Below, piece after piece: positions 1 to 64,000 of a stretch of DNA of 64,000 nt (the stretch's first letter is position 1; every line of letters starts with the position of its first letter). Location: assembly GCF_011039205.1 (NCBI RefSeq), contig NZ_JAAKEL010000001.1, positions 372,001 to 436,000 on the forward strand, written 5' to 3'. The position numbers and the translations under genes were made by a program. The notes beneath the pieces are model-generated. The model was given only the letters and a program-made list of their open reading frames with translations, was not told the origin of the DNA and did not search any database. This DNA is from Dysgonomonas sp. ZJ279 (GTDB lineage: Bacteria; Bacteroidota; Bacteroidia; Bacteroidales; Dysgonomonadaceae).

Positions 1-652
1 TGGAACGAACCTCGTAGAACAGATTTTCTCTGTTGAATGATGCTTTAAATACATCGGCATCAGACATTCCCAGATTTTTTTGTATATCAAGTTGCACTTT
101 TGGAGTGGCTGTCGCCGTGAGTGCTATAAGTGGATGTTTACCAATCTCTGCCACTATCGGACGAATTCGTCTATACTCGGGTCGGAAGTCATGCCCCCAT
201 TCCGATATGCAGTGAGCCTCGTCAATAGCATAGAACGATATTTTTATCTGACTTAAAAATTCAATGTTTTCTTCTTTGGTCAACGACTCGGGAGCAACAA
301 AAAGTAATTTTGTCTTCTTCGATAAGATGTCGTTTTTTACATTTTCAATAGCCGACTTATTGAGTGATGAGTTCAAGAAATGTGCTACACCATCCTCCTC
401 GCTAAAGTTCCGCATGGCATCTACCTGATTTTTCATCAGAGCGATGAGTGGCGAAATAATTACTGCCGTTCCCTCCATCAACAGTGCTGGAAGTTGATAG
501 CATAATGACTTTCCTCCGCCGGTAGGCATCAGTACAAAGGTGTCCCTGCCATCCAGAATATTCTGAATGATCTCTTTTTGGTTACCTTTGAATTTATCAA
601 AGCCAAAATGCTTTTTTAGAGCAATAATTAGCGTATCGTCTTGATTAGACAT
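1..652 (-). CDS. recQ: ATP-dependent DNA helicase RecQ, N-terminal part (cut by window edge)
   Basis: Superfamily 2 3'-5' DNA helicase of recombination and repair. The frame is open from the ATG at 652 to base 1, about 217 codons, so the stop codon and the C-terminal zinc-binding and HRDC regions lie outside the window. Visible helicase motifs are the Q-motif region FGFDKFKGNQKEII, Walker A (MPTGGGKSLCYQLPA), motif Ia (ISPLIALMKNQV), the DEAH box in YAIDEAHCISEWGHDFRPEY and motif III (ALTATATPKV). The run from DEAH through HDFRPEYR is typical of RecQ. It follows clpX on the same strand with a gap of about 96 bases, as in other Bacteroidales, so it may share the clpP-clpX transcript. Confidence 0.93.
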   Translation of the reverse strand, partial: MSNQDDTLIIALKKHFGFDKFKGNQKEIIQNILDGRDTFVLMPTGGGKSLCYQLPALLMEGTAVIISPLIALMKNQVDAMRNFSEEDGVAHFLNSSLNKSAIENVKNDILSKKTKLLFVAPESLTKEENIEFLSQIKISFYAIDEAHCISEWGHDFRPEYRRIRPIVAEIGKHPLIALTATATPKVQLDIQKNLGMSDADVFKASFNRENLFYEVRS

Positions 653-748
653 ATTTAAACATCTCTAGGTCGTTTTATTTTATGAAGCTATGCAGCTATG
701 TTTTAAACTTCAACCGAAAGTAGACTATTTTTTATGAAATAACCAAAT

Positions 749-1990
749 TTATACAGCTTTTTTTAGCCTGTCTAAGTTCGATTTTCCTAATTGGTCTACT
801 GCATATTCTTTAGTTATATGCAATTCTGTTTGTTTTGTAGATGGTATAGTGAACATCGAATCCATCATAATAGATTCTACAATCGACCGTAAACCACGCG
901 CTCCAAGTTTATATTCTATTGCTTTATCCACCACATATTCGAATACATCTTCGTCAAATGTCAGATCGACATTGTCCATCTTGAATAACTTGATATATTG
1001 CTTGATGATAGAATTCTTAGGTTCGGTCAGTATTCGGCGTAATGCAACTCTATCTAACGGATTCAAGTAGGTGAGGATGGGTAACCGACCAATTATTTCG
1101 GGAATCAACCCGAAAGATTTTAAATCAACTGGAGTGATGTATTGCAACATGTTTTCGCGATCTACATCTGCTGTTTCCAACAATGATGCATAACCTACTA
1201 CACGTGTGTTGAGACGCTGAGCGATTTTACGTTCGATTCCGTCAAAAGCACCACCACAAACAAAAAGAATGTTTTTTGTGTTTACAGCAATCATTTTTTG
1301 ATCAGGATGCTTGCGTCCACCTTGTGGTGGCACATTTACTATCGAGCCTTCGAGTAGTTTTAGCAGACCTTGCTGTACACCTTCACCACTTACATCGCGT
1401 GTAATGGATGGGTTATCGCCTTTGCGTGCTATTTTGTCGATCTCGTCTATAAATACAATACCCCTTTCTGCGGCGGCTACATCATAGTCGGCAGCTTGTA
1501 GCAAGCGAGTTAAGATACTTTCTATATCTTCTCCTACGTATCCGGCTTCAGTTAGAACAGTTGCATCTACAATCGCAAACGGGACATGTAGTAACTTGGC
1601 AATAGTACGTGCTAAAAGCGTTTTACCTGTACCCGTAGGCCCTACGATAATGATGTTAGATTTTTCAATTTCTACATCGTCGTTACTATCTTCCTGTAGT
1701 ATTCGTTTATAATGATTGTATACAGCTACAGACAGATAGCGTTTGGCGTTATCTTGTCCTATGATGTATTGATCCAGATACTCTTTTATTTTCTTCGGAT
1801 CGGGTAGCTTATTTTTGTCTAAACCGTGGGAGCCTGATTTCTTTGTGTCAAGACCTTCCTTTACAATCAGATATGCTTGCTCAACGCAGCTATCGCAAAT
1901 TTCGGCAGACATTCCCGAGATAAGTAAGTTTACATCTTTCTCACTTCGTCCACAAAAACTACAATGTGTGCTATTTTCTTTTTTTGCCAT
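749..1990 (-). CDS. clpX: ATP-dependent Clp protease ATP-binding subunit ClpX
   Basis: AAA+ unfoldase that recognises tagged proteins and threads them into ClpP in the cytoplasm. The 413-residue length is normal. An N-terminal C4 zinc-binding domain (C10, C13, C32, C35) precedes the AAA+ module. Walker A is GPTGTGKT at 117-124, followed by the AGYVGEDIE pore-loop region, the Walker B segment [11 protein letters not shown], and the sensor/C-terminal segment containing GARGLRSI. The loop that is IGF in E. coli and docks on ClpP reads VGY here. It lies 118 bases downstream of clpP on the same strand. A hairpin at the clpP stop codon may reduce read-through into clpX. Confidence 0.97.
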
Positions 1991-2091
1991 CTATTTTTAA
2001 GCAAATTGGTTATATAAGTACAGTTAAATATAAATCTTATTCTGGTAAGGACAACAAATGCTTGTTATTGAGTAGAATAAAGTGTAAAAAT

Positions 2092-2114
2092 AAATAAGGT
2101 CGCAGACCTTATTT
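2092..2114 (-). terminator. Hairpin overlapping the clpP stop codon
   Basis: Ten-base perfect arms (2092-2101 and 2105-2114) enclose a three-base loop, and the clpP stop codon lies inside the right arm. On the minus strand the hairpin is followed by a T-rich but interrupted tract. It could be a partial terminator or an mRNA-stability element between clpP and clpX. Confidence 0.5.
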
Positions 2115-2777
2115 ATTTTTTAATAGTACGTCGTCGACCATACCATATTCTTTTGCTTCAGCCGAAGTCATCCAGTAGTCACGGTCAGAATCTGCCGCTA
2201 CTTTCTCTATTGGTTGTCCGGAATGATCAGATATGATTTTGTAAAGTTCTTGTTTAACTTTACCTATCTCGCGTGCTGTGATCTCGATGTCAGATGCTTG
2301 TCCTTGTGCTCCGCCTAGTGGCTGATGAATCATTACACGTGAATGTTTCAATGCCGAACGTTTACCTTTTTCTCCGGCTACAAGTAATACAGCAGCCATA
2401 GAAGCAGCTATACCGGTACAGATAGTAGATACATTGCTGTTTATAAATTGCATAGTGTCGTAAATTCCATATCCTGCATAAACAGAACCTCCGGGAGAGT
2501 TGATATATATAGATATGTCTTTACCCGAGTCGGCCGAATCCAGATACAACAATTGTGCTTGGATTACATTCGCTGTATAGTCGTCTATCTGTGTACCAAG
2601 GAAGATAATTCTATCCATCATCAAACGGGAGAATACATCCATTTGTGCAACATTAAGTTGACGTTCTTCGATGATTGTCGGAGATATATAGCTGCTTGTA
2701 AAACCTACGTAGTTGTCAAGAGCTAATCCGTTCATCCCAAGATGCTTTGTCGCATATTTTCTAAAATCATTATTCAT
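2109..2777 (-). CDS. clpP: ATP-dependent Clp protease proteolytic subunit ClpP
   Basis: Serine peptidase (family S14) that forms the tetradecameric chamber served by ClpX. The catalytic triad can be placed as S126 (in GIAASMAAVL), H151 (in MIHQPLGG) and D200, with the usual 25- and 49-residue spacings. The 222-residue length includes an N-terminal extension of about 30 residues before the region equivalent to mature E. coli ClpP. It stands between tig and clpX but has its own -7 element about 115 bases upstream, and tig ends in a terminator, so clpP probably starts a separate transcript. Confidence 0.97.
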   Translation of the reverse strand: MNNDFRKYATKHLGMNGLALDNYVGFTSSYISPTIIEERQLNVAQMDVFSRLMMDRIIFLGTQIDDYTANVIQAQLLYLDSADSGKDISIYINSPGGSVYAGYGIYDTMQFINSNVSTICTGIAASMAAVLLVAGEKGKRSALKHSRVMIHQPLGGAQGQASDIEITAREIGKVKQELYKIISDHSGQPIEKVAADSDRDYWMTSAEAKEYGMVDDVLLKNK

Positions 2778-2889
2778 AATCTTCTATTTTTATTTTTAAT
2801 AATAGTATTGAATGTAGGATTAACAATTACCGTGCCAGCATATTGTGGCATAATGATAAGGTTTTGTAAAAGACATTTTCTTACCTAAA

Positions 2890-2897
2890 CAAAGTTA
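2890..2897 (-). promoter_or_regulatory. Bacteroidota -7 element for clpP
   Basis: The minus strand reads TAACTTTG, matching TAnnTTTG, about 113 bases upstream of the clpP start codon and downstream of the tig terminator. No clear -33 TTTG is visible. Confidence 0.5.
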
Positions 2898-2960
2898 TAA
2901 ATAAAAAATTGAAATAATGGGTAAATCTTTTCTTTTACCTTAATTATTAGCAGAAAAAAG

Positions 2961-2994
2961 AAAACGAGCAGGGATATAATTAACCTGCTCGTTT
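2961..2994 (-). terminator. Terminator after tig
   Basis: Eleven-base GC-containing arms (left 2961-2972, right 2984-2994) lie 22 bases past the tig stop codon on the minus strand. The A-rich tract just left of the hairpin on the plus strand becomes a U-rich tail in the minus-strand transcript. Confidence 0.8.
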
Positions 2995-3016
2995 CTTATT
3001 ATTTAGTATGCTGTGA

Positions 3017-4399
3017 TTAAGCTTCTGTTTCCTCTGCTGTTTCGTTTTCGAAGAATTTACGGAATTCTTCAAGTGAAATTGCTTTTTCTGTTACACCTAG
3101 TGTTGATTTCAAACTTTCGATGATTTTGTTTTCCATTGCGCGGTCAACAAGATTACGAGCATTATCTTGGTTTTTCAACATGTCGTTAGCGTAATTCTCA
3201 ACCATTTCGTCAGGAAGACCCATCATGCCGTATTGTGCAAATTGCGCACGCGCTGCTTGGATAGCAATGGCTTTAACGTCTTCGTTCTCTATTTTGAGGT
3301 CTTTGTCTTTTGCTATCTGCTCTTTGATTAGATGGAATTTCAAATCTTCTACAATTTTCGGATATTCAGCCTCTACCGATTCTGCTGTTCTTTCTTTTCC
3401 GCTGGCAATTAACCATCTTTTTAAGAATGCATCAGGGAATTCAATATCACCGGCTTTTTTCTCCAGTAATTCTTTTGCATCGAGCAAGAATTTGTAGTCA
3501 CTGTCAGGAGTGAATTGTTGAGCAACAGTTTCTTTTACTTTTGTTCTGAATTCTTCTGCTGTTTTCACAGTGCCTTCGCCAAATATTTTGTCGAATAACT
3601 CTTGATCTAGGTCTGCTTCTTTATAACGGGTAACTTCTGTTACCTCGAAGCTAAATTCAGGAGAAATAGCTTCAACTGCATCTTTTTCGATATGAAGAAG
3701 TGATGCTATTTCAGTTTCGTTTCCTTCGTAAGCTTTACCCGGGTTGAATGTGATAATATCACCTGGTTTTACACCTACAAATTTAGCTTGCTCTTCAGCA
3801 TCTTTTATATAAGAAGCCATAACAACACCAGCTTCTACTGAAATGCCATTTTCTTTTGCTTTGCCATTTTCCAACTCGGTGATTTTACCTTTAGTCAGGT
3901 CAGTTTCTTTAGCACCTTCGCTGATAGTTTCGTATTTGCCATAATTTGCTTTGTACGAATCTATTTGTTTTTCAACAAGCTCTTCATATACGTCGATAGC
4001 GTAATATGTGATTTTGTCCTTTTTAGTTAATGCAAGTTTGATTTCGGGAGCAAGAGCTATATCGAAAAAGAATTCATAATCTCCTTCAGTAGCAAAGTCA
4101 ACAGGTTGTTGCTTTTCTTCATTTGGAAGAGGCTCGCCTAAAACGTTTAGTTTGTTTTCTTGGATATAATTGTATAACCCTTCGCCTACAAGTTTATTTA
4201 CTTCTTCTGCAATGATAGATTTGCCATACATCTTTTTCACCATACCGGCAGGTACTGTTCCCGGACGGAAACCTGGTACATTTGCTTTCTTGCGGAAGTT
4301 TTTAAGTGAGCTTTCTACTTTTTCTAGATAGTCTTCTTTTGTAATGATTATTTGTAGAACAGCATTTACACTGTCAACATTTGTTAGAGATATATTCAT
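3017..4399 (-). CDS. tig: Trigger factor, ribosome-associated chaperone
   Basis: Chaperone that docks at the ribosome exit tunnel and shields nascent chains. The 460-residue length is typical. The N-terminal ribosome-binding domain carries the signature stretch NVPGFRPGTVP near residues 40-50 (F-R-P-G conserved). A central FKBP-like region about 150-260 is quite divergent from the proteobacterial PPIase domain, as is common in Bacteroidota. A long helical C-terminal chaperone domain follows. It has its own promoter (4503-4533) and terminator, and lies upstream of clpP-clpX in the conserved quality-control order. Confidence 0.95.
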   Translation of the reverse strand: MNISLTNVDSVNAVLQIIITKEDYLEKVESSLKNFRKKANVPGFRPGTVPAGMVKKMYGKSIIAEEVNKLVGEGLYNYIQENKLNVLGEPLPNEEKQQPVDFATEGDYEFFFDIALAPEIKLALTKKDKITYYAIDVYEELVEKQIDSYKANYGKYETISEGAKETDLTKGKITELENGKAKENGISVEAGVVMASYIKDAEEQAKFVGVKPGDIITFNPGKAYEGNETEIASLLHIEKDAVEAISPEFSFEVTEVTRYKEADLDQELFDKIFGEGTVKTAEEFRTKVKETVAQQFTPDSDYKFLLDAKELLEKKAGDIEFPDAFLKRWLIASGKERTAESVEAEYPKIVEDLKFHLIKEQIAKDKDLKIENEDVKAIAIQAARAQFAQYGMMGLPDEMVENYANDMLKNQDNARNLVDRAMENKIIESLKSTLGVTEKAISLEEFRKFFENETAEETEA

Positions 4400-4502
4400 C
4401 TTAACGGGTTTATGGGGTTAGTTTTTATTGTTTATCAAATCCAAACCGATCTAAAGGGCTGATTTATACAGATTATAATCAGTCATCCTTTTTTAGGTGG
4501 TG

Positions 4503-4533
4503 CAAAAATAGTCTTATTATTGTAATATTCAAA
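4503..4533 (-). promoter_or_regulatory. Promoter for tig (-33/-7)
   Basis: On the minus strand a TTTG at 4530-4533 is followed after 19 bases by TATTTTTG (4503-4510), matching the Bacteroidota consensus TTTG-N19/21-TAnnTTTG. It lies about 104 bases upstream of the tig start. Confidence 0.65.
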
Positions 4534-4628
4534 GTGAAATACCTATTTATTCATTCGATTTTAAGAAGAAATAATAAACGTAATGTATTATAAATATGTT
4601 TTGTAACATGTTTGTAAATAAAAAATAT

Positions 4629-4636
4629 TAACTTTG
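4629..4636 (+). promoter_or_regulatory. -7 element for the Crp-family regulator gene
   Basis: TAACTTTG matches TAnnTTTG, 38 bases upstream of the start at 4675. TTTG motifs lie upstream at 4600 and 4611, but neither is at the ideal spacing. Confidence 0.5.
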
Positions 4637-4674
4637 TTTTCGATTGTATTTGATTCTAATAGTCATATTTCTTT

Positions 4675-5376
4675 ATGGTGGCAGACAAGAGTGATGTAAT
4701 TAGTCTATCGGAAAGCATTCCGGAGATATGGAATTTACTGAGTGACAAAGAGCGTGAGATTATTACTATAAACACAAGGATTCTTGAGTTTAAGAAGAAT
4801 GAGGTGATCTACCGAGAGGAAGAAACCCCACAGGATCTTATGTGCTTGTGTAAAGGCAAGGTGAAAATATATAAAGAAGGAGTAGGAGGGCGTAGTCAGA
4901 TAATCAGGATGATTAGGCCTACTCAATATTTCGGATACCGTGCTTATTTTGCCAATGAGCCTTATGTTACGGCAGCTTCGGCTTTCGAGTCGGCAACAAT
5001 CTGTTTCATACCAATGAAAATTATAGAAGAATTAGTCTTGTCGAGTCCTCGATTGGGTATGTTCTTTATCCGCGAATTATCTACCGACCTGGGAATTGCT
5101 GACGAACGTGTGGTGAATCTCACTCAAAAGCATATTAGAGGACGTTTAGCCGAATCGCTGATATTTCTTATTGAAAGCTATGGCTTGGAGGAAGACGGTG
5201 CCACTATTAGTATTTACCTTTCCCGCGAAGATTTAGCAAGTTTGTCTAATATGACAACGTCTAATGCTATCCGTACTTTATCCACATTCGTGGAAGAGCA
5301 TATTATTGCACTCGATGGACGAAAAATAAAAGTTATTGACGAAGAAAAACTTCGAAAAATAAGCAAAATCGGATGA
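4675..5376 (+). CDS. Crp/Fnr-family transcriptional regulator
   Basis: A 233-residue regulator with an N-terminal cyclic-nucleotide-binding-like beta-roll (about residues 20-130, including YREEETPQDLMCLCKGKVKIYKEG) and a C-terminal Crp-type winged helix (about 165-230, with YLSREDLASLSNMTTSNAIRTLSTF as the recognition region). There is no FNR-type cysteine cluster, so oxygen sensing through an iron-sulfur cluster is unlikely and the ligand is unknown. Its stop codon overlaps the next start by four bases (ATGA), so it is translationally coupled to the GH3-family gene. That coupling suggests it may regulate or respond to that enzyme's pathway, which is inference only. Confidence 0.9.
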   Translation: MVADKSDVISLSESIPEIWNLLSDKEREIITINTRILEFKKNEVIYREEETPQDLMCLCKGKVKIYKEGVGGRSQIIRMIRPTQYFGYRAYFANEPYVTAASAFESATICFIPMKIIEELVLSSPRLGMFFIRELSTDLGIADERVVNLTQKHIRGRLAESLIFLIESYGLEEDGATISIYLSREDLASLSNMTTSNAIRTLSTFVEEHIIALDGRKIKVIDEEKLRKISKIG

Positions 5377-6884
5377 TTACCCGTCTCGTTCATAAATATC
5401 TTGATCATGGTTACAGGGAAGTCGACAGGTTTATAAACAGGCCTTTTGAAACCCAAAGTAAGGTATTAGATTATTTGCTCCGTAACGGAGAGCATACCTT
5501 TATTGGTCAAGAGTATGATTTCGTATCCATAAAAACTAAAGATGACTTTCGTAAGAAAGTTCCAGTTTTTCATTACGAAGATCTACGTCCTTATCTGGAC
5601 AAAATTATCATAGACAAACAGAATAATATCCTTTGGAATAAGCCGGTTAACTGGTTTGCTATGTCGTCGGGTACTACCGAAGATAAGAGTAAATATATTC
5701 CTGTTACCCGTGAGTCGCTCACTAAAGGGCATTATAAATGTGGCGAGCAAATGCTTTCCATTTATGCACAAGCCAATCGTGATGCTAAGTTCTTCTTTGG
5801 TAAGACGCTTGTAATGGGAGGTAGCAAGCAGATCAATAACATTGGCGATAGTGTCTTCACCGGAGATATATCGGCTATCCTTATTCGCAATTTATACTTC
5901 TGGGCGAAGATGAGCCGTACACCAGAACATATATCATTGTTGCCCGATTGGGAAATTAAACTACAAGCTCTGACGGACTATGCTATTAAGCACGATGTTC
6001 GTGCATTTATGGGTGTCCCGTCATGGTTGCTGGTTCTTCTAAAGAAGATTAAAGCAGATACAGGTCGTGAGTTGACCGATATATGGCCTAATCTCGAAGT
6101 GTTTTTTCATGGAGGAGTCAGTTTTACTCCATTCGAGGAGCAATATAAGAAGCTGATCCAGAAGCCTGATATGTATTATTGGGAGACTTATAATGCTTCG
6201 GAGGGATTCTTTGGAGTTCAGTTTTCTAACGATTCTAAAGACTTGTTGCTTATGCTCGATAATAGCATTTATTATGAGTTTGTGCCGATGAACGAATGGG
6301 ATTCGCAAAACCCTCATACATTGACTTTAGAAGAGGTTGAAGTAGGGCAGAACTATGCAATTATTATTTCGACCAATGGTGGTTTATGGCGTTATATGAT
6401 AGGCGACACAATCGAGTTTACGTCTACTAACCCTTATCTATTCCGAATAACAGGGCGCACGAAGAACTTCATAAATGCTTTCGGTGAAGAGATCATAATA
6501 GATAATGCCGAAAAAGCATTGGCTGAAGCATGTAAAAAAACGAGTGCGCAAATAGCTGAATACACTGCTGCACCGGTTTATTTTGGTGATGAAAATACAG
6601 GTGCACACGAGTGGCTTATAGAGTTTGCCGAAGAGCCGAATAATCTACATGCTTTTATTCAAGTGTTGGATGAAACCTTGAAGAAAGTAAATTCAGATTA
6701 TGAAGCGAAACGTTCATATAATTTATCCCTAGGAACCCCTATAGTGAAAAGTTTACCGAAGGGCACATTTAATGAATGGCTTAAGTTTATAGGCAAGTTA
6801 GGTGGGCAGAACAAAGTGCCGCGGCTATCCAATAATCGTGAGTATATTGATAAGCTTTTGGCTTTTATCGATAATAAAAAATAG
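5373..6884 (+). CDS. GH3 auxin-responsive promoter family protein (acyl-adenylating enzyme)
   Basis: A 503-residue member of the bacterial GH3 family, related to plant GH3 enzymes that adenylate a carboxylic acid and join it to an amino acid. The ATP-binding motif SSGTTEDKSKYIPVT lies near residue 95. Further family landmarks are the NASEG segment, the GDTIEFT motif and the C-terminal region GRTKNFINAFGEEI with the conserved acidic residues. Bacterial substrates are unknown for this clade. The start ATG overlaps the stop of the upstream Crp-type gene, so the two are co-translated. Confidence 0.88.
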   Translation: MITRLVHKYLDHGYREVDRFINRPFETQSKVLDYLLRNGEHTFIGQEYDFVSIKTKDDFRKKVPVFHYEDLRPYLDKIIIDKQNNILWNKPVNWFAMSSGTTEDKSKYIPVTRESLTKGHYKCGEQMLSIYAQANRDAKFFFGKTLVMGGSKQINNIGDSVFTGDISAILIRNLYFWAKMSRTPEHISLLPDWEIKLQALTDYAIKHDVRAFMGVPSWLLVLLKKIKADTGRELTDIWPNLEVFFHGGVSFTPFEEQYKKLIQKPDMYYWETYNASEGFFGVQFSNDSKDLLLMLDNSIYYEFVPMNEWDSQNPHTLTLEEVEVGQNYAIIISTNGGLWRYMIGDTIEFTSTNPYLFRITGRTKNFINAFGEEIIIDNAEKALAEACKKTSAQIAEYTAAPVYFGDENTGAHEWLIEFAEEPNNLHAFIQVLDETLKKVNSDYEAKRSYNLSLGTPIVKSLPKGTFNEWLKFIGKLGGQNKVPRLSNNREYIDKLLAFIDNKK

Positions 6885-6894
6885 AGATATGATC

Positions 6895-6924
6895 TTTGTT
6901 ATATAAGATGATATTTTACCTTTG
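6895..6924 (+). promoter_or_regulatory. Promoter for the 579-residue membrane protein
   Basis: TTTG (6895-6898), then 18 bases, then TACCTTTG (6917-6924), about 51 bases before the start codon at 6976. It suggests separate transcription from the upstream GH3 gene. Confidence 0.55.
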
Positions 6925-6975
6925 ACAAAACTTTTAGTGTAAACTGCGCTTCGAAAATATATTGAGTATATAGAT

Positions 6976-8715
6976 ATGTTGATAGTTTTATTAGTATGGG
7001 TCGCAATTACTATTGTACTTCACTCATACGGTGCTTTTTTTATTCACTTATATAACCGCATTTGTAATAAAGATGAGCAATACTCATTGCTGGATACATT
7101 CTTATTAGGTATTCCTTTTGTTTTGATTGTGTTATCAGCAGTTTCATTTTTCTTCCCGATAAATGTTATAGTAGTATCTACATTCCTCTTATCTAGCCTT
7201 CTCTATAGTGCATTTATGTGCAAAAAAACTCATCTGTTTACGAGAATAAGGGAATATTTTGAGGGTTATAGCCTGTCAGAAAAAATATTTTTATTTTTAT
7301 TTGTTTTGCCATTGGTTATTATTGTGGCTTGGGGAGCATCTAATTTCGATCCGGCATGCTACCACTATCAGAGTGTGCGATGGATTGAAGAATTTGCCGC
7401 TGTGCCCGGGCTTGCAAATCTCGAAGAAAGGATAGGTTTCAACTCTAATTATCTTCTACTGAGTTCTCTTTTTACATTTCGTTTTTTATTGGTTGAACCT
7501 ATATTTGCCATTCAGGGTTTGTTGAGTGTAGGTGTTTTTCTTTGGGTTTTTCACGAAATGGTAAAGAGTGGATATGAGCTGAGACGTTGTTTTTTACTTT
7601 TTCTTTATTTGCTATTCCTTTATTTAGGTTTTATCCATATTGGCGATTCTTCTACGGATATTGTGCCTAACCTAATCGTTTTCTACCTTGTCTCTAAGCT
7701 TATACTAAATCCGCAGATACTGAAAAGCAATATTTTATTATATACCGTCGTGCTTATTACGTTGGCAACATTTAAACTGTCTATCGCCTTTATTGCATGT
7801 ATCAGTCTATTTGTAATTATTACTCTATATAAGAATAAAGAAATAAAGTCTCTTGTTTTTATTCTGTGTATGTCTTCTTTGATATTCGGTATGTGGATGG
7901 GGCATAATGTTATAATTTCGGGATACTTAATTCACCCGCTTTATGAAATCGATTTGTTCGATTTTGATTGGAAGCTCCCAAGAGAGATTTCAATTATAGA
8001 GAGGCGTTATATTCATGATGGTGCATTGTGGCAATTAAAATATGTGTATCATGGTGCATTAACGTTATTTTATGCGCCGTCGACACTTAAAATGCATTAC
8101 TATTTTACGGCGCTAGTATATGTGCTTGCCGGAGTATCGCCAATAGCCTTTCTATTTGCTTTTTATAAAAAAGCGTGGAAAGAATCAATACCTCTGGCCT
8201 TAATTTATGGGGTATTAATTATATGCTTACTTGGAGGTTTTGTTTCGACTCCTGATATAAGATTTGTTTCAGGTATATTGTTTTCTATGATATTTATATC
8301 TGTTGTTCAGGTGTTTAATGTAGTGGGCACTACTTGGTTTATAAAAAAAAGAGAACTCTTTTTAGCTGTAATGTTATTACCTTATTTATTTCTTGCAGCA
8401 TTCTATTTGCAGGGGGTAGCTACACCGGCGTGTAATATGAGGACTGTGGTTCGTACGATTGTTAGGCCAAGACCCTTGCGTGAAAAAATCTGGTATCCAG
8501 AAGAGGTGCTTCAATATGATACTTTTAAATTGAATGATGATGTGGAGATTTACATAATTAAAGAACCTTCCGGTTTGGTCTTTTATAAATTCCCAAGTGT
8601 TCCTTATGATAGTGAAATTCATCAATTTTGGAGATTCCAAAGTTATAAATCAATAGAGGCAAGGGGTACGAGTCTAAAGGATGGATTCAGAATGAAAAAA
8701 GGGTATTACGAATAA
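6976..8715 (+). CDS. Multi-pass inner-membrane protein of unknown function
   Basis: A 579-residue protein with about 10-12 hydrophobic segments spread from residue 1 to about 480 and a soluble C-terminal tail of about 90 residues. The architecture resembles GT-C type membrane glycosyltransferases and the LIC_10190-type membrane proteins. An acidic loop with FDPACYHYQSVRWIEE follows the fourth hydrophobic segment, where GT-C enzymes place their acidic catalytic loop. I cannot confirm that activity from sequence alone. It has its own promoter and is closed by a strong bidirectional terminator. No glycan genes lie beside it. Confidence 0.75.
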   Translation: MLIVLLVWVAITIVLHSYGAFFIHLYNRICNKDEQYSLLDTFLLGIPFVLIVLSAVSFFFPINVIVVSTFLLSSLLYSAFMCKKTHLFTRIREYFEGYSLSEKIFLFLFVLPLVIIVAWGASNFDPACYHYQSVRWIEEFAAVPGLANLEERIGFNSNYLLLSSLFTFRFLLVEPIFAIQGLLSVGVFLWVFHEMVKSGYELRRCFLLFLYLLFLYLGFIHIGDSSTDIVPNLIVFYLVSKLILNPQILKSNILLYTVVLITLATFKLSIAFIACISLFVIITLYKNKEIKSLVFILCMSSLIFGMWMGHNVIISGYLIHPLYEIDLFDFDWKLPREISIIERRYIHDGALWQLKYVYHGALTLFYAPSTLKMHYYFTALVYVLAGVSPIAFLFAFYKKAWKESIPLALIYGVLIICLLGGFVSTPDIRFVSGILFSMIFISVVQVFNVVGTTWFIKKRELFLAVMLLPYLFLAAFYLQGVATPACNMRTVVRTIVRPRPLREKIWYPEEVLQYDTFKLNDDVEIYIIKEPSGLVFYKFPSVPYDSEIHQFWRFQSYKSIEARGTSLKDGFRMKKGYYE

Positions 8716-8730
8716 ATAATCATATGATAT

Positions 8731-8774
8731 AAATAAGAAAAAGGATCGTTTAAAAACGATCCTTTTTCTTATTT
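8731..8774. terminator. Bidirectional terminator
   Basis: Twenty-one-base perfectly complementary arms (8731-8751 and 8754-8774) lie between two convergent genes, A-rich on the left and T-rich on the right. It can serve both the membrane-protein gene (+) and pgl (-). Confidence 0.85.
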
Positions 8775-8786
8775 ATGATTTATTGT

Positions 8787-9512
8787 TTACAACAAGCTAG
8801 CGGCTTCAGAGTCAAGAAACCAATATAAATAACCGTGCTTAGGGTTTACCTTAGCTGCAGGATACTTCTCGCTAAACAAATGTCTCTCTTTGATTATATC
8901 TCTTACTTTCTCAGCTTTATTCTTGCCAGTAGCTAAGAAAACTACGTATTGTGCATTATTAACCACCTTCCCGGTTATGCTGACACGTTCCATGCCACTT
9001 TCAGGATGTTTCCCTACAACACAACTTTCGGGTCTGTCCCATAGTTCTATTTGGTCAGGGAATATCGATACAGTATGACCATCATCACCCAAGCCGAGCA
9101 TAATAATCTCGAAACAAGGAGTATTGTCACGTTGCAGGATTTTCCGTTGCAATATTTTATTATACCACTGTGCCTCTTCTTCAGATTCATTTTCACCATG
9201 TATACGGTATATACTCTTCGGTTTGAGTCTAGGTATCTTGTCGAAAAGATGCTCTTTAGTCATCCCGTAGTTATTCATTTTATTTTCTGGTGGAACACAT
9301 CTTTCATCTCCCCAGAAGAATGATATACGCTCCCACGGAATTGATTCTTTGCAATGTTCTGCCCAATAATCGAATATAACCTTGGGGGTTGACCCTCCCG
9401 ATAATGATAAGTTGACATGAGGGTAAACCTCTAGTAACTTCATTAAAAACTGACTGAAACCTTCACTTAAAGCCTCTGTGTCTTGAAATACTTTAATTTC
9501 TTCTTTTATCAT
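8787..9512 (-). CDS. pgl: 6-phosphogluconolactonase
   Basis: Hydrolyses 6-phosphogluconolactone in the oxidative pentose phosphate pathway. A 241-residue DevB/SOL-type protein with the sugar-phosphate-isomerase-like motif LSLSGGSTPKVIFDY (about 36-50), FFWGDERCVPPENKMNNYGM (about 85-104) and LGLGDDGHTVSIFPD (about 160-174), which are all family signatures. The start ATG overlaps the stop of zwf by four bases, so the two are translationally coupled. No gnd is found next to them, although many Bacteroidales have gnd-zwf-pgl together. Confidence 0.95.
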   Translation of the reverse strand: MIKEEIKVFQDTEALSEGFSQFLMKLLEVYPHVNLSLSGGSTPKVIFDYWAEHCKESIPWERISFFWGDERCVPPENKMNNYGMTKEHLFDKIPRLKPKSIYRIHGENESEEEAQWYNKILQRKILQRDNTPCFEIIMLGLGDDGHTVSIFPDQIELWDRPESCVVGKHPESGMERVSITGKVVNNAQYVVFLATGKNKAEKVRDIIKERHLFSEKYPAAKVNPKHGYLYWFLDSEAASLL

Positions 9513-11044
9513 AATTCACAATATATGCCATCATCAGATAGATTTTTACAAGGGTATCTCCACGTTAATTGCTCACCTTCTATAAGGTCGTCGGCACATG
9601 CCGGACCCCACGAGCCGGCGGGGTAGCCATAGAGTGGAGCATCAGGATTATTTTCCCAAAAGTCGATAAGTGGTTGTACAAATTTCCATGTAGATTCTAA
9701 AGCATCTCCACGAATATACAATGTAGAGTCACCAATCATACAATCGAGTAATAACCTTTCGTATGCTTCCGGTACATACATACCTTCCAGTTGAGTATAG
9801 TGGAAATCCATATTTACATTCTTAACCTGATAGCCGCTGCCGGGTACTTTCATTCCTGTTTTTAGAAGGATTCCTTCGTCGGGTTGAATACGGAGTACAA
9901 GTATGTTGCCATCATTACAAAACTCTTTATTCTCAATAAATAGATTTTGTGGTGTAGGTTTGAAATGGATAACGATTTCAGAAACGCGTGTCGGTAGCCT
10001 TTTTCCACTGCGAATATAAAATGGAACACCTCCCCATCTCCAGTTATCTATAAATAGTTTCATCGCAAAAAACGTATCAGTACGTGATTCTGGATCTACA
10101 TCTTTTTCTTCACGATAACCTTTTGTGTAATTTCCTTTTATTTTGGAAGAAGTATATTGACCACGAATAACATTGTTAACTAAATCCTCCTTGCTCATTG
10201 GGCGTAGCGCCTGAAATACTTTTAGCTTTTCGTTGCGGATAGCGACCGAATCGATCGCCATTGGGGGCTCCATAGCCACAAGGGCTAATAGCTGGAGTAA
10301 ATGGTTTTGAACCATATCGCGAAGTGCACCCGAATGGTCATAATAGCTACCACGATTCTCGACTCCAATACTTTCTGCAGCCGTAATTTCTATGTGATGG
10401 ATGTAATTTCTGTTCCAAAGGGGTTCGTATATGCCATTGGCAAAGCGTGTTACCAATACATTCTGAACTGTTTCTTTGCCCAGATAGTGATCTATGCGAT
10501 AAATCTGATCTTCTTCGTAATCTTTCATTAAAGACGCATTCAGGCTAATTGCCGTTTGAAGGTCAGTACCGAATGGTTTCTCTATAATTATACGCCTGAA
10601 ATTACCTTCTTCTTTATTTAATCCCTGCTCTGCTAAATAGCGTGGAATCAAAGGATAAAGAGTTGGAGGAGTAGATAGATAAAATATATAATTTCCGGCT
10701 GTTTTATCAGTTTTGTCCAATTCAGCCAATCTGTCTTTTAATTTGCTGTATTCTTTTCCATCATCTGTATTTATGGCCAGATAATGAAGCATTTTGCAAA
10801 AGCTATCAAGTTCTTCATCAGAAGCGTCTTTTGCAGTTGCAAATTTCTTAACCCCTTCTTTCATTTTTTCACGAAACGAATCATCTGAAAAAGGAGAGCG
10901 AGCAACCCCTAGTACTGCAAAGTTAGCAGGTAATGAACCCTGTTTATGTAAATCGAATATTGCAGGAATTAATTTCCTGTATGTCAAATCGCCTGACGCA
11001 CCAAAAATGACAAGCGCTTGGTCTTGTATCGGTTTTGATTTCAT
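9509..11044 (-). CDS. zwf: Glucose-6-phosphate 1-dehydrogenase
   Basis: First enzyme of the oxidative pentose phosphate pathway, making NADPH. A 511-residue protein with the N-terminal nucleotide-binding motif FGASGDLTYRKL at about 14-25, the EKPFG motif at 155-159 and the active-site signature RIDHYLGK at 183-190. The 527-base region upstream has no recognisable gene. It is the first gene of a two-gene unit with pgl. Confidence 0.97.
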   Translation of the reverse strand: MKSKPIQDQALVIFGASGDLTYRKLIPAIFDLHKQGSLPANFAVLGVARSPFSDDSFREKMKEGVKKFATAKDASDEELDSFCKMLHYLAINTDDGKEYSKLKDRLAELDKTDKTAGNYIFYLSTPPTLYPLIPRYLAEQGLNKEEGNFRRIIIEKPFGTDLQTAISLNASLMKDYEEDQIYRIDHYLGKETVQNVLVTRFANGIYEPLWNRNYIHHIEITAAESIGVENRGSYYDHSGALRDMVQNHLLQLLALVAMEPPMAIDSVAIRNEKLKVFQALRPMSKEDLVNNVIRGQYTSSKIKGNYTKGYREEKDVDPESRTDTFFAMKLFIDNWRWGGVPFYIRSGKRLPTRVSEIVIHFKPTPQNLFIENKEFCNDGNILVLRIQPDEGILLKTGMKVPGSGYQVKNVNMDFHYTQLEGMYVPEAYERLLLDCMIGDSTLYIRGDALESTWKFVQPLIDFWENNPDAPLYGYPAGSWGPACADDLIEGEQLTWRYPCKNLSDDGIYCEL

Positions 11045-11571
11045 CTTGTATATGGTTGTTTTATATTTATATAACAGACTGACTACTAATTAAGCCATGT
11101 AAATGACTCAGATAATTAATTGTCTAAACTCTACGAAGTTACTTATTTTTTCATGATTCCAAGTTGAGTTTGTAGATTATTTTAAGAGGTTGTTGATTGT
11201 TAGTGTTGGTTGTCAATAATTTATGAGCGAGAATGTTTTATAAATTATATCTATAAAATGTGATGATTTATTTGATTTGCATATAATGGATGCTTTAAAT
11301 TAGGACGAAATGAAAAAAAACTAGGCGATTAAACTTAGATGTGTCCTATGTTTTTAGCTAAAATCAAAAGGTAAACTGTGGGAATTTAGGTCGATGGTCT
11401 GAACTGTTTGTGGGTGTATGGATGGGTATTTGTTCAAGTATGATGGAATTACTGAACAATGGATTTTAAGAAAAGAGGTTTCAACGGAAGAATTAGATTT
11501 AGTTACTATGTGATGAGCGAAAAAAAGAGCTACCCAAATGGATAACTCTTTTTTTATATTGAGATTGAATC
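11045..11571. other. Gene-poor interval between zwf and rplI
   Basis: A 527-base stretch with no convincing gene. The only short open frame noted is 11418-11513 (+), 31 codons, beginning MDGYLFKYDGITEQW. It is not preceded by a good promoter or ribosome-binding site, and neighbouring frames also run 20-35 codons, which would fit the remains of a decayed gene. The zwf promoter must lie in the right-hand part of the 11045-11200 region, but no TAnnTTTG match was found there. The left end of the rplI terminator lies at 11521. Confidence 0.4.
11521..11556 (-). terminator. Terminator of the rpsF-rpsR-rplI operon
   Basis: An imperfect hairpin with GAG/CTC, TA/TA and CC/GG pairing, flanked by A7 on the left and T7 on the right, lies 16 bases after the rplI stop codon. 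Confidence 0.75.
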
Positions 11572-12015
11572 TTATTCAGAAACTACTTCAAAAGGTATTT
11601 CAACAGAAACCTCTTTGTGAAGTTTCGCGATTGCTTTGTAAGTACCTACTTCTTTAACAGCATCCTTGATAAGGATTGTTTTTCTGTCTACATTGTAACC
11701 CAGTTTTTCCAGGGCTTCTGAAATTTGGATATTAGTAACAGAACCAAAGATAGTACCTGTAGAACTTGTTTTTGCTCCTATCGATAGAGATACTCCTTCT
11801 AGTTTTGCAGCTAGAGCTTGAGCGTCTTCTTTTATTTTCGCTAGTTTATGAGCACGTTGTTTCAAGTTTTCAGCTAGAACCTTTTTTGCTGATTCAGTAG
11901 CTATAACACCTTTACCTTGGGGAAGAAGGTAGTTACGCCCGTAACCATCTTTTACGGTTACGATATCGTCCTTAAATCCTAGATTTAGAACGTCTTCTTT
12001 TAGTATAACTTGCAT
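11572..12015 (-). CDS. rplI: Ribosomal protein bL9
   Basis: Large-subunit protein that stretches out near the L1 stalk. The 147-residue length is normal. The N-terminal signature [28 protein letters not shown] matches bL9, and a connecting helix (about 45-75) leads into the C-terminal RNA-binding domain. Last gene of the rpsF-rpsR-rplI operon. Confidence 0.98.
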
Positions 12016-12033
12016 ATCTTTTTCCTCCTTTTA

Positions 12034-12300
12034 TTATTTCATTAAGTCTGTTACGTAAGGAAGCAAAGCCAAATGGCGAGCTCTCTTTACAGCTTGAGCG
12101 ATACGACGTTGGAATTTCAAAGATGTTCCTGTAATACGACGAGGAAGAATTTTTCCTTGTTCGTTCAAGAATTTCTTCAAGAATTCAGGATCTTTGTAAT
12201 CAATATACTTAATACCATTCTTTTTGAAACGGCAGTATTTCTTTTTTTTGACATCAACTGAAGGCGGAGTCAAATATCTGATTTCTGATTGCTGTGCCAT
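12034..12300 (-). CDS. rpsR: Ribosomal protein bS18
   Basis: Small-subunit protein that pairs with bS6 on the platform. An 88-residue protein with the conserved core [26 protein letters not shown] and the basic tail [18 protein letters not shown]. It lies three bases downstream of rpsF and 18 bases upstream of rplI. Confidence 0.98.
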
Positions 12301-12303
12301 AAT

Positions 12304-12660
12304 TTAATTCTCCTTTACTTCTTCTTTTTTGGTTGATTTTAAACCTCTTCTCTTCACTGCATACTCGTGAGCAAATTTGTCTTGACGGAAAGTCAAGAAA
12401 CGGATCACGCGTTCGTCGCGACGGAAGTTTGTCTCTAATTTAGCGATCACTGTCGGATCAGCTTCGAATTCTAGCATAGCGTAGAAGCCTGTAGATTTCT
12501 TCTGAATTGGATAAGCCAATTTGCGAAGTCCCCAGCTTTCTTCACTAACTATTTTCGCGCCCTCTTCTACTAGAAGAGCCTTGAATTTTTCTACCGCTTC
12601 CTTCATCTGAACGTCAGATAAAACGGGAGTCAAAATGAAAACGGTTTCGTAGTTGTTCAT
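12304..12660 (-). CDS. rpsF: Ribosomal protein bS6
   Basis: Small-subunit protein of 118 residues. The N-terminus [23 protein letters not shown] and the motif [24 protein letters not shown] are typical. The C-terminus is a short basic/acidic tail. First gene of the operon, transcribed from the promoter at 12716-12746. Confidence 0.98.
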
Positions 12661-12715
12661 AATTAAATCTTAAATAAATATTAAACATATTCTCATTTCC
12701 GTAAAAATGAGGGTG

Positions 12716-12746
12716 CAAAGATAAGTGTTTTATCGGATTTTACAAA
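12716..12746 (-). promoter_or_regulatory. Promoter of the rpsF operon
   Basis: Minus strand: TTTG at 12743-12746, 19 bases, then TATCTTTG at 12716-12723. This is a full match to the Bacteroidota consensus, 56 bases upstream of rpsF. Confidence 0.75.
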
Positions 12747-12833
12747 CTTCAAAGTTAAAAAATATTGACCTGTTATTGTTTTACTATCTATAAATTATAT
12801 CTTTACACTCAATTAACACCTAGTTATAATAAA

Positions 12834-13295
12834 ATGGAATTAAACGAAGATCAGGACCTAGACCTCATCTTTCCTATCATTAATGGAAAGGTTTCAATGG
12901 CGATAAACAGAATGATGTACCGAAACTTTAGAAAAGAAGGGTTGGACATCACGCCCGAGCAATGGACTGTCCTTGCTTTTTTGTGGCGCGAAGATGGGGT
13001 AACCCAACAAACATTGTGCAATTCTACATTTAAGGATAAGCCAAGTATGACGAGATTGATAGACAATTTGGTAAAACAAAACTTGGTTTGTCGCAATGCC
13101 TCTGTCAAAGACCGCAGATCTAATTATATCTTTTTGACTGACACTGGGAAATCTATAAAAGAGAAAGCTCGAAAAGCGCTATTCGATACAATGAATGCCG
13201 CTTTAGCGAGAATTGACGAGGAAGGTTTGCAACAGGTGCGTAGTATATTATCCATCGTTTTTGGTAACATCAGAGAAGCTTTGGACGAAAGATAA
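12834..13295 (+). CDS. MarR-family transcriptional regulator
   Basis: A winged-helix repressor-type regulator of 153 residues. The open frame extends upstream to 12765, but the ATG at 12834 is preferred: the extra 23 residues (rich in Tyr and Cys) look non-coding and the MarR fold starts after MELNEDQDL. The wing-helix region reads WREDGVTQQTLCNSTFKDKPSMTRLIDNLVKQNLVCR, and DRRSNYIFLT is the usual DxR wing motif. It is divergent from rpsF, and the target genes are not evident. Confidence 0.9.
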   Translation: MELNEDQDLDLIFPIINGKVSMAINRMMYRNFRKEGLDITPEQWTVLAFLWREDGVTQQTLCNSTFKDKPSMTRLIDNLVKQNLVCRNASVKDRRSNYIFLTDTGKSIKEKARKALFDTMNAALARIDEEGLQQVRSILSIVFGNIREALDER

Positions 13296-13298
13296 GTT

Positions 13299-14321
13299 TT
13301 ACTCGTTTATCAATAGGTCCATGTGAATGGGCAGGTGATCACTTGTGCCTCCCAGATATTTATATCCAACATAAGTTCTGAAAGGCTTTTTATTTCCATA
13401 CTTTACATCATTTTCCAGCAAAAAATCAGCAGAGTAGATTGTCGCAGTTCTGTCTTTAATTCTCACTTTGGTGTCGACATTTAATAAGTTACCACTAACG
13501 ACAAACTGATCGAGATAATTCCATTTGCCACGATATTTGTAAGTTCCCTGGCTTTTATCATCGATCTTGTGAAGAAACATATTATAGAGTTCTTTTGAGG
13601 AAGCGGTTGACTCTATACTCTGCGCTCGCAGTGTTTCAGTCATGCTGATGTCATTCGGATAATCGTTAAAGTCTCCCATTATAATAATATTGGCTTTTTT
13701 ACGGATACGGAAAAGACTATCGCTTTTTTGCTTTAATAACTGGGCACAGTTTACTCTGAATGGTCTGGTTTTCTTTATTCCTTCGGTGCGGGACGGGAAA
13801 TGGCAGACGAATATATCGAGGGTATCTCCACTAATAACTTTTCCTGTGATATGTAATATATCACGTGTTGTTCTGTCTTTTGCATCTAATACAGGAGTGT
13901 ATGTGTTTTTTTTAAGAATCCTTATCTGATCTCGTTGATATAATAATGCTACATTAGAGCCTCGTAAGTCTTTCGATTTGGTAATGATATATTCGTATTT
14001 CTCTTTTTTTAGATTAGCTTTTTGGGTGAGATCATGTAATACAGAGTCATTTTCTACTTCGCAAAGTCCAACTAAAGCCGGTGCAATACCATTGCCTACC
14101 GATATTATGACTTTACTTATATCATTCAGTTTCTTCCAATATCTATAACTTGTCCAGTGGAGATTTCCCCCAGGTGTGAGGTCGTCGTCATTCGTTTTAG
14201 GATTATCCTTTATGTCATACAAATTCTCCACATTGTAAAACATGACACGAAATTTGTTCTGTGCCTGTATTTGAATTAGACAGAAGAAAATTACAAAAAC
14301 GAGTATTCCGGATCTTACCAT
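13299..14321 (-). CDS. Exported endonuclease/exonuclease/phosphatase family protein
   Basis: A 340-residue protein with a signal peptide (MVRSGILVFVIFFCLIQIQAQ). It belongs to the metal-dependent EEP fold of DNase I-like and phosphodiester/phosphomonoester enzymes: MFYNVENLYD near the N-terminus, LCEVEND with the catalytic Glu, IIMGDFND and the C-terminal SDHLPI motif are all present. The frame allows a start at 14342, but that would overlap the upstream gene by 20 bases. The ATG at 14321 gives a cleaner signal peptide and starts just after the upstream stop codon. Substrate unknown. Confidence 0.85.
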   Translation of the reverse strand: MVRSGILVFVIFFCLIQIQAQNKFRVMFYNVENLYDIKDNPKTNDDDLTPGGNLHWTSYRYWKKLNDISKVIISVGNGIAPALVGLCEVENDSVLHDLTQKANLKKEKYEYIITKSKDLRGSNVALLYQRDQIRILKKNTYTPVLDAKDRTTRDILHITGKVISGDTLDIFVCHFPSRTEGIKKTRPFRVNCAQLLKQKSDSLFRIRKKANIIIMGDFNDYPNDISMTETLRAQSIESTASSKELYNMFLHKIDDKSQGTYKYRGKWNYLDQFVVSGNLLNVDTKVRIKDRTATIYSADFLLENDVKYGNKKPFRTYVGYKYLGGTSDHLPIHMDLLINE

Positions 14322-14322
14322 T

Positions 14323-15732
14323 TTAATTCGCAAACCATTCATAGCACCCTATATCGGGGTTCGAATCACTAAGGCGTGATCTGCCGATTAAATCAAAAGG
14401 AGCTTTTATCGAGAATATCTTATCTGCTTTATCAATCGCCGGAGAGGATGATTTTAATTGAAAATCATATACATAATTACCTTCATAATTCAGATTCCTG
14501 AATAGAGGATCTTCATTCCATATTGTATTAACAAATTGTGGATTACTTGTTTGCGGTGACTTCACTAAGCAGTTTGTAAATTGATAGACGAAAGGTACGG
14601 TATTTGTCCCACTCAGACTAATTTCATTACTTACCGAACCATAAATAATTGAGTTGATTATATCGCATTGAGTAAGAGGTAATGCCTTAGATAAGCCAAG
14701 AGTGTTTTTTATTATTAAAGCTTCCTTTTGTCTAGGCGACCAAGTATAATAATTGGCAATAGTGCAATGTAGAAAACTATATTTCCCTCCGTTTAATTCC
14801 AAAGCTGCCCCTTTCGAATTGACGAGTAAACAGTTTTGTGCATCTATATCACAATTGATAGCAAGTACACCATTCTCCGAATTATTCTGGACGACTGTAT
14901 TTATCAAAGAGGCTTTTTTGATAGTAGGCTGAGATTCTAAAAAAATCATCCCATTAGTTGCATTCCGAGTATGGAAGTTTTTTAGGTAATTATTATAGCT
15001 GTTTGAAGAAAAGTATATACCATCCCATTGTCCTGAAACATTATTGTACGAAATATCTCCTTCTATATTGTCGAAGCGGTCTCCTCTCAAGATGATAGGT
15101 TTTTCTATGGTTCCTTGTGCATTTAATGTCCCATGAATAATTAGAGAGGCATTGCGACGAAAAAAGAATTTGGTACCTTCCTTCACATCCAGTGTTACAC
15201 CCTCTTTCACTACTAACGAATCATAAATCAAGAACGGCTTTTTATTGGTAAGAGTTGTATCTGTGGCGATTATTTTGCCTTTCCAGATATACACATCCTG
15301 CCCGATGGCTTCGAGATGAACATATTGCGTATTTCCATTTGTGACAAAACGGATAGAATCTCTGATTATGGTCTGGCTGTTTGTTTTCGGATTTACAGTC
15401 ACTTCAACAAATGCAAAAAGACTGTCGTTTCTCAGAATTGGTACATCCGAAAAACTAGTGCCTCTTTGCCCGTCTATATTCATTCTGAAACCACTAACTG
15501 ATGCATTAACCAATTCTATAGATTGAATAGTCAACGAATTATTATTCCTGTTAAATATTTTAAACTGTCTGGTCGTTGAGCCAATAGACGAAAAAACAGT
15601 ATCGAATTGTACAGAATTCGTCGAAAATTCTAATTTGAGTTTTGAATCGGATGAAAAATTATCATTGTCATCGCATGCCCAAAAATAAGAACAGCAAATA
15701 GTTATTAGAATAATATAAAGTAGTTTTCTCAC
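14323..15732 (-). CDS. Surface/periplasmic lipoprotein with right-handed beta-helix
   Basis: A 469-residue lipoprotein: the signal peptide ends in a lipobox with Cys20 (SYFWAC) followed by acidic residues, as seen in Bacteroidota lipoproteins that may be surface-exposed. An immunoglobulin-like N-terminal part (about 30-150) precedes repeats about 175-400 that fit a right-handed parallel beta-helix (for example IHGTLNAQGTIEKPIILRGD). The C-terminus SPAIDKADKIF...DIGCYEW fits the choice-of-anchor Q motif. It is transcribed directly ahead of the EEP-family gene, so both may act on an extracellular polymer. Function otherwise unknown. Confidence 0.78.
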   Translation of the reverse strand: MRKLLYIILITICCSYFWACDDNDNFSSDSKLKLEFSTNSVQFDTVFSSIGSTTRQFKIFNRNNNSLTIQSIELVNASVSGFRMNIDGQRGTSFSDVPILRNDSLFAFVEVTVNPKTNSQTIIRDSIRFVTNGNTQYVHLEAIGQDVYIWKGKIIATDTTLTNKKPFLIYDSLVVKEGVTLDVKEGTKFFFRRNASLIIHGTLNAQGTIEKPIILRGDRFDNIEGDISYNNVSGQWDGIYFSSNSYNNYLKNFHTRNATNGMIFLESQPTIKKASLINTVVQNNSENGVLAINCDIDAQNCLLVNSKGAALELNGGKYSFLHCTIANYYTWSPRQKEALIIKNTLGLSKALPLTQCDIINSIIYGSVSNEISLSGTNTVPFVYQFTNCLVKSPQTSNPQFVNTIWNEDPLFRNLNYEGNYVYDFQLKSSSPAIDKADKIFSIKAPFDLIGRSRLSDSNPDIGCYEWFAN

Positions 15733-15747
15733 AAATTCTTTAGTTTT

Positions 15748-16473
15748 TTAGCTGCATACACCATCAATAGAACACGATTGTCCGCTAATGATATCACCTC
15801 TGTCGTTAGAAATACCATTCTGTTCCCATTCATCGTACGATTTTTTCAATACCTTTAAATACTCTTCTGGGGCAATAGAGCCTTGAACAATATGCTTATT
15901 ATTGAATAGATAGAATGGAATATATTCCAAATTTAGTTCATTCTCGCTATATTCAATATCTTTCTTTATATCATTAATGTATTTATCGCTATCAAGCATC
16001 TTTATTATCTGGTCTTGACTTAGTCCTACTTCCACGCCTAGTTCTATAAGAACCGATCTGTCGCTTATATCTTCGCTATCCACAAAGTACGCTTTGAAAA
16101 GCACCTCTTCGGCTTCTGTCGCTAACCCCGATTCTTTGGCTAGTTTTATGAGTCGCAGGGCATCGGATGTATTTGCAACAACAAGCTGGTCAAAGTTATA
16201 ATCTAGACCCACTTCTTTCGCTAGCTTAATAAGTTCGACATGATCTTCCTTTATTGCGGCTTCAGTTGTATTATGGGTTTCGGCAAAGTATTGATAAAAT
16301 GTTTTGTCTAAAGCCTTTTTGGGAAGTTCTGGATTTAGTTCGTAGCTATGCCATACAAGTTCTACTTTGTCCTTATGAGGAAATTGAGCCAGTGCTTTTT
16401 CTAATTTACGTTTTCCTATATAACAATATGGACAAGCTATGTCTGACCATATTTCTATCTTCATTTTATCCAT
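15748..16473 (-). CDS. DsbA-family oxidoreductase, FrnE-like
   Basis: A 241-residue thioredoxin-fold protein with a CPYC active site at residues 14-17 (SDIACPYCYIGKRKLEKAL), the large helical insertion of the FrnE/2-hydroxychromene-2-carboxylate isomerase group, and a cis-Pro region near 190. No signal peptide is present, so it is cytoplasmic. The C-terminus carries two more cysteines (SCSIDGVC). FrnE homologues are linked to oxidative-stress disulfide exchange. Its promoter overlaps an inverted repeat at 16546-16588, suggesting repressor control. It ends 15 bases before the next gene in the same direction. Confidence 0.88.
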   Translation of the reverse strand: MDKMKIEIWSDIACPYCYIGKRKLEKALAQFPHKDKVELVWHSYELNPELPKKALDKTFYQYFAETHNTTEAAIKEDHVELIKLAKEVGLDYNFDQLVVANTSDALRLIKLAKESGLATEAEEVLFKAYFVDSEDISDRSVLIELGVEVGLSQDQIIKMLDSDKYINDIKKDIEYSENELNLEYIPFYLFNNKHIVQGSIAPEEYLKVLKKSYDEWEQNGISNDRGDIISGQSCSIDGVCS

Positions 16474-16847
16474 AATTATTTTTATTTGTATGATTTTAGT
16501 TTTCTGATTGATGCTGTGTTGTTTAGATCGAATAAAGTAACAAAGGTAACACTTTTATGTTGTTTTTTTGATTGTCACTTAGTGTTACTTAAGATTATTT
16601 ATTTTCATTGAGTATGTAACCCTTATTATAGATAAAACCCGAAGTATTTATACTATAAGAGGCCCCTGCTTTCGTATAAAACGCTTTCAAAGACTAAAAG
16701 ATCCTTGTTTTGCAGAAATTAACCTTTTAATAGCGATGCAGTAGACGGCCTTTGTTTATTCGAATTATTATTAAATATATAGTGCAAAATCTACAATTAT
16801 TTTACATCTCATTTATCTATATATAGAAAACTAATGAATAAGAATAA
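16474..16847. other. Intergenic region between the FrnE-like gene and the DUF6734 cassette
   Basis: A 374-base AT-rich region. Its left part holds the FrnE promoter and inverted repeat. The right part (about 16600-16847) must hold the promoter of the 16848-20909 cassette, but I see no TAnnTTTG match at a normal distance. No ORF, tRNA or known riboswitch shape is visible. Confidence 0.4.
16541..16588 (-). promoter_or_regulatory. -7 element of the FrnE-like gene overlapped by an inverted repeat (probable operator)
   Basis: On the minus strand TACCTTTG (16541-16548) matches TAnnTTTG. It is overlapped by an inverted repeat with eight-base perfect arms, GTAACACT (16546-16553) and AGTGTTAC (16581-16588). 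A further GTAAC lies at 16537-16541. An operator placed between the -7 and -33 positions is typical of a repressor site. The regulator is not identified. Confidence 0.45.
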
Positions 16848-18281
16848 ATGAGAGTAGTACAAACACTATGGAATGGAAATAAAGACATTTTGAATGATGA
16901 TTTTGGCTGGGTAAGCTCACAATATCATTTAATGTCGTGGGCTTTGAGTTGCTTAAGTCTGAAAGAAAACTATGAAAAAGTTGTCTTATACACAGATTAT
17001 GCCGGCTATAATATTCTGGGTAAACTTTTAAAATTGCCTTATTCCGAGATCATTATTCAATACGACAATCTTTCTTGTCCTGAACACCATTGGGCATACC
17101 CTAAGTTACTAACGTATTCTCTTCAGAAAAAGCCATTTATACACATCGATGGGGATGTTTATTTACCTAAAAGGCTGGGAGTAAAAATGGAAACAGATGG
17201 GCTAATTGCACAGAACAGAGAAATAGGTACCGATTACTATAAGAATATGATGGATGGAATCTTACAAGAAGATATAATTATTCCTGACTTTTTGAAAGAA
17301 GTGCTAAAAAAAGATTCCATTCCATCCTACAATGCCGGAATAATCGGAGGAAACGATATTCAGTTTATACAAAAATATTGTCGGACTGCTTTCGACTTTA
17401 TAGAAGGTAATCGATTAAACGACATTAATCGTAAAAATGTCAATGTCAATTATAACATTCTTTTCGAGCAGATATTATTTTATGCTCTTTCAGAAAAATC
17501 GAACAAGGCTGTTACAACTGTGCTTAACCATAGTGTACAAGATAATGGATATACTTATCATGAATTTTGTGATTTTTATTCTTATGATAAATATAGTCTG
17601 ATGCATATTATTGGTGGGCACAAAAGGAATGCGAGGATTTGCGAATTACTCGGGCGGACTCTATTGAATAAATATCCGGAATATTATGAGAGAATTACAG
17701 ACCTGTTCCCGGAACATAATAAACGACCTCAGCCCAAAGAAACAAGGCAATTGATTTTCCCCAATCTGACAAAACCAATGGGAATAACTTCTTACCAAGA
17801 TTATTTAAACAATTTATCTATAAAATGGAAGGATATCCCAGATAGTTATTTATTCGATTTAGATAAGCAATCGTGCAACTATTTTGAGTTTTTAAATAAA
17901 TCGAAGGGCGATAGACTTCCTGTCGTAATCAAGAGCAATCCACATTTATCTATATACGAAATTGGGGATGATTGGACATCAGAAACAAAACTACTAATAA
18001 AGGAAAAAATAAATAAGAATTATGCTTCATCTCATTTTGACATAGCATGTATTCCGTGCTTATCCACTGATGGGTTAAAAGAAGTCCTTATAAATGATTT
18101 GGCATATAATATTCTGATTCTTCTGAAGATCAGTAAAACTTTTGAATGCTTATTTGAGGAATTGCAGCAATGTTTTTATCCTGAAATTGAAATAGATAAA
18201 AGTCTTATTTATAATGTTATGGTAGCAGAATTAGAATATCTATTTTATAACAAACTGATTATTTGTTCGTATCCGAATTGA
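16848..18281 (+). CDS. DUF6734 family protein, glycosyltransferase-like
   Basis: A 477-residue soluble protein. The N-terminal 290 residues resemble a GT-A nucleotide-sugar transferase: QTLWNGNKD at the start, a beta-strand ending VVLYTDY, and HIDGDVYLPKRLG with a DxD-type metal-binding motif at D101-G-D103, followed by a region with YNAGIIGG. This matches what I know of DUF6734, which is often found near peptide-modification genes in Bacteroidota. The C-terminal 180 residues are unrecognised. It is the first gene of a three-gene unit with the C39-like/VKOR fusion and the Ser-Gly repeat protein, so a role in modifying the latter is plausible but unproven. Confidence 0.72.
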   Translation: MRVVQTLWNGNKDILNDDFGWVSSQYHLMSWALSCLSLKENYEKVVLYTDYAGYNILGKLLKLPYSEIIIQYDNLSCPEHHWAYPKLLTYSLQKKPFIHIDGDVYLPKRLGVKMETDGLIAQNREIGTDYYKNMMDGILQEDIIIPDFLKEVLKKDSIPSYNAGIIGGNDIQFIQKYCRTAFDFIEGNRLNDINRKNVNVNYNILFEQILFYALSEKSNKAVTTVLNHSVQDNGYTYHEFCDFYSYDKYSLMHIIGGHKRNARICELLGRTLLNKYPEYYERITDLFPEHNKRPQPKETRQLIFPNLTKPMGITSYQDYLNNLSIKWKDIPDSYLFDLDKQSCNYFEFLNKSKGDRLPVVIKSNPHLSIYEIGDDWTSETKLLIKEKINKNYASSHFDIACIPCLSTDGLKEVLINDLAYNILILLKISKTFECLFEELQQCFYPEIEIDKSLIYNVMVAELEYLFYNKLIICSYPN

Positions 18282-18335
18282 TAAATGACTTATTAATAAA
18301 TAGCAATACCATCATATCTAAAAAGTTAACCGCAT

Positions 18336-19904
18336 ATGGATATTAAAAATATAATAGAGCTTTTTTTAGGACAGTTAAAAATAAAATACACAAAAAGCTA
18401 TTTGAATAAACTTTATGACGAACATCCATACAAAAACACGCTTTTCGGTATTTCAGATATTTTATCGAAGTATAATCTGAAAACAACAGGACTTCAGATA
18501 AACACAGATGAAAATATGGGTGAACTTAATACTCCTTTTATAACAGGTATCAATAATAAATTTGCTGTTGTATCTAAAATCACCAATGATAATGTTCAAT
18601 ATTTAGGGGAAGATGATCGTAAAACAATCCCGATTAATGATTTCTTAAATCGCTGGAATGGCACCATACTGATCGCCGAACAGAACAATGAGTCAATAGA
18701 ACCAAACTACTCACAACACAAGAGGGTCGAGACATTCAATTTTCTACGTAATAAAGTACTTCAGGTATCCATTGTTTTATTATCGATATTGGGGATTATA
18801 TCTGGCCATTCGTACTCTGATATTGGATTCTTAATGTTGCTGTCAATAAATGCAGGAGGGGTTTATATCGGCTATTTGCTTTTACAAAAACAAATGCATA
18901 TCTCTAACAATCATGCAGACAAAATTTGCTCTTTGCTAAAACATGGGTGTAATAGTATTTTAGATTCATCCGCTGCCAAAATTATGGGAGCTATCGGCTG
19001 GAGCGAAATCGGACTCGGCTACTTTCTTTCTAATCTATGTGTTTTGCTTTTTTTCTCTTCTTTTAGTCCTTATTTAGCTTTAATTAATTGCTGTGCTCTC
19101 CCTTATAGTTTATGGAGTGTTTGGTATCAGAAATTTATTGCTAAAGAGTGGTGCCTTCTATGTCTTATTGTACAAGCTCTCCTCTGGCTGTCATTCATTA
19201 TAAATCTGGTATTTGATTACATATATGTTCCCCGTTTATCCTTTTTTGCAATTTTTATTGTTGGATGTCTTTTTATTATGCCATCGGCTATAATTAATAT
19301 ACTGCTACCCTATTTTATAGATAAGAAGCAATTGAAAGCAGTACAACTAAGATATAGTAGTATAAAAATGGATGCAGGAGTATTCGAATCCAAGTTAAAA
19401 GTACAACCGTATTATGAAGTAAATAGAGAAATATCTCAAATTTTATGGGGTAATAAGGATGCTGAAACGCTTGTAACCCTTGTTACCAATCCTCATTGTG
19501 GATCTTGTGCAGCTATACATCAGCAATTAGATAATTTATTAGACAGAGTAGGGGATAAAATATGTGTTCAGTATATACTCACGTCTTTTTCAGAAGAATT
19601 AGAATCCAGTGCAACTTTTCTTACGGCTGTTTATCTGTCTGATGAAATAAAGCCCGATGAGAAAAGAGAAATCTTCAATCGATGGTTTAGCCATGGAAAA
19701 AATAATAGACAAGATTTTTTTGATAGATATGATTTTGATATCACGAGTCAAACTGTCTTAGACGAAATAGAGAGTCATCGAAGATGGTGTAAAACTGTCT
19801 CTTTGAAGGGTACGCCTACTATAATCATGAATGGTCATGAATTACCCGAAGGATACAATATAGATGATGTCGCCTATTATACAGATTTAGCTACAAATAA
19901 ATAA
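18336..19904 (+). CDS. Fusion: C39-like domain + vitamin K epoxide reductase (VKOR) domain + thioredoxin-like domain
   Basis: A 522-residue membrane protein. Residues 1-117 have the layout of a peptidase C39 (bacteriocin leader peptidase) domain but contain no cysteine, so this part cannot be a cysteine protease and may only bind leaders. Residues about 140-330 form a VKOR domain with C198/C205, S211-S212 and the membrane CxxC C273-C276 (WCLLC). Residues about 350-520 are a thioredoxin/DsbA-like domain with C388-G-S-C391 and a cis-Pro at TP494. Such a fusion makes disulfides de novo and passes them to a client. The client is probably the cysteine-containing protein encoded 84 bases downstream. 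Confidence 0.85.
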   Translation: MDIKNIIELFLGQLKIKYTKSYLNKLYDEHPYKNTLFGISDILSKYNLKTTGLQINTDENMGELNTPFITGINNKFAVVSKITNDNVQYLGEDDRKTIPINDFLNRWNGTILIAEQNNESIEPNYSQHKRVETFNFLRNKVLQVSIVLLSILGIISGHSYSDIGFLMLLSINAGGVYIGYLLLQKQMHISNNHADKICSLLKHGCNSILDSSAAKIMGAIGWSEIGLGYFLSNLCVLLFFSSFSPYLALINCCALPYSLWSVWYQKFIAKEWCLLCLIVQALLWLSFIINLVFDYIYVPRLSFFAIFIVGCLFIMPSAIINILLPYFIDKKQLKAVQLRYSSIKMDAGVFESKLKVQPYYEVNREISQILWGNKDAETLVTLVTNPHCGSCAAIHQQLDNLLDRVGDKICVQYILTSFSEELESSATFLTAVYLSDEIKPDEKREIFNRWFSHGKNNRQDFFDRYDFDITSQTVLDEIESHRRWCKTVSLKGTPTIIMNGHELPEGYNIDDVAYYTDLATNK

Positions 19905-19912
19905 AAATAAAC

Positions 19913-19936
19913 CTTTTGTTAAGTTGTAAACAAAAG
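19913..19936 (+). promoter_or_regulatory. Hairpin ahead of the Ser-Gly repeat protein gene
   Basis: Perfect eight-base arms CTTTTGTT (19913-19920) and AACAAAAG (19929-19936) with an eight-base loop, followed by an eight-base palindrome GCAGCTGC (19939-19946). No U-run follows, so it is not a classical terminator. It could set the relative amount of the downstream message or be a processing or protein-binding site. Confidence 0.4.
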
Positions 19937-19988
19937 AAGCAGCTGCAAACAATTGAACCTACAACACAATAATTAAACATTAAAAGAA

Positions 19989-20909
19989 ATGGAAAAATTA
20001 AAAAAAATCAAAGTCTTAAATGAGCAAGAGCTAAAAACATCAATGGCGGCCTCTAGTGCGGCCGATAATTTGAAGTCGGGGTCATTCTATGGAGTTTCTT
20101 GCCCTACTGGCGATTATGTTGGATGTCAGTATAATAACTATTATACAATACATAGTTCCCTAGTCGAAGGAACGCTTAAGCCTGTAGGTGTTACATGTGA
20201 TAGCGGCAGTGGAGTATACTGTCCTGGATATTCAGGTTCAGGTTCAGGCTCAGGTTCAGGCTCAGGCTCAGGCTCGGGTTCTGGTTCTGGCTCAGGTTCT
20301 GGCTCAGGTTCAGGTTCAGGTTCGGGCTCAGGCTCAGGCTCTGGTCTAAAGAACTGTAGTGAAATCGCTCTATTTGGATCAGGAGCAAAGAGTGTCTCAC
20401 TACGTCCTTATTCCTATCACATTAATTTAAATATGAGAGACGACTTTCCCAACGAAGAACCGCAAAATTGGGGGCTGTGCTTTGCAGCTTGTGTTCAGCA
20501 AATGCATCTAAAATTGGGTATCTATGGAGATAGGCCAGATTCTTTCCTGAGGAAATTTATAGAAATTGTTAAGACAAGCGATAGCTATGAACATAGAAAA
20601 CGATATGGCTTTAGCCATTATGAGCAAGAGAAAATCCTGTCATATTATTTCGAAGCGAACAAATCTTATGAATGTCTGCATCCTCTATCTTTTTTGTTTA
20701 ATGATAGATGTCTTTTTGCTATGGTAAAAGATTCAAGCGATGCAAGAAGCCGTCAGGTCCTTGTTGCCGGATATGATGAAACTCGCCCTTCCGAGAAATA
20801 TGAGTTAACTCTTACTTATTGGGATCCGGCAGATACCAAAAATCTTAAAACAGCTTTAATTCAGAATTTCGATGAATTTTATTTCATTGGAGTTGCGAAA
20901 AAGAAATAA
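19989..20909 (+). CDS. Leader-bearing protein with (Ser-Gly)19 linker and papain-fold domain; likely substrate of the cassette
   Basis: 306 residues in four parts. Residues 1-27 (MEKLKKIKVLNEQELKTSMA and on) resemble the charged leader of Bacteroidota natural-product precursors, ending in small residues instead of Gly-Gly. Residues 28-81 hold four cysteines (C38, C46, C70, C78). Residues 82-119 are nineteen Ser-Gly dipeptides. Residues 120-306 look like a C39/C70-type papain fold: NWGLCFAACVQ with C164 as candidate nucleophile, Q159 as oxyanion residue and D279 in YWDP as third residue. Where His is expected (before VLVAGYDE) the sequence is S-R-Q, so it may be inactive. No Sec signal peptide. 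No close family recognised. Confidence 0.7.
   Translation: MEKLKKIKVLNEQELKTSMAASSAADNLKSGSFYGVSCPTGDYVGCQYNNYYTIHSSLVEGTLKPVGVTCDSGSGVYCPGYSGSGSGSGSGSGSGSGSGSGSGSGSGSGSGSGSGSGSGLKNCSEIALFGSGAKSVSLRPYSYHINLNMRDDFPNEEPQNWGLCFAACVQQMHLKLGIYGDRPDSFLRKFIEIVKTSDSYEHRKRYGFSHYEQEKILSYYFEANKSYECLHPLSFLFNDRCLFAMVKDSSDARSRQVLVAGYDETRPSEKYELTLTYWDPADTKNLKTALIQNFDEFYFIGVAKKK
20232..20345 (+). repeat. (Ser-Gly)19 coding repeat, 19 x 6 bp
   Basis: Nineteen in-frame hexamers of the form TCN GGY. Serine codons are mixed (13 TCA, 4 TCT, 2 TCG) and glycine codons are about half GGT and half GGC. This indicates that the peptide repeat has been maintained rather than freshly expanded by slippage. Confidence 0.95.
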
Positions 20910-20960
20910 CAGAAACTCATTAGACAAACCCTAGTTCGGTAGCAACTATTTAAATTTTAA

Positions 20961-20996
20961 AAAAGCGGATTGATGTTTCGAGATCAATCCGCTTTT
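20961..20996. terminator. Bidirectional terminator
   Basis: Fourteen-base perfect arms (20961-20974 and 20983-20996) with an eight-base loop, between the convergent Ser-Gly repeat protein gene and pepD, A-rich on one side and T-rich on the other. Confidence 0.85.
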
Positions 20997-21000
20997 CATT

Positions 21001-22461
21001 TTATTTCTTTGCAGGTATATTTTTCAAAACCTCAAGCAAGAAGTCCCACCATTTGGCAACTGATGGTATATTAATTTGCTCAGCCGGCGAATGTGCATCC
21101 GTTATAGTCGGGCCACATGATATCATATCCAGATGAGGATATTTCTCAAGGAATAACCCACACTCCAGTCCCGCATGAATTGCTTTAATCTCGGGTTCTT
21201 TATTATAAAGTTTTTTATACGTTTCTTTTGCAATATTCAGAATCTTAGAATCCGGATTTGGTTTCCATCCTGGATATCCGTCAGAATGTGTTACCTCTGC
21301 TTTAGCCTGTGTAAATATTGCATTTACCATATTGGCAGCATTTTCTTTCTGCGATTCGGTAGAGCTACGTTGGCTTGTTCCTACAACAATCGTATTGCTG
21401 GCTTTCATTTTGATAGAAGCCAGGTTAGTTGATGTCTCTACCAATCCCGGTATATCGAAGCTCATGCCTAATACTCCATGAGGGCAACCATAGATAGCAT
21501 TCAATAGATTATTTGTTGTATTCTTATCGATGAGTGATGTAGGGGTGTCGGTCGATTCAACTGTTATTCTAAAGTTCGGATCCACAGCCTTCAGCTCAGC
21601 TTCTATTTGTGGAGCGAGAATATTCAGGTCGATAATAATGTTCTCTTTCTTATTGTAGGGAACACCTGCTATCGCATAAGCTTCGCGCGCAATGGCATTA
21701 TGAAGATTTCCTCCGCCAATCTCTGCAAGAAGAAGATCGTATTTTCTGTTCAAATCCCAAAGGTAGCGATTGAGTATCTTGTTAGCGTTGCCTAATCCTT
21801 TGTGTATCTCGGCGCCGGAATGTCCTCCGTTGAGCCCTTTTACTTGTACCTTGAACCAGAAGAAATTAACAGGAGTCGATTCCGATTTATATGTGAAAGT
21901 CGCTGTCGTTCCTTTCCCTCCGGCACAACCGATATAAATCTGCCCCTCTTCTTCTGTATCCAGATTAATGAGAATATCTCCGGTAAGAAAGTCTTTGCCT
22001 AAAGCATAAGCACCTGTCAATCCGGTTTCTTCGTCTACCGTAAATAAGCATTCCAGTTTGCCGTGTTCTATATCATTCGATGCTAAAATCGTTAAAGCTG
22101 CTGCTACACCCATGCCATTATCTGCACCTAAAGTTGTTCCTTTAGCTTTCAGCCAATCACCGTCTATATAGGTTTCGATGGGGTCTTTGTCGAAATCATG
22201 TACAGTATCGGTGTTCTTTTCGCATACCATATCCACGTGTCCTTGCAGAATTACGATCGGTAGGTTTTCTTTTCCTTTTGTTGCTTCTTTGGTGATAAGG
22301 ACATTGCCTGTATCATCTTTTTTTACACTTAAGTTATGTTTTTTTGCAAAGTCAAGTAAATAAGTAATTATTTTTTCTTCTTTCTTTGATGGACGGGGTA
22401 TTTGAGTGATTTCATGGAAATAATTCCAGATAGGAGCGGGCTTTAAATCTTTTATATTCAT
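21001..22461 (-). CDS. pepD: Aminoacyl-histidine dipeptidase (M20 family, PepD)
   Basis: Cytosolic zinc-dependent dipeptidase of 486 residues. The M20 metal ligands and catalytic residues are visible: LQGHVDMVCEKN (about 72-83), GADNGMGVAAAL (about 117-128), VDEETGLTGA (about 147-156) and the C-terminal TITDAHSPAEQINI. The length is normal for PepD. It is monocistronic by position, convergent with the upstream cassette and divergent from the OmpH-like gene. Confidence 0.95.
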   Translation of the reverse strand: MNIKDLKPAPIWNYFHEITQIPRPSKKEEKIITYLLDFAKKHNLSVKKDDTGNVLITKEATKGKENLPIVILQGHVDMVCEKNTDTVHDFDKDPIETYIDGDWLKAKGTTLGADNGMGVAAALTILASNDIEHGKLECLFTVDEETGLTGAYALGKDFLTGDILINLDTEEEGQIYIGCAGGKGTTATFTYKSESTPVNFFWFKVQVKGLNGGHSGAEIHKGLGNANKILNRYLWDLNRKYDLLLAEIGGGNLHNAIAREAYAIAGVPYNKKENIIIDLNILAPQIEAELKAVDPNFRITVESTDTPTSLIDKNTTNNLLNAIYGCPHGVLGMSFDIPGLVETSTNLASIKMKASNTIVVGTSQRSSTESQKENAANMVNAIFTQAKAEVTHSDGYPGWKPNPDSKILNIAKETYKKLYNKEPEIKAIHAGLECGLFLEKYPHLDMISCGPTITDAHSPAEQINIPSVAKWWDFLLEVLKNIPAKK

Positions 22462-22589
22462 CTTTTTTATATTTGATAATATTTTTTCACAATCTTAATA
22501 ACATATAAAAATATACAGATAAAGGATAAAAAGCAATATTTTTACAACTTTTAAAGGTTTATTTGTAGCGTACTTTTAACATTATGATA

Positions 22590-22597
22590 TATCTTTG
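22590..22597 (+). promoter_or_regulatory. -7 element for the OmpH-like gene
   Basis: TATCTTTG, a perfect TAnnTTTG match, 74 bases upstream of the start at 22672. The upstream TTTG (22562) is a little too far for an ideal -33. Confidence 0.55.
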
Positions 22598-22671
22598 CCG
22601 GGTCGTTCTAAAATAAAACTTGTATATTTGGAGCCTAGGAGTAAGATTAACTAATTTTTTATAGATAAATA

Positions 22672-23289
22672 ATGAAGAATATTTCTTATGTGATTAATGG
22701 TGTTTTGGCTGTTGCTATTATCATTTTATTTGTACTGTTCTTTACTAACAAGGGTAATTCAAATGAAGAAGATAAAACTCCTTTGGCTTTCGAGCCGGGA
22801 GACTCTACTGTAACATTGCCTATAGCATATGTAAATGTAGATTCATTACTTGCTAACTACGAATTTGCAAAAGTGTCGGGAGAGCGATTGATGAATAAAT
22901 TTAAAAGTTCGAATAATACAGTAGCTCAAAAACAACGACAGTTGGAAACTGAAGCTACCGATTTCCAACGTAAGGTTCAGAGTAATGCATTCCTAAGTCA
23001 GGAGCGTGCTCAAGCAGAATCGCAACGTATCCAAAAATTAAATGCAGACTTGCAACAAATGGCTCAACGCTTAGAAAATGAGTTAGCGCAAGAAGAGCAA
23101 AAAATTAATGAGCAGTTAGCTGATTCGGTACGTGTTTGTTTAGTAGAATATAACAAAAAAGCAAATTATCAGATTATTTTCAGTAATAAAGGTTTGGATA
23201 ATATTCTTACTGCAAAAGATAAATACGATATAACTCAAGATATCTTGAAGTTGTTGAATAGCCGCTATAAAGCGGAAGCAGCTAAATAA
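22672..23289 (+). CDS. OmpH/Skp-family periplasmic chaperone-like protein
   Basis: A 205-residue protein with an uncleaved-looking N-terminal membrane segment (residues 6-27) instead of a clear signal peptidase site, then the Skp/OmpH domain: IAYVNVDSLLANYEFAK starts the fold and a long Gln/Glu-rich coiled coil (about 85-150) forms the tentacle. Skp-type proteins guide outer-membrane proteins through the periplasm. Bacteroidota often carry several copies, and this one is probably an anchored paralogue. It has its own promoter and terminator. Confidence 0.88.
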   Translation: MKNISYVINGVLAVAIIILFVLFFTNKGNSNEEDKTPLAFEPGDSTVTLPIAYVNVDSLLANYEFAKVSGERLMNKFKSSNNTVAQKQRQLETEATDFQRKVQSNAFLSQERAQAESQRIQKLNADLQQMAQRLENELAQEEQKINEQLADSVRVCLVEYNKKANYQIIFSNKGLDNILTAKDKYDITQDILKLLNSRYKAEAAK

Positions 23290-23312
23290 AAAGCATAAGA
23301 AAGATAGTATAG

Positions 23313-23347
23313 ATAGGGTGGCCCGATAGGATCACCCTATTTTTTTG
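23313..23347 (+). terminator. Terminator after the OmpH-like gene
   Basis: ATAGGGTG / CACCCTAT arms (23313-23320, 23333-23340) followed by a run of seven T. Confidence 0.85.
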
Positions 23348-23440
23348 TTTTTTTCTCGATTGTAGATTATGAAATTTGAAGTGGAAATGTATCTATAGTT
23401 TTAGAAATACATTTTTAAACAAACATAATACTTAACTATC

Positions 23441-26400
23441 ATGAAAAAAATGATCGCTTTCTTACTTGTTTTCATGGCTTTTGTCGAGCTGAGTTATGCC
23501 CAAAAGGGAATTCGTGTAGGACTTATGCCTATAATAGATGTTTCTGCATTAAGGTCAAGCGAATCTCCTGTCCGCATTTCGGAAGTAAAGGTAGATGTCA
23601 AGGTTGTCGGAACTATGGCTGTGACTACTGTTGATATGGTATTTTACAATCCGAATAATCGCATTCTGGAAGGAGAACTACAGTTCCCTTTGGGCGACGG
23701 GCAATCTGTTTCGCGCTTTGCTTTAGATATTAATGGGAAGTTACGCGAAGGTGTAGTTGTAGATAAGGCTAAGGGTCAGGAAGCTTTCGAATCGGTGATC
23801 CGTCAGAAAATAGACCCGGGATTATTCGAAAAAACACAAGGCAATAATTTTCGTACCCGCGTATATCCATTACCTGCGAAAGGAACACGTAGAATTGTAA
23901 TCGCTTATGAGCAAGAGTTGATAGAAAATAATGTTAGCTTTCGCTTTCATTTGCCTGTGGAGTATGGTAATGTGTTAGATCGTTTCGACTTGAATCTTAC
24001 AGCTTTTGCAACAAACAGTCAACCTGTGATAGATGAAACTCCTTGGGGCAAATTTTCGTTCGACAGGGCAGGGGATGCTTATGTCGCTTCTTATAGTAGT
24101 ACAAATTATGACGCTAAGGGTCAGCTTGTTTTTTCTATTCCTAGCAAGAATAGTCAGACACAGTTTGTTGAGCAAGGAAAATTGAGTGGTGATTTTTATT
24201 TTTATACGAATGTTAAGCCGGAAATCAAACAAAAAAATCGCGAAAAAATAAATATTCCTGCCACCATTGCATTATATTGGGATGCATCCGCATCTATGGA
24301 AAATAGGGATTTAAATAAAGAATTTCAATTTTTGGATAAATATTTCGAAGGAGTAAGTGATAAAATAGTATTCTTATATTCTTTCAATCTTAATGTAATA
24401 AAGTCTCAAACGTATATTATTAAAGAAGGGAACTGGTCTGAACTCAGAAAAGTATTGGAAAATATAAAATATGATGGAGCCACCCAATATGGTACCTTGA
24501 ATCTGAAAAACTCTCATAGGTCGATGCCTAGACCATCAGCGTCTGCGCAATCGATGAAAAGGCTAAAATCGTGGAATGAACCCGATGAAATATTGTTCTT
24601 TTCGGATGGATTGACAAATTTCGGCGAATCGGAGCCTGAAATAGGGGGCATCCCAGTGAATACAATAACTTCTCTATTATCAGCGGATCATGCTATGTTG
24701 AAATATATGGCATCAGCTACGGGTGGTAAGTTCATAAATCTTATGCAAGAAACGGTGGACGAAGCTGTGTCGAGAATGCATACGCAAGAGCTTCAATTCC
24801 TTTATGCTGATTATGATAAAGGTGAGATTTCTGACATAACGCCCTCTATACCACAAACTGTAAATTTATCAAGTATTTTTTCTCTGGCTGGTAAGCTTAA
24901 AACCAAATCTGCGACTATTACATTACACTTTGGAGTAGGAGATGAAATATTATATTCTAAAACAATAAAGATGAGTAAGTCTGATGCTGCTGATTACAAT
25001 AATATTGTGGAGCGTGTCTGGGCAGAAAAAAGAATAGCAGAATTATATATTCGTTATGATAAAAATAAGCGAGAAATAGAAACCTTGGGCAAACAGTTCA
25101 ATATTGTAACCCGCAATACTTCTCTTATCGTTTTGGATAGGGTAGAAGATTACGTGCAATATGAAATAACTCCTCCTGAAGAACTGCTCGCTGAGTATAC
25201 AAAACAAATCAACTATATAAAAAAGAATAAAAGTAATTATGTACAAGAGCACATAGAATCTGTAGTGCAGATGTTTGATGCCCGTAAAGCTTGGTGGAAT
25301 AAGTCATTTCCTAAAACGTGCTCGAAGCAATCTCAAAATAGGAAAGGTTCTGAACCTCACTTTGTACCACCTGTTATTTATGAGGATAATATGGTTATGG
25401 CAGATATGTATATAGCGAGTTCAGATGAAGAAGACATGGTGCTTAGAGAAGAAATTAGTATTAGTAGAATGGCGGTGTCTAGTAGTTCTATATCAGGTGT
25501 TTCTATCGAAAGTTTATCAGAAAATAAGGAGATGGAGAGAGACATAAAATTGAAGCCTTCTACTTCTCTGCAACAAGTAAAACAAGCGAAAATTGAGTTA
25601 AAGGTTTGGAGTCCGGATACACCATATATGAAAATTCTGAAATCTAAATCAGATACTGAGCTTTATCGGGTTTATCTGGATATAAAAGAAGATTATAAAA
25701 CTACACCATCTTTCTATCTTGATGTGGCGACTCTATTCGAAGAGAGGGGATTAAAACAAGAGGCACTGATTATATTATCTAATCTGGCAGAACTAGAGGT
25801 CGAAAACTATCGTTTGCTTCGTGTTTTGGCTAATAGGTTAAATCAACTCGGTTACACTGGATATGCAATTGTATTTTTTGATAAGGTTTTAGAGCTTCGT
25901 CCAAATGAGCCACAATCATATCGTGATTTAGGACAAGCCTATGCAGCCAATGTTGATTACCAAAAGGCAGTAGATATAATGTGCAAATTGGTACAACGTT
26001 CTTGGGATGGTCGCTTCCCGGGCATCGAAGTTATCGTTGTCGAAGAGATAAATAAGGTGATCATAGAGGCAAAAAATAAGAAAGTGAAATTAGACTTGTC
26101 AGCAATAGATAGTCGTTTAATTTATGAGATGCCTGTGGATATTCGTATTGTTCTCAATTGGGATACCGACAACAGTGATATGGATCTCTGGGTAACAGAT
26201 CCTTGTGGTGAGCAATGCTTCTATAATAATCCAAACACACGAGTTGGAGGCTATATTTCCAGTGACTTCACAGGAGGATATGGCCCCGAGGAATTCATGA
26301 TAAAAGAGGCCATATCGGGTAAGTATAAAATTCAGGCGCATTATTTTGGTTCAAGAGAACAAACGCTGGTTGGCCCGACAACGGTTTATCTGGATATTTA

Positions 26401-26506
26401 TACTTATTACTCTACAGTAAGAGAGAAAAAGGAAACGATAACATTACGATTGACTCAAGATGAGTCTACTGTAGATATTGGCGAAATTATTTTTGATGGG
26501 AGATAA
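23441..26506 (+). CDS. Secreted VIT-VWA-TPR-DUF2135 protein
   Basis: A 1021-residue exported protein with a Sec signal peptide (MKKMIAFLLVFMAFVELSYA). The order is: VIT domain as in inter-alpha-trypsin inhibitor heavy chains (about 25-155, with FYNPNNRILEGELQFPL); a von Willebrand A domain with the MIDAS motif D281-A-S-A-S285; a helical region; TPR-like repeats (about 740-870, including ALIILSNLAELE and PQSYRDLGQAYA); and a C-terminal DUF2135 beta domain (about 900-1010, IVLNWDTDNSDMDLWVTDP). VIT-VWA proteins are usually adhesion or complex-scaffolding factors. The exact role is unknown. It stands alone between two terminators. Confidence 0.85.
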   Translation: MKKMIAFLLVFMAFVELSYAQKGIRVGLMPIIDVSALRSSESPVRISEVKVDVKVVGTMAVTTVDMVFYNPNNRILEGELQFPLGDGQSVSRFALDINGKLREGVVVDKAKGQEAFESVIRQKIDPGLFEKTQGNNFRTRVYPLPAKGTRRIVIAYEQELIENNVSFRFHLPVEYGNVLDRFDLNLTAFATNSQPVIDETPWGKFSFDRAGDAYVASYSSTNYDAKGQLVFSIPSKNSQTQFVEQGKLSGDFYFYTNVKPEIKQKNREKINIPATIALYWDASASMENRDLNKEFQFLDKYFEGVSDKIVFLYSFNLNVIKSQTYIIKEGNWSELRKVLENIKYDGATQYGTLNLKNSHRSMPRPSASAQSMKRLKSWNEPDEILFFSDGLTNFGESEPEIGGIPVNTITSLLSADHAMLKYMASATGGKFINLMQETVDEAVSRMHTQELQFLYADYDKGEISDITPSIPQTVNLSSIFSLAGKLKTKSATITLHFGVGDEILYSKTIKMSKSDAADYNNIVERVWAEKRIAELYIRYDKNKREIETLGKQFNIVTRNTSLIVLDRVEDYVQYEITPPEELLAEYTKQINYIKKNKSNYVQEHIESVVQMFDARKAWWNKSFPKTCSKQSQNRKGSEPHFVPPVIYEDNMVMADMYIASSDEEDMVLREEISISRMAVSSSSISGVSIESLSENKEMERDIKLKPSTSLQQVKQAKIELKVWSPDTPYMKILKSKSDTELYRVYLDIKEDYKTTPSFYLDVATLFEERGLKQEALIILSNLAELEVENYRLLRVLANRLNQLGYTGYAIVFFDKVLELRPNEPQSYRDLGQAYAANVDYQKAVDIMCKLVQRSWDGRFPGIEVIVVEEINKVIIEAKNKKVKLDLSAIDSRLIYEMPVDIRIVLNWDTDNSDMDLWVTDPCGEQCFYNNPNTRVGGYISSDFTGGYGPEEFMIKEAISGKYKIQAHYFGSREQTLVGPTTVYLDIYTYYSTVREKKETITLRLTQDESTVDIGEIIFDGR

Positions 26507-26527
26507 GTAAACTGTTTTTTAGAAAGG

Positions 26528-26564
26528 ATAGGCGGAAAGTAGAAAAAACTTCCGCCTATTTTTG
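26528..26564 (+). terminator. Terminator after the VIT-VWA gene
   Basis: Ten-base arms ATAGGCGGAA (26528-26537) and TTCCGCCTAT (26550-26559) followed by a T run. Confidence 0.85.
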
Positions 26565-26591
26565 TTTGTTTCTGTATAGTATTTATCTTTG
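26561..26591 (+). promoter_or_regulatory. Promoter for aroE-upp
   Basis: TTTG (26561-26564), 19 bases, then TATCTTTG (26584-26591): a full consensus promoter that shares bases with the tail of the preceding terminator, 17 bases before the aroE start. Confidence 0.75.
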
Positions 26592-26608
26592 TTCAAATTA
26601 TAGATGAT

Positions 26609-27352
26609 ATGAATAAATACGGACTTATTGGTTATCCGTTAAAACATTCTTTTTCCCAACGCTTTTTTACAGAAAAGTTTGCTAAAGAAAATATTGAAGC
26701 AGCGTATTTGAATTTCGAAATACCACAGTTGCTTTTATTTCCCGATATTATAAAATCTCATCCTGACCTAAAAGGACTGAATGTGACCATTCCTTACAAG
26801 GAGGATGTTATGCAATTTCTTGATGAATTAGACATTGAGGCCGAAGCTATAGGTGCTGTAAATGTTATTAAGTTCGATAGGAGCAAGGGCGGTGTGAAAT
26901 TAATTGGCTATAATTCTGATATAATCGGTTTTCAAAACTCGATATTTCCTTTGGTCAAGCCAGCTATTCATAGAAAAGCATTAGTATTAGGTACTGGGGG
27001 GGCTTCTAAAGCTGTAGTGCGTGCCTTGCAAAATCTAAATATACAACCAGTATATGTTTCACGTACTAAAAAAGAAGGTGCGTTCATATATCAAGATCTG
27101 AGTGAAAAAATACTGACAGAGTATACTGTAATAATTAATGCTTCGCCATTAGGTACATATCCTAATGTGAATGAGGCTCCTGATATTCCTTATCAATATA
27201 TATCAACAAATCATCTGGTATATGATTTAGTGTATAATCCCGAAGAAACTAAATTCTTAAAATTAGCTAAAGAAAATGGGGCTATAATCAAAAACGGAGC
27301 TGAGATGTTAGAATTACAGGCACTTGCTGCATGGGAAATATGGAATAGATAA
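26609..27352 (+). CDS. aroE: Shikimate dehydrogenase
   Basis: NADP-dependent reduction of 3-dehydroshikimate in the chorismate pathway. The 247-residue protein is short but complete for Bacteroidota AroE. GYPLKHSFSQRFF is the shikimate-binding N-terminus, NVTIPYKEDV contains the catalytic Lys (about residue 67), YNSDIIGFQ holds the partner Asp, and LVLGTGGASKAV is the Rossmann loop. It is followed after 31 bases by upp on the same strand. Confidence 0.95.
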   Translation: MNKYGLIGYPLKHSFSQRFFTEKFAKENIEAAYLNFEIPQLLLFPDIIKSHPDLKGLNVTIPYKEDVMQFLDELDIEAEAIGAVNVIKFDRSKGGVKLIGYNSDIIGFQNSIFPLVKPAIHRKALVLGTGGASKAVVRALQNLNIQPVYVSRTKKEGAFIYQDLSEKILTEYTVIINASPLGTYPNVNEAPDIPYQYISTNHLVYDLVYNPEETKFLKLAKENGAIIKNGAEMLELQALAAWEIWNR

Positions 27353-27383
27353 GACGAAAATAAATTAAATACGAAATACCATT

Positions 27384-28040
27384 ATGGAAATAATAAATCT
27401 ATCAGAACAAAATACCATTCTTAATCGCTTTGTGAGCGAGTTGCGGGATGTAAACATTCAGGGTGACAGCCTCCGTTTCAGACGGAATGTAGAGCGTATC
27501 GGCGAAATTATGGCATACGAAATAAGTAAAAAGCTGTCTTATACTCAAATAGAAACACAAACACCATTGGGTGTATCTACGACCAATGTCCCTACAGACC
27601 AGATTGTAATTGGTACAATATTGAGAGCAGGTCTCGTATATCATAGTGGATTCTTGAATTGTTTCGACAAAGCTGAAAATGCTTTTGTTTCGGCATACCG
27701 TAAATACAGAGAAAATCATCAAAGTTTTCATGTACATATAGAATATATTGCTTCTCCTAAGATTGAGGGAAAGGTGTTGATTCTTACCGATCCTATGCTG
27801 GCAACGGGTGGCAGTATGGATTTATCATATCAGGCATTGTTGACAAAAGGTCAGCCTAAGCACATTCATGTGGCTACTATAATAGCAAGCCAGCAGGCAA
27901 TCGACTACTGTAAACAAACTTTCCCGGATGCTAAAACGACTATCTGGGCTGCGGCAATCGATCCGGAGTTGAATGACTTGGCTTATATTGTCCCAGGATT
28001 GGGTGATGCCGGCGATTTGGCGTATGGTGAAAAAGAATAA
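27384..28040 (+). CDS. upp: Uracil phosphoribosyltransferase
   Basis: Salvage of uracil to UMP using PRPP. A 218-residue type I phosphoribosyltransferase: the PRPP-binding loop ILTDPMLATGGSMDLSYQAL lies at about 132-151, and the uracil-binding end AIDPELNDLAYIVPGLGDAGDLAYG is intact. It probably shares the aroE promoter and is closed by a 17-base-pair terminator. Confidence 0.95.
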   Translation: MEIINLSEQNTILNRFVSELRDVNIQGDSLRFRRNVERIGEIMAYEISKKLSYTQIETQTPLGVSTTNVPTDQIVIGTILRAGLVYHSGFLNCFDKAENAFVSAYRKYRENHQSFHVHIEYIASPKIEGKVLILTDPMLATGGSMDLSYQALLTKGQPKHIHVATIIASQQAIDYCKQTFPDAKTTIWAAAIDPELNDLAYIVPGLGDAGDLAYGEKE

Positions 28041-28060
28041 TACTTGTCTCTGAATAAATC

Positions 28061-28106
28061 ATAATAAAAAGAGTCGGATGAAATTTCAGCCGACTCTTTT
28101 TATTAT
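28061..28106. terminator. Bidirectional terminator between upp and the SPOR protein gene
   Basis: Seventeen-base perfectly complementary arms (28061-28077 and 28090-28106) with a 12-base loop, A/T-rich at both outer ends, between convergent genes. Confidence 0.9.
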
Positions 28107-28120
28107 AATTACCTAAGCAA

Positions 28121-29068
28121 TTACTTATTTCTAGTGGAAAACAGCCAAGCTGTTTCATATTTCGGATTTTCTTTACGGAAATTCTCTAAGAAACTTTCAG
28201 CCGTTTTTTTATCATCAAAACTTTCAGCAGATATTCTGTATCTATCCGCAGACTGGATTATTTCTGCATGAGGAAAGTCTGAATTTTGTATTTTTTTCAG
28301 AAGGCTGTTAGCTCTTGCAGTATTATCCTCTCCACCAATAATAATGTGATATTTACGAGATGGTATTGTTTTTTCTGCTTGAATATCTTCTCCCTCTAAA
28401 TTAGCCTTATTCGTTGTTGAAACAAGACTCGCTGTCGATTCAGTTTTAGAGGCTTGAATGTTAGCTGACGAACGAAATGATTTTGTTAGCGACTGAACAA
28501 AACCAGCTTCTTGCTTATTTGTATTACTACTATCGATTATGCTTGTGGATGGGGTAATAAATAATAGTACTGTAGCTGCGATAGCAGCAGTGGTAGCTAA
28601 CGCATGCTTTAATCTTGATGCATTTTTTCTTTTACCTTCCGAATTATAAATACCCGCCAGAGGATAAAGTTCTGTATGTGTTAAACCCCAAAGCTGAGGA
28701 TGAATAATTACAGGATTCGCTATGAAGATAATATTATTATAATCGTCTAATTCTAGCCGTCCTACTTTACCACACTCAAAAATCCTTTCGGTTAAGAGAG
28801 TTTTTCTAATAGTAAATACTTCCTCTTTTACTTTTTTTGTTGCTATATTATATGATATGCACTCATTTCTATGTATATGCGAGATAAGTATGCCGTCATC
28901 ATGACCTAGTTCTTTGTTGAAACTTATGGTATAAGTGGGAGGGAGGATCTTATTATTAGTGTATTTTGCAGGCTCTATATTTGTAATAAAGCCGCCAAAA
29001 TCGGGTATAATTACACAATTATGCCTTGGAAGTAGAAAGTTTATATATTTAAATATTATAGATTCCAT
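28121..29068 (-). CDS. HU-CCDC81 and SPOR domain membrane protein
   Basis: A 315-residue protein. Residues 1-135 match the HU-CCDC81 tandem HU-like domain (LLPRHNCVIIPDFGGFITN and IFECGKVGRLELDDYNN), 154-173 is a membrane span, and about 238-315 is a SPOR peptidoglycan-binding domain. This combination, common in Bacteroidota, suggests a link between the cytoplasmic side (nucleoid or cytoskeleton) and septal peptidoglycan. The open frame begins at 29086, but MESIIFKYINFLL at 29068 aligns with the domain start. The -7 element lies only five bases upstream of that ATG, so the mRNA may be leaderless. Confidence 0.88.
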   Translation of the reverse strand: MESIIFKYINFLLPRHNCVIIPDFGGFITNIEPAKYTNNKILPPTYTISFNKELGHDDGILISHIHRNECISYNIATKKVKEEVFTIRKTLLTERIFECGKVGRLELDDYNNIIFIANPVIIHPQLWGLTHTELYPLAGIYNSEGKRKNASRLKHALATTAAIAATVLLFITPSTSIIDSSNTNKQEAGFVQSLTKSFRSSANIQASKTESTASLVSTTNKANLEGEDIQAEKTIPSRKYHIIIGGEDNTARANSLLKKIQNSDFPHAEIIQSADRYRISAESFDDKKTAESFLENFRKENPKYETAWLFSTRNK

Positions 29069-29072
29069 TATA

Positions 29073-29101
29073 CAAAGATAATGCAATAGTTGAAAATCAA
29101 A
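29073..29101 (-). promoter_or_regulatory. Promoter of the HU-CCDC81/SPOR gene, very close to its start codon
   Basis: Minus strand: TTTG (29098-29101), 17 bases, then TATCTTTG (29073-29080). The expected transcription start falls at or next to the ATG at 29068. Confidence 0.5.
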
Positions 29102-29136
29102 AGTCTATTTTAATATAAAATTATCGTATGTAATAC

Positions 29137-29166
29137 TTGGTTTAAGCTAAAAGTTATCTAACTTTG
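29137..29166 (+). promoter_or_regulatory. Promoter for the wza-wzc pair
   Basis: TTG (29137-29139), 19 bases, then TAACTTTG (29159-29166). A start near 29172 would leave a 5' untranslated region of about 135 bases before the start at 29308. Confidence 0.55.
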
Positions 29167-29307
29167 TACCGCTAAAATAACTAGTGGTTTTAGATCATGA
29201 ATAATGTTTGAATTATTTTTTCGCTGGTTAGTATGATATATTCTGTATAATGAGAGGCGATTGCTTAAAACAAACCTATTAGTCGATATACACATAATAA
29301 AAAAAAT

Positions 29308-30138
29308 ATGAAGTTTGTATTGAAAAAGTTTTATTGGATACTCTTTGTATCTATGTTGTTAACTTCTTGTAATTCGTATAAAACAATCCCTTATCTTACA
29401 GAGGCAGAGTCAATATCTTCCGAGGAGTTTGCAAAGGTTGCAAAAAAGTATGAAGCAACAATTATGCCGAATGATATTCTGACTATTACGGTGAATACCC
29501 CGACAAATAAGGCTTCTTTGGATTTTAACTTACCTCTTGTTCCTCAGGAAGCAAGCGACCTTGTGCAATCTAGGGTTTCTTCCGCTGCGGGTGGGTATGG
29601 TAGCCTACAGAATTATATTGTAGAAAAAGATGGGTGCATTAATTTCCCTGTTTTAGGTAAGTTGAAGATAGGTGGGCTCACAAAGCAGGAAGCTCAGCAA
29701 AAAATATCATCCATGATTTACCCCCAATATCTTAAAGAAGAACCAATTGTGAGTATTCGGTTTCTGAACTATAAAGTCGCAGTATTTGGTGAAGTTACAA
29801 AGCCTGGTGTTTATTCTTTCACGAATGAACAGGTTACAATTCTTGAAGCTTTGGCTACAGCGGGTGATTTGACTATTTATGGAAGGCGAGATAATATTAT
29901 GCTTATAAGAGAGGATGCGGATGGTTTTCGTAGCGTGAAGCGTATTGATCTTCAGAATAAGGATGTGCTTTTGGAAAATGATATATATTATCTTCAACAA
30001 AATGATAAATTGTACATTGAACCTAACAAAGCTCGAGCACGAAATTCCCAAATTGGTTCAGTTGAGACACTTACTGCTACAGCATTGATATCAGGGCTGT
30101 CTCTTATAATTACAATTGTTTCAGTTATAACACGATAA
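29308..30138 (+). CDS. Wza-type polysaccharide export lipoprotein
   Basis: A 276-residue outer-membrane export protein: the lipoprotein signal peptide ends at MLLTSC (lipobox Cys21), followed by the polysaccharide biosynthesis/export domain (ATIMPNDILTITVNTP, about 48-63) and a SLBB domain (VAVFGEVTKPGVYSF, about 153-167). The C-terminus ends in a hydrophobic segment (about 252-275), which may span the outer membrane as the Wza helix does. It lies 14 bases upstream of the Wzc-type kinase gene. Confidence 0.9.
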   Translation: MKFVLKKFYWILFVSMLLTSCNSYKTIPYLTEAESISSEEFAKVAKKYEATIMPNDILTITVNTPTNKASLDFNLPLVPQEASDLVQSRVSSAAGGYGSLQNYIVEKDGCINFPVLGKLKIGGLTKQEAQQKISSMIYPQYLKEEPIVSIRFLNYKVAVFGEVTKPGVYSFTNEQVTILEALATAGDLTIYGRRDNIMLIREDADGFRSVKRIDLQNKDVLLENDIYYLQQNDKLYIEPNKARARNSQIGSVETLTATALISGLSLIITIVSVITR

Positions 30139-30152
30139 GTTTCTTTATAAAT

Positions 30153-32537
30153 ATGAATAAATTTACTACGAGTCCCGCAGATAAAGTTCTAGATGAAACT
30201 GAAGAAGAGATAAATTTGAGAGAAGTATTTTCTAAATATTTTTCTCATTGGAAATGGTTCATTCTGTCTATAATCGTATTTTTAATAATAGGCATGTTCG
30301 TTTATTTATGTTTAGATAGAAAATATGAAGTGCAATCAGCGATTTTGTTAAAACAAGATAAAAACTCACCTTCTGGAGGGGCTGCTGGAGCCATGGCTAG
30401 TATGGCAGATTTGGGTTTATTTAGTAGTGCTAGTAACATAGATAATGAGGTTGCAGTATTGTCTTCTCCAAACCTGATGAGGCAGGTTGTATCAGATTTA
30501 GGTTTACATACATCATATTTTGAAAATGGTTTGTTTCGTAATACAGAGGTCTATAATAAATGTCCTTATATCGTCCATCTAGAAGATATATCGCCAGATG
30601 AATTGAAAGGTAAAATATATTTGAAACTAGAGAAGGAGAAAAATGGGATTCGTATTATAGGGGAATATCTCGTAAAAAAGGATGAGTACGAAATAGATGA
30701 ATTTTTAGATCAGTTACCAGGATTTATTACTTTACCGGAAGGTGTGGGACGCTTGTCTATTTCTCACAGACCGGATTTTATAGTTGAGGAAGGAAAAGAA
30801 AATGAGGCTTATAGAGTACATATAAATAACACCCAAAAAGAAGCCTATGCATTGGGTGAATTGCTAACCATTGCCCCTACATCTAAATCATCATCCGTAT
30901 TAAATCTAACCATAACTGTTCAGAATGTTGATAAGGGTGTCGATATTTTAAATAAAATTCTTAAAACTTATAATAAAAATAATGTTGATGATAATAATGA
31001 AATAGCGAGGAATACGTCTGTTTTTGTAGATGAGCGTTTGGTTGCTATATCATTAGACTTGAAAGATATAGAGAATAAGGTTGTTGATTATAAGACAGGT
31101 AATTCAATAACAGATTTAGGTGAGGAAGCTAAATTATTTATCGAGAATACATCTGAAATAGAACAACGGCTTATTGATCTTGGAACGCAATTACAATTAA
31201 TTGATTTTATTGAAGATTATCTTAAAAAGACAGAAAATAGTTATAGAACTATACCTACTTTAGGTATTTCTGATGGTGGTTTGGCAGGTTTGATATCTAG
31301 TTACAACTCCCAAGTATTACTTTATGAAAGTTTAGAGAGGAGCACAACGGAAAGTAACCCTTCTCGTATAAAAGCACTATCAGACATAAATAATTTACAA
31401 GCAAGTGTTTTATCGGCAATAGTAAATCAAAAGAAGACACTGAATATATCGAAAAAGGAACTCGAAAAACGATCGTCTCTAATATCCTCTCGCATTCGGT
31501 CTGTACCAAATCAAGAGAGGGATTTATTGGATATTAAAAGGCAGCAACAGATCAAGCAATCACTCTATCTTTATTTAATGCAAGTTAAGGAGGAGACCAA
31601 TATAGCGATGGCTTCTTACTCCGATAAAGCAAAATTGATTACAGATCCGATTATCCCAGATTATCCAATTTCACCAAGAGGGAAAGTTATATTATTAGGC
31701 TTTTTCATTCTGGGCATAGTGCTTCCTATTGGAATAATCTATGTAAGAGAATTGATGCAAGTAAATATAGTGAGCAGGAAAGAATTAGAGAAGTTGTCTA
31801 AAGTGTCAGTTATTGGTGAAATAATGAAAGCCGATCTTCACAATGAGGTAATTGTTGTTAAGCCAGGCCAAGTAACGCCTATTGTAGAGTTATTCAGAAC
31901 ATTGCGTAACAATATGCAATTTATATTAGGCTCTACCGATACAAAAACTATATTAGTTACGTCTACAGTGCCAGGCGAAGGAAAGACATTTGTGAGTATA
32001 AATCTTGCTGCATCTTTTGCTTTATTAGAGAAGAAGGTTCTTTTAGTTGGCTTGGATATAAGAAATCCTAGGCTTGCTGATGATATAGGCTTTTCAAAAA
32101 AGATTGGTGTTACTTCTTATCTTTCAGGTGGTGAAACGGAATGGAAACCATTAGTGAATAAGTTAAAGGGTTATGGCAATTTAGATATTCTCCAAGCAGG
32201 AGTTATACCTCCTAATCCGAATGAATTGCTGATGAAGCCAATATTGAAAAAACTACTGGACGAGGTTAAAGAAGAGTATGACTTGGTCATAATAGATTCC
32301 GCTCCTATCGGTGTTGTCTCTGATACATTCTTACTGGCTCCTTATGCAGATGCGACGGTTTATGTTACTCGCGAAAATGTTACACCTAAGGAGGCCGTGA
32401 ATTTTATTAATGAAGTTTATAAAGATGATAAGCTTCCCGATATGTATTTAGTTCTTAATGGAGCCGATTTATCTAAAAATAAAGGACGCTATGGGTATGG
32501 AAATACTTATGGGTATGGAGTGGATAAGCAGTCTTAA
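30153..32537 (+). CDS. Wzc-type polysaccharide co-polymerase with BY-kinase domain
   Basis: A 794-residue inner-membrane protein. A Wzz domain with two membrane spans (about 32-52 and 512-535) brackets a long periplasmic coiled-coil region. The C-terminal cytoplasmic BY-kinase has Walker A PGEGKT at 607-612, the Walker A' segment around D635 (LLVGLDIRNPRL) and Walker B LVIIDSAPIG. The tail GRYGYGNTYGYGVDKQS carries four tyrosines, the usual autophosphorylation cluster. It regulates chain length and export with the Wza-type partner. No glycosyltransferase, flippase or polymerase follows, so this is an orphan pair in this window. Confidence 0.92.
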   Translation: MNKFTTSPADKVLDETEEEINLREVFSKYFSHWKWFILSIIVFLIIGMFVYLCLDRKYEVQSAILLKQDKNSPSGGAAGAMASMADLGLFSSASNIDNEVAVLSSPNLMRQVVSDLGLHTSYFENGLFRNTEVYNKCPYIVHLEDISPDELKGKIYLKLEKEKNGIRIIGEYLVKKDEYEIDEFLDQLPGFITLPEGVGRLSISHRPDFIVEEGKENEAYRVHINNTQKEAYALGELLTIAPTSKSSSVLNLTITVQNVDKGVDILNKILKTYNKNNVDDNNEIARNTSVFVDERLVAISLDLKDIENKVVDYKTGNSITDLGEEAKLFIENTSEIEQRLIDLGTQLQLIDFIEDYLKKTENSYRTIPTLGISDGGLAGLISSYNSQVLLYESLERSTTESNPSRIKALSDINNLQASVLSAIVNQKKTLNISKKELEKRSSLISSRIRSVPNQERDLLDIKRQQQIKQSLYLYLMQVKEETNIAMASYSDKAKLITDPIIPDYPISPRGKVILLGFFILGIVLPIGIIYVRELMQVNIVSRKELEKLSKVSVIGEIMKADLHNEVIVVKPGQVTPIVELFRTLRNNMQFILGSTDTKTILVTSTVPGEGKTFVSINLAASFALLEKKVLLVGLDIRNPRLADDIGFSKKIGVTSYLSGGETEWKPLVNKLKGYGNLDILQAGVIPPNPNELLMKPILKKLLDEVKEEYDLVIIDSAPIGVVSDTFLLAPYADATVYVTRENVTPKEAVNFINEVYKDDKLPDMYLVLNGADLSKNKGRYGYGNTYGYGVDKQS

Positions 32538-32566
32538 TACTAAAAAAAATAATGAATTAATATATG

Positions 32567-32606
32567 TCATCCCCCATTTGAAAATCAATTTTCAAATGGG
32601 GGATGA
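32567..32606 (+). terminator. Long perfect inverted repeat after wzc
   Basis: Nineteen-base perfect arms (32567-32585 and 32588-32606), almost without a loop, with a C5/G5 core. It lies 29 bases past the stop codon and has no strong U-run. It most likely ends or protects the wza-wzc message. Confidence 0.65.
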
Positions 32607-32672
32607 TAATTTATAAATTATATTGTATGTACAGTTTTTTATTTTAATTTAGACGACATAAACTTTTGATAT

Positions 32673-33164
32673 ATGGCCGAATCCCTTACTATCCCAACTA
32701 CTTTCTCTAAGGAGGAAAAATACAAAACTCTCTTACCGCAGTTTAAGGCTTTAATAGGAGGAGAGACAGACGTTATTGCCAATTTTGCCAATATATCTGC
32801 TGCTTTAAAACAGGCATTCTATTTTTTTTGGGTTGGATTCTATATCGTAAAAAGAGACGAGCTTGTTCTAGGTCCATTCCAAGGGACTATTGCATGTACC
32901 CGAATTAAATATGGTAAAGGTGTTTGTGGAACGGCGTGGAAAGAAAAGCGAGTTGTTATTGTACCTGATGTAAACGAATTTCCCGGACACATCGCATGTG
33001 ATGCACTATCTCAGTCCGAAATTGTTGTTCCTCTTTTCTATAAAGATGAAGTTATTGCAGTGTTGGATGTTGATAGCGAATTAATCAATCACTTCGATCA
33101 GATAGATGCTACTTACCTCCAACAAGTAGTTAACTTGTTAGAGGCGAGTTTATCCGAAGCTTAA
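32673..33164 (+). CDS. msrC: Free methionine-(R)-sulfoxide reductase (GAF domain)
   Basis: A single GAF domain of 163 residues that reduces free methionine-R-sulfoxide. The three cysteines of the fRMsr family are present in GTIACTRIKYGKGVCGTAW and HIACD (about C76, C86, C110), and the surrounding WVGFYIV, FPGHIACDALSQSEIVVPL and AVLDVDSE motifs match. It acts in the cytoplasm against oxidative damage. It lies 135 bases after wzc and converges closely with the transporter gene, 21 bases apart. Confidence 0.92.
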   Translation: MAESLTIPTTFSKEEKYKTLLPQFKALIGGETDVIANFANISAALKQAFYFFWVGFYIVKRDELVLGPFQGTIACTRIKYGKGVCGTAWKEKRVVIVPDVNEFPGHIACDALSQSEIVVPLFYKDEVIAVLDVDSELINHFDQIDATYLQQVVNLLEASLSEA

Positions 33165-33185
33165 TTCCTTTCTTTTCTTTTATTT

Positions 33186-35045
33186 TTACTTGAATGGGAA
33201 TAATATTGGAAGCATAAGTATCATTACTATACCCATTACAACCTGTAAAGGTAATCCTACTTTTATATAATCCATAAATGTATATCTACCAGCGCTCATA
33301 ACCAGTGCGTTCGGTGGTGTTGAGAATGGCGATGCGAAGCACATGCTTGCTGCAACAGCTACTGCAAATAAAAATGGATATGGGCTCACATCCATTCCGA
33401 TAGCTGCCTGCATTGCAATTGGTGTAAATAATACTGCAGTTGCAGTGTTGCTTATAAACATAGTTAGGAGTGATGTACAGAAGTATATCCCCGCTAGTAG
33501 TGCGTAGGGCCCCATGTCTCCTAGTTGATCAATCAAGCCGTTTGAAATCAGTGTGTCGACTCCTGTGTTTTTAAAAGCGGTAGCCATTGGCAACATAGCT
33601 CCAATGAGAACAATGCTTTCCCAGTTGATACTGCCGTATGCCTCTTCTACATTCCGTAGGCAGCCTGTTATTACCATGAAAACAGCGGCAAGAAGTATCG
33701 CCACGACTGATGGTACTATGTCGAAGACCATGGCCACAACCATTAATGCCATAATAATAGCAGCGATAGGAGCTTTCTGATTGAGAGTTACTTTAGCAGC
33801 TTCTTGTAACGGTTGACCCACAAGTACCAAGTCATTTTGGCGATCGCCTAGATTTGCAATGTCAGCCCATGTGCCTTGTATTAGTAGAGCATCACCCGAA
33901 TGGAGTTTTGCACCCTTTATATCATACATCTGATATTCTTTCTGGCGTTGTATGCCAAGTACATTTACATTATATTCTTCTCTGAAACGAATTTCAGAAA
34001 TCGTACGATTTATCAGTTTAGAATTGGGCATTATAAATATTTCGGCAATGCCCGATTCTTGAAAGTCAGAGAATGCTTCCTTATTCTGTTTTCGCTCAAA
34101 GTCAAGATTGTTTTCAGATGCAAATCGCTCCAAGCTGGATGCTTCTCCTTGACAGTACAGTATGTCGTCTTTTTGTATAATCGAGTTTGGCCCTGCGATT
34201 TCCTCGATGTATTTTTTTCTTAGTTTCGATGAGCCTACTTTTCTTATTATTTTACTTATACTAATATCATAATGTGTAGCAATCTTTAGTTCGGCTAAGC
34301 TCTTGTTGAGCAGCGGCGAATTGTTATTAACCTCTACTTTATATGATTGTTGTAGCAGATTGTATTCGCTAGTCAGTTCCTTTAATGATTTGCCCTGATT
34401 CTTTTTCGTTTTTGAATCATCATTCTTAGATATAAGTAATTTACTAAGAAAGAAAAGTACGACAAGTCCTACTGATAGGGCAATAAAGCCGATCGGGGCG
34501 AAAGAGAAAAAGCCTAAAGGCTCAAATCCGGCATTAATTATTGCATCTTGTATAACCAGATTGGGAGGTGTACTAATCAATGTAAACATACCCATGCTAC
34601 TTGCGAAAGCCAAGGGCATTAAATATCGGCGAGGACTGATGTTGGCACTATTAGCTAAACTCACAATGATAGGCATCATCACAGCCACTGTACCGGTATT
34701 ACTTACAAAAGCTCCAATACCTGCTGTTACAATCATAACCAGTACAAATAACAAATTCTCGTTACCACCTGCAAGCTGTAGTATTTTACTACTTATCATT
34801 TTTGCCAAACCCGTCCTGAATATCCCTGCGCCTACGACAAATAGGCCGATCATCATTATAACCACAGGATTTGAGAATCCGGCTAATGCTTCAGATGGTT
34901 GTAATATGCCGAATAAAATAAGGGCAAGTAACGAGCATAATGCTACAAGATCGGAGCGGACTTTGCCTCGCATGAAAAAGAATGAAGCGATAGCAAGAAT
35001 AGTCAGTGTTATATTGATAGGCGTTAAAAGCGATAGTAGTGACAT
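33186..35045 (-). CDS. SLC13/DASS-family anion transporter with two TrkA-C (RCK-C) domains
   Basis: A 619-residue inner-membrane permease. The N-terminal half of the ArsB/NhaD/SLC13 fold (about 1-210, with SNTGTVAVMMPI) is followed by two cytoplasmic TrkA-C domains (about 230-310 and 325-400), then the second membrane half (about 420-619, with ISNTATAVLFTPIA). The duplicated S-N-T motifs are the Na+/substrate-binding signature of the family. Substrate may be sulfate, a dicarboxylate or another anion. A -7 element lies 36 bases upstream. Confidence 0.9.
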   Translation of the reverse strand: MSLLSLLTPINITLTILAIASFFFMRGKVRSDLVALCSLLALILFGILQPSEALAGFSNPVVIMMIGLFVVGAGIFRTGLAKMISSKILQLAGGNENLLFVLVMIVTAGIGAFVSNTGTVAVMMPIIVSLANSANISPRRYLMPLAFASSMGMFTLISTPPNLVIQDAIINAGFEPLGFFSFAPIGFIALSVGLVVLFFLSKLLISKNDDSKTKKNQGKSLKELTSEYNLLQQSYKVEVNNNSPLLNKSLAELKIATHYDISISKIIRKVGSSKLRKKYIEEIAGPNSIIQKDDILYCQGEASSLERFASENNLDFERKQNKEAFSDFQESGIAEIFIMPNSKLINRTISEIRFREEYNVNVLGIQRQKEYQMYDIKGAKLHSGDALLIQGTWADIANLGDRQNDLVLVGQPLQEAAKVTLNQKAPIAAIIMALMVVAMVFDIVPSVVAILLAAVFMVITGCLRNVEEAYGSINWESIVLIGAMLPMATAFKNTGVDTLISNGLIDQLGDMGPYALLAGIYFCTSLLTMFISNTATAVLFTPIAMQAAIGMDVSPYPFLFAVAVAASMCFASPFSTPPNALVMSAGRYTFMDYIKVGLPLQVVMGIVMILMLPILFPFK

Positions 35046-35080
35046 ATCTAATTATATTGTGATGTTATTAATTTGCGGTA

Positions 35081-35088
35081 CAAAGATA
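35081..35088 (-). promoter_or_regulatory. -7 element for the SLC13-type transporter
   Basis: The minus strand reads TATCTTTG, a perfect TAnnTTTG match, 36 bases before the start codon. Confidence 0.55.
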
Positions 35089-35331
35089 ACGATTACAGGT
35101 ATAAACTGTAATCATTTTTATTTAACATTAACAACATAAAAGTCTCAAAATTGTTTTGAAGTAATGTCTTAAAGTTATTGTTGATTGTTCTTAGTGAAAA
35201 TGTATTTGAAATACATGCCTTTGTCTACTTTGGCAAGCCTTTTGCATTAAATGATATGCCAATATTGACAGAAAATATCAATTATCTGTCATGTGTGTTC
35301 TATTTGGTTGATAACAAGAATGATATTAGAT

Positions 35332-35886
35332 ATGAAAGAAGAAAATAACGATTTTAATCAAGAAAAAGAGGAAGAATTAGCTGCTGATAATATGACAATA
35401 AATCAGTCGGAAGAGGTTTCTGATGAAAATATTAATGACAATGTGACTGATTGGGAAGCTAAGTATAATCAATTAAATGATTCTTACCTGCGTCTTAATG
35501 CTGAATTCGATAATTACAGAAAACGTACATTGAAAGAGAAAGCCGAGCTAATAAAATCGGGTAGCGAACGTGTGCTGTTAGATGTAATAAGTGTTGTCGA
35601 TGATTTTGACCGTGCATTGGAAAACGTATCCAAGACAGAAGATGTGGATGCTGTAAAAGAAGGAATAGATCTTATTTATGCAAAATTCTTGAATTTTTTA
35701 ACAAAGCATGGTGTAAAGGAAGTAGATGCGATCGGACACCCTTTCGATACGGATAAGCATGAAGCGATAACCACTATTCCAGCTCAGGAGGAAGAAGATA
35801 AAGATAAGATTGTAGACTGTGTACAAAAAGGATATACACTTGATGATAAGGTGATTCGTTATCCAAAAGTAATTGTAGCAAAATAA
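35332..35886 (+). CDS. grpE: Nucleotide exchange factor GrpE
   Basis: Releases ADP from DnaK. The open frame reaches back to 35293, but the ATG at 35332 is preferred: it begins the usual acidic, disordered N-terminus (MKEENNDFNQEKEEE), giving 184 residues. The long helix (about 45-85, LNAEFDNYRKRTLKEKAEL) and the beta domain with GVKEVDAIGHPFDTDKHEAI are typical. It is 16 bases upstream of dnaJ, and dnaK is not in the window. Confidence 0.95.
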   Translation: MKEENNDFNQEKEEELAADNMTINQSEEVSDENINDNVTDWEAKYNQLNDSYLRLNAEFDNYRKRTLKEKAELIKSGSERVLLDVISVVDDFDRALENVSKTEDVDAVKEGIDLIYAKFLNFLTKHGVKEVDAIGHPFDTDKHEAITTIPAQEEEDKDKIVDCVQKGYTLDDKVIRYPKVIVAK

Positions 35887-35902
35887 ACAATAGAAGAAGC
35901 TA

Positions 35903-37042
35903 ATGGCAACGAAAAGAGATTACTACGAAATACTGGAAGTAACTAAAACTGCATCCTCAGAAGAAATAAAAAAAGCATACAGGAAAAAGGCTATCCAGTT
36001 TCATCCTGATAAAAATCCTGATAATAAGGAAGCCGAAGAAAAGTTTAAAGAAGCTGCTGAAGCTTATGAGATATTGAGCGACGAGCAAAAGCGTGCGAAG
36101 TATGATCGTTACGGTCATTCTGCGCCCGGAGGCTTTGGCGGACACGATGGCGGTTTTTCTATGGATGATATATTCTCTCAATTCGGAGATATATTCGGTG
36201 GACATTTTGGTGGAGGCTTTGGTGGTTTTGGCGGACAGCGAGGACCTCGTGCAAACAGAGGTTCGGATTTGCGTGTAAAAGTGAAGCTGACCCTAAAGGA
36301 GATTGCATCGGGAGTAGAGAAAAAAATTAAAGTAAAGAAATACGTATCTTGTTCTTATTGTAGTGGTACAGGTGCAGATAATGGCACAGCATACGAGACA
36401 TGTTCTACCTGTAAAGGTTCGGGTGTTGTTACTCGTATAATGAATACGATGTTGGGGCAAATGCAGACACAAAGCACATGTCCTAGCTGTAATGGAGAGG
36501 GTAAGAATATAACAAAGAAATGTGTTCATTGCTCTGGCGAAGGTATTGTGCGCGAAGACGAAGTGATTACAATAAATATACCGGCAGGTGTTGCTGAAGG
36601 TATGCAATTGTCGATGAGTGGTAAGGGAAATGCTGCACGTCATGGAGGTGTTAACGGAGACTTGTTGATTCTGGTGGAAGAAGAGCCGCATGCAGAACTT
36701 TTCAGAGATGAAAACGATGTTGTTTATAATCTTCTGTTGACTGTTTCTACGGCTGCTTTAGGTGGTACTGTAGTTGTCCCTACTATCGACGGAAAAGTAA
36801 AAGTTACTATTGAGCCGGGTACACAACCGGGAAAAGTACTTCGATTGAAAAATAAAGGATTGCCAAGTATCAATAGATATGGTACAGGTGATTTATTGAT
36901 CAATATAAGTGTTTATATTCCTGAGAACCTAAGCGATAGTGAGAAAGATACGCTTACCGGACTAGAGAATTCACCGAATTTTCAACCAAGTAAGTCTGTA
37001 AAAGATAAAATATTCAGTCATTTCAGAAAGATGTTTGACTGA
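35903..37042 (+). CDS. dnaJ: Chaperone protein DnaJ
   Basis: Hsp40 co-chaperone of 379 residues. J domain with the HPD motif (FHPDKNPD, about 33-40), a Gly/Phe-rich linker (about 75-115), four CxxCxGxG zinc-binding repeats ([32 protein letters not shown], about 150-220) and the C-terminal substrate-binding domain. Co-transcribed with grpE. Confidence 0.98.
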
Positions 37043-37058
37043 TCAAAATATAATAGCG

Positions 37059-37090
37059 AAAAAGCAATCTAATTTTAGATTGCTTTTTTT
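37059..37090 (+). terminator. Terminator of grpE-dnaJ
   Basis: Fourteen-base arms (AAAAAGCAATCTAA / TTAGATTGCTTTTT) with a run of T, 16 bases after the dnaJ stop codon. Confidence 0.85.
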
Positions 37091-37202
37091 TATACGCTAT
37101 CATTTACATATATGCTGTCTTCCTCGAATTAATTATGTTGGCTTTAACAATTATAAGATCTGCAATATAACTGAATGATTTTCTATCTTTCAATTTAAAT
37201 TT

Positions 37203-37210
37203 TATCTTTG
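37203..37210 (+). promoter_or_regulatory. -7 element for the NIF3-family gene
   Basis: TATCTTTG, a perfect TAnnTTTG match, 21 bases before the start at 37232. Confidence 0.55.
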
Positions 37211-37231
37211 GTATTATAAAATGAAGAGATT

Positions 37232-38326
37232 ATGAAAATAAAAGAGATACTTCATGCTATAGAGCAGTTGGCTCCCCTTTCTTTACAGGAAAGTTACGAT
37301 AATAGTGGAGTTCAGGTGGGAGATACCAATCAGGAAGCAAAAGGTGCGATAGTCTGTATCGATATTACTGAAGCAGTTTTGGATGAGGCTGTTGCTTTAG
37401 AATGTAACCTGATAATCTCACATCATCCGTTAGCATTTCGCGCATTTAAATCGTTGACAGGCAAAAATTATATAGAACGTTGTATGATGAAAGCGTGTAA
37501 GCATGACATTGTGATCTACGCGGCACATACCAATCTCGATAATGCGATGGGAGGCATAAATTACTATTTGGCTGATATGCTTAACCTGCAAAATGTTAGA
37601 ATACTTGATCCTCAAAAAGGTAAATTGCTCAAACTCGTTACTTTCGTGCCTCAATCTCATGCCGAAACGGTACGTAATGCATTGTTTAATGCAGGTGCCG
37701 GAAATATCGGTAACTATGATTCATGTAGCTATAGTGTGGTAGGTGAGGGTACATTCAGAGCAGGAGAAGGTACGAACCCATTTAGAGGGGAAGTTGGCGA
37801 ACTGCATTTCGAAGGTGAAATAAGGATTGAAATGATACTTCCTGTTTTCAAGCAATCGGAGGTTTCACGTGCTTTGATAGCGGTGCATCCTTATGAAGAG
37901 CCTGCCTATGATTTCTATGCACTTGAGAATACATGGTCGCAAGCCGGTGGCGGAATAGTTGGGACGCTACCCGAGGAAATGGAAGAGGAGGATTTCTTGT
38001 ATTTCTTAAAGGACACTTTCAAACTGACTACCTTGCAATATTCTCCATATAACAGAAAGTCAGTGCGTGATGTGGCTATTTGTAGCGGAAGCGGTTCGTT
38101 TCTGATACCGAAGGCAATTTCGTATGGAGCAGATGCATTTATAACAGGCGAGGCTAAATATAATGACTTCTACGATGTTGAAGATAAAATATTGTTGGCG
38201 ACGATAGGGCACTACGAATCTGAAATTTTCACAAAGAATATATTTTTCGATATTATTTCGAAAAAATACCCTACCTTTGTAGTCTATATGTCAGGAGCTG
38301 ATGTGAATCCTGTCAACTATTTGTAA
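37232..38326 (+). CDS. NIF3-like dinuclear metal-binding hexameric protein
   Basis: A 364-residue member of the NIF3/YbgI family (DUF34). The metal ligands fall in ISHHPLAFRAFK (about 70-81), AAHTNLDNAMGGIN (about 97-110) and the C-terminal IGHYESE (about 328-334). A PII-like insertion domain (about 130-240) separates the two halves, as in the longer Bacteroidota and Firmicutes members. Often annotated as GTP cyclohydrolase I type 2 without good proof. It stands upstream of the zinc-ribbon protein, a frequent neighbour in this phylum. Confidence 0.92.
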   Translation: MKIKEILHAIEQLAPLSLQESYDNSGVQVGDTNQEAKGAIVCIDITEAVLDEAVALECNLIISHHPLAFRAFKSLTGKNYIERCMMKACKHDIVIYAAHTNLDNAMGGINYYLADMLNLQNVRILDPQKGKLLKLVTFVPQSHAETVRNALFNAGAGNIGNYDSCSYSVVGEGTFRAGEGTNPFRGEVGELHFEGEIRIEMILPVFKQSEVSRALIAVHPYEEPAYDFYALENTWSQAGGGIVGTLPEEMEEEDFLYFLKDTFKLTTLQYSPYNRKSVRDVAICSGSGSFLIPKAISYGADAFITGEAKYNDFYDVEDKILLATIGHYESEIFTKNIFFDIISKKYPTFVVYMSGADVNPVNYL

Positions 38327-38435
38327 CTAAGTAGCGATATACTCCTACCCATTGCAAATGATGTAGTAAATAAGTAGTTTCGGCTGTTTAATTACTGCAT
38401 TTTTTTATTCGTATTTATTAAATTTATATATAATC

Positions 38436-39191
38436 ATGGCTAAAAAGCAAGAAAAAGAAATTACAGTAGAGGATAAGCTAAAAACGCTATACTCCCTACA
38501 ACAAAAATTGTCTGAGATAGACTCTATTAAGATTCTTCGTGGTGAATTGCCACTAGAGGTAGCTGATTTGGAAGATGAGATTATCGGATTGGATACTCGT
38601 ATCAAGAAACATGAGGCAGAATTGAAAGAATCGGAAACTACTGTTTCTCAACAAAAACAAAAAGCTAAGGATTCTGCTTTGAAGATCGAAAAATATAAAG
38701 AGCAGTTAGATAACGTACGTAATAATCGTGAGTTCGATCATTTAAGTAAAGAAATCGAATTCGAAACTCTAGAGATTGAGTTATCGGAAAAACGTACGCG
38801 CGAATTTGGTCAGGAATCTAAAAATCTTGCTGAACAAATCGAAAAAAGCAAAGCATTCTTAGAGGAACGTAAATTAGACCTTGCTCAAAAGAAAGATGAG
38901 TTAGAGGGTATCGTATCTGAAACAAAACAACAAGAAGAAGAGCTTCGTGAAGAGGTGAAAAACGTAGAAACTCAAGTTGAGCCTCGTTTACTTCATGCAT
39001 TCAAGCGAATTCGTAAAAGTGCACGTAACGGCCTAGCTGTTGTATGTATCGAGCGTGGTGCTTGTGGTGGTTGCTTCAATAAGATTCCACCTCAAAAGCA
39101 AATGGATATAAAATTAGGTAAGAAAATTATTGTTTGTGAATACTGTGGACGTATTATGATCGACCCGGAATTAATAGCTCCGGCAGATTAA
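38436..39191 (+). CDS. Zinc-ribbon coiled-coil protein (C4-type)
   Basis: A 251-residue protein. Residues about 10-190 are a long charged coiled coil, followed by a C4 zinc ribbon: CGGC (about 210-213) and CEYCGRIM (about 233-240). Resembles the C4-type zinc ribbon family (CdsZ-like) found next to NIF3-family genes. Some relatives have been linked to ribosome or RNA functions, but the role here is not established. It ends in a strong terminator. Confidence 0.85.
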   Translation: MAKKQEKEITVEDKLKTLYSLQQKLSEIDSIKILRGELPLEVADLEDEIIGLDTRIKKHEAELKESETTVSQQKQKAKDSALKIEKYKEQLDNVRNNREFDHLSKEIEFETLEIELSEKRTREFGQESKNLAEQIEKSKAFLEERKLDLAQKKDELEGIVSETKQQEEELREEVKNVETQVEPRLLHAFKRIRKSARNGLAVVCIERGACGGCFNKIPPQKQMDIKLGKKIIVCEYCGRIMIDPELIAPAD

Positions 39192-39211
39192 ATATATTTC
39201 TTTAATATAGT

Positions 39212-39251
39212 AACGCCCGTTAGGTTGTTTTTTAACAATCTGACGGGCGTT
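39212..39251 (+). terminator. Terminator after the zinc-ribbon gene
   Basis: Nine-base GC-rich outer arms (AACGCCCGT / ACGGGCGTT) extended by an inner AG/CT and TTGTT/AACAA stem, then T-rich sequence. Confidence 0.85.
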
Positions 39252-39317
39252 TTAGTGTCTTTTTACGTGAACTATATGTGTTATGTTTTTGTTTATCATA
39301 ATGTGACATCGAAAAAC

Positions 39318-39398
39318 AAAATGGAAAACTTTTTGGATATTCTAAAAATTTAATCAATTGATTAGTAGATATTTGAAAAATAAAATGGAAAACTTTTT
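39318..39398 (+). repeat. Pair of 17-base direct repeats upstream of nrdJ
   Basis: AAAATGGAAAACTTTTT occurs identically at 39318-39334 and 39382-39398, 64 bases apart (about six helical turns), in the 325-base gap before nrdJ. The bases in front are also alike (TCGAAAAAC and TTGAAAAAT), and a third TCGAAAG lies near 39463. The rest of the gap (39252-39516) holds no gene. The repeats may be operator sites for nrdJ. Confidence 0.7.
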
Positions 39399-39516
39399 AA
39401 ATTGTTCATAAATTAATCTTGTAAAATTTGTTTCGTTTTCGATTAATTTCTAACATTGTACATCGAAAGAAAAATAAGACTTTATATTACAATCAAAATA
39501 TATAATAACAAAAAAA

Positions 39517-42066
39517 ATGGCACAAAAGGTTTACACTTTTGATGAGGCATGTACTGCCGCACTGGCATACTTTGATGGCGATGAACTTGCAGCAAAAGTG
39601 TGGGTAAATAAGTATGCATTGAAAGATGCAGCCGGTAATATTTACGAGCAATCGCCCGAAGATATGCACTGGAGATTAGCTAATGAAATAGCTAGAGTAG
39701 AAGCTAAATATGAGAATGGCTTAACCAACAAAGAATTATACGATTTATTTGATCACTTTAAATATATTATACCTCAGGGAAGTCCGATGACAGGTATCGG
39801 AAATAATTTCCAGATAGCATCTTTGTCTAACTGTTTTGTAATAGGGCTGGATGGCCAGGCAGATTCATACGGTGCAATTATTCGTGTCGATGAAGAACAA
39901 GTTCAATTGATGAAACGCCGTGGTGGAGTAGGACACGATTTATCCCATATCCGACCTAAAGGTTCTCCTGTGAAGAACTCTGCATTGACATCTACAGGGT
40001 TGGTTCCATTCATGGAAAGATATTCGAACTCTACACGTGAGGTGGCACAAGATGGCCGTCGTGGGGCATTGATGTTGAGCGTGTCTATCAAACATCCCGA
40101 TTCTGAATCTTTTATCGATGCTAAAATGGAGCAGGGTAAAGTAACAGGAGCGAACGTATCCGTGAGAATTGATGACGATTTTATGCAAGCTGTTGTTGAT
40201 GACACATTATATACACAACAATATCCAATCGATTCTAAAAATCCGACAACAGTTAAAGATATAGAAGCATCGCAACTTTGGAAAAAGATTGTGCATAATG
40301 CATGGAGATCGGCTGAACCCGGTGTTCTTTTCTGGGATACGATTATTAGAGAATCGGTGCCTGACTGTTATGCTGATTTAGGGTTTAAAACCATATCAAC
40401 AAATCCTTGTGGTGAGATTCCACTTTGTCCTTACGATAGCTGCCGTTTATTGGCGATCAATTTATATTCATATGTAGTTAACCCATTCAAGGATGATGCC
40501 TATTTCGATTTTGATTTATTCAAAAAGCATGTAGCATTAGCTCAGCGAATTATGGATGATATTATCGATCTTGAAACTGAAAAGATCGAACTTATCCTTA
40601 AAAAGATAAATGATGATCCTGAGTTGGAAGAAGTAAAATCTACCGAGAGACATCTTTGGGAAAAAATTCGCAAAAAAACACTTCAAGGTCGCCGTACCGG
40701 AGTTGGTATAACAGCCGAAGGTGATATGATTGCTGCTATGGGTCTTCGCTATGGAACAGAAGAAGCTACTGCTTTTGCTGAAGAAGTGCACCGTACATTG
40801 GCTCTTGCTGCTTATCGTTCGTCTGTAGACATGGCTAAAGAGCGTGGAGCATTCGAAATATTTGATATCAAACGTGAGAAAAACAATCCGTTTATTAATC
40901 GTTTGGCAGAAGCAGATCCACAATTATATAAAGATATGGAGAAATACGGTCGCCGTAATATTGCGTGTTTGACTGTAGCTCCAACAGGAACAACAAGTTT
41001 GATGAGTCAATCATCGTCGGGTATAGAGCCTGTATTTATGCCGGTTTACAAACGCCGTCGTAAGGTGAATCCAAATGATAAAGAGGTTCGTGTCGACTTT
41101 ATTGATGAAAATGGTGACTCGTGGGAAGAATACATTGTATTCCATCATAAGTTTGTTACATGGATGGAAAGTAAGGGCTATTCTACAACAAAACGTTATA
41201 CAAACGAAGAAGTGGATAAGATGGTTTCCGAATCTCCTTATTACAAAGCCACATCGAATGATGTAGATTGGTTGCAAAAAGTGAAGATGCAAGGACGTAT
41301 TCAAAAATGGGTCGATCACTCTATCAGCGTAACTATTAACTTGCCATCTGATGTGTCTGAAGATCTTGTTAATCAACTTTACGTAGAGGCTTGGAAAAGC
41401 GGATGTAAGGGTTGTACTGTATATCGTGATGGTTCACGCGCAGGTGTACTTTTGGCTGCTGATGATGAAAAGAAGAAAAAAGCGGAAGAGGATTGCAACT
41501 GCTACGAGCGTCCGTTAATCGTTCCTTCTCGTCCTAGAGAATTGAGTGCAGAGGTTATCAAGTTCCAAAATAATAAAGAAAAATGGATTGCATTCATCGG
41601 GTTGTTAGATGGTCGTCCTTATGAGATATTTACCGGTCTTGCCGATGATGACGAAGGTCTTATGTTGCCTAAGAATGTAAATCAAGGAGCTATTATTAAG
41701 ACAACAAACGACGAGGGTGAGCGTTCTTATGACTTCCAGTTTAAAAACAAAAGAGGTTACAAAACGACTATCGAAGGTCTTAATGATAAATTCAATCCTG
41801 AGTATTGGAACTATGCTAAATTAATTTCAGGAGTTCTTCGTTACGGTATGCCTATCGATCAGGTTGTTAAGTTGGTACAAACACTAGAGCTAAACAGCGA
41901 AACCATTAATACATGGAAGAATGGTGTAGAACGTGCCTTAAAGAAATACCTCCCGAATGAAACGGAAGCTAAAGGTCAGAAATGTCCTGTTTGCGGATTG
42001 GAAACGTTGATCTATCAGGAAGGTTGTATGAAGTGTACAAACTGCGGTGCATCTAAATGCGGATGA
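39517..42066 (+). CDS. nrdJ: Adenosylcobalamin-dependent (class II) ribonucleotide reductase
   Basis: Makes deoxyribonucleotides in a B12-dependent way without oxygen. An 849-residue protein with C106 (SNCFVIGL) and C309 as the redox pair and C298 (NPCGEI) as the thiyl-radical cysteine. The 11-residue spacing of the last two matches the known class II enzymes. The C-terminus carries a zinc-ribbon-like CPVCGLE...CMKCTNCGASKCG that includes the shuttle cysteines. No ATP-cone is visible at the N-terminus. Its promoter region contains duplicated 17-base motifs. Confidence 0.95.
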   Translation: MAQKVYTFDEACTAALAYFDGDELAAKVWVNKYALKDAAGNIYEQSPEDMHWRLANEIARVEAKYENGLTNKELYDLFDHFKYIIPQGSPMTGIGNNFQIASLSNCFVIGLDGQADSYGAIIRVDEEQVQLMKRRGGVGHDLSHIRPKGSPVKNSALTSTGLVPFMERYSNSTREVAQDGRRGALMLSVSIKHPDSESFIDAKMEQGKVTGANVSVRIDDDFMQAVVDDTLYTQQYPIDSKNPTTVKDIEASQLWKKIVHNAWRSAEPGVLFWDTIIRESVPDCYADLGFKTISTNPCGEIPLCPYDSCRLLAINLYSYVVNPFKDDAYFDFDLFKKHVALAQRIMDDIIDLETEKIELILKKINDDPELEEVKSTERHLWEKIRKKTLQGRRTGVGITAEGDMIAAMGLRYGTEEATAFAEEVHRTLALAAYRSSVDMAKERGAFEIFDIKREKNNPFINRLAEADPQLYKDMEKYGRRNIACLTVAPTGTTSLMSQSSSGIEPVFMPVYKRRRKVNPNDKEVRVDFIDENGDSWEEYIVFHHKFVTWMESKGYSTTKRYTNEEVDKMVSESPYYKATSNDVDWLQKVKMQGRIQKWVDHSISVTINLPSDVSEDLVNQLYVEAWKSGCKGCTVYRDGSRAGVLLAADDEKKKKAEEDCNCYERPLIVPSRPRELSAEVIKFQNNKEKWIAFIGLLDGRPYEIFTGLADDDEGLMLPKNVNQGAIIKTTNDEGERSYDFQFKNKRGYKTTIEGLNDKFNPEYWNYAKLISGVLRYGMPIDQVVKLVQTLELNSETINTWKNGVERALKKYLPNETEAKGQKCPVCGLETLIYQEGCMKCTNCGASKCG

Positions 42067-42090
42067 TCGTAATCATTATATAGAATAGAG

Positions 42091-42122
42091 AAGAAGGAGC
42101 AATTGTATTGTTCCTTCTTTTA
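42091..42122 (+). terminator. Terminator after nrdJ
   Basis: AAGAAGGA / TCCTTCTT outer arms with an inner CAAT/ATTG stem, then a T-rich stretch, 25 bases past the stop codon. Confidence 0.8.
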
Positions 42123-42125
42123 TTT

Positions 42126-42133
42126 TATCTTTG
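42126..42133 (+). promoter_or_regulatory. -7 element for the pyridoxamine oxidase-family gene
   Basis: TATCTTTG, a perfect TAnnTTTG match, 28 bases before the ATG at 42161. Confidence 0.55.
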
Positions 42134-42160
42134 TTGTTAACGAAAAGAATAATCCTGCTT

Positions 42161-42664
42161 ATGATAACAGTTACTATTGAAGAGAGAGCCTTAATAAACG
42201 AAATAATAGCAAAGAATAATACTTGCTATGTCGGTATGATAGACACGGAGGGTATGCCTTATGTAATACCGATGAATTTCGGGTATGCCGACGATATTAT
42301 ATATCTGCACTCCGGACAGGATGGAGGAAGTATAAGGGCGTTGGAGAATAATCCTAATGTATGTATTACATTTTGCTCAAGAGCCCAGCTGACTTACCAG
42401 AATGTAGAGGTGGCTTGCAGTTACCGTATGCAGGGGAGTAGTGTAATCTGTAAGGGTAAAGTCATTTTTGAAGAAAATTTTGATGAAAAAGTAAAAGCCC
42501 TGAATATAATAATGAAACAATATACAGACAGAGCTTTTACATATTCTGTGCCGGCAGTAAATAATGTACGTATTTGGAAAATAGAGGTTGATAAAATATC
42601 AACTAAAATATTTGGTGTTCCACATCCTAACTCGCGTAATTACAAAGAAGGTCCGGTATTCTAA
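42161..42664 (+). CDS. Pyridoxamine 5'-phosphate oxidase family protein (flavin-binding split barrel)
   Basis: A 167-residue FMN-binding split-barrel protein, of the NimA-like group (YVIPMNFGYADDIIYLHSG is the family core). A TTG-initiated frame begins at 42131, but it would overlap the -7 promoter element, so the ATG at 42161 is preferred (MITVTIEERALINEI). Substrate unknown. Related Nim proteins reduce nitroimidazoles, but most family members have other or unknown roles. Confidence 0.85.
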   Translation: MITVTIEERALINEIIAKNNTCYVGMIDTEGMPYVIPMNFGYADDIIYLHSGQDGGSIRALENNPNVCITFCSRAQLTYQNVEVACSYRMQGSSVICKGKVIFEENFDEKVKALNIIMKQYTDRAFTYSVPAVNNVRIWKIEVDKISTKIFGVPHPNSRNYKEGPVF

Positions 42665-42670
42665 CTAATT

Positions 42671-43396
42671 TTAATCAATGGTATATGATAATAATTCATG
42701 CAGGATTTCAGCATTAGGTCTTTCATCCTTTTTTGTATATTGATTGATATGTTTGGTAAATAGGACAATTGTCCCGATCAGATTTGTTTCTTTAATTTCT
42801 GGCGATATACGTTCATCACTATTAAGTAAACCGGTAATCTTGAATGCCTCACCACATTTTGAATTAAATTGGGGGATAGGTTGAAATTTATAGCCCATCC
42901 AAATAATTCCATTTTCTGACCATCGACCCCAATATGTAGCAGATTCTTTGTTTTTAACTATTATTACTTTAGGTTTAATTATATCCTCAATTATATGTTG
43001 AGTCAAATTAAGTTGTTCTGCTAAAAAGCTTCTACCATCATTCGACTTAAGGATAACATTCGTTAGAAACTTTTGATTCATTTCTCTAAAATGAAAAATA
43101 TCTAAATATGCTGCATTATTAGTATAGTCTAAATCTGATAATTCGGATTTAAGTATTTTTTTAAGTGATGACCAATAGTTATCCCATTTATTATTTCCTA
43201 ATATATCCTTAAAATTAAATGAATATATTTCTTTTTTATCGTCATTTGTTCTCCAGGATGGATTAATTCCTGTGATAAGGATATCTTTTTGATCTGTATT
43301 TTCAGAATACATAAATCCACGCTCTAAAATACTATCATGTATACTAAGCTCAAATCTTTTCCAGATATTGGAAACTCTCTCATGAATGTTTATCAT
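42671..43396 (-). CDS. Hypothetical protein, possibly uracil-DNA-glycosylase-like fold
   Basis: A 241-residue cytoplasmic protein with no family I recognise firmly. DILITGINPSWR near residue 38 resembles the first motif of the uracil-DNA glycosylase superfamily (GxNPS), and TIVLFTKHINQYTKK near 205 stands where the second motif would lie. No catalytic Asp/Asn is clearly placed, so this is only a suggestion. It converges with the preceding gene with a six-base gap. It is more AT-rich than its neighbours. Confidence 0.6.
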   Translation of the reverse strand: MINIHERVSNIWKRFELSIHDSILERGFMYSENTDQKDILITGINPSWRTNDDKKEIYSFNFKDILGNNKWDNYWSSLKKILKSELSDLDYTNNAAYLDIFHFREMNQKFLTNVILKSNDGRSFLAEQLNLTQHIIEDIIKPKVIIVKNKESATYWGRWSENGIIWMGYKFQPIPQFNSKCGEAFKITGLLNSDERISPEIKETNLIGTIVLFTKHINQYTKKDERPNAEILHELLSYTID

Positions 43397-43474
43397 AATA
43401 TTTATTTATAAATTAATATCACAATAGTACTATAAATATATTTACCGTCGAAAAAAAAGTGTACCAACTTGTCC

Positions 43475-44251
43475 TTATTCTTCAATGTTTTTTCTAACCT
43501 TAGTCAGAAAATCAAGCATAGCTTCACTATCCTTATTTTCTATGATATTGAGCAAGCTTTTCAATTCCGCACGAATGTTCTCTACTTGTGAGGGTGTATA
43601 TGGATTGAATAAGATCTCGGTCAGTAGGTAATTATCTTCCGACAACAAGCCTTTAGCAATGTCCATATGACGTTTAAATGTTGTTCCCGGAGCTTCCTGA
43701 TGTTTCATTACCGATGCAAATACAAGAGTAGATGCAAAAGGGATGGATAGGGAATAAGCGATTGTTTCATCATGCTCTTCGAAAGAGTATTCAAATACAC
43801 GAAGATTTAGCCCTCTGTATAAATTGAGGAAAAACTCCTTGCCTTTGGGACTAGACTCCGATATCACAATTGCGCTTTGTGTGCTTAAGTTGCGAAGATC
43901 GGCAAATGTAGGTCCAAACATAGGATGGGAAGAGGCAAAGGGTTGTTCGACACTTGCATAAAATTCTTTCAGTCCTGTTTTTACCGAAGCTATATCGGAT
44001 ATAATACAATCTTTGCTAATATAAGGCAGTATTGCTTTAAAGGCATCAATCGTATATTTTACTGTAGCTGCATTTATCACCAATTCGGGGTTAAATTCTT
44101 TGATCTCCTTCGGATCACTCATCCGAACGGTATTGTATATGAATCTCAATCGCTGAGGATCGGTATCAAAAACTGCTAATTCGTGATCGAAACTAAGCAC
44201 ATCACCAAAGAAGGAACCCATTTTTCCGGCACCAAGTATAAGTATTCTCAT
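43475..44251 (-). CDS. tyrA: Prephenate dehydrogenase
   Basis: NAD(P)-dependent step to 4-hydroxyphenylpyruvate in tyrosine synthesis. A 258-residue protein with the nucleotide-binding loop ILGAGKMGSFFGDVL at the N-terminus and the prephenate-binding stretch SSHPMFGPT (about 110-118). No fused ACT or chorismate mutase domain. Last gene of the phe/tyr operon that starts with pheA, and probably under the attenuator at 48582-48723. Confidence 0.93.
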   Translation of the reverse strand: MRILILGAGKMGSFFGDVLSFDHELAVFDTDPQRLRFIYNTVRMSDPKEIKEFNPELVINAATVKYTIDAFKAILPYISKDCIISDIASVKTGLKEFYASVEQPFASSHPMFGPTFADLRNLSTQSAIVISESSPKGKEFFLNLYRGLNLRVFEYSFEEHDETIAYSLSIPFASTLVFASVMKHQEAPGTTFKRHMDIAKGLLSEDNYLLTEILFNPYTPSQVENIRAELKSLLNIIENKDSEAMLDFLTKVRKNIEE

Positions 44252-44279
44252 TGTCTTCTAAATTAGAGATATTATATCA

Positions 44280-44322
44280 CTTCCCACAACAGGGAAGAAA
44301 TAACCCCTCCTAAAGAGGGGTT
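44280..44322 (-). promoter_or_regulatory. Two tandem hairpins between the DAHP synthase/chorismate mutase gene and tyrA
   Basis: First CTTCCC/GGGAAG (44280-44285, 44292-44297), then AACCCCTC/GAGGGGTT (44302-44309, 44315-44322) with a five-base loop. Neither is followed by a U-run on the minus strand. They could be a processing or stability element that lowers tyrA expression relative to upstream genes. Confidence 0.5.
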
Positions 44323-44332
44323 TGAAAAGCTA

Positions 44333-45394
44333 TTATTTGTTTAAAATATCTACTTGTTGTCTTACCGACTCTTCGTGGATAGCTTCCAAAACAACACGCA
44401 TGAATTCAGGATTCATACCCATGCCGCTAGCCTGAGAAATACGCTTGTTCAAGATCTCATCATAACGTTCAGTTTGAACAACTGTCATGTTATGCTCTTT
44501 CTTGAATGTACCTATTTCGCAAGAGATACGCATACGTTTAGCCATAAGCTCTAATAGTTGATCGTCCATTTCATCAATTTGTCTGCGAAGATCAGATAAG
44601 TCTTCTGTCGATTGTTTGCCATCACGAATAACCAATGCAGAAAGTATTTCTTTCAGTCTGCTAGGAGTTACTTGTTGCGATGCATCACTCCACGCGTTAT
44701 CAGGATCACAATGTGTTTCGATGATTAAACCATCGAAATTTAGGTCCATAGCTTGTTGAGACAGTGGCTGGATTAAATCGCGTCTACCACCGATGTGGCT
44801 AGGGTCGCAGATGATTGGAAGATCAGGGTAACGGCGTTTCAATTCGATAGGAATATGCCATTGAGGAAGATTACGGTAGATCTTTTTGTCATAAGAGCTG
44901 AATCCACGGTGAATAGCCCCTAATTTAGTTAAGCCTGCATTGCTAAGGCGCTCTAATGCACCGATCCACAATTCAAGATCAGGATTTACAGGATTCTTTA
45001 CAAGGACAGGAATATCGACGCCTTCCAGTGCATCGGCAATTTCTTGTACAGCAAAAGGGTTTGCAGTTGTACGTGCACCAATCCAAAGAAGATCCACTCC
45101 GTATTTCAATGCTTCGTAAACATGTTTTTGTGTCGCTACCTCTGTAGAAACATAAAGACCTGTTTCTTGCTTTACTTTTTTTAGCCAAGCAAGTCCCTGA
45201 CTGCCGATACCTTCGAATCCACCCGGTTTAGTACGGGGTTTCCATATACCGGCACGCATAATTTTTATACCATCAGCAGCTAATGCTTTGGCCGCGCTCA
45301 TTACTTGTTCTTCTGTTTCAGCACTACAAGGTCCTGCAATTACCATCGGACGCTTAGCGTCAACCCCGGGTAGTAAAATTGATTCTAGTTTCAT
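44333..45394 (-). CDS. Bifunctional 3-deoxy-7-phosphoheptulonate synthase / chorismate mutase (type II)
   Basis: A 353-residue fusion. Residues 1-255 form a KdsA-like (type I beta) DAHP synthase (MVIAGPCSAETEEQV, KPRTKPGGFEG, CDPSHIGGRRDLI, ETHCDPDNAWSDA). Residues about 265-350 form an AroQ chorismate mutase (LRRQIDEMDDQLLELMAKRM). The fusion couples entry into the aromatic pathway with the branch to prephenate, and is common in Bacteroidota. It lies between the GNAT pair and tyrA in the phe/tyr operon. Confidence 0.95.
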   Translation of the reverse strand: MKLESILLPGVDAKRPMVIAGPCSAETEEQVMSAAKALAADGIKIMRAGIWKPRTKPGGFEGIGSQGLAWLKKVKQETGLYVSTEVATQKHVYEALKYGVDLLWIGARTTANPFAVQEIADALEGVDIPVLVKNPVNPDLELWIGALERLSNAGLTKLGAIHRGFSSYDKKIYRNLPQWHIPIELKRRYPDLPIICDPSHIGGRRDLIQPLSQQAMDLNFDGLIIETHCDPDNAWSDASQQVTPSRLKEILSALVIRDGKQSTEDLSDLRRQIDEMDDQLLELMAKRMRISCEIGTFKKEHNMTVVQTERYDEILNKRISQASGMGMNPEFMRVVLEAIHEESVRQQVDILNK

Positions 45395-45416
45395 GTCTAT
45401 TTTTATTTTTAATTGA

Positions 45417-45968
45417 TTATTCTTTTATTCTTAATGTCATTATAATATTATCTATATATCCGCCCAATTTTGTTTTGTAGTAGTACTTTCTCTTCCCTTC
45501 TTCTACAAAACCCATTTTTTTGTAAAGCGCAATGCCCGCTTCGTTCTCGGCAAATACTTCTAAACAAAGAATCTCTAATTCGGGATTACTTTTAGCCCAA
45601 CGAATTGCATTTTCAAAAAGGGCTGTGCCTAAACCTGTATTCTGCCATTCTTTTCGTATAGCAATAGCTAGCTCATTGGTATGACGTAATTTTCTCATTT
45701 GTTTACCCAGTAAACCGAAAGTTGCAATTACTATATCATCTGCTGTCGCTATAAGGAGCAGGCTATTGTCGTTATCATAAGATTTAATCCAATTCGTTTC
45801 ATCCTCAATAGTCGGGTTGAACTCTTCTTCATACGAAAGGAGATAGTCGCTATCTCTAAGATAGGATTTTGCAGCAGTAATTAATCCTTCCGCATCCTCT
45901 ATCGTAGCTTCCCGTATTGTTACAGATTTGCCATTCTTGAGCGTTATATGTATTGGTTCAAACTTCAT
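45417..45968 (-). CDS. GNAT-family N-acetyltransferase (copy B of a tandem pair)
   Basis: A 183-residue GNAT protein. The acetyl-CoA-binding region R-x-x-G-x-G/A is represented by RKEWQNTGLGTALFENAIRWAK, and the family end ALYKKMGFVEEGKRKYYY is present. It shares a start nearly identical to its upstream neighbour (MKFEPIHITLKNGKSVTIREA). Both show clear paralogy. Its start overlaps the stop of the neighbour by 11 bases. Substrate unknown. It has been inserted in an aromatic amino acid operon, and may act on an amino acid or a ribosomal/peptide substrate. Confidence 0.85.
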   Translation of the reverse strand: MKFEPIHITLKNGKSVTIREATIEDAEGLITAAKSYLRDSDYLLSYEEEFNPTIEDETNWIKSYDNDNSLLLIATADDIVIATFGLLGKQMRKLRHTNELAIAIRKEWQNTGLGTALFENAIRWAKSNPELEILCLEVFAENEAGIALYKKMGFVEEGKRKYYYKTKLGGYIDNIIMTLRIKE

Positions 45969-46518
45969 GTCTTTTTATTTTTAATGTCATTATAACATTA
46001 TCGGCATAAACTCCCGATGCTATTTTAATGAAATCTTTTTGTTTACCGACTTCTTCAAAACCATATTTTTTATATGTAGCTAAACCGATTTTATTCGTAT
46101 TATAGGTTTCTAACCACAAGAGTTCGAGTTCAGAAATTTTAGCCCAACTAATCATAGCCTCAAATAGAGCGGAGCCAACTCCTTGATTTCGCCATTCGCT
46201 CAACAAACCGATTCCGATACCAGCGGTATGCTTCATCATCGCCCTTTGAGAACCGTTTAGGCTTATATTTCCAATAATAGAATTATCACATAGTGCCAGT
46301 AATAATAAACTATTTTCTTGGTTGATAAAAGATTGTATCCAATTTTTCTCATCTTCTATTGTCGGATTAAATTCTCCTTCAATATAAGGGATAAACTCGC
46401 TTTCCTCCACATACTCTCTAATAGTCACTATCAATTCTTCCGCATCACTTACCGATGCTTCCCGTATTGTTACTGTCTTACCATTCTTGAGTTCTATATG
46501 TATTGGTTCAAACTTCAT
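45958..46518 (-). CDS. GNAT-family N-acetyltransferase (copy A of a tandem pair)
   Basis: A 186-residue GNAT protein, paralogue of the next gene: N-terminus MKFEPIHIELKNGKTVTIREA, acetyl-CoA region LSEWRNQGVGSALFEAMISWAK, end ATYKKYGFEEVGKQKDFIK. The alignment to its partner runs over the whole length with about half of the residues shared by eye. The two genes overlap by 11 bases and arose by tandem duplication. They lie between the aminotransferase gene and the DAHP synthase/chorismate mutase gene. Confidence 0.85.
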   Translation of the reverse strand: MKFEPIHIELKNGKTVTIREASVSDAEELIVTIREYVEESEFIPYIEGEFNPTIEDEKNWIQSFINQENSLLLLALCDNSIIGNISLNGSQRAMMKHTAGIGIGLLSEWRNQGVGSALFEAMISWAKISELELLWLETYNTNKIGLATYKKYGFEEVGKQKDFIKIASGVYADNVIMTLKIKRHEV

Positions 46519-46537
46519 ATTTTAAATCGGATGTTTA

Positions 46538-47704
46538 TTAAACGATCTCTTTTATTCGTTTCAACGCTTCTTTAAGCATTGTTTCGTTGCAACATAATGA
46601 TATGCGTATATATCTTTCCCCTTTGTCTCCGAAAATAAATCCGGGAGTTAGGAATACTTTCGCATCATACAATATTTTATCGGCTAGTTCTTCGCTTCCT
46701 TTATACTGTGCCGGTATTTTTCCCCATAAGAACATTCCGACTTGATTTTTATCAAAAGTACAGCCAAGTGCATCCATTATTTCTTCGGCATACTTGCGGC
46801 GAGTACTATATAGTTCGATATTCATAGTCTCATGCCATTCTTTCGGATTATGAAGTGCTGCTATTGCAGCCTCTTGCATCGGTTTGAATTGTCCGCTATC
46901 GATATTGCTCAATACTTTCAGCACCCATTGTATGAATTGGGGATTCGAAGCTAGCATTCCCATACGCCAACCGGGCATATTATGAGATTTACTCATCGAA
47001 TTTAATTCTATGCAGATATCTTTAGCACCATCTACTTGCAAAATGCTAAGTGGTTTTTGATTTAGAATCAAGCTGTATGGATTATCATGTACTATTATGA
47101 TTCCATGTTTCTTTCCGAAAGCAACAAGTTTTTCAAATAGCTCGATCGTTGCATTTGCACCTGTTGGCATATTCGGATAGTTTACCCACATTAGTTTAAT
47201 ATTGGATAAGTGCATTTTTTCTAATGCATCGAAATCTGGTTGCCAGTTATTATTTTCATCCAAATCGTAACTGTGGATTTTTGCTCCTATCAGTTTATTT
47301 ATAGATGTATAAGTCGGATAGCCCGGATTAGGAATTAAAACGCCGTCACCCGGGTTTATAAATGCAAGCGAGATATGTAGTATTCCTTCTTTCGACCCGA
47401 TTAATGGCTGAATTTCATTCGCAGGATTAAGAATTACACCATAACAATCTTTATACCAGTCGGCAAATGCTTTTCTCAACTCTGGTATGCCTACATGAGG
47501 CTGATATCCATGTGTATCGCTCTTAGCTGCTGACAAACTTAGTGCATCAATTGTTTCTTTCGATGGTGGAAGATCGGGGCTTCCGATACCTAAACTGATC
47601 ACATTTTTGCCTGCTGCATTCATCTCAGCAACTTCTTTCAATTTGATTGAGAAGTAGTATTCGTTTACCGAGTTAAGGCGCTCTGCCGGTATAATAGTTT
47701 TCAT
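46538..47704 (-). CDS. Pyridoxal-phosphate-dependent class I/II aminotransferase
   Basis: A 388-residue fold-type I aminotransferase. The PLP Lys is in ELNSMSKSHNMPGWRMG (about 235-251), and the upstream NPGYPTY and YPNMPTGA motifs are intact. It resembles LL-diaminopimelate/aspartate-type enzymes. Its place between pheA and tyrA in an aromatic amino acid operon suggests it transaminates phenylpyruvate and 4-hydroxyphenylpyruvate. The annotation of specificity is inference. Confidence 0.88.
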   Translation of the reverse strand: MKTIIPAERLNSVNEYYFSIKLKEVAEMNAAGKNVISLGIGSPDLPPSKETIDALSLSAAKSDTHGYQPHVGIPELRKAFADWYKDCYGVILNPANEIQPLIGSKEGILHISLAFINPGDGVLIPNPGYPTYTSINKLIGAKIHSYDLDENNNWQPDFDALEKMHLSNIKLMWVNYPNMPTGANATIELFEKLVAFGKKHGIIIVHDNPYSLILNQKPLSILQVDGAKDICIELNSMSKSHNMPGWRMGMLASNPQFIQWVLKVLSNIDSGQFKPMQEAAIAALHNPKEWHETMNIELYSTRRKYAEEIMDALGCTFDKNQVGMFLWGKIPAQYKGSEELADKILYDAKVFLTPGFIFGDKGERYIRISLCCNETMLKEALKRIKEIV

Positions 47705-47726
47705 TGTATTTTCTTATTTGATAGTT

Positions 47727-48569
47727 TTACGATTCGCTTTGTCTTCCTTCGGGATAGTCTCCCAAAACCTTCAGTTCACTGATTAGCGGACGAATAGCAT
47801 CTAACGATTGTCTATAACGTGCCAAATCTGAAAATTTGAGGTCTACATAAAACTGATATTCCCACTCGCGACCAATGATTGGCAATGATTGTATTTTAGT
47901 CAGATTAATATCGTAGAACGAGAATACCGATAATACTTTCGATAAGCTACCTTCGTTATGAGGTGTTGTAAATACTATGGATGATTTATTCAATACTTCA
48001 TCTTTCTGTATTTCTTCGACAATCCATGGATTACCAAAAATAAGAAAGCGAGTAAAATTGTGTTTATTCGTCTCAATTCCCCTCGCCAATATATTCAAGC
48101 CATATATTTCTGCAGCTTTCGTGCTACATATTGCTGCACAGCCCAACGTCTTATTTGCCGCTATATCGCGGGCAGCAAGAGCTGTATCTTCGTGTTCTAC
48201 TACCTTTACTTCTGACAGGGTATCTAAGAACTCTGTACATTGCATAAGGGCAATAGGATGAGACTGTACTTCTTTGATGTCGTGAATAGTTTGTCCGGGT
48301 AAAGCTGCTAAACAATGCGATATGCGTTGTTTGTATTCTCCGGCAATAGGTAATTTGTTGATTTTAAGTAGCTCATAGTTTGGTAATAGACTTCCGGCAA
48401 TCGTATTCTCTATAGCCATGATGCCTATTGTGTTGGGATCTTTCTTTATTACAGTAAAAATATCCCTGAATGTAACGCAAGGCACTATTTCAACTTCTTC
48501 CTCGAAAAAATTCTCTGCCGCAATGCCATGATATGCACCTAGACCTCCCTGAATAGCAACTTTCTTCAT
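47727..48569 (-). CDS. pheA: Prephenate dehydratase
   Basis: Converts prephenate to phenylpyruvate. A 280-residue protein: the dehydratase domain (about 1-180) includes GLGAYHGIAAENFF, MAIENTIAGSL, SHCLAAL, SHPIALMQC and the TRFLIFG catalytic motif with its Thr. An ACT domain (about 195-275) follows. The Phe-binding ESRP motif of most ACT domains reads QSLP here, so allosteric feedback may be altered. First structural gene of the operon, with its start 12 bases after the attenuator terminator. Confidence 0.95.
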   Translation of the reverse strand: MKKVAIQGGLGAYHGIAAENFFEEEVEIVPCVTFRDIFTVIKKDPNTIGIMAIENTIAGSLLPNYELLKINKLPIAGEYKQRISHCLAALPGQTIHDIKEVQSHPIALMQCTEFLDTLSEVKVVEHEDTALAARDIAANKTLGCAAICSTKAAEIYGLNILARGIETNKHNFTRFLIFGNPWIVEEIQKDEVLNKSSIVFTTPHNEGSLSKVLSVFSFYDINLTKIQSLPIIGREWEYQFYVDLKFSDLARYRQSLDAIRPLISELKVLGDYPEGRQSES

Positions 48570-48581
48570 CTTAATTTTTTC

Positions 48582-48614
48582 AAAAAAAAATCCCGTCGTT
48601 TCGGACAGGATTTT
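48582..48614 (-). terminator. Attenuator terminator in the pheA leader
   Basis: The minus strand reads AAAATCCTGTC (48614-48604), loop CGAAAC, GACGGGATTTT (48597-48587), then five more T: an 11-base-pair stem with one U-G pair and a nine-U tail. It ends 12 bases before the pheA ATG, which is too close to be the end of another gene, since no gene lies upstream on that strand apart from the leader peptide. Confidence 0.9.
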
Positions 48615-48663
48615 ATATATTTCTATTTTGTTATTTCATTTCAAATTTCTCATACAAAATCCT
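48607..48663 (-). promoter_or_regulatory. Potential antiterminator of the pheA attenuator
   Basis: The minus-strand segment AGGATTTTGTAT (48663-48652) can pair over 12 bases, with one G-U pair, with ATATAAAATCCT (48618-48607). The latter shares eight bases with the left arm of the terminator, so the two structures exclude each other. The upstream arm begins three bases after the leader-peptide stop codon. A ribosome that finishes the leader would cover it and favour termination, while one stalled at Phe/Tyr codons would leave it free. Confidence 0.8.
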
Positions 48664-48666
48664 ATT

Positions 48667-48723
48667 TCACTTTTTAAAGTAAAAGTAAAAAAAGAAAAAG
48701 TATGTATAAGAAAAGTTCTTCAT
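48667..48723 (-). CDS. pheA operon leader peptide (Phe/Tyr-rich, 18 residues)
   Basis: The peptide is MKNFSYTYFFFFYFYFKK, with seven Phe and four Tyr codons, eleven of eighteen residues. It is too short for routine gene calling. It starts about 25 bases after the predicted transcription start and ends just before the antiterminator arm. The composition and position are those of a classical amino-acid attenuator leader, here sensing charged tRNA-Phe and perhaps tRNA-Tyr. The peptide itself is probably not functional after translation. Confidence 0.88.
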   Translation of the reverse strand: MKNFSYTYFFFFYFYFKK

Positions 48724-48754
48724 TCTAAAATATTCTTAGCTTTATTTATGACTA

Positions 48755-48784
48755 CAAATGTAATACTTTTTTGAATAGTGCAAA
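48755..48784 (-). promoter_or_regulatory. Promoter of the phe/tyr operon
   Basis: Minus strand: TTTG (48781-48784), 18 bases, then TACATTTG (48755-48762). The expected start is near 48748, giving a leader RNA of about 180 bases that contains the leader peptide, antiterminator and terminator. Confidence 0.7.
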
Positions 48785-48891
48785 CAAAAATGTTATTTTT
48801 TTATCAGTTATATCATTCATATTCTCTTTTTGATGTCATTTATAAAATAAACAGCATCCTTAAATCGTCTGCTTTAATTGATAAACAGCAA

Positions 48892-49650
48892 TTATTCTGT
48901 AGGCAATACTTCTTTCTTATTCGATTTAAGTAGTACTTCAAACTCTTCTTTGCTTCCAACGAATGCGTTTAAATCGACAAATGAATCAATTCCCTCGATA
49001 CGCCCTCTGTTAGTATACTGCCAGAATAACCATTTCCGGCCATCGGGTAAATTAGGAACAGATAGAATATCGCGTATCCATATAGGATTATCCATAAACT
49101 TATGTAGAAGATAGGTTTTATAAAATTCGTTTGTTGTATATATAATCGCTTTCTGTTGATAGTGATCTTCTATTATCTCCAGATAGTTTGCTATCTCTTG
49201 AATAATATCCTCTTTGCGATTTGCTTCCTGACAATTACCGCCATACTCGAGATCTATAATAGGAGGAAGGTCTATACTGTCTTTCGGGACATAATGGATG
49301 TAATTGCGGGCTTGCTCGTCGCCTCCTTTACAAAAGGTGAAGAAGTGGTAAGCACCTGCAGGTATATTATTCTTTTTCGCCTCTCTCCAATTCTCGTGAA
49401 AGAGTGAATCTTTGTGATTTCCTCCTTCCGTAGCTTTGATAAAGGCGAATTGAACAAATTTTCTGTCTAAATCCTTCCATCTGATGATCCCCTGATGATG
49501 GGAAACATCAATCCCTTGAACCGGATATTCTTCCAACGAAGGGTAGTTTGCTCTTATGTACCCTTGGTAAAAGGCATAACGTAGTCCTCCGGCGATTAAA
49601 ATCAGCAAAGCAATTCCGATGACAGAATAGATTATATATTTTTTCTTCAA
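48892..49650 (-). CDS. Membrane-anchored GH25 lysozyme-family protein
   Basis: A glycoside hydrolase family 25 (Lyz-like muramidase) domain of 252 residues with an N-terminal membrane anchor (about 5-27). Catalytic and substrate motifs are YPVQGIDVSHHQGIIRW (about 42-58), QFAFIKATEG (about 67-76) and IIDLEYGGNC with the catalytic Asp/Glu (about 131-140). It probably cleaves peptidoglycan in the periplasm. It is the last gene of the arginine operon by position, 13 bases after argD, though its role is unrelated. Confidence 0.9.
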   Translation of the reverse strand: MKKKYIIYSVIGIALLILIAGGLRYAFYQGYIRANYPSLEEYPVQGIDVSHHQGIIRWKDLDRKFVQFAFIKATEGGNHKDSLFHENWREAKKNNIPAGAYHFFTFCKGGDEQARNYIHYVPKDSIDLPPIIDLEYGGNCQEANRKEDIIQEIANYLEIIEDHYQQKAIIYTTNEFYKTYLLHKFMDNPIWIRDILSVPNLPDGRKWLFWQYTNRGRIEGIDSFVDLNAFVGSKEEFEVLLKSNKKEVLPTE

Positions 49651-49663
49651 ACGATATTATAGT

Positions 49664-50788
49664 TTATGCGATTACTTTTTTGAAGTGTACCATAAATTCT
49701 TTGGCTTGCTCCATTGTCAGACAAAGAGGTGGTAGCAAACGGAATACATGGGTTCCAGTAGATCCTGTAAATACTTTCTCTTCAAACAGTAATCTGGTGC
49801 GCATTTCTTTGATCGGTTTATCGAATTCCATACCTATCATTAAGCCTCGACCACGTACTTCTTTTATTTGGGGGAGTTTCTTCAACTCCTGCATTAAGTA
49901 TTCACCGACGTTATATGCGTTTTCCACTAATTTTTCCTCCTTCATAATATCCAGCACGGCAATAGCTGCTGCACAAGCCAGATGGTTTCCTCCAAAGGTA
50001 GTACCTAATTGACCATATACAGCCTTAAACATCGGATGAATTAATACACCCGACATTGGAAATCCATTACCGATACCTTTAGCTACAGTGATTAGATCAG
50101 CTTCAATACCTGCATATTGATGAGCGAAAAATTTACCGCAACGTCCATATCCCGATTGTATTTCGTCTATAATAAGGATTGTTCCTGTTTCGGTGCAAAC
50201 TTGACGGAGCTCTTTCAAAAAGCTATCGTCAGGTATTTGTATTCCTGCAACACCTTGTATACCTTCAATAATTACTGATGAGTATTCTTTTGTAGCCAGT
50301 TCTTTCTTTACAAATTCGATATCGTTGAAGGGTGCAAATACAAAGTTCTTGCTTTCGTTTACCGGAGCCTGATAGCTCGGTATGTCCGTTGCCATAACAG
50401 TTGCAGAGGTACGTCCGTGAAATGCTTTGGCAAAAGCCAGAACTTTTTTACGTCCATTATGGAAGGATGCAAGTTTAATTGCATTCTCATTAGCTTCTGC
50501 TCCCGAATTTATAAGGAACAAGAAGTAGTCAGAATAACCACATTGTTCGCCTAATTTCTGAGCAACTTCTTGCTGTAATTTATTGATTACAGAGTTAGAA
50601 TAAAAACCTATCTTGTTTAGTTGATCAGTCAGTTTTTCTACATAATAAGGATGTGTATGTCCTACCGAAATAACGGCATGACCACCATACAGATCTAAGT
50701 ATTTATTTCCTTTGTCGTCGTATACATAACAACCTTCTCCTTTTACTATATTCAGATCGAATAGGGGGAATACGTCAAATAGTTTCAT
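49664..50788 (-). CDS. argD: Acetylornithine/succinylornithine aminotransferase (ArgD)
   Basis: PLP-dependent class III aminotransferase of 374 residues. ESVIIEGIQGVAGIQIPDD-type stretch and LIIDEIQSGYGRCGKFFAHQ, then the PLP Lys in ITVAKGIGNGFPMSG, are all in place. Bacteroides relatives are known to use N-succinylated intermediates for arginine synthesis, so the substrate may be succinylornithine. It lies in the argR-argG-argC-argD operon. Confidence 0.93.
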   Translation of the reverse strand: MKLFDVFPLFDLNIVKGEGCYVYDDKGNKYLDLYGGHAVISVGHTHPYYVEKLTDQLNKIGFYSNSVINKLQQEVAQKLGEQCGYSDYFLFLINSGAEANENAIKLASFHNGRKKVLAFAKAFHGRTSATVMATDIPSYQAPVNESKNFVFAPFNDIEFVKKELATKEYSSVIIEGIQGVAGIQIPDDSFLKELRQVCTETGTILIIDEIQSGYGRCGKFFAHQYAGIEADLITVAKGIGNGFPMSGVLIHPMFKAVYGQLGTTFGGNHLACAAAIAVLDIMKEEKLVENAYNVGEYLMQELKKLPQIKEVRGRGLMIGMEFDKPIKEMRTRLLFEEKVFTGSTGTHVFRLLPPLCLTMEQAKEFMVHFKKVIA

Positions 50789-50809
50789 ATATTTTATATT
50801 TTTTTATTG

Positions 50810-51217
50810 TCAATTTTTGTATTGCATACCAGGTGCATCCGGTGAGCGTTCTTCAAAATTATTTTTCAAATAAAACTCTTTCTTTTCTTTAGCACAAAAG
50901 AGTTGAATGTCATTGATACTTGCACTCTTTATTTGATCTACAAGGCGATTTAGTATTTCTGTTCCGATTCCTTTTTGCTTATATTCAGGTAAAATTATTA
51001 AATCTACAATGAATGCGTGCAAATATCCGTCAGAAATAACTCTGCCAAAACCAATCAGATTATTATCTGCGAAAGCAGAAATAATATACCAACTGTTTTC
51101 GATAGCATTATACAGTTCTTCTTTTGTTTTTCCTTCTGAATTATTCCACCCTGTGGATTCATATAACGCGAAAAAAGAATTTATCTCGGGAATCTTATTT
51201 GAATATTCTATTTTCAT
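50810..51217 (-). CDS. GNAT-family N-acetyltransferase
   Basis: A 135-residue small GNAT protein with the acetyl-CoA motif LPEYKQKGIGTEILNRLVDQIK and a final Asn/Tyr-containing segment. It overlaps the stop of the MutS-like gene by four bases. Substrate unknown. It could act in N-acylation of arginine intermediates, but nothing in the sequence shows that. Confidence 0.78.
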   Translation of the reverse strand: MKIEYSNKIPEINSFFALYESTGWNNSEGKTKEELYNAIENSWYIISAFADNNLIGFGRVISDGYLHAFIVDLIILPEYKQKGIGTEILNRLVDQIKSASINDIQLFCAKEKKEFYLKNNFEERSPDAPGMQYKN

Positions 51218-52563
51218 TTATCGTCTGTTATACTGTTTATCTGCTCAATCAGCCTCTCTTTATTTATGATATACATTCCAAGTCTCACATCAGATACACC
51301 TTCTTTTAGCTTATAAGTATAGGTTGGTATACCATCTGGTTGATCTACTTCAAAATAACAGAACTTTATTTTAGTATTGTCGTCGAGTTCTTTTGCTACT
51401 TCAACAATATGGGTCGATACTACAAAGAAAGAGCTTTTTATGCGGGAAAATGCTGATACAATAGCTAAAGTTCCATCGTAAGCATCCTTTACATTTGTTC
51501 CTCTGAATAGTTCATCAAAGATAACAAGCATATTTTTATTAGACGATAATTCTGCTGTCACATCTTTTATCCGCATTACTTCTGCATAGAAGTGGCTGTA
51601 GCCCGATTTTAAATTATCGGCAATGTTTATTGTCGTACATAATCCCGATAAGACGCTTAGAGTCATTCGACTTGCCGGTACAGGAAATCCTACATGTGCC
51701 AGATACACGCAAATACCCAGTGCTTTGAGGAAGGTTGATTTACCTGCCATATTAGGACCCGACACGAATAGAAGGTTCGACGATCCGTCGAAATGAATAT
51801 CGTTAGGTATCGCATTTTCGACAAAAGGGTGGAACAATCCTTCTATATTAAGGCGATTCTCTGTTTCGGGTAATATTTCGGGATATGATAACTTATATTC
51901 GCCTGCTGCTTTAGCTACTGATCGAAAAGCGTCATATTCATAAATAAGGCTTAGGAAAAAACGTATGTGATGTCTGTCTTTATAACGAAAAAGATAGTCT
52001 AACCTTGATGTATCATAAGCTTTTATTTTTTTTAAGTTGATGATTTCCTCATATTCGGGTTGTGAAAAAATCTCCAGAACCTTCTCATTGTTTTTCTGTA
52101 AAAGGGTCGGGTAACTTTCTGACTGTTGAAATTTAGCTGATAGTTCTAGTGAAAACTGATGGATGGATTTTAATAAATTAACGGTTGAACTTACCCCTTT
52201 TTCTATAAGATAATATTCGCTGTTGGGACTTATCTTATCCATTATCTTCCTTTCTATAGCAATAGCTTTAGAAACAATTCGTGTGGGGTATGAACCATTT
52301 TTTAAATAAAACTCTGTGAAATCCAGACTGTTTTTATCAACCTCTAATCCTATTGGGAGGTATTTCTGAAAATATGCAATTGCGGCTTTCCTCTCTGTGA
52401 GTTCAGTAAGATCGGTAACCGGAGAAGACAAGAAGCTTCTAAGTCTCTCTTTCCCTCCTAAGCATTGAGTGAAATTGAAAAGAGCAAACACAGATTGTCC
52501 ATTCTGAGCAGTGTCGAAAATGTCCAGATCTTTAAATGTTTGATTATCAATTTTGAATTTCAT
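51214..52563 (-). CDS. MutS-related ATPase (MutS domain V without the mismatch-recognition domain)
   Basis: A 449-residue protein with a MutS core/lever-like N-terminal region (about 1-200) and the ABC-type MutS ATPase domain: Walker A GPNMAGKST at 269-277, Walker B LVIFDELFRGTN (about 345-356) and the signature region STHIVEVAKEL. The mismatch-binding domain I of MutS is absent, so it is not a classical mismatch repair protein. Related small MutS-like proteins in Bacteroidota are of unknown function. It is embedded in the arginine operon, downstream of argC. Confidence 0.85.
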   Translation of the reverse strand: MKFKIDNQTFKDLDIFDTAQNGQSVFALFNFTQCLGGKERLRSFLSSPVTDLTELTERKAAIAYFQKYLPIGLEVDKNSLDFTEFYLKNGSYPTRIVSKAIAIERKIMDKISPNSEYYLIEKGVSSTVNLLKSIHQFSLELSAKFQQSESYPTLLQKNNEKVLEIFSQPEYEEIINLKKIKAYDTSRLDYLFRYKDRHHIRFFLSLIYEYDAFRSVAKAAGEYKLSYPEILPETENRLNIEGLFHPFVENAIPNDIHFDGSSNLLFVSGPNMAGKSTFLKALGICVYLAHVGFPVPASRMTLSVLSGLCTTINIADNLKSGYSHFYAEVMRIKDVTAELSSNKNMLVIFDELFRGTNVKDAYDGTLAIVSAFSRIKSSFFVVSTHIVEVAKELDDNTKIKFCYFEVDQPDGIPTYTYKLKEGVSDVRLGMYIINKERLIEQINSITDDK

Positions 52564-52592
52564 ATACTTACTCTTTTAAGGATAAAGGTGTT

Positions 52593-53561
52593 TTAAAATG
52601 CTGCCGATTTCAACTTTAGACCTATTGTTTCGTCCAATCCGAAAATTAGATTCATATTATGTACAGCTTGTCCCGAAGCGCCTTTTATTAAGTTATCGAT
52701 ACATGACAGGATCAGTAGTTTATTGCCATGTTTTTCCAAATGCAATGCACACTTATTGGTGTTTACTACTTGTTTCAAATCTATATTTTTGTCTGAAATA
52801 ATCACAAAAGGGCTATCTTTATAAAAATCCAGATACAATTTTTCAGCTTCTTCCAATGTTCCATCGAACTTGAGATAGGTAGTAACAAATATGCCACGGG
52901 TAAAATTGCCGCGTACAGGTATAAAGCTAATATCTTCTCTAAAACTATTTTGTAACTGAGTCAAAGACTCTTTTATCTCAGTCAGATGTTGATGCCCAAA
53001 AGCCTTATATACAGATATATTATTCTCTCTCCAGCTAAAATGGGATGTTGCCGAAGGTTTTACTCCAGCCCCGGTCGACCCTGTTATCGCATTTACATGG
53101 ATTTCGGTATTAAGCAATTTTGCTTTTGCTAAAGGTAATAGACCTAGCTGAATAGCAGTAGCAAAGCACCCCGGATTAGCAATTCGAGAAGCTTTTTTTA
53201 TCTCTTCTTTATTCAGTTCGGGAAGACCATAAACAAAATCATTACCTTCTGCTTTATGGCGATAGTCTGTCGATAAATCGATAATTTTTAAATCTTGAGG
53301 TACATCATTCGCCTCTAAAAATTTCTTTGTGTCGCCATGTGCCGAACAAGAAAATAAGACATTTATTTTATCGTAAGGCAATTGGTCTGTGAATGTCAAA
53401 TCGGTTTCACCTAACAATCCGCCATGTACATCCGTTAATTTATTTCCTGCATTGCTGGTGCTGTTCACAAATACTAGTTCTACTTGGGGGTGATTGAGTA
53501 ATATACGGATCAGTTCGCCTGCCGTATATCCTGCACCGCCTATTATTCCTGCTTTTATCAT
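52593..53561 (-). CDS. argC: N-acetyl-gamma-glutamyl-phosphate reductase
   Basis: NADPH-dependent reduction step in arginine biosynthesis. A 322-residue protein with the Rossmann loop IIGGAGYTAGELIRILLNHP and the catalytic Cys in SRIANPGCFATAIQLGLLPL (about 128-147). The HxH motif region is visible as FGHQHLTEI. In phyla that use N-succinylated intermediates the same enzyme handles succinyl substrates. It lies between argG and the MutS-related gene. The GxxExxY insertion separates it from argG. Confidence 0.95.
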   Translation of the reverse strand: MIKAGIIGGAGYTAGELIRILLNHPQVELVFVNSTSNAGNKLTDVHGGLLGETDLTFTDQLPYDKINVLFSCSAHGDTKKFLEANDVPQDLKIIDLSTDYRHKAEGNDFVYGLPELNKEEIKKASRIANPGCFATAIQLGLLPLAKAKLLNTEIHVNAITGSTGAGVKPSATSHFSWRENNISVYKAFGHQHLTEIKESLTQLQNSFREDISFIPVRGNFTRGIFVTTYLKFDGTLEEAEKLYLDFYKDSPFVIISDKNIDLKQVVNTNKCALHLEKHGNKLLILSCIDNLIKGASGQAVHNMNLIFGLDETIGLKLKSAAF

Positions 53562-53576
53562 TGTATGTTTTTTTTA

Positions 53577-54034
53577 CAAACCACAGAGTGACACAGAGGT
53601 CACACGGAGTTTTTACATTATAAATCTTTTTATACCAAGCTTCAACGATCTGACATTAAAGTTCATGAGATAGCCGATCTTACAGCCGGATAACTTTAAG
53701 TAAGTTAGTAATTGTGCTGTATGGATGTCTGTCAATTCTTCTACCGATTTCAGCTCGAGTATTATCTTATTTTCCACTAATAAGTCTAAACGATACCCTG
53801 CATCAATTTCAATTCCTTTATAAGCCACTGGAAGTTCAACCTGTTTTTCTGCAAATAAACCACTTTGTCGTAGTTCGTGATAAAGACAAGTTTCATACGT
53901 TTTTTCGAGTAACCCCGGACCTAATTCTGTATGAACTGAATATGCACAAGCTAATATTTTCTCTGTTAATTCTTTTTCAATAAACATAGTTAATTATTAC
54001 TCTGTGAAAACTCCGTGTGACTCTGTGGTTTATT
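53577..54034. repeat. Inverted repeats bracketing the GxxExxY gene (insertion unit)
   Basis: The left copy (53578-53614) and the right copy (54000-54033, opposite strand) share CCACAGAGT and TCACACGGAGTTTT exactly. The left copy carries an extra 11 bases in the middle. The unit of about 458 bases sits between the argC start and the argG stop and contains only one gene. This has the look of a small transposed cassette. Confidence 0.75.
53613..53987 (-). CDS. GxxExxY protein (PD-(D/E)XK nuclease-like)
   Basis: A 124-residue member of the GxxExxY family. The name motif is at G25-LL-E28-KT-Y31. A PD-(D/E)XK-type nuclease core is suggested by D68 (YRLDLL), E78 and K80 (IILELKSVEE). Members occur in many copies in some genomes and are often accompanied by short repeats. 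Here the gene is flanked by inverted repeats and interrupts an arginine operon, with no effect on the frames of its neighbours. Function unknown. Confidence 0.85.
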   Translation of the reverse strand: MFIEKELTEKILACAYSVHTELGPGLLEKTYETCLYHELRQSGLFAEKQVELPVAYKGIEIDAGYRLDLLVENKIILELKSVEELTDIHTAQLLTYLKLSGCKIGYLMNFNVRSLKLGIKRFIM

Positions 54035-54044
54035 TTTTATCGTA

Positions 54045-55244
54045 TTACTTTCCGTTTTTCTTCTGCACACTATGAAAAATCTTAGTAGGTACGCCGTATA
54101 TTTTAGTGAATCCTTTAGCGTCGTCAGCAGTCCATGCCTTATTCACTTCACCATATTCGCCAAAATCAGCTTTCATCAAATCGAAATCGCTTTCCACACC
54201 AACTAATGTATAGTGATAAGGTTTCAATTCGATAATTACACGACCTGTAACATTATCCTGAGAGCTTTCCATCATCGCTTCAATATCACGCATCACAGGC
54301 TCAAGATATTGAGCTTCGTGTAGGAACATACCATACCAGTTTGCTGTTTGGTCTTTCCAATATTGTTGCCATTTGCTCAATGTGTGTTTTTCAAGCATTT
54401 TGTGTGCATTGATAATCACCATAGGGGCGGCGGCTTCGAAACCTACACGTCCTTTGATACCGATGATCGTATCGCCGATATGCATATCACGGCCAATAGC
54501 ATAAGCCGATGTGATCTCTTCGATCTTTTGAATAGCTTTTACTTTGTCTGTATATTTTTCACCATTTACAGCATCTATCTCACCTTTTTCGAAGTCGATG
54601 GTAAGGAACTCCGAGCCATTCTTTTTCAACTGAGAAGGATAAGCACTTTCAGGAAGAGTTTGGTTAGACTTCAACGTTTCTTTTCCACCGATACTTGTTC
54701 CCCAAAGACCTTTGTTGATAGAATATTCCATCTTCGTGAAATCGGCTTCGTAGCCGTGTTCTTTCAGATAGTTGATCTCATATTCACGAGTCAATATCAT
54801 ATCACGGGTAGGTGTGATTATTTCGATGCCCGGAGCAAGCACGTCGAAAGTCAGATCGAAACGAACCTGATCGTTACCTGCACCTGTACTGCCATGTGCC
54901 ACAGCATCAGCGCCTATTTCTTTTGCATAATTGATAATTGCAATCGCTTGAAAAATACGTTCCGAACTTACCGAAATAGGATATGTGCCATTACGAAGTA
55001 CATTTCCGAATATCATATATCTGATACTCTTCTCATAATATTCTTGTGTAATGTCTAGTGCTACATGTTTGGCAGCACCTAGTCTATACGCTTTTTCTTC
55101 TACCACTTTCAATTCTTCGGGTGTGAATCCGCCTGTGTTGGCAATTGCAGTATATACTTCGTAACCTAAATCTTCTGATAAGTATTTTGCACAGAATGAT
55201 GTGTCTAATCCTCCACTAAATGCTAAAACGACTTTCTTTTTCAT
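54045..55244 (-). CDS. argG: Argininosuccinate synthase
   Basis: Joins citrulline and aspartate using ATP. A 399-residue protein with the N-type PP-loop AFSGGLDTSFCAKYL near residue 8 and the motif GADAVAHGSTGAGNDQVRFD (about 110-129), both signatures of the family. The start overlaps the stop of the upstream GNAT gene by four bases. Confidence 0.96.
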   Translation of the reverse strand: MKKKVVLAFSGGLDTSFCAKYLSEDLGYEVYTAIANTGGFTPEELKVVEEKAYRLGAAKHVALDITQEYYEKSIRYMIFGNVLRNGTYPISVSSERIFQAIAIINYAKEIGADAVAHGSTGAGNDQVRFDLTFDVLAPGIEIITPTRDMILTREYEINYLKEHGYEADFTKMEYSINKGLWGTSIGGKETLKSNQTLPESAYPSQLKKNGSEFLTIDFEKGEIDAVNGEKYTDKVKAIQKIEEITSAYAIGRDMHIGDTIIGIKGRVGFEAAAPMVIINAHKMLEKHTLSKWQQYWKDQTANWYGMFLHEAQYLEPVMRDIEAMMESSQDNVTGRVIIELKPYHYTLVGVESDFDLMKADFGEYGEVNKAWTADDAKGFTKIYGVPTKIFHSVQKKNGK

Positions 55245-55837
55245 TTCAATTGCTTCTTTAAATCTTTGATTATATCTTTTATTTCTTTTTTATCTTTTTG
55301 TTTTTCAGGGTCGAAAAGCATAGCTGTGCAAATGCAATATTTGCGTTCTGTTCTTGTAAGCACATCGTAGTTTATGCAACCCTGACATCCTCTCCAGAAT
55401 GACTCATCATCTGTCAACTGAGCGAAACTAACAGGTACATAACCCAGTTCTGTATTTATTTTCATAACAGCGGCTCCCGATGTCAATCCGAAAACTTTTG
55501 CCTGAGGATACATAGCACGAGCGAGCGAAAAAGCATGACGCTTAATTCGTTTAGCTAATCCGTGTTGTCTGAATTTATCAACAACAATAAGTCCCGAGTT
55601 AGCAACATATTGTTTGTTTCCCCAAGATTCGATGTAACAGAATCCTGCAAATTCGTCTCCGGCCAAAGCTATTATTGCTTTACCTTCTTTTATCTTCAAT
55701 TCGACATATTCCGGCGAACGCTTAGCAATCCCTGTTCCACGCACTTTTGCTGCAGCCTCTATTGTATCGAGTATGGTTTGCACATACCCAACATGGCTTT
55801 CATTAGCAATTATTACTTTTATATCCGGTGTATCCAT
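55241..55837 (-). CDS. GNAT-family acetyltransferase of the arginine operon (possible N-acylglutamate synthase)
   Basis: A 198-residue GNAT-fold protein with the acetyl-CoA region VVDKFRQHGLAKRIKRHAFSLA (about 88-108) and a C-terminal cysteine-rich segment (FWRGCQGC...CICTAM) of unknown purpose. Position between argR and argG suggests it acylates glutamate as the first step of arginine synthesis, a role that is otherwise missing from this operon. The C-terminal cysteines could bind metal. Evidence for the assignment is positional only. Confidence 0.72.
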   Translation of the reverse strand: MDTPDIKVIIANESHVGYVQTILDTIEAAAKVRGTGIAKRSPEYVELKIKEGKAIIALAGDEFAGFCYIESWGNKQYVANSGLIVVDKFRQHGLAKRIKRHAFSLARAMYPQAKVFGLTSGAAVMKINTELGYVPVSFAQLTDDESFWRGCQGCINYDVLTRTERKYCICTAMLFDPEKQKDKKEIKDIIKDLKKQLK

Positions 55838-55889
55838 TTCTTGTTTCTGAAAAATAAATTGTTTTATAAGTTTATAAACACTGTGCTAC

Positions 55890-56348
55890 CTATTTGATAG
55901 GTATAAATTGTGATAAGGATTTAATTACTTCTTCTCGTTTGATGCCTTCACGTGGTACGAGTAATATCGTATCGTCGCCCGCGATTGTTCCTATTATGCA
56001 TTCAGATGCTTTTCTATCTATCTCGCCCGCAATTGCCATTGCATATCCGGGACGTGTTTTTACAACTGCCAAAGAGCCCGAAAATTCGATACTAACAAAT
56101 TTGAAGGAGGAGAAAGATACTTCAATCTCTTCTTGTAGCGAAGGTATACTTTCCGAAAAACGATAGGCATAGCTTCCTTTCGGGGTAGGTACTTTTATTA
56201 TTTTAAGTTCCTTAATATCGCGAGAAAGTGTGGCTTGAGTTAACTCAAATCCTTTCTCTGTTAATATATTGAGAAGCATATCCTGACTGATAATGTCGTT
56301 ATTACGAACTACTTCCGTTATTATTTTATGTCTGTATTGCTTTGTCAT
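55890..56348 (-). CDS. argR: Arginine repressor ArgR
   Basis: Arginine-responsive repressor of 152 residues. The frame reaches 56387, but the ATG at 56348 is preferred, because MTKQYRHKIITEVVRNNDI starts the DNA-binding domain and the upstream part overlaps the promoter. The winged helix is in LTQATLSRDIKELKIIKV, and the C-terminal hexamerisation and arginine-binding domain contains GTIAGDDTILLVPR. First gene of the arginine operon, flanked upstream by two ARG-box-like palindromes, so it is probably autoregulated. Confidence 0.93.
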   Translation of the reverse strand: MTKQYRHKIITEVVRNNDIISQDMLLNILTEKGFELTQATLSRDIKELKIIKVPTPKGSYAYRFSESIPSLQEEIEVSFSSFKFVSIEFSGSLAVVKTRPGYAMAIAGEIDRKASECIIGTIAGDDTILLVPREGIKREEVIKSLSQFIPIK

Positions 56349-56351
56349 GTA

Positions 56352-56400
56352 TGTATAAATATACAATTGTGATGCAAAAATATACATAATATTGTATATT
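56352..56400 (-). promoter_or_regulatory. Two ARG-box-like palindromes at the argR promoter
   Basis: Palindrome 1 is TGTATA-AA-TATACA (56352-56365). Palindrome 2 has eight-base perfect arms AATATACA and TGTATATT (56379-56400). A candidate -7 element on the minus strand, TATTTTTG (56375-56382), overlaps the edge of the second. The TGTATA/TATACA core resembles ARG-box half-sites of ArgR/AhrC. Two boxes close together fit binding of an ArgR hexamer. Confidence 0.7.
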
Positions 56401-56428
56401 ATAGCATTTAGAAGATACTTTTTTACAA

Positions 56429-56462
56429 AAAATAAGGTTACCTGATGAGATAACCTTATTTT
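56429..56462 (-). terminator. Terminator after bglX
   Basis: Twelve-base perfect arms (AAAATAAGGTTA at 56429-56440, TAACCTTATTTT at 56451-56462) and a ten-base loop, 38 bases downstream of the bglX stop codon on the minus strand. Confidence 0.85.
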
Positions 56463-56499
56463 GTATAAATGATAAATTGTAAAATCTATTTTGTTCCCG

Positions 56500-58848
56500 T
56501 CATGGGATCACGTCCAAATCGTTTTGAAGTTTAGTATTATTGGATGCAGAACCTATCATAATATTGAATATACCGCCTTCTACTACCGGTTTCAAATCTT
56601 TACCAATCAGTTCGAAATCTTTAGAAGTTAGTCTAAATGTAACTATTCTCGATTCTCCGGCTTTAAGGTGCATACGATCGAAACTTCTTAGTTGTTTCAC
56701 AGGGCGTACGGTCGATGCCACTTTGTCTCGTAGATATAACTGAGCAACCTCGTCACCATCGTATTTACCTGTATTCTTTACAGTAAAGCTTACTCGATAA
56801 TCAAGACTTCCATTTTTTTCAATCGTTAAATTACTATAGTCGAATGTGGAATAACTCAATCCATATCCGAATGAATAAAGCGGTTTTGCCGACATTTCCA
56901 CATAATCGTGTCCAGCCGGATTTTTCATATTGTAGTATACCGGTAATTGTCCTACCGAACGAGGAACCGAGATAGGTAAACGACCCGCCGGATTGTAGTC
57001 GCCAACTAATACATCAGCGATGGCGTTTCCTCCATCTTGCCCCGGATACCAAGCACTTAGTAAAGCATCGGCATTTTCGCTAGCCCAGTTCATATTCAAT
57101 GGACGACCTTGTATATAAACTACAACCACAGGAGTACCTGTTGCTTTAACGGCTTTCAGTAATTCCAGTTGTTTTCCCATGAGGTCGAGAGTCGCTCTAT
57201 CATAGCCTTCGCCGCTTTCCATATCGCTCACACTATTCTTATCAGCTACGGCTGCACCTGTATCGATATACTTAGTCTTGAAATCGCGTGCACTCGATCC
57301 GCCTACTACTACGATTGCCACATCGGCTTTTTTAGCAGCAGTTACAGCCTCATCTATATTTATATCGGTAGTGTCTCTGATGGCACAGCCTTTCACATAT
57401 TCTATTTGCGAAGATGTAAGTTTTGCCTTTAAACCATCGAGTACAGTAACAATATTACTTCTTTCTTGTGGTGCTGTATAATCTCCTAATTGATTGTAAA
57501 TGTTATCGGCATTAGGCCCTATTACAGCTACTTTTTTTATGTTCTTGTTTAAAGGAAGAGTATTATTCTTGTTTTCCAGTAAAACGATCGCTTCGCGAGC
57601 CACTTGCCTTGCTAACGAAATATTCTCTTTTGTTCTCACATTTTCCTTTGCGGTTTTCACACTTACATACGGATCTTCGAATAATCCCATTTTGAATTTC
57701 AAACGCAATAATCTACATACGGCAGTGTCAATCACCGATTGTTTTACCTCACCTTTTTTTATGGCATCTATCAGATTTACATAAGCATTGCCTCCTAGGT
57801 CGCAATCCAACCCTGCAACAACTGTTTGTTTAGCTGCATCAGCTACCGATTCTGCAACATGATGGCTACCTTTTAGACCTTCTATACTTCCCAGATCGGA
57901 AACTACAAAACCTCTAAAGCCCCACTCATCGCGGAGAATATCATTTAATAAATATTCGTTCGACGAGCAAGGAATACCATCTACCGAATTGTAAGCAGTC
58001 ATAACCGACAATGCTCCTGTACGAACAGCTTTCTCGAAAGGGGGAAGGAAATTCTCTTTCAGATCTCTCATTCCCACACTATTGCTATTGCCATTATGAC
58101 CTCCTTCGGGTACACCGTAAGCAACGAAGTGTTTAAGGGTCGAAATCAGGCTAAACTCTTTTGTCAGATCACCACTACCCAAGCCTTTCACAAAAGCCTC
58201 TCCCATGCTGGCAATCAAAACAGGGTCCTCGCCATAAGCTTCTTCTGTTCTCGACCAACGAGGTTCTCTTGCTAAGTCTAATACAGGGCCATAACCGATG
58301 TGCGCTCCTTGCATGCGGGCTTCTTTCGATATGGTTGCGCTCATTTGTTCGATAAGTTTAGGATTCCATGTCGCTGCTTGTCCTATGGCTGTCGGAAATA
58401 CAGTCGTACCTATTGCCATGTGTCCGTGCGGACATTCTTCTGCTAAGAAGATAGGAATACCTAAGCGTGTGTTTTCCACCATATAACGCTGAAGCGCATT
58501 ACAAGCTTCTGCCGATAAGGCAGGATTTAATCCTGTCTCTAACGTTTTTTGCGTCCATGGGTCGGCACGAAGAGTAGCCCAGAGCATACCGATATGTCTC
58601 TCCTTTACTATATTTTCAAATTTCTTCGATTGAGATACTTTATTACCTTGTTTCTCGTACATTTCCCAACCAAGCGGGCATAATAATTGTCCGACTTTTT
58701 CTTCTAATGTCATCTGACGGAGAAGGTCTTGGGTACGTTCTTCTACACTTAGTTTCGGATTTTTGTATCCGTTTTTTTGTGCATGAATTGATTGAGTAAT
58801 TACCATTGAAATGATAATAGCAAAACAATAGGAGTAAATGTGTTTCAT
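56500..58848 (-). CDS. bglX: Periplasmic beta-glucosidase, glycoside hydrolase family 3 (BglX-like)
   Basis: Secreted 782-residue GH3 enzyme: signal peptide MKHIYSYCFAIIISMVITQSIHAQ, an N-terminal barrel domain with the nucleophile Asp in the stretch GFVVSDLGSIEGL (about 315-327), a second alpha/beta domain with KGCAIRD and DVAIVVVGGS, and a C-terminal fibronectin type III-like domain (about 690-780). It cleaves terminal beta-glycosides of oligosaccharides. It is the last gene of a same-strand run starting at kdsA, 17 bases after birA. Confidence 0.93.
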   Translation of the reverse strand: MKHIYSYCFAIIISMVITQSIHAQKNGYKNPKLSVEERTQDLLRQMTLEEKVGQLLCPLGWEMYEKQGNKVSQSKKFENIVKERHIGMLWATLRADPWTQKTLETGLNPALSAEACNALQRYMVENTRLGIPIFLAEECPHGHMAIGTTVFPTAIGQAATWNPKLIEQMSATISKEARMQGAHIGYGPVLDLAREPRWSRTEEAYGEDPVLIASMGEAFVKGLGSGDLTKEFSLISTLKHFVAYGVPEGGHNGNSNSVGMRDLKENFLPPFEKAVRTGALSVMTAYNSVDGIPCSSNEYLLNDILRDEWGFRGFVVSDLGSIEGLKGSHHVAESVADAAKQTVVAGLDCDLGGNAYVNLIDAIKKGEVKQSVIDTAVCRLLRLKFKMGLFEDPYVSVKTAKENVRTKENISLARQVAREAIVLLENKNNTLPLNKNIKKVAVIGPNADNIYNQLGDYTAPQERSNIVTVLDGLKAKLTSSQIEYVKGCAIRDTTDINIDEAVTAAKKADVAIVVVGGSSARDFKTKYIDTGAAVADKNSVSDMESGEGYDRATLDLMGKQLELLKAVKATGTPVVVVYIQGRPLNMNWASENADALLSAWYPGQDGGNAIADVLVGDYNPAGRLPISVPRSVGQLPVYYNMKNPAGHDYVEMSAKPLYSFGYGLSYSTFDYSNLTIEKNGSLDYRVSFTVKNTGKYDGDEVAQLYLRDKVASTVRPVKQLRSFDRMHLKAGESRIVTFRLTSKDFELIGKDLKPVVEGGIFNIMIGSASNNTKLQNDLDVIP

Positions 58849-58865
58849 GTTTAGTTATAATCAGT

Positions 58866-59597
58866 TTATATAATATATTTTACTTCTTTGAAGGCGAACT
58901 TACGTTCCACGCCTTCCATCGTTTCCAATACAAGAATGCCGGAGGGTTTTATGTCTTTTATCTTGGCAAGAAAATCCATTACGCCGTCGTGATATAAGTG
59001 ATAACCTTTGCTTCGGAAGAGAGAATCTTTGTATTGTTGAACTATCGGATTGAAATTGCCTTCTTTTACATACCCATAATGAAGTTGAATTTGGCCTGCT
59101 AACTCTGTCAGTATTTCTTTTAAATCATAGCTGTTGCCTGTTATCTTTTTTAGGGATACAGGATTTGGAACTTCGGAAATAAATCGCTCTTGATTTATAT
59201 TTATGCCGATGCCTATAACAGACTGGCTTATTTTATTTTCTAATAAGGCGTTTTCTATCAGAATACCGCAAATTTTCTTCTCTTTCCAATAGATATCGTT
59301 TGGCCATTTAATCGTAATATTATCAGTATATTTACTTAATGTATCTTTGATAGCCAATGATATGAATTGCGATATGATAAACTGCTCGTTTGCATTTATC
59401 ATTGTCGGATAAAGCACAATACTGAAAAGCAGATTTTTTCCATGTTCAGATTCCCAGTTATTACCACGCTGTCCTTTTCCGGCAGACTGGTAATCGCTGT
59501 ATATAATAGTGCCCTCTTCTACATCTTGTTTCAATAACAAGTCTTTAAGATAAGTATTAGTAGAAAAGGTTTCTTCTAAATGAATAACAGGAGGCAT
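58866..59597 (-). CDS. birA: Biotin--[acetyl-CoA-carboxylase] ligase
   Basis: A 243-residue biotin protein ligase, without the N-terminal DNA-binding domain of the bifunctional BirA. The biotinyl-AMP motif is in YSDYQSAGKGQRGNNWES (about 34-51, with GKGQRGN), and KWPNDIYWKEKKICGILIE (about 97-115) and GIGININ (about 130-136) follow. It biotinylates the carboxylase carrier protein. Confidence 0.95.
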   Translation of the reverse strand: MPPVIHLEETFSTNTYLKDLLLKQDVEEGTIIYSDYQSAGKGQRGNNWESEHGKNLLFSIVLYPTMINANEQFIISQFISLAIKDTLSKYTDNITIKWPNDIYWKEKKICGILIENALLENKISQSVIGIGININQERFISEVPNPVSLKKITGNSYDLKEILTELAGQIQLHYGYVKEGNFNPIVQQYKDSLFRSKGYHLYHDGVMDFLAKIKDIKPSGILVLETMEGVERKFAFKEVKYII

Positions 59598-59608
59598 AAA
59601 TTGTCGGA

Positions 59609-59971
59609 TTAACTGTTATGGTATTCTTCTTGTTTCTTTTTAGGCAGTTTTTTGATAACTTCATCTACAGAATGATGAATGAGTTCTTTTGTCAATTCAT
59701 CAGGCACACCGCTATCTAAAAAAATAGAAATCCAATATTTTTTATTGAAATGAAAAGCGGGGGTGATTCCACTATGATGTTCCCTTAAATCTACAGCCCT
59801 TTCCGGGTCGCATTTCAAGATAATATTAAAATCATTATTCCTAGGTTCGAGAGGCAAACATGCAAACATTTTCTCCATAACCTTGAAAACAAGTGTGGTA
59901 TCATCAAAAGGGAGACATTCGGAAGCTCCTTTAATCGAGAGGCAATATTCTCTAAGTTGTTCAATATTCAT
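59609..59971 (-). CDS. MmcQ/YjbR family DNA-binding protein
   Basis: A 120-residue protein of the YjbR/CyaY-like DNA-binding family. Motifs ECLPFDDTTLVFKVMEKMFACL and HHSGITPAFHFNKKYWISIFLD match the family. The exact role is unknown. It lies between yraN and birA in a tightly spaced run. Confidence 0.88.
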   Translation of the reverse strand: MNIEQLREYCLSIKGASECLPFDDTTLVFKVMEKMFACLPLEPRNNDFNIILKCDPERAVDLREHHSGITPAFHFNKKYWISIFLDSGVPDELTKELIHHSVDEVIKKLPKKKQEEYHNS

Positions 59972-59977
59972 ATCTTA

Positions 59978-60343
59978 TCAATTAACAGGTGATAAAAAAG
60001 CATCGTCAATATGATCTATTTCAAAAGATTTCCCTGTCGGAGTAATTGCTATTACATCGAATCGGGCAGGCAGATCGATGTCAAATTCATTCAGATAAAA
60101 ATCAGCTGCTTCTACAATACGTTTTATTTTCCCTTTCGAAACGGCATCTTCGGGATTACCCCATTGATTCGAACTTCGGGTTTTCACTTCTACAAAAACG
60201 ATAAACTCATCATTCTGGGCTATAATATCTATCTCATACTTATCATAAGCCCAATTGCGCTTAATTATCTTATAACCGTTCTGCTGAAGATAATATACGG
60301 CGGCATCTTCGCCTTTTTTACCGAGTTCGTTATGTTCAGCCAT
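59978..60343 (-). CDS. YraN family protein (UPF0102, endonuclease-like)
   Basis: A 121-residue protein of the YraN family, with a PD-(D/E)XK-like core: NELGKKGEDAAVYYLQQNGYKIIKRNWAYDKYEIDIIAQ, and FVEVKTRSSNQWGNPEDAV, where the E-V-K triad is expected. It lies four bases after comB and seven before the mmcQ-like gene. Confidence 0.92.
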   Translation of the reverse strand: MAEHNELGKKGEDAAVYYLQQNGYKIIKRNWAYDKYEIDIIAQNDEFIVFVEVKTRSSNQWGNPEDAVSKGKIKRIVEAADFYLNEFDIDLPARFDVIAITPTGKSFEIDHIDDAFLSPVN

Positions 60344-60347
60344 GGTA

Positions 60348-61064
60348 TCAGATAAGTGTAAGTTTCTTAGTTTCCTTATTGTAAATGGGTACTAAATTCA
60401 CTGTGTCTAAAGTAAGGCAATAATCTACAGAGTCTTGTAGATTATTAGCCTCTAATCTCTTTATATGTTCTGATTTATTTATGTATGCACGAATATCAGG
60501 TTTAGCCTCTTTCCACATAGACAGAGCGACTTGCGTCGCATCTGATGCAGACAGATAGCTTCCTTTCTCTATCAGGAGTTCGGCTAAAGCACCGCCATAT
60601 AAACTATCTTCCAAGTTGAATCGGTTATTCCATCCCGCACAGAGTACTATCACATCCTTCTGCTTCTCGATACAAAAATCGACAATTGCATTGATATTAG
60701 AAAAAGCACCAACTGCCAACGAATAACAATCAGCAGCTATATTTATAGCTTGCGTGCCATTCGTGGTTGTAAATACAACATCTTTATCTTTTACTTTCTC
60801 CACTGTATAGTCGAATGGAGAATTACCAAAGTCGGCAAAGTCGCAACGCTTCACATTCCGTTCAGCTCCTACCAGATAACCTTTAGCTTTGTAAGCTTTT
60901 GCTTCTTCGATAGAGGCTACAGGGATAATACTTTTTACTCCATTCTGGAATGCAGCACACATTGTGGTCGAGGCTCTAAAGATATCGACTACAATTACTA
61001 TCTTATCGTTATTCTCAGCATAATAAGGATAGAGTGCAGGCGAAAAACAAACTTCTACTTTCAT
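60348..61064 (-). CDS. comB: 2-phosphosulfolactate phosphatase (ComB-like)
   Basis: A 238-residue protein of the ComB family with VIVVDIFRASTTMCAAFQNG at the N-terminus and NSPFDYT..VVFTTTNGTQAI (about 78-105) as conserved patches. ComB acts in coenzyme M synthesis in methanogens. In Bacteroidota the biological role is not known and sulfolactate or a related phosphate may be the substrate. Its start lies within two bases of the kdsA stop. Confidence 0.85.
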   Translation of the reverse strand: MKVEVCFSPALYPYYAENNDKIVIVVDIFRASTTMCAAFQNGVKSIIPVASIEEAKAYKAKGYLVGAERNVKRCDFADFGNSPFDYTVEKVKDKDVVFTTTNGTQAINIAADCYSLAVGAFSNINAIVDFCIEKQKDVIVLCAGWNNRFNLEDSLYGGALAELLIEKGSYLSASDATQVALSMWKEAKPDIRAYINKSEHIKRLEANNLQDSVDYCLTLDTVNLVPIYNKETKKLTLI

Positions 61065-61065
61065 C

Positions 61066-61860
61066 TTATAATGCAGCTTTTATTCTTGATAGTTTAATTA
61101 ATAGGGCTTCCAATTGATCGAGCGGAAGCATATTTGCTCCATCGGACAGAGCATGAGCAGTATCGAAATGTGTTTCTATAAACAAACCGTCTATGCCCGT
61201 TGCAATACCGGCTTTACACATTGTTTCTATCAACTGTGGTTGTCCACCTGTCACACCCGACGATTGATTTGGTTTTTGCAAACAGTGGGTCGCATCCAAT
61301 ACTACAGGAAATCCGAATTCTTTCATTTCGGGTATTCCTCTGAAATCTACAACTAAATCCGAATATCCGAAAGTCGTACCTCTATCTGTTATGACTACAT
61401 TGTTATTACCTGAATCCACAACTTTTTGAGCTGCAAATTTCATTCCACCCGGTGCAAGGAACTGCCCTTTCTTTATGTTTACAATCTTACCTGTTTTTGC
61501 CGCAGCAATCAATAGATCAGTCTGGCGACAAAGGAATGCAGGGATTTGCAGCACATCCACATATTCGGCAGCCATAGCTGCTTCGTGTGTTTCGTGAATG
61601 TCTGTTACCGTAGGTATGCCAAATGTTTCGTTTACTTTGCGGAGTATTTTCAAAGCTTTCTCATCTCCAATGCCTGTGAATGAATCGACGCGAGAACGGT
61701 TTGCTTTTTTATATGATCCTTTAAAAACATAAGGGATATTTAGCTTTGATGTAATCGAAATTATTTTTTCGGCAATACGTAATGCCATTTCCTCTCCTTC
61801 TATGACACAGGGTCCTGCAAGAAGAAAGAAGTTATCTGTTTTCAAATATGAATTATCCAT
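61066..61860 (-). CDS. kdsA: 3-deoxy-8-phosphooctulonate synthase (KDO-8-phosphate synthase)
   Basis: Condenses arabinose-5-phosphate and phosphoenolpyruvate for lipopolysaccharide inner core. The frame begins at 61917, but the ATG at 61860 is preferred (MDNSYLKTDNFFLLAGPCVIEGEE), giving 264 residues. FKGSYKKANRSRVDSFTG, KKGQFLAPGGM, VLDATHCLQKPN and FIETHFDTAHALSDGANMLP match KdsA. First gene of a six-gene same-strand run. Other kds/lpx genes are not in the window. Confidence 0.95.
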   Translation of the reverse strand: MDNSYLKTDNFFLLAGPCVIEGEEMALRIAEKIISITSKLNIPYVFKGSYKKANRSRVDSFTGIGDEKALKILRKVNETFGIPTVTDIHETHEAAMAAEYVDVLQIPAFLCRQTDLLIAAAKTGKIVNIKKGQFLAPGGMKFAAQKVVDSGNNNVVITDRGTTFGYSDLVVDFRGIPEMKEFGFPVVLDATHCLQKPNQSSGVTGGQPQLIETMCKAGIATGIDGLFIETHFDTAHALSDGANMLPLDQLEALLIKLSRIKAAL

Positions 61861-62147
61861 GTAAAATAGAGTAAATAAGTACTGTAAATAAATTGTTATT
61901 TCTTTTTTAAGTGACAACTAACTTAGTTGATAATATCTTAAGAAACCTGCTTTAAAAAGATTCCCGAATATACTAAAAAACTCTTAGATGTGGGATAGAA
62001 AAAAATTAAAATAAGGGAATCATTGATATTCTGACAGTTGGATCAAATATCATTTTTTGTTTGCATTTCAAGATCAAAATGCCCGTATTTATTGTTATAT
62101 GATAAATTGCGAGAGTTATAATTAATACAACTTAATGAAATTATATT

Positions 62148-63479
62148 ATGGGGAGAAGTAAAAAGAAAAACTTCGTTTTAGATACAAATGTTATTCTTCA
62201 CGATTTCAGATGCTTGGATAATTTCGAGGAAAATGATATATACATTCCTATCATTGTACTCGAAGAGTTAGATAAATTTAAAAAGGGGAACGAACAGATA
62301 AATTATAATGCTCGCGAATTTCTTCGTCAATTGGATGCTATAACAGACGACGACCTTTTTTCGAAAGGTGCTGCAATGGGCAATGGTATGGGTAAACTTT
62401 ATGTGGAGACAGGAATGAAATCTCAGCCGAAAGTTTCAGCCATATTCCCTGAAATGATACCCGATCACCGGATATTGGCAACTCTGATGGATATTTCAGA
62501 ACGAGACCCGAAAACGAAGACTATTCTTGTGACGAAGGATATTAATCTGCGAATGAAGGCACGTGCAATAGGATTGCTTACCGAAGATTACATTAATGAT
62601 AAAGTTCCTGATGTATTTCTGTTCGAAAAAGAACATAAAACGTTTAAAGATATGGATTCGTCCGTTATCGATAGACTTTATACACAGGCAGAAGGTATTG
62701 ATATCTCGGAGTTTGATCTGGATAGCCCTGTGAATCCGAATGAATGTTTTATTATGAAGAATGGCAAAAAGAGCGCCTTAGCTCGTTTCAATCCATTTAC
62801 CAATAAAATAAAGAAGATTGAGAAGCAGGTTGCTTATGGTATCCAACCACGTAATGCCGAACAGGCTTTTGCCCTTGAGGTTCTATTAGACCCGAATGTA
62901 AAGTTGGTGGCACTTACAGGGAAAGCCGGTACGGGAAAAACCTTGCTTGCTTTGGCTGCGGCATTGAAACAGCACGAGAATTATGAACAAATATTGCTGG
63001 CACGTCCTATCGTAGCATTGGGGAATAAGGAATTGGGTTTTCTGCCCGGAGACGAGAAGCAAAAGATAGCACCTTATATGCAACCGTTGTTTGATAACTT
63101 GTTGGTGATAAGAAATAGCTTATCATACGGAAGTGCAGAGGCACGTAGTATAGAAGAAATGCAAAAGAATAAAAAGCTGGAAATAGAGGCCTTGGCATAT
63201 ATACGAGGACGAAGCCTTTCGGAAATGGTCTGTATTATAGATGAGGCACAGAATCTGACTCCACACGAGATAAAGACAATCATAACACGGGCAGGGGAGG
63301 GTACAAAGATGATATTTGCAGGAGACCTTCAGCAAATTGATTCACCTTACCTCGATGCTCAGTCGAATGGTTTAGCTTATGTAATAGATAAAATGACAGG
63401 GCAGGATTTATTTGCCCACGTCAATCTGCTGAAAGGGGAGCGAAGCCGATTGTCTGAACTGGCTAGTACTTTACTTTAA
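62148..63479 (+). CDS. PhoH-family protein with N-terminal PIN domain
   Basis: A 443-residue PIN-PhoH fusion. The PIN-type RNase domain (about 1-150: FVLDTNVILHD, FLRQLDAI) precedes the PhoH ATPase: Walker A TGKAGTGKT at 257-265, Walker B VCIIDEAQNLTP (about 362-373) and GERSRLSELA at the end. The family is linked to RNA unwinding and cleavage under stress. It stands alone between intergenic regions and ends with a strong terminator. Confidence 0.93.
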   Translation: MGRSKKKNFVLDTNVILHDFRCLDNFEENDIYIPIIVLEELDKFKKGNEQINYNAREFLRQLDAITDDDLFSKGAAMGNGMGKLYVETGMKSQPKVSAIFPEMIPDHRILATLMDISERDPKTKTILVTKDINLRMKARAIGLLTEDYINDKVPDVFLFEKEHKTFKDMDSSVIDRLYTQAEGIDISEFDLDSPVNPNECFIMKNGKKSALARFNPFTNKIKKIEKQVAYGIQPRNAEQAFALEVLLDPNVKLVALTGKAGTGKTLLALAAALKQHENYEQILLARPIVALGNKELGFLPGDEKQKIAPYMQPLFDNLLVIRNSLSYGSAEARSIEEMQKNKKLEIEALAYIRGRSLSEMVCIIDEAQNLTPHEIKTIITRAGEGTKMIFAGDLQQIDSPYLDAQSNGLAYVIDKMTGQDLFAHVNLLKGERSRLSELASTLL

Positions 63480-63501
63480 AAGTATAGAAGATAATGTATG
63501 G

Positions 63502-63534
63502 GAGAGGTTGTACAAAAAGTACAACCTCTCTTTT
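63502..63534 (+). terminator. Terminator after the PhoH-family gene
   Basis: Twelve-base perfect arms (63502-63513 and 63519-63530) and a five-base loop, followed by TTTTG. Confidence 0.9.
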
Positions 63535-63657
63535 GTTTAAGCCGTTTTGTCTATATTTTAAAATGTTAACATCATTTGAGAATTTAATACTTTTTCCTTG
63601 ACAATATAAGCATCTTAGATAGCGTTAAAGCCTTAACCAATTAAAACAACACATCTT

Positions 63658-64000
63658 ATGAAAAAAATCTTGTTAGTAGTTATTATGAGTATCGGTTTTG
63701 GCTGTATACTGTCTGTGAATGCTCAGGAAGATTCACGATTTACTTTTGGAGTGAAAACCGGAGTCAATCTATCCAACTCGAGTTTATCTATTGCTGATCC
63801 CAGAGTCGGATTTAACATCGGAGGAACTGTCGATTATGAATTGTCAAAAGGCTTTTTCTTATCATCGGGACTCGAATTTACGACCAAAGGAGCTAAGTTT
63901 AGCGAGCGTTATTTTGTTACTGAAATATCAGAATCAAGTAATATTGTGATTGGTGATAAAGAAAGTAATTTCAATCTGATGTACCTTCAGGTACCTTTGA
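63658..64000 (+). CDS. Outer-membrane beta-barrel protein, N-terminal part (cut by window edge)
   Basis: The open frame starts at the ATG at 63658 and runs to the end of the window, 114 codons. The signal peptide (MKKILLVVIMSIGFGCILSVNAQ) is followed by amphipathic strands with the pattern FGVKTGVNLSNSS and FFLSSGLEFTTKGAKF, as in PorT-like Bacteroidota outer-membrane barrels of unknown function. C-terminus and stop codon are outside the window. Confidence 0.82.
   Translation, partial: MKKILLVVIMSIGFGCILSVNAQEDSRFTFGVKTGVNLSNSSLSIADPRVGFNIGGTVDYELSKGFFLSSGLEFTTKGAKFSERYFVTEISESSNIVIGDKESNFNLMYLQVPL

Follow-up and report, generated by a model that had tools for sequence, protein, structure and literature searches.

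In Escherichia coli the pheA leader is rich in Phe only, and the segments of the trp attenuator follow the order 1:2 protector, 2:3 antiterminator and 3:4 terminator. Naville and Gautheret in 2010 (PMC2965389) were aware of no demonstrated leader-peptide system outside the Proteobacteria and Actinobacteria that preceded their own. For the Bacteroidetes, the mRNAs of which are without Shine–Dalgarno sequences (PMC6847099), Weinberg et al. in 2010 (PMC2864571) described Bacteroid-trp (RF01692) as a predicted cis-regulatory RNA, and Ryan et al. in 2020 (PMC7366714) reported short open reading frames in 5' UTRs of B. thetaiotaomicron that are 'reminiscent of leader peptides'. A 2021 transcriptome study of F. 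psychrophilum (PMC9723704) presents structured 5' elements at pheA and hisG, conserved in Flavobacteriaceae and with no Rfam hits, together with clues to leader-peptide attenuation 5' of amino-acid operons.

Here we describe a leader region 5' of pheA in Dysgonomonas sp. ZJ279. We put at about 0.93 the probability that this is a transcription attenuator of the classical ribosome-mediated type, sensing charged tRNA-Phe and tRNA-Tyr; the attenuator interpretation first given to this locus is therefore very probably right. The original prediction had added that its author was not aware of a characterised example in the phylum. This stands in so far as we found no experimentally tested amino-acid attenuator of Bacteroidota in the open-access literature, but predicted signs exist in RF01692 and the Flavobacteriaceae pheA element, and since these came earlier the idea of attenuation is not new for the phylum.

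Layout of the leader and its operon

All the parts of an attenuator can be read from the sequence directly 5' of pheA, at 48582–48784 on the minus strand of the window (the whole stretch of 64,000 nucleotides of DNA that was analysed):

48755–48784, minus strand: Bacteroidota sigma-ABfr promoter, −33 TTTG and −7 TACATTTG (TAcaTTTG); from the sequence
48667–48723, minus strand: leader peptide MKNFSYTYFFFFYFYFKK with its stop codon, the proposed sensor; 18 codons, 7 Phe and 4 Tyr; from the sequence and relatives
48704–48714, minus strand: segment 1, the 5' strand of the protector hairpin, within leader codons 4–8; from the minimum free energy (MFE) fold and covariation
48652–48663, minus strand: antiterminator arm A, AGGATTTTGTAT; from the sequence and the covariation of A:B
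48645–48655, minus strand: segment 2, which pairs with segment 1 as the 3' strand of the protector and shares positions with the end of arm A; from the MFE fold and covariation
48607–48618, minus strand: shared arm B, ATATAAAATCCT, as paired in the antiterminator; from the sequence and A:B covariation
48587–48614, minus strand: terminator hairpin B:C, AAAATCCTGTC-CGAAAC-GACGGGATTTT; from terminator detection and covariation
48582–48590, minus strand: terminator U-tract of 9 T, of which the first four belong to the stem as well; from the sequence

Arms A and B pair over 12 bp, one of which is a G-U, and the leader stop codon lies 3 nt 5' of arm A. The terminator ends at 48582, 12 nt 5' of the pheA ATG (48569). 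In 3000 dinucleotide-shuffled versions of the upstream region no ATG-initiated short open reading frame with at least 11 Phe and Tyr codons arose, one terminator was detected in the region compared with 0.0 ± 0.2 in shuffles, and the fold of the leader RNA has a z-score of −3.7 against shuffles. In the MFE fold segment 1 pairs with segment 2, so that a protector hairpin encloses the control codons, and this completes a four-segment attenuator made up of the 1:2 protector, the A:B antiterminator and the B:C terminator. The original prediction had placed the promoter, the leader with its 7 Phe and 4 Tyr, the 12-bp antiterminator and the competing terminator with nine U, ending 12 nt before the pheA ATG, at these same positions, and the sequence agrees. 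It had also taken this list to contain all parts; those that it named are present, but the protector hairpin had been missed.

The genes downstream of the leader are:

47727–48569, minus strand: pheA, coding for prephenate dehydratase, at the head of the operon (PF00800, E = 4e-53)
46538–47704, minus strand: aminotransferase class I/II (PF00155)
45417–46518, minus strand: a tandem pair of genes for GNAT acetyltransferases, lying within the operon (PF00583)
44333–45394, minus strand: DAHP synthase–chorismate mutase fusion (PF00793 and PF01817)
43475–44251, minus strand: tyrA, prephenate dehydrogenase (PF02153)

By their Pfam domains these genes make up an operon for the joint Phe/Tyr pathway, the end products of which match the codons in the leader. 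The aminotransferase follows pheA in all 79 named relatives with matches; the closest named relatives of pheA, at 81–86% identity, are mostly Dysgonomonas. Homologues of the GNAT genes occupy the same place in the operon in just 9 of the 79, and the tandem pair is perhaps a lineage-specific insertion.

The distance from the leader to pheA bears on a different role, proposed for leader genes near structural genes, in which ribosome reinitiation would let the leader mainly boost pheA translation. Bacteroidetes are enriched in leader genes of this type, but the effect peaks there at 11–14 nt between the genes (PMC4833913). Here 97 nt and a strong terminator separate the leader stop from the pheA ATG, and the chance that reinitiation is the main function appears negligible.

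Conservation of codons and spacing

Comparison of 110 loci gave 90 distinct pheA upstream regions, two of which run off the end of a contig, leaving 88 that are long enough to judge. A Phe/Tyr leader is found in all 88, and the terminator in 86 by a strict pattern, the remaining two being recognised by eye. In each of the 84 relatives with enough DNA there is a perfect TANNTTTG −7 box 5' of the leader ATG, where shuffles lead one to expect about 4, and its distance to the leader is mostly 27–40 nt.

Among the eight codons that end with the last aromatic one in each leader, 655 of 688 (95%) code for Phe or Tyr, and the Leu codons TTA and TTG are not found in this part of any relative. Their absence from so T-rich a run argues for selection on the codons of the peptide. 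The last aromatic codon lies 13.1 ± 2.1 nt from the GGA of arm A in the relatives, and the stop codon −1.2 ± 9.6 nt from the arm. The stop codon 3 nt before arm A, on which the original prediction had rested its geometry, is thus real in this sequence, but the stop shifts by tens of nucleotides among relatives while the aromatic end is fixed. We have accordingly rejected the stop position as the key geometry; the conserved element is the distance from the aromatic run to the arm.

These constraints weigh against the short open reading frame being an incidental U-rich stretch, beside a terminator and antiterminator that are constitutive, bound by a protein or part of a riboswitch. In line with such a reading, the RNA is rich in U, and no ribosome is needed for the antiterminator, the protector or the terminator to form. 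However, the aromatic reading frame is intact in 88 of 88 loci, free of TTA and TTG in its aromatic run and at a fixed spacing to arm A, and at gathering scores the window matches no Rfam family, riboswitches, T-box and RF01692 included. We consider an incidental reading frame extremely unlikely.

Inside the Bacteroidales the peptide itself is strongly conserved (FxYxFxFYFYF). This would suit a nascent-chain arrest peptide of the TnaC kind, in which free Phe or Tyr is sensed by the peptide in the exit tunnel rather than charged tRNA by the codons, and a stall of this kind would work through the same RNA switch. Across the class, however, the peptides are alike in aromatic richness only (for example, MASNRFYFSNNFYFFF, MNNSRAYFYGFYFYF and MKLFNTYYFGYFYYF), with Phe and Tyr interchanging freely, and what ends 13 nt before arm A is an aromatic run and not a fixed motif. 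An arrest peptide is therefore very unlikely, and we prefer the sensing of charged tRNA by the leader codons.

Covariation of the alternative helices

The helices were tested on an alignment of 58 sequences that had not been fitted to the structures tested. Pairing is 89.8% in the antiterminator A:B, with 45 cells compensated, and 98.9% in the terminator B:C, again with 45; in the protector 1:2 it is 89.1% with 27 such cells, 6 of the 9 consensus pairs being compensated. For each of the three helices, 0 of 500 shuffles reach the observed value for cells paired, cells compensated or covariation score, although, as the relatives are not independent, these statistics are not probabilities. When the partner strand was slid by 1–3 columns, pairing fell to 32–62%. 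Conservation in relatives, both of the aromatic codons and of the alternative stems with compensatory changes, had been proposed at the outset as the check on the attenuator, and both are seen.

Arm B is found as CCTGTC, CCTGCC, CCTGCTC or CCCGTC, and these variants are matched by changes in both A and C, the hallmark of an arm used by two helices. Segments 1 and 2 also pair in other families of the class, where their sequences differ, and the energy of the protector duplex there is −8.9 kcal/mol with its own partner versus −6.1 kcal/mol with swapped partners. A consensus fold computed from all aligned sequences lacks the antiterminator, as expected from folds that are mutually exclusive, and also the protector 1:2; for the protector, the pairing to be tested was specified by name.

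A proposed ribosome-controlled switch

From these parts and helices we infer the following response to starvation. A ribosome would start on the 18-codon leader as RNA polymerase transcribes the next 100 nt. With Phe or Tyr in short supply, it would stall at one of the 11 aromatic codons, opening the protector hairpin and leaving arm A free to pair with the terminator's 5' arm; no terminator would then form and pheA, the aminotransferase, the DAHP synthase–chorismate mutase fusion and tyrA would be transcribed. If Phe and Tyr are plentiful, the ribosome would reach the Lys-Lys-stop end and cover arm A, and transcription would stop. On an untranslated leader the protector hairpin would compete with the antiterminator.

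Switching of this kind is supported by modelling, in which a partition function was computed for the transcript as far as arm B with the ribosome footprint barred from pairing. For the window, the modelled probability of the antiterminator is 0.83–0.86 while the A site holds any codon as far as the last Phe, and it falls to 0.49 with Lys17 there and to 0.0 with Lys18 or the stop codon. In the model, then, a finished leader does mask arm A, as had been suggested from the sequence. The probability is flat up to the last Phe codon, and stalls at Phe and at Tyr are therefore predicted to be equivalent. The same switch is obtained in 56 of 58 relatives and is kept when the 3' edge of the footprint is set between +9 and +15 nt; in the two exceptions the leader runs through and well beyond arm A, and the model predicts no masking at the stop. 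With no ribosome the equilibrium model gives a mean antiterminator probability of 0.61, and the default state may be either fold.

Occurrence in the phylum and in the genome

A covariance-model search of 296 genomes of the phylum (E ≤ 0.001) gave matches in 17, including the genome of the window, all of them directly 5' of pheA and each with an aromatic leader. A further 79 pheA upstream regions were inspected directly by a three-part test requiring leader, antiterminator and terminator. The full arrangement was found in 13 of 14 genomes of the order (of these 14, 11 belong to other families and three to other genera of the same family), in 38 of 44 of the class and in 3 of 21 of other classes of the phylum. 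It was seen in 0 of 790 shuffles of related upstream regions, whereas the leader alone, in 116 of 790, is less specific. The terminator filter asked for at least 3 G-C pairs, with the shuffles as control; at least 4 missed AT-rich terminators. Five regions that fail the full pattern look like real leaders by eye. In one family of the class, direct inspection of five genomes found pheA with no recognisable aromatic leader in four. Outside the order, leaders often have Trp codons among those for Phe and Tyr (six loci), and in these Trp may possibly be a further input to the joint aromatic pathway.

Other operons of the genome were examined one by one. For Trp there is a match to RF01692 (56.6 bits, contig C12, 251420–251553) with the leader MQFQLLNTYWWWRSQLKKS and its stop codon 5' of trpB. 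Outside the window there are also a His leader, MKKTIFHHHCELLTTGK and stop, 5' of hisG (contig C12, about 514188) and an Ile/Leu/Val leader, MTNCILHVLVLNVLLVDQSN and stop, 5' of ilvD (contig C13, about 6704). The three leaders hold the matching codons and all fold as protector plus terminator. No leader attenuator was found upstream of the Thr operon (aspartokinase–homoserine dehydrogenase), and a scan of the genome for the His-codon pattern gave too many chance matches to be used alone. With trp, his and ilv leaders of the same design, attenuation seems to be in routine use in this genome.

Taking these observations together, we lean towards the view that Phe/Tyr attenuation is ancestral to the class Bacteroidia, as part of a standard set for Phe/Tyr, Trp, His and Ile/Leu/Val. 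The first ribosome would thus be kept close behind RNA polymerase in these leaders despite initiation without Shine–Dalgarno sequences, and the pheA leader would read shortage of Phe and of Tyr as an either-or signal for the joint pathway. Leader-peptide attenuation needs the ribosome and RNA polymerase to be synchronised, and coupling thus becomes testable with one reporter, in a phylum with unusual translation initiation. The element also offers an amino-acid-responsive part for genetics in gut Bacteroidales, and the analysis yields a covariance model of a family that Rfam lacks.

Comparison with known systems

The pheA element scores below the gathering scores of both RF01859 (Phe_leader) and RF01692, and membership of either was rejected; against RF01859 the window scores 22.4 bits with a cut-off of 55, and 0 of 40 genomes of the class are above it. 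The E. coli pheA attenuator (RF01859) is nevertheless alike in having an aromatic leader, an antiterminator and a terminator 5' of pheA, and in its working. The difference is that here Phe and Tyr codons are mixed, over an operon that makes both, which predicts either-or sensing, unlike the Phe-only leader of E. coli. The order of segments is that of the four-segment E. coli trp attenuator, while the amino acids and sequences differ. Bacteroid-trp is likewise a predicted cis-regulatory RNA of Bacteroidetes, and its copy at trpB in this genome has the same protector and terminator layout, but it has Trp codons and a different sequence from the element at pheA. The 5' element of pheA in Flavobacteriaceae is most likely of the same kind as the one described here; the accessible part of that report (PMC9723704) gives no leader sequence, no four-segment model and, for pheA, nothing beyond Flavobacteriaceae. 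What appears to be new is the description of the Phe/Tyr leader, with its structure of four segments, its spread through the class and its covariation. The element is thus classical in principle and new as a described family.
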